This document shows positions 1 to 8,854 of a DNA stretch of 8,854 nucleotides, in pieces. The notes beneath the pieces are model-generated. The model made no database searches and was not told the DNA's origin. It saw nothing but the letters and a program-made list of their open reading frames with translations. The number at the start of each line of letters is the position of its first letter. Position 1 is the first letter of the stretch. The stretch is from contig JANXNM010000338.1 in the NCBI GenBank assembly GCA_025354065.1, forward strand, positions 1 to 8,854, written 5' to 3'. The translations under genes were made by a program, and so were the position numbers. Source of the stretch: Synechococcales cyanobacterium 340R_concoct_173_sub (GTDB lineage Bacteria > Cyanobacteriota > Cyanobacteriia > Leptolyngbyales > Leptolyngbyaceae).

Positions 1-195
1 GTGAAGCCAGCCCAAAAAGAATTGGTAGCAGATTTGAGTACGTTGGATATTACCTTAGATAATCTGGAGGGAATGACGATCGGGCCACGCTTGCCAGATG
101 GGTCGCAAAGCCTGATTATGGTGAGTGATGATAATTTCAACCCATTGCAAAAGACGCAGATCTTAATGTTTCGCATTAAGGGATTGAAAAATTAG
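1..195 (+). CDS. C-terminal fragment of a phytase-like / esterase-like protein
   Basis: This is the last 64 codons of a gene whose 5' part lies left of the window. The GTG at base 1 is more likely an internal valine than a start, because the frame is open to the edge. The visible residues D-N-L-E-G-M-T, then G-P-R-L-P-D-G, then S-D-D-N-F-N-P, resemble the closing segment of the 'esterase-like activity of phytase' family (Pfam Phytase-like). That family forms a beta-propeller in exported proteins of cyanobacteria and other bacteria, and its acidic residues are thought to help bind metal or phosphate. Substrate and catalytic residues cannot be judged from this fragment. The stop lies 16 bases before the bilin lyase start, so the two may be co-transcribed. 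The family call comes from recognising this short end only. Confidence 0.78.
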   Translation: MKPAQKELVADLSTLDITLDNLEGMTIGPRLPDGSQSLIMVSDDNFNPLQKTQILMFRIKGLKN

Positions 196-197
196 TT

Positions 198-225
198 ATG
201 ACCCATTCAACATGACGCATTCAAC
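198..225 (+). repeat. 14-bp tandem duplication over the bilin lyase start codon
   Basis: Bases 198-211 and 212-225 are two adjacent copies of the same 14 bp, differing only at 203 (C) versus 217 (G). Each copy starts with ATG and encodes Met-Thr-His-Ser-Thr. Because 14 is not a multiple of three, the first copy runs into a TGA at 213-215 after five codons, and that stop overlaps the ATG at 212-214. The second copy reads into the full protein. The duplication therefore gives a five-codon minigene with a stop-start overlap in front of the real gene. No clear Shine-Dalgarno sequence precedes either ATG. Confidence 0.9.
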
Positions 226-808
226 CGACATCAAAACCTTAGTTTCCTGGATGGCCGCCGAGTTTAGTAATCAAGAACAAGCCTACGAGAATCCTCCATT
301 TTTTGCCCATATTCGGGTTTGTATGCGTCCATTGCCGATCGCATTTTTTGGAGTTCCGGGATTGTATTTAGAACAAGCCTATGACTTTGCCCAGGATCAG
401 CCCTATCGAATTCGGGTATTGAAATTTATCGAACGCGACGGCAAGATTGAAATCCCTCACTATCGTCTGAAAAATGATGATGCAATGCGGGGTGCGGCCC
501 GAAATTTGAATAAGCTTGCGACATTAATGCTGGATGATTTGGATTTAATGTGTGGCTGTGGGATGGAGGTAACTTGGACGGAAAACGGATTTAAAGGAAT
601 GGTCGAACCTGGAAAACAATGTTTTGTCGATCGCAATGGTCAGCGAACTTACCTTGATAATGAGTTTGAACTACTCGATCAGGGTGCGACCTTAATGAGT
701 CTCGATCGGGGTCGAGATTTGCAAACCAATGAACGCATTTGGGGATCGATCGCGGGTCCATTTCATTTTAAGCGAACTCAAAGTTTTGCCAGTGAGATTG
801 ATTTTTAG
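212..808 (+). CDS. cpcT: CpcT/CpeT-family phycobilin:phycobiliprotein lyase
   Basis: The 198-residue product matches the CpcT/CpeT chromophore lyase family (Pfam CpeT) over its whole length. Members of the CpcT branch attach phycocyanobilin to the outer beta-subunit cysteine (near Cys-153/155) of phycocyanin and phycoerythrocyanin in the cytoplasm during phycobilisome assembly. Visible family features are the N-terminal L-x-x-W-M-A-A-E-F-S-N-Q-E-Q block, F-F-A-H-I-R-V-C-M-R-P-L-P at 30-42, the E-P-G-K-x-C block at 132-137, S-L-D-R-G-R-D at 163-169 and G-S-I-A-G-P-F-H-F near 178-186. Cysteines are at 37, 114, 116 and 137. Length is normal for the family. The start is the second ATG of a 14-bp duplication, because the first ATG is out of frame. 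CpeT (the phycoerythrin paralogue) is the main alternative. I prefer CpcT from overall resemblance, without a tree. Confidence 0.92.
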   Translation: MTHSTDIKTLVSWMAAEFSNQEQAYENPPFFAHIRVCMRPLPIAFFGVPGLYLEQAYDFAQDQPYRIRVLKFIERDGKIEIPHYRLKNDDAMRGAARNLNKLATLMLDDLDLMCGCGMEVTWTENGFKGMVEPGKQCFVDRNGQRTYLDNEFELLDQGATLMSLDRGRDLQTNERIWGSIAGPFHFKRTQSFASEIDF

Positions 809-860
809 AGATTCCCTAATCCCATCGCGACGGTACGATGTGAGTAATTTATTGTTTTTC

Positions 861-866
861 GGTGAG
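861..866 (+). promoter_or_regulatory. Ribosome binding site GGTGAG
   Basis: The purine-rich GGTGAG ends four bases before ATG 871. This supports 871 rather than the GTG at 862, which lies within it, as the start of the small helical protein. Confidence 0.5.
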
Positions 867-870
867 TGTT

Positions 871-1275
871 ATGTCAGATGAAATTTTGAAGTTTAAAGTA
901 AAGCAATTACATACCATTCGTACGGTGTTGCTGGAATTGCACAAGAAGCTGCTGGATTCGCAGAAGTTGCTCTATGAGGCGCGCTATGGTCCGATCGGAG
1001 GGCCAAATGAATATTTTAAAATTGTGCTTGAGAATGAGGAGTTTGTTTGGTTGCGGACATTTTCACTTTTGATTGTGGAGATTGATGAGGCAATTTATTC
1101 TAAACGTAATCCAGTCACTCTGGCGGCGGCAACCTCCTTGCTTGATGTGGCACAGCAAACGTTACAACCTAGTCCGATTGGAAGTGTTACAGCACAGAAG
1201 TATTACTTGGCCATTGAGCGGGACACTACGATCGCAAAACTCCATCTACAAATCAAACAAGTATTTGACACATAG
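871..1275 (+). CDS. Conserved helical protein of unknown function
   Basis: The product has 134 residues and no function I can name. It is soluble and probably all-helical, with no signal peptide or membrane segment. Recognisable blocks are a leucine-rich opening helix, Y-E-A-R-Y-G-P-I near residues 38-45, then F-x-W-L-R-x-F-S-x-L-I-V-E-I-D-E-A near 62-78, and a C-terminal helix containing A-I-E-R-D. From memory, similar small proteins with a G-P-I/V, a W-L-R-x-L-S-x-L-I-V-x-I-D-E core and an ending like R-Y-x-x-A-L-x-R-D occur in proteobacteria and cyanobacteria, but I do not recall a characterised member. I chose ATG 871 because GGTGAG at 861-866 is a fair ribosome site. An in-frame GTG at 862 would add three residues and sits inside that site. 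It lies 62 bases after the bilin lyase gene and may share its transcript. Confidence 0.75.
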   Translation: MSDEILKFKVKQLHTIRTVLLELHKKLLDSQKLLYEARYGPIGGPNEYFKIVLENEEFVWLRTFSLLIVEIDEAIYSKRNPVTLAAATSLLDVAQQTLQPSPIGSVTAQKYYLAIERDTTIAKLHLQIKQVFDT

Positions 1276-1340
1276 AATCTAGTCAAGTCCGTGCTCAAAT
1301 TGAGAACATACTTTAAGTCCCATCAATGTTATTCAAATCA

Positions 1341-1411
1341 AGGCGGCACTCAGATTCGAACTGAGGATGGAGAATTTGCAATCCTCTGCCTTACCACTTG
1401 GCCATGCCGCC
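1341..1411 (-). tRNA. trnC: tRNA-Cys (anticodon GCA)
   Basis: The reverse strand reads as a complete 71-base tRNA. The acceptor stem GGCGGCA pairs fully with TGCCGCC, followed by discriminator U at 1341. The D arm is GCC/GGC. The anticodon arm GAGGA/TTCTC carries loop TTGCAAA with anticodon GCA at 1379-1377. The T arm CTCAG/CTGAG encloses TTCGAAT. The 3' CCA is not encoded, as is usual in cyanobacteria. It delivers cysteine at UGC and UGU codons. It stands alone, facing the forward genes to its left. Confidence 0.97.
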
Positions 1412-1904
1412 GTTAAGTGGTTCATCAAAACCTAACAACATAGTAGCAAACATTGCACTAAAAATATAATATTTCGATTTTTTTAGCTGCGATCGTGATG
1501 GAGTTTTAGTTAAAATCTCACAACTAGGCATTCAGTTAAATTTATTGAGTTAGAGAAAAATCTTGCCTAGTGATTGCATTTCCACAGACTGTCCGTTGGC
1601 TGGTGGATTTAGCCGCTAAACCGGGTTGATTTAAACCTAGACTGCGATTGCCGTCCTCATTGAGTAAATCGATCGCATCATTTAACCTATTGATTGATGC
1701 CAACAAACGCTTGATGTGCCAAGTGCAAGCGTAGATGTGCATCGTGTGCGTTAAAGCTTGCTTAGTAATAATTTGATAACTAATCGATCGCCTCAGCCTA
1801 ATTCATAGTATTTCAGGAGTAAGGCGATCGGAAACTGTAATCCTAGTCCTCCTATTAAATCTGAGGAATAATTTCAGGTTTTGTATTTGGATCTTTAACT
1901 AGCA
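1412..1904. other. Intergenic stretch of about 490 bases with no supported gene
   Basis: Bases 1412-1560 are AT-rich and presumably hold the tRNA-Cys promoter, though no well-spaced -35/-10 pair is convincing. Bases about 1549-1735 read open on both strands: 66 codons on the reverse strand from 1742, and on the forward strand a frame broken by one TGA. Neither has a ribosome site or a recognisable family. A 7-bp inverted repeat (ACGCTTG at 1707-1713 and CAAGCGT at 1726-1732) could form a small hairpin. CGATCG occurs near 1490, 1668, 1784 and 1826. No clear terminator is visible for the alpha-E gene that ends at 1905. Confidence 0.6.
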
Positions 1905-2861
1905 TTAGACATCTAATGGTTTTAAATCAAAAAACATCTTAAAAATACAATCATCCACATTATTAATTCGCGATTGCAACGCATCCAAAAATTCGTGTAA
2001 TCCCGTACCTACCACTTCATCAATCATTAAATAATCCAAATCCGATCGTAACTTTCCAAGATTACGTTCCACTGGGTTACACCAAGTGCCCTTGGGCGTT
2101 CCAGTAATGTGATGCAACGATCGTTCAGCTCGCTGAATACAAAACCGAATCGATCGAGGGAATGCCGGATCAAGTAATAAAAACTTCGCAACAGCCGTCG
2201 GATTGATGCGTTGTAAATCTTGTTTTCGGTACATTTCATAGGCACTAGTCGATCGTAATAATGCGGCCCATTGCAATTCATCCAACGTACTCCCAATGTC
2301 TCGAACAGATGGCAGCAAAATGAAATACTTCACATCTAAAATGCGCGTCGTCTTCTCTGCCCGTTCTAAAAAACGTCCCAATTGTCCAAAATGCCACCCT
2401 TCGTTATGAGTCATTGTTACATTGGTAATGCCGACAAACAGATGACTTTCCAGCTTCACACGGTTGAAAAAGCTTGGCCAGTTTGGTACTACATCTGATT
2501 TCGATGCATCTTTAACAAAGTGATAAAAGTTATTTACCTGCTCCCACATTTCTGATGAAATTATTTCCCGCACCGATCGTGCATTTTCCCGCGCACTATT
2601 CAAACAAGACAGAATTGAATTGGGATAGGCTTCATCAAAGGTCAAAAAATGAATCACATTCTCTGGTGTGACCTTACCGTAGCGCTTAAAAAACAGAGTA
2701 CGATCGCCCGATGCCATAATCAATGGTTCCCACTGCTGAACCATTCCCATGGGCATGTCCAAAGACATATTGAAATTTACATCACTAAAACGAGCAATAT
2801 TCTCTGCCCGTTCAATGTACCGATTGAGCCAATAAATCGAATTTGCAACACGACTAAGCAT
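1905..2861 (-). CDS. Alpha-E domain protein
   Basis: The 318-residue product is a full-length alpha-E domain protein (formerly DUF403, COG2307). It opens with the family signature M-L-S-R-V-A-N-S-I-Y-W-L-N-R-Y-I-E-R-A-E-N-x-A-R. Other family blocks are S-A-R-E-N-A-R-S-V-R-E-I-I-S-S-E-M-W-E near 89-107, the H-F-G-Q-L-G-R-F-L-E-R-A-E-K-T-T-R block around 157-173, and a C-terminal helix ending in F-F-D-L. The fold is all-helical with repeated E-R-A-E elements; it is cytoplasmic, and its biochemical role is unproven. The family is nearly always encoded beside a circularly permuted ATP-grasp enzyme, as here, and has been proposed from gene context to act in a peptide-ligation or amide-forming pathway. 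It starts 62 bases after the ATP-grasp stop, so the two almost certainly share a transcript. No strong Shine-Dalgarno precedes the ATG. Confidence 0.95.
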   Translation of the reverse strand: MLSRVANSIYWLNRYIERAENIARFSDVNFNMSLDMPMGMVQQWEPLIMASGDRTLFFKRYGKVTPENVIHFLTFDEAYPNSILSCLNSARENARSVREIISSEMWEQVNNFYHFVKDASKSDVVPNWPSFFNRVKLESHLFVGITNVTMTHNEGWHFGQLGRFLERAEKTTRILDVKYFILLPSVRDIGSTLDELQWAALLRSTSAYEMYRKQDLQRINPTAVAKFLLLDPAFPRSIRFCIQRAERSLHHITGTPKGTWCNPVERNLGKLRSDLDYLMIDEVVGTGLHEFLDALQSRINNVDDCIFKMFFDLKPLDV

Positions 2862-2897
2862 AATTTAAGCAGCAATAATGGGTTCAAAACTAAAACA

Positions 2898-2939
2898 ATT
2901 CACAAATCGTCATTCACAAATCATTATTCACAAATTACC
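2898..2939 (-). repeat. Three 14-bp tandem repeats at the ATP-grasp / alpha-E junction
   Basis: Three units at 2898-2911, 2912-2925 and 2926-2939 share the exact core ATTCACAAAT (ATTTGTGAAT on the coding strand) and vary in the last four bases. The copy at 2926-2939 encodes the last residues of the ATP-grasp protein (V-I-C-E), and the stop codon at 2924-2926 straddles the next unit. The other two copies fill the gap before the alpha-E gene. The pattern is consistent with slippage or duplication that extended the gap. Confidence 0.85.
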
Positions 2940-4375
2940 CACGTATCTTTACTGCCGCCGCCTTGAGACGAATTTACAACAAGTGATCCTTTCTTCAGCG
3001 CCACTCGGGTCAAACCACCGGGATTTACAAAAATATCTTTACCATACAAAACGTAAGGCCGTAAATCCACATGACATCCCTGGAATTCATCTTCAATCAA
3101 TGTCGGCACCCGAGAGAGATCTAGAGTTGGCTGAGCAATGTAATTCCGAGGATTAGCTTTGATTCTTAATGCAAATTCCTCTCGTTCTTCTAGAGTTGAA
3201 TGGGGACCAATTAGCATTCCATAGCCACCAGATTCATTCGCCGCTTTGACTACTAATTTATCTAGGTTTTGCAACACATGGTCTTGTTCTTTGGGATCCC
3301 AGCACAAATAGGTCGGCACATTGGATAACAGGGGTTCTTCATTCAAATAATACCGAATCATCTCCGGCACATAAGCATAGATTACCTTATCATCTGCAAC
3401 GCCTGTCCCTAGTGCATTTGCTAATCCTAAGCGACCCTGACGATAGACATCCATCAATCCCGGAATTCCTAATAAAGAATCCGATCGGAATGCTTTAGGA
3501 TCAATAAAATCGTCGTCAATGCGGCGGTACAGCACATCGACACGTCGTAATCCTTTAGTTGTACGCATTTGCAAAAAGTCATCGACAACAACCAAATCAC
3601 GTCCTTCGACTAATTCCACCCCCATTTGCTGGGCTAGAAATGAATGTTCAAAATAGGCGGAGTTGTAAATGCCTGGAGACAACAGTGCAACTGTCGGATC
3701 TGTAATATGATCGGGCACTAAATTAGTTAAGGTATCGAGCAAACGACAAGGATATTCTTCTACTGGACAGATGGGGACTTTCTCAAAAACTTGTGGAAAT
3801 GTACTTTTCATCACGCGCCGATTTTCGAGCACATAGGAAACACCCGATGGGCAGCGTAAATTATCTTCTAAAACTAGCCAATTCCCATCCCGATCGCGCA
3901 CTAAGTCACTGCCTGTAATGTGACACCAAATTCCCTTGGGTGGCTTGAGGCCCATACAGACTTTGTGAAAGCCACTGGCCGATTCAATTAATTCTGCCGG
4001 AATAATTCCGTCTTTTACAATTTTCTGGTCGCCATAAATGTCTGCCAAAAATTGATTTAATGCCTCAATGCGTTGTTTCAACCCCTTGTCTAGAGTTGCC
4101 CATTCGGATGCCGAGACGATGCGCGGCACAATATCAAAGGGGAAAATTTTCTCTGTTCCTTGGTCGTCGCTGTAGACGTTAAACGTTACACCCATTTTAA
4201 ACAGTGCTGATTGGGCGGCCCGTTGACGACGCTGTAACTCGGGCATAGTGAGGGACTCGATGCGATCGATTAAGGTCTGAGCATCGGCCCGAGGAACACC
4301 TTGACTCTCAAATAGTTCGTCGTAAAATTGCCCAGGATCGTAGTTTGAAAATTTCACAAGAGTTTGTCCAATCAC
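2924..4375 (-). CDS. Circularly permuted ATP-grasp protein
   Basis: The 483-residue product matches the circularly permuted ATP-grasp family (DUF404/DUF407, COG2308), predicted to activate a carboxylate with ATP and form an amide or peptide bond. Family features are Y-D-P-G-Q-F-Y-D-E-L-F at 12-22, I-F-P-F-D-I-V-P-R near 77-85, G-S-D-L-V-R-D-x-D-G-x-W-x-V-L-E-D-N at 155-172, then C-P-S-G-V-S-Y-x-L-E-N-R at 175-186. The permuted nucleotide-binding half carries V-V-K-A-A-N-E-S-G-G-Y-G-M at 375-387, H-V-D-L-R-P at 435-440, N-P-G-G-L-T-R-V-A at 451-459 and N-S-S-Q-G-G-G-S-K-D-T-W near the end. It heads a two-gene unit with the alpha-E gene. The longest frame starts with GTG at 4375; a second GTG at 4357 (codon 7) brings the start closer to the usual M-x-F-x-x-Y-D-P-G, so the exact start is uncertain. 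The final residues V-I-C-E come from a 14-bp repeat. Confidence 0.96.
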   Translation of the reverse strand: MIGQTLVKFSNYDPGQFYDELFESQGVPRADAQTLIDRIESLTMPELQRRQRAAQSALFKMGVTFNVYSDDQGTEKIFPFDIVPRIVSASEWATLDKGLKQRIEALNQFLADIYGDQKIVKDGIIPAELIESASGFHKVCMGLKPPKGIWCHITGSDLVRDRDGNWLVLEDNLRCPSGVSYVLENRRVMKSTFPQVFEKVPICPVEEYPCRLLDTLTNLVPDHITDPTVALLSPGIYNSAYFEHSFLAQQMGVELVEGRDLVVVDDFLQMRTTKGLRRVDVLYRRIDDDFIDPKAFRSDSLLGIPGLMDVYRQGRLGLANALGTGVADDKVIYAYVPEMIRYYLNEEPLLSNVPTYLCWDPKEQDHVLQNLDKLVVKAANESGGYGMLIGPHSTLEEREEFALRIKANPRNYIAQPTLDLSRVPTLIEDEFQGCHVDLRPYVLYGKDIFVNPGGLTRVALKKGSLVVNSSQGGGSKDTWVICE

Positions 4376-4386
4376 TAATAGTCAGC

Positions 4387-4392
4387 AGTATA
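4387..4392 (-). promoter_or_regulatory. Possible -10 box (TATACT) for the ATP-grasp / alpha-E unit
   Basis: TATACT on the reverse strand lies 12-17 bases before the GTG at 4375. No good -35 box is found 16-18 bases upstream. If used, the transcript would begin almost at GTG 4375, which would favour the downstream GTG at 4357 as the true start. The evidence is weak. Confidence 0.22.
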
Positions 4393-4550
4393 AATCAGCA
4401 AATGATTCTAAAGAGAACGATACTAACAGTTATGGGGAAAAGATGTTCAAGGATAACGTTTAGGGGAAAACTTAAACTTTTCTCGTGATCTGTGGCTTCC
4501 AATTGAATTTATCAGTCCCTAAACCGACATAGATATTTTCCATCTAAAAT

Positions 4551-4584
4551 AAAAACTTCGATCAAAATCTCGATCGAAGTTTTT
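4551..4584 (-). terminator. Rho-independent terminator after the M48 protease gene
   Basis: A perfect 13-bp inverted repeat (4551-4563 with 4572-4584) encloses an 8-base loop. On the reverse strand the stem ends in a T-run (TTTTTATTTT), as in an intrinsic terminator, 22 bases after the M48 stop codon. The left end of the stem also gives a T-run on the forward strand, so it may work in both directions, but no forward gene precedes it here. It separates the protease gene from the ATP-grasp unit. Its stem contains a CGATCG. Confidence 0.85.
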
Positions 4585-4606
4585 TGCGTAATTTTACAGA
4601 GACAAT

Positions 4607-5443
4607 TTAGCCTAATGCTCTCAGACGATTGCGATAAATTGCGGTATCAATACCATCTTTGGTTGTGGTGGGAGCTTGTTGAATTTGACGGTTGAGCTGA
4701 CTGATGCGATCGGCTGTGTTGGGGTGGGTATTGAGAAAGGCGGGAGTTGAGGATTTGCTGGCTAGGAGTTTTTGCATAAAGTTGACCATTTCGACTTGCG
4801 CGTAGCCCGATCGGGTCATGTTTACTAATCCTCGTTTGTCGGCATCAAATTCGTCTTGGCGGCTGTGGGGACGTTTTAGTGCAAGTTCGACCCCGATTTG
4901 GACCGCTTGGCTCTTGTCTAAGCCTGCCACTCCCAGAACGCCTTGGGCGACAGCGGCTTCACGCATTTGCTTTTTAGAATGACCGCCCGTGATGTGTCCC
5001 ATTTCGTGGCCAAGGACGCTGGCGAGTTGGGCTTCGTTGTCGGCAATTTTTAGGAGTCCTTTATTGACGTAGACGAATCCGCCCATGGTGGCAAATGCAT
5101 TAATCCCGTCGTCATCGACGATTTGGAAGGTGAAGGGTAGGTTAGGTCGAGTGCTTTGTGGGACGAGGCGTTGGCCGATTTGGGTGACGTAGGCTGTGGC
5201 AGCGGGGTTATCAAGGATGCGGACTTGACTGGATTTCAGTTCTGCGTCGATTTGTTTGCCGAGGTCCACTTCTTGCCGATCGTTCATGCTGCTGAGTTGG
5301 ACGACTTGGAGACCGCGTTGCAAGATGTCGAACCAACTGAAGGCATGAGAAATGGTGGGGGTTGCAAGGGTGAAGACAAGTGCTGATGCAGCGGCGAGTA
5401 GCGGGTAGAACCAAGACCGACGGGTAGAGAGAGTGGGTTTCAT
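4607..5443 (-). CDS. Exported M48-family zinc metalloprotease
   Basis: The 278-residue product is a peptidase of the M48 (HtpX/Oma1/BepA-like) family. From ATG 5443 it begins with a signal peptide: a basic start, then the hydrophobic run L-L-A-A-A-S-A-L-V-F-T-L-A, and a likely signal peptidase I site after S-H-A. It should therefore act in the periplasm or thylakoid lumen. The zinc site H-E-M-G-H is at 146-150, the third ligand lies in E-F-D-A-D at 198-202, and N-T-H-P-N with His-240 follows. No transmembrane segments remain after the signal, so it is the soluble single-domain type used in envelope protein quality control. A longer frame reaches ATG 5527 but would bury the signal peptide. ATG 5443 has GAGGA nine bases upstream, so I chose it. 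It has its own terminator and is probably monocistronic. Confidence 0.95.
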   Translation of the reverse strand: MKPTLSTRRSWFYPLLAAASALVFTLATPTISHAFSWFDILQRGLQVVQLSSMNDRQEVDLGKQIDAELKSSQVRILDNPAATAYVTQIGQRLVPQSTRPNLPFTFQIVDDDGINAFATMGGFVYVNKGLLKIADNEAQLASVLGHEMGHITGGHSKKQMREAAVAQGVLGVAGLDKSQAVQIGVELALKRPHSRQDEFDADKRGLVNMTRSGYAQVEMVNFMQKLLASKSSTPAFLNTHPNTADRISQLNRQIQQAPTTTKDGIDTAIYRNRLRALG

Positions 5444-5452
5444 GAAATTAAT

Positions 5453-5457
5453 TCCTC
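5453..5457 (-). promoter_or_regulatory. Ribosome binding site GAGGA of the M48 protease gene
   Basis: GAGGA on the reverse strand lies nine bases before ATG 5443. It decides in favour of this start over the in-frame ATG at 5527, because the protein then begins directly with a signal peptide. Confidence 0.7.
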
Positions 5458-5556
5458 GCAAACAGTTGGTGAATAGCTGGTGAGTAAGATGAGACGGAAG
5501 CTGAAATCTTGGTAGATTTGTTTTCAAATATTCTATTAACTGTCGATCGACTTCCT

Positions 5557-5562
5557 TATATA
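5557..5562 (-). promoter_or_regulatory. Possible -10 box (TATATA) of the M48 protease gene
   Basis: TATATA lies in an AT-rich patch about 115 bases before ATG 5443. No convincing -35 box is seen at the right distance, so this is only a candidate. Confidence 0.22.
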
Positions 5563-5643
5563 GAACTTGCCTGTTTTGACGTGGAAGTTAACATTTTTGT
5601 TTCTGAACGATCGGGACCAGGATTTTCCTAAGTATTTATAAGT

Positions 5644-5871
5644 CTAAAACAGAACCTCATGGTCTTGGTCATTTTCGAGATCTTCTAAAACATCACTTCC
5701 CATGATCGGGGATTAAATAAATCGGCAGTGGAGGTTATCTTTGATGGTCTCCGATCGATCGGAGGTCATTAGGGTGTTTTGTTTAAGGGTTTGGAGGAAG
5801 GTGAGGATTTAGGCGAGTTGGGCTTCGGTGGCGGTTTCGATTTCTTGGAGGAGAAGCTCTTTGACGGTCAT
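5644..5871 (-). pseudogene. Broken small antitoxin-like gene with two in-frame stops
   Basis: From ATG 5871, preceded by GGAG with an 8-base spacer, the frame reads M-T-V-K-E-L-L-L-Q-E-I-E and then reaches A-Q-L-A followed by a TAA at 5809-5811. The same frame goes on with I-L-T-F-L-Q-T-L-K-Q, stops at 5713-5715, and resumes with an acidic tail G-S-D-V-L-E-D-L-E-N-D ending at TAG 5644-5646. The opening matches, from memory, the pattern of small cyanobacterial antitoxin-like proteins (a helix such as L-L-Q-E-I-E, a short linker, then L-x-F-L-x-x-L-K). The first TAA sits where GAA or CAA would be expected. The good ribosome site and the frame kept past the stop point to recent decay. A genuine 20-residue peptide is the alternative. 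It begins 24 bases after the GVAGNVEG-motif gene, as the last member of that operon. Confidence 0.55.
5744..5769. repeat. Loop-free palindrome inside the broken antitoxin gene
   Basis: The central 16 bases at 5749-5764 (CTCCGATC then GATCGGAG) form a perfect palindrome. It extends to 13-base arms with two G-T pairs, covering 5744-5769. It holds two overlapping CGATCG sites. No T-run follows on the gene strand, so it does not look like a terminator. It may simply be an expanded HIP1-like site. Confidence 0.6.
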
Positions 5872-5895
5872 GGGTGAATCTCCGTGGTGGGTCGT

Positions 5896-6288
5896 TCAAT
5901 TCCCAGGAAGTTGTTTTTGATTTTTTTGGTAGATATCGTAGAGACGTTTGCCGACTTCGATCGGGATGCCTGCGGGAGGACAAATGAGTTTGATGCTTTC
6001 GACTCCGCCTGCAAAGAGAATGCTGAGAATGTTTTGCCAGCTTTGCCAGTTTTGCGGATTTTTCTGGGGCATGGTTTGAAAGCCGTTGAGTAGAATTTCA
6101 AAGAGTTCTGCGTCGGTGGCGTTGGGATTCTGTTGGCGGAGCTTTTGGAGGACTTGGGTGAGTTGTTCGGTTTCTTTGAGGTTGGCTTGGGGGGCGTAGT
6201 TATGGATGATTTGATCGCCTTCGACATTCCCGGCGACTCCGGTGACAGGTGCATTGAAGTTGAGTTGGACTTTGGGTTGGTTGGTCAT
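5896..6288 (-). CDS. Small protein with N-terminal GVAGNVEG motif
   Basis: The function of this 130-residue product is not known. Its N-terminus holds F-N-A-P-V-T-G-V-A-G-N-V-E-G-D-Q-I-I at 11-28, nearly the same as the C-terminal end of the HEAT-repeat protein encoded upstream in the same operon. Residues 36-70 form a charged helix pair (L-K-E-T-E-Q-L-T, then N-P-N-A-T-D-A-E-L-F-E-I-L-L-N-G-F). Residues 86-110 are hydrophobic (I-L-S-I-L-F-A-G-G-V, then L-I-C-P-P-A-G-I-P-I), followed by a basic amphipathic end. Motifs of this kind occur at the ends of many cyanobacterial accessory proteins near STAND/NACHT ATPases. The role I infer is a partner or effector recruited through like-like motif contact, perhaps acting on membranes. 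It begins 18 bases after the PIN gene. The ribosome site is weak, which suggests coupled translation. Confidence 0.8.
   Translation of the reverse strand: MTNQPKVQLNFNAPVTGVAGNVEGDQIIHNYAPQANLKETEQLTQVLQKLRQQNPNATDAELFEILLNGFQTMPQKNPQNWQSWQNILSILFAGGVESIKLICPPAGIPIEVGKRLYDIYQKNQKQLPGN
6206..6261 (-). repeat. 56-bp motif-encoding repeat, copy A
   Basis: This stretch encodes the N-terminal GVAGNVEG motif of the 130-residue protein. It matches 7025-7080 without gaps at 47 of 56 positions. Several of the nine differences do not change the amino acid, so the protein motif is better conserved than the DNA. Confidence 0.85.
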
Positions 6289-6306
6289 GGTGGTGATGAG
6301 ATTGAA

Positions 6307-6726
6307 TTAGGGTTTGAGAAGACGAATGAAGCCTGCTTGCTCGAAGTGATGATCTGTTGTGAACGCCGTTTGGATATTGTGGCGTTGCATGAGAATGAAG
6401 GAACTGCAATCGACGAGTGACCAAGGTTTATCGGTTCGTTGTTTACAGAGATTCCAGGCGGCTTCGTCCATATCTCGATCGATATGGATCGTTTTGATAT
6501 AGGATGCATTTCGGATTGCATCGACGATTTCAAAGATTCGATATCGGGGTTGACGCAATGGGCTATGGAGTAGGGCAACGAGTTCGGTCAGGATGTAGTT
6601 ACTCGTGATTAGGGGGTGTCTTTGTTGAATAGCTTGATTGAAAAGTTGAGAGGTGCGATCGTGGAATGGTTCTTGAGTGACGAAGAGACTTGCCCATCCT
6701 GAGGTGTCAATAAAGAGATTATTCAT
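6307..6726 (-). CDS. PIN-domain (VapC-type) toxin
   Basis: The 139-residue product is a PIN-domain ribonuclease, the toxin of a type II toxin-antitoxin pair. VapC-type toxins cut RNA, often tRNA or rRNA, with Mg2+ held by a cluster of acidic residues. Visible here are F-I-D-T-S-G-W at 5-11 (Asp-7), L-T-E-L-V-A-L at 46-52 (Glu-48), the S-L-V-D-C-S-S-F block with Asp-106, and T-A-F-T-T-D-H-H-F with Asp-125. The four expected acidic positions are intact, so the enzyme is probably active. Its ATG overlaps the end of the antitoxin gene by 8 bases, the usual coupling for such pairs, and the antitoxin should hold it inactive in a complex. The target RNA cannot be told from sequence. Confidence 0.92.
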   Translation of the reverse strand: MNNLFIDTSGWASLFVTQEPFHDRTSQLFNQAIQQRHPLITSNYILTELVALLHSPLRQPRYRIFEIVDAIRNASYIKTIHIDRDMDEAAWNLCKQRTDKPWSLVDCSSFILMQRHNIQTAFTTDHHFEQAGFIRLLKP

Positions 6727-6976
6727 TGGGATGCAGTTCTTCGTAAAGGGATTGTCCGAGGTAATAATCGTGGTTCTCGGCTACGTCTGTGATGTCACTA
6801 TTAATACATCCAATCAGTTTGAGCAGGGGATCGATTTCGGGATCGGGGAGGGGGGTGAGCAGTTGGGTGAGCAGTTGGAGAATCATTTGTTCTTCGCTGG
6901 TCTGGGTGTTTTGACGAGCTTGGGTGATGGCTTGTTCGAGACGATCGGGAAGAGTGATGGTGATGGTTTTTGACAT
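6719..6976 (-). CDS. Antitoxin partner of the PIN-domain toxin
   Basis: The 85-residue product begins with I-T-I-T-L-P-D-R-L-E-Q-A-I, a ribbon-helix-helix-like start expected to dimerise and bind the operon's own promoter. Its C-terminal part (D-P-L-L-K-L-I-G-C-I, then D-I-T-D-V-A-E-N-H-D-Y-Y-L-G-Q and L-Y-E-E-L) resembles the tail of cyanobacterial antitoxins found directly upstream of PIN toxins, where it wraps the toxin's active site. It overlaps the toxin gene by 8 bases. A 12-bp in-frame tandem duplication at 6854-6877 encodes Q-L-L-T twice in the linker. It begins 26 bases after the HEAT-repeat gene. No separate promoter is obvious in that gap, so it may be read from the upstream transcript, although such pairs normally control themselves. 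Confidence 0.87.
   Translation of the reverse strand: MSKTITITLPDRLEQAITQARQNTQTSEEQMILQLLTQLLTPLPDPEIDPLLKLIGCINSDITDVAENHDYYLGQSLYEELHPNE
6854..6877 (-). repeat. 12-bp in-frame tandem duplication in the antitoxin gene
   Basis: The forward-strand unit GGTGAGCAGTTG occurs twice back to back (6854-6865 and 6866-6877), giving Q-L-L-T-Q-L-L-T in the antitoxin between its DNA-binding start and its toxin-binding tail. It keeps the frame and would only lengthen a helix or linker. Confidence 0.8.
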
Positions 6977-7002
6977 GGTGAGATTTTGGGGTGGGTTTTA
7001 GT

Positions 7003-8854
7003 TTAACAAATCTGGGGTGGGGAAATGATTTGATTGCCTTCGACGTTTCCGGCTACGCCATAGACAGGTGCATAGAAGTTTTGGATAACTGATCGATCGC
7101 CTCCACCGCCTTCAAGAGATGCGCGATCGGCTTTCCTGAGTTCTTCTGCTTGTCGTTGAATTTCGTAGTTATAGAAATTGCAGTTGGCTTGGATAAGTTG
7201 GATAGCCCTAAATATAGACATTCCTCCATTCCCGCTCAAGAGTCTCCATAGATCAGGAAGGATACATCCAGCATCTTTAAATTTCGGGAGATTTTCTGCG
7301 ATCGTAGCTTGAATCAATGCGTCACTGACAGAGAACTTTTTAATCATTTCTGGCACCGCCTCATGACACTGTAAACCAGCAATCGCCGCTATTTCATATG
7401 TACAAGCTACTCCCTCATCGTCTTTGAATGCATTAACTAATACTTCGCAAACTTGACGTTCATTTTCTTTCCCTAATACTCCTAATGCATCAGCAAAGTG
7501 GCCGCGATAGAATGAATCTGACTCTTGAAAACAATCAATTAGCTTTGGTACAACAATACGTAAATCCTCTTTTTTCATATGGGAATCTCTTACTAATCGA
7601 GTAACTTCTAGAGCAATAGCACTAGCAACGTCTATACTTGGATCATCCAGCAAGATCATGATTTGTGAAGCCGAAAATTCTTTCTTTATCTCAGAGATGT
7701 GACGTACGGCATCTTCTCTAATCCATGGATTGTTATTAGTTAATCGGTCACTATAGAAATCTAGTTGTTGATTAAGAATTTCTGCTTGTGGATCTTCCTC
7801 TTCAATATCTGAGGGGTAGAAGAAGCTTGAGCTAGAATTCACTTTTTGCTTAAGCTTTATGAGAGCACTTATCGCTACATAACATACATCTTTGTTGTAA
7901 ATTAGTAGCATTTTTGATATTTCATCAAATAATATACTATCAGCAGAGTTTCCTAATACCTTAAATAGTTCTAGTGCAGCAATTTTAACATTGTCATCAG
8001 AATCATTGATGCATGTACGTAGTGCTGCGATATAAATATCTTGCGGCATTTCTTTGATAAAGTGACTTCCCCAACTGATTATATCTTTCTCAATTTCATA
8101 GGCTGTATCTTCTACAGTCAAATCTAGTAACCCACTTTCCTCACTGTATTTAATTTCTTTAGGCTGAAGTGATTTAATATTTTTCTTGGATTCTGAAATA
8201 AGTCTAATTATCCCTGTTGCGGAGTCTTTAGTGTAAATCTCAGTTATTCTTTGAACGACAAAATACCTCAATTCACTATTGTTGTCAGATAGGACGAGTT
8301 CTACTGCTGTTTTAACATCAAGTTCGATTAAAGAAGAAACAGCTTTATTTTTGATGAACTTATCATCTATTTTAAAACATTCTACCAAGAGAGGGACTGA
8401 AATTTGAGACGATATGTTTCTTAATTCATAAGCCGCACGATCGGGAAGATCATAGTTTTGGCCAGAATTATGAATGATTTCATTAAGAATATTAGCTGCG
8501 CAGTTAGCTTTTGTCATTCCTAATAAATTGATCTTCATCCATTCAGGGGGATTGATTCTGTTTGGGAGTTGTGATGATTGAACCATGCCAACAGTCTTCT
8601 CCTGAAAGTCCGATCGCACCTCTCCCGCCAACCGCGCGCCCAACATCAAATCCACATTCAAAGCTTGTTCAACGATCGTGATAGCCATTTGCTGATTAAT
8701 TTCAGGAAGCCCTAACATTAGTGCGATCGGCTCGATCCATTTCTGATAATTCAAATAATCTTGTTGAAATAGTGAATATTCGTGATTAGGTAAGATTGAA
8801 AGCCATTCTAAAAGCCGTTGACGATCGCCCATTAAATCTTCTGCTGCATAGTAT
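7003..8854 (-). CDS. C-terminal half of a HEAT-repeat (probable NACHT/STAND) protein with GVAGNVEG tail
   Basis: The frame is open to the right edge: before the ATG at 8832 it reads Y-Y-A-A-E-D-L without a stop, and the preceding context is clearly protein-like. About 616 residues are present and the N-terminus is outside the window. The first 85 residues (G-D-R-Q-R-L-L-E-W-L, then K-W-x-E-P-I-A-L-M-L, then D-L-M-L-G-A-R-L-A-G-E-V) match the segment that in cyanobacteria links a NACHT NTPase to HEAT repeats. Residues about 110-560, counted from ATG 8832, are degenerate HEAT repeats, helix pairs that usually act as the sensor surface. The last 30 residues carry N-F-Y-A-P-V-Y-G-V-A-G-N-V-E-G-N-Q-I-I, shared with the small protein downstream. 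I infer an NLR-like intracellular sensor. The NACHT domain itself is not visible, so that part rests on family resemblance. The middle (about 7310-8430) is AT-richer and has no CGATCG. Confidence 0.83.
   Translation of the reverse strand, partial: YYAAEDLMGDRQRLLEWLSILPNHEYSLFQQDYLNYQKWIEPIALMLGLPEINQQMAITIVEQALNVDLMLGARLAGEVRSDFQEKTVGMVQSSQLPNRINPPEWMKINLLGMTKANCAANILNEIIHNSGQNYDLPDRAAYELRNISSQISVPLLVECFKIDDKFIKNKAVSSLIELDVKTAVELVLSDNNSELRYFVVQRITEIYTKDSATGIIRLISESKKNIKSLQPKEIKYSEESGLLDLTVEDTAYEIEKDIISWGSHFIKEMPQDIYIAALRTCINDSDDNVKIAALELFKVLGNSADSILFDEISKMLLIYNKDVCYVAISALIKLKQKVNSSSSFFYPSDIEEEDPQAEILNQQLDFYSDRLTNNNPWIREDAVRHISEIKKEFSASQIMILLDDPSIDVASAIALEVTRLVRDSHMKKEDLRIVVPKLIDCFQESDSFYRGHFADALGVLGKENERQVCEVLVNAFKDDEGVACTYEIAAIAGLQCHEAVPEMIKKFSVSDALIQATIAENLPKFKDAGCILPDLWRLLSGNGGMSIFRAIQLIQANCNFYNYEIQRQAEELRKADRASLEGGGGDRSVIQNFYAPVYGVAGNVEGNQIISPPQIC
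7025..7080 (-). repeat. 56-bp motif-encoding repeat, copy B
   Basis: This stretch encodes the C-terminal GVAGNVEG motif of the HEAT-repeat protein. It is the partner of 6206-6261, with the same orientation and reading frame and 84% identity. Confidence 0.85.

Follow-up and report, generated by a model that had tools for sequence, protein, structure and literature searches.

The window analysed here, an 8,854-nucleotide stretch of DNA from a Synechococcales cyanobacterium (contig JANXNM010000338.1), probably encodes an NLR receptor–effector pair (a probability of roughly 0.6 for this reading) that would signal in a BASS-like amyloid manner with reversed topology, and beside which toxin–antitoxin genes form a recurrent third element. 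Comparison of related loci showed, at the sequence level, that a receptor and its effector bear matching tags and that the two tags are swapped together. As originally predicted, five genes lie in a row on the reverse strand, with stop-to-start spacings of 26, −8, 18 and 24 bases. Because promoter-like sites (8 vs. 7.6 expected) and terminator-like sites (4 vs. 2.9 expected) occur in the window at about chance level, we infer a single transcript from the gene spacing only. The features are as follows.

7003..8854, reverse strand: NACHT-HEAT-type receptor, C-terminal part (HEAT_2; NACHT in homologues)
7024..7080, reverse strand: receptor C-terminal type A tag NFYAPVYGVAGNVEGNQII (tag comparison)
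6719..6976, reverse strand: VapB-like antitoxin, 85 aa (homologues directly before PIN genes)
6307..6726, reverse strand: VapC-like PIN toxin, 139 aa (PF01850, E = 4.1e-12)
5896..6288, reverse strand: tag-effector protein, 130 aa (homologues; AlphaFold model)
6205..6261, reverse strand: effector N-terminal type A tag NFNAPVTGVAGNVEGDQII (within residues 1–34, pLDDT <50)
5923..6180, reverse strand: effector helical domain (AlphaFold model)
5735..5871, reverse strand: decayed antitoxin-like gene, DUF2281-like by eye (DNA identity to L003)

The receptor gene contributes 616 C-terminal codons to the window and is open at the contig edge, with its N-terminal half lying beyond. Its HEAT repeats (PF13646, HEAT_2, E = 3.2e-12 in Pfam) are of the kind that forms the C-terminal superstructure of NACHT/STAND receptors. 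The homologue P0077, which is 81% identical over 82% of the window receptor query, carries a NACHT domain (E = 3.9e-10), as do P0080 (E = 9e-11) and P0156 (E = 1.8e-7), whose matches cover just 13% and 8% of the query, respectively. These homologies support the prediction that the HEAT gene encodes the C-terminal part of a protein of NACHT-HEAT type, in line with the NACHT/STAND sensor half that had been proposed.

The fourth gene had been said to share a motif with the first. The receptor tag NFYAPVYGVAGNVEGNQII and the effector tag NFNAPVTGVAGNVEGDQII are indeed identical at 16 of 19 residues, with a local score of 78 compared with a mean of 32 against the upstream genes of other loci, and such matching exceeds chance in related loci. 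The same short motif is thus present in adjacent NLR and effector genes, both in the window and in related loci. The effector has 76 homologues among the matches listed, and the Pfam search returned no family above the curated cut-off. In the AlphaFold model, residues 1–34, which contain the tag, show no fold (pLDDT <50), and the helices of the five-helix model lie between residues 37 and 122, with a block of pLDDT 84–94 at residues 41–120. The helical domain had no PDB match at E ≤ 0.001; it was set beside the Bell effector domain, a helical bundle with a transmembrane helix, by description rather than by a Bell profile. A hydrophobic segment, with a mean of 1.46 in the window effector, is clear in the window clade (four effectors with 19-residue means of 1.46–1.99), as it is in L076 and L088 (1.54 and 1.60), but not in L075, L091, L097 and L102 (0.28–0.78) or in L098, L103 and L106 (0.74–1.01). 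This segment would point to membrane action, and its uneven occurrence across effectors is a point against the main reading.

Tag matching was evaluated in two samples of loci and receptors, hand-chosen among the matches listed, with contig-edge matches excluded; the receptor-led sample also excluded loci already in the effector-led set. The effector-led sample comprised 61 of 68 cyanobacterial loci, the other seven lacking an upstream or an effector ORF that could be used. The true mean tag score of the 61 loci was 55.6, compared with a shuffled mean of 30.9 and a maximum of 37.4 in 10,000 shuffles. Two of these scores (L010 and L056) are driven by HEAT repeats, the effector ORF of L003 was taken in the wrong frame, and L057 and L059 are near-duplicates; after removal of these two HEAT-driven loci, the wrong-frame locus and one near-duplicate, the remaining 57 loci scored 55.4 against a shuffle maximum of 39.0. 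Furthermore, when shuffling was confined to effector clades, defined at three cut-offs under which 59, 52 and 46 of the 61 loci share a clade with at least one other, none of 10,000 shuffles reached the true score. An additional shuffle of 38 pairs is partly circular because the pairs were chosen for having a visible partner, whereas the clade shuffle starts from all 61 loci.

In the receptor-led sample, the 41 non-fused receptors scored 40.3, whereas the highest of 10,000 shuffles gave 34.5. With L155 included (42 receptors) the values were 43.9 and at most 35.3, and the shuffle was redone without this locus because its score stems from HEAT repeats. Receptors were detected as the ORF at the search match, replacing an NTPase-motif pattern that recovered just 30 of 75 receptors and under which 423 of 10,000 shuffled means were as high as the true one. 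Moreover, with tag patterns A–F, which were drawn up by eye after inspection of the sequences, all 14 pairs typed on both sides agreed. Against the main reading, no matched partner was seen in 23 of the 61 effector-led loci or for 29 of the 69 receptors of the receptor-led sample. Also against it, L002 and L108 combine a NACHT-HEAT receptor, toxin–antitoxin genes and an effector; a matching tag was sought and found in neither, and the L002 receptor ends in TIR. The co-occurrence of the motif gene with the HEAT gene, which the original prediction called for, was checked across related loci, where matched pairs were found well beyond chance.

The exchange of tags was seen in close relatives of the window. 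The window effector domain is 61–73% identical to those of L006, L008, L051–L053, L057 and L059, in which both the tags and the partners' tags are of types other than the window's. The tag is a swappable cassette: helical domains that resemble one another bear tags of different types, and the tag of the upstream partner changes accordingly. In the syntenic sister genome L001, which is colinear with the window flanks (long blocks of 93.4% and 93.9% identity), the effector domain (5896–6204) is 92% identical and is fused to a different receptor; continuous DNA similarity ends at the tag–effector boundary, and within the receptor gene a match is retained in two short segments. Fusion was found for 27 of the 69 receptors, whose own protein includes the effector domain, and a tag-like stretch was seen by eye at the junction in 15 of 16 fused proteins inspected. 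Fusions were called with effector-only profiles, since a profile that included HEAT columns flagged too many.

Between receptor and effector in the window, the PIN toxin (PF01850) directly follows the antitoxin gene, whose stop its start overlaps by 8 bases. The 85-aa product had no Pfam match, and its homologues lie immediately 5′ of PIN genes in L002, L057 and L059, so that gene context rather than Pfam predicts a VapB-like antitoxin. The VapBC-like pair of the original prediction held as a PIN toxin with an overlapping upstream antitoxin; the place it occupies is not specific to VapBC, since several families fill it in related loci. The fifth gene also proved to be a decayed antitoxin-like gene. 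It runs for 20 codons from position 5871 before a stop, window DNA at 5735–6114 is 85.6% identical to L003, and the L003 frame at this stretch resembles, by eye, the C-terminus of a DUF2281 antitoxin.

Of 29 matched receptor pairs, 18 have toxin–antitoxin genes between their two members. In the separate receptor-led sample, such genes were found on the receptor's own strand no more than 2 kb downstream for 32 of 69 receptors, compared with 5 of 229 background genes (Fisher p ~1e-18), and the toxin–antitoxin ORFs near receptors comprised 63 on the same strand and 0 on the opposite strand. The seeds were derived from the loci themselves and applied identically to the background genes. The flank control (148 of 179 ORFs sampled and 142 scanned, six at locus ends being omitted) is a lower bound because the first 25 of 79 families were given. 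This placement is non-random; therefore, the case that spoke against the original prediction, a PIN pair absent from or randomly placed in related loci, did not arise. The analysis showed that the toxin–antitoxin pair is a recurrent, interchangeable third element that points in the same direction beside many receptor–effector pairs.

At about even odds, this toxin–antitoxin element is only a selfish hitch-hiker or addiction element downstream of NACHT genes, and receptor–effector signalling proceeds independently of it. Several observations agree with such an element: its families are interchangeable (PIN, ParE, RelE, HicA, DUF5615 and DUF3368), copies are broken or partial in L052, L085, L091 and L109, the matched pairs L053, L068 and L076 have no toxin–antitoxin genes, and these genes sometimes lie 3′ of the effector (L142, L149 and L150) or follow 8 of the 29 receptors without a matched effector. 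They also follow the fused receptor–effector gene in 16 of 27 cases. Their absence from some matched pairs counts against the main reading as well. However, free insertion would leave less order than is seen in 32 of 69 against 5 of 229 with all 63 ORFs sharing one strand; selective loss of insertions in the wrong orientation could nevertheless give a similar picture. A more tentative proposal, which we consider rather doubtful, is a three-part immune unit in which an exchangeable toxin–antitoxin cassette would be an integral third arm alongside the NLR receptor and the tag-matched effector; this arm would be released, for example, by an invader that blocks expression of the operon or by activated receptor–effector assemblies that titrate out the antitoxin.

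In the preferred reading of a BASS-like receptor–effector pair, the NACHT-HEAT receptor would sense an invader or another trigger and oligomerise. Its C-terminal tag would then seed the N-terminal tag of the effector by like-with-like amyloid or similar cross-beta templating, and this seeding would cluster the helical domain, leading to a response that is probably growth arrest or death. The toxin–antitoxin genes would most likely retain the module in the genome, or supply a second means of arrest once the operon is no longer expressed. It is unlikely, though a serious competitor, that the tags are instead ordinary short docking peptides, binding one-to-one with each other or with a shared third protein. 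The comparisons reveal matching of short tags only, and the tag has no fold in AlphaFold, which would suit docking peptides; however, the tags are alike on both sides, most tag types are rich in G, N, Q and V by eye, and the paired tags belong to an NLR gene and the effector gene beside it, as the available text of PMC7889193 and PMC9815663 describes for BASS. Recent tandem duplication or common descent of neighbours without function is very improbable: some loci are kin (the near-duplicates L057/L059, and seven receptor-led loci with one tag type and order, whose reduction to one narrows the margin to 33.0 vs. a maximum of 31.5), but one effector clade bears different tags that each match their own partner, the within-clade shuffles gave 0 of 10,000, and the break in similarity to L001 falls at the tag boundary.

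Tag-matched NLR–effector pairs are already known. According to the available portions of PMC7889193 and PMC9815663, BASS NLR/Bell pairs comprise adjacent NLR and small effector genes with a common short motif, of which there are several families, and a helical effector domain, and are reported from bacteria including cyanobacteria. The window pair resembles them, by description rather than by BASS profiles, as an adjacent NLR-type receptor and small helical effector with a common short motif. It differs in that the BASS motif, as given there, occupies the N-terminus of the NLR and the C-terminus of the effector, whereas in the window the receptor bears its tag C-terminally and the effector N-terminally; in addition, the window effector domain has no Pfam family above cut-off, related loci show fusions, and toxin–antitoxin genes lie in or beside many pairs of the window type. 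The window tags share with the EADs of STAND and ternary conflict systems the role of a homotypic adaptor joining an NTPase core to a separate effector (PMC8195603 and PMC7159879, as far as their text was available). In contrast to EADs, which these sources describe as folded domains (9 of 12 alpha-helical), the window adaptor is a tag of ~20–30 residues without a modelled fold. The antitoxin and PIN toxin genes overlap in the order of type II VapBC, but sit between a receptor and its matched effector, where related loci hold other toxin–antitoxin families. The NACHT core and C-terminal sensor region of bNACHT and Avs anti-phage STAND proteins, described in general terms in the accessible part of PMC10907252, are predicted by homology for the window receptor; the window differs in placing the effector in a separate tag-matched gene, and its role in phage defence is putative.

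Among the open-licence papers, in the portions available, none was found with a receptor C-terminal tag and an N-terminally tagged effector, with cassette-like exchange of tags between partners, or with a recurrent multi-family toxin–antitoxin element beside such pairs. The natural tag swaps are ready-made cognate and non-cognate pairs, and so allow like-with-like signalling in bacterial immunity to be put to a direct test. Moreover, the toxin–antitoxin link suggests that chromosomal toxin–antitoxin genes may be partners or guards of NLR immunity. If the three-part unit were true, cyanobacteria would mix receptor tags and toxin–antitoxin families freely.

The window's reverse-strand gene cluster is as follows.

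Genes of the reverse-strand cluster
8853-7003, minus strand: gene with HEAT repeats, truncated at the edge of the contig; the receptor (Pfam: HEAT)
6976-6719, minus strand: VapB-like gene
6726-6307, minus strand: PIN gene (Pfam: PIN)
6288-5896, minus strand: 130-aa gene for the small protein, the effector (Pfam: none above the curated cut-off)
5871, minus strand: decayed antitoxin-like start

The ORF coordinates confirmed the spacings originally given for these five genes. The motif that the original prediction saw in both the HEAT gene and the 130-aa gene was also recovered: NFxAPVxGVAGNVEGxQII (16/19 identical) occupies the last residues of the receptor and the first residues of the small protein, and is referred to here as a type A tag. 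Elsewhere, the window carries adjoining circularly permuted ATP-grasp and Alpha-E genes (1905-4375), CpeT (212-808) and an M48 peptidase (4607-5527), which are ordinary chromosomal neighbours, colinear in the syntenic sister genome L001.

The receptor's own NACHT half lies outside the window, and NACHT was assigned in its homologues, scored on the best 7999 candidates by shared words. P0077, the closest of the long homologues (81% identity, 82% query coverage), contains NACHT, with a HEAT match slightly below cut-off; P0080 and P0156 also contain NACHT and match just 13% and 8% of the window protein. The N-terminal 110 residues of all three are Cys/His-rich and resemble an HNH nuclease; Pfam gave no such match in this segment, which leaves the probable N-terminal domain of the window's receptor without an assignment. 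Among 108 homologues, 48 fit one of six tag patterns written by eye (C 14, B 14, E 6, A 5, D 4, F 4, A+B 1), and in 46 of these the motif begins no more than 50 residues from the protein end. The 60 that fit none include truncated proteins, tags missed by the patterns (P0080 itself) and fusions with a C-terminal effector domain.

The small protein has 76 homologues at E ≤ 0.001. Ahead of their C-terminal domain lies an N-terminal stretch that falls into several dissimilar types, the following four among them; in some homologues, HEAT repeats or a DUF4926 domain come first.

N-terminal stretches of the small proteins
Type A: NFNAPVTGVAGNVEGD
Type B: VGNINTGDVTIQGDQVGIQ
Type C: FPNAQKVQIFEQV
Type D: QIIEQNDGHVIG

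AlphaFold modelled residues 1-34 at pLDDT below 50 and placed five helices within residues 37-122, confidently over 41-120; comparison with solved structures gave no match at E ≤ 0.001.

Relatives of the small protein were found in at least 143 of 388 cyanobacterial genomes (profile search, E ≤ 1e-6, best eight or fewer candidates scored per genome). The locus set comprised 68 loci (60 fetched around small matches, seven earlier loci and the window), 61 of which had both an effector and an upstream ORF. For tag matching, the N-segment of each effector was compared with the last 90 residues of the same-strand ORFs upstream of it, and the best local score was taken. The mean true score was 55.6, against a mean of 30.9 and a maximum of 37.4 in 10,000 shuffles of partners. 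Leaving out L003 (wrong frame), L010 and L056 (HEAT-driven) and L059 (near-duplicate) gave 55.4 against a maximum of 39.0. When partners were shuffled only inside clades of similar effector domains, none of 10,000 permutations attained the true score at any of three cut-offs, which put 59, 52 and 46 of the 61 loci into multi-member clades. By tag pattern, all 14 pairs typeable on both sides agreed.

Inspection by eye found a tag-matched upstream partner in 38 of the 61 loci. Twenty-nine partners look like NACHT-HEAT receptors: 20 from the P0083 search, the window's from the HEAT-protein homologue search, and eight (L006, L057, L058, L066, L069, L085, L093, L110) by eye from fragments or sequence features. 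The other nine are of other kinds, and the tag principle extends beyond NLRs. Such tag-matched small proteins downstream of non-NACHT genes occur at L098, L103, L106 and L107; L077 and L080; and L087, L088 and L090, where Pfam assigned DUF6232 (L103) and pentapeptide repeats (L080) and left the other upstream partners without assignment.

Several results go against the reading of these loci as tag-matched receptor-effector pairs. By eye, 23 of the 61 effector-led loci have no matched partner, some being at contig ends. No matching receptor tag was found in L002, despite a NACHT protein with C-terminal TIR (Pfam), VapBC and a type A effector, or in L108, despite a receptor matched by P0083, ParDE-like genes and a type C effector. 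L054 and L070, with DUF4926-like sequence fused ahead of the effector, and L064, where a DUF4926-like gene precedes it, also lack a matched partner. The effector's hydrophobic segment is not general among the effectors compared.

Comparison of related loci bears on tag exchange. L006, L008, L051, L052, L053, L057 and L059 have effector domains 61-73% identical to the window's; their tags are of type B or C, and those of their upstream partners are B- or C-like accordingly. In L001 the flanking genes are colinear with the window (blocks of 93.4% and 93.9% DNA identity, 87.2% beside the effector). Its effector domain, 92% identical to the window's, is part of a NACHT-HEAT fusion protein with a different tag. 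The unbroken DNA similarity stops where tag and effector domain meet, and the sole remaining matches in the receptor gene are 7095-7194 (86%) and 8588-8669 (90%). This pattern is what exchange of receptor and tag, with the effector kept, would leave. L001 also has two small toxin-antitoxin-like genes (4072-4720) downstream of the fused gene, where the window has none.

An independent sample was led by receptors. P0080 matched in 21 of 116 genomes and P0083 in 109 of 388; 75 regions were selected from the match lists, 71 were used, and 69 had more than 900 bases downstream. These 69 receptors comprise 27 fused to an effector, 13 followed by a tag-matched effector and 29, some at contig ends, with neither within 2 kb. 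The 41 non-fused receptors (L155 left out, its score being HEAT-driven) had a mean score of 40.3 against a maximum of 34.5 in 10,000 shuffles; with one of seven similar loci kept, 35 receptors scored 33.0 against a maximum of 31.5. A same-strand toxin-antitoxin homologue lies within 2 kb downstream of 32/69 receptors and 5/229 other genes of at least 200 aa in the fetched loci (Fisher p ~1e-18, which overstates independence because genomes and genes in the sample are related). Such homologues occur near fused (16/27), split (8/13) and other (8/29) receptors, indicating an association with the receptor gene in general. All 63 toxin-antitoxin ORFs counted beside the receptors share the receptor's strand. 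Gene order is variable: receptor, toxin-antitoxin gene(s), effector in L120, L139 and L177, and receptor, effector, toxin-antitoxin in L142, L149 and L150.

Toxin-antitoxin genes occupy the gap in 18 of the 29 receptor-effector pairs, counting the near-duplicates L057 and L059 separately; the naming of HicB and ParD and the assignment of families to single loci follow our reading plus tblastn among loci.

Toxin-antitoxin genes in receptor-effector gaps
Window, L057, L059: VapBC
L004, L075: antitoxin and RelE-like toxin
L008: DUF2281 and PIN
L052, L085, L110: UPF0175 and DUF3368
L071: HicBA with DUF4926
L073: DUF433 and DUF5615
L086: antitoxin and PIN
L091: lone antitoxin-like gene
L093, L095, L097: RelE/ParE-like
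L102, L109: ParDE

These genes are broken or partial in L052, L085, L091 and L109. By eye, HEAT-like genes or their remnants occupy eight gaps (L006, L051, L053, L058, L061, L063, L066, L069) and a transposase one (L067); two are empty (L068, L076). Pfam on 40 candidate ORFs, some from loci beyond the 29 pairs, gave PIN in 9, UPF0175 in 4, ParE in 4, RelE in 3, and DUF2281, DUF4926, DUF433, DUF5615, HicA and DUF3368 in one each. In the flank control (142 of 179 small flank ORFs, 307.6 kb of flanks, 23 loci), the first 25 of 79 families included UPF0175 (at least 4), PIN (at least 4), DUF3368 (at least 3) and ParE (at least 2). Where effectors have N-terminal HEAT, a HEAT gene tends to take up the gap in place of a toxin-antitoxin pair. 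In L058 and L063 (also L055, L060 and L062), the gene directly before the effector starts, by eye, like a ribbon-helix-helix antitoxin and runs on into other sequence or HEAT-like repeats. L094 (7451-9876) carries a one-strand tandem array of VapBC, a type C effector, a second antitoxin-like and PIN-like pair, and a type E effector.

In the portions available of PMC7889193 and PMC9815663, BASS motifs lie at an NLR N-terminus and a Bell effector C-terminus in adjacent genes, with ten families in actinobacteria, cyanobacteria and archaea. Compared by description, the present pairs follow this principle, with the topology reversed. EADs are described as folded adaptors in the accessible parts of PMC8195603 and PMC7159879, and other amyloid motifs in those of PMC8086366 and PMC12261475, including the fungal GDQN motif, which loosely resembles the type B tag. 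The available text of PMC13092281 mentions NACHT and VapBC solely apart from each other, and the open-licence literature, as far as its text was available, held no description that we recognised of toxin-antitoxin genes inside such tag-matched pairs.

At the sequence level, the loci taken together show matched tags, tag exchange together with the partner, co-directional toxin-antitoxin neighbours and receptor-effector fusions; in 15 of 16 fused proteins inspected by eye, a tag-like stretch marks the join. In the working we propose, a trigger would be sensed and NACHT would oligomerise, the tag would act by templating, and the effector's helical domain would cluster, with arrest or death as the probable outcome; the toxin-antitoxin pair may serve as a stabiliser or as a second arm.
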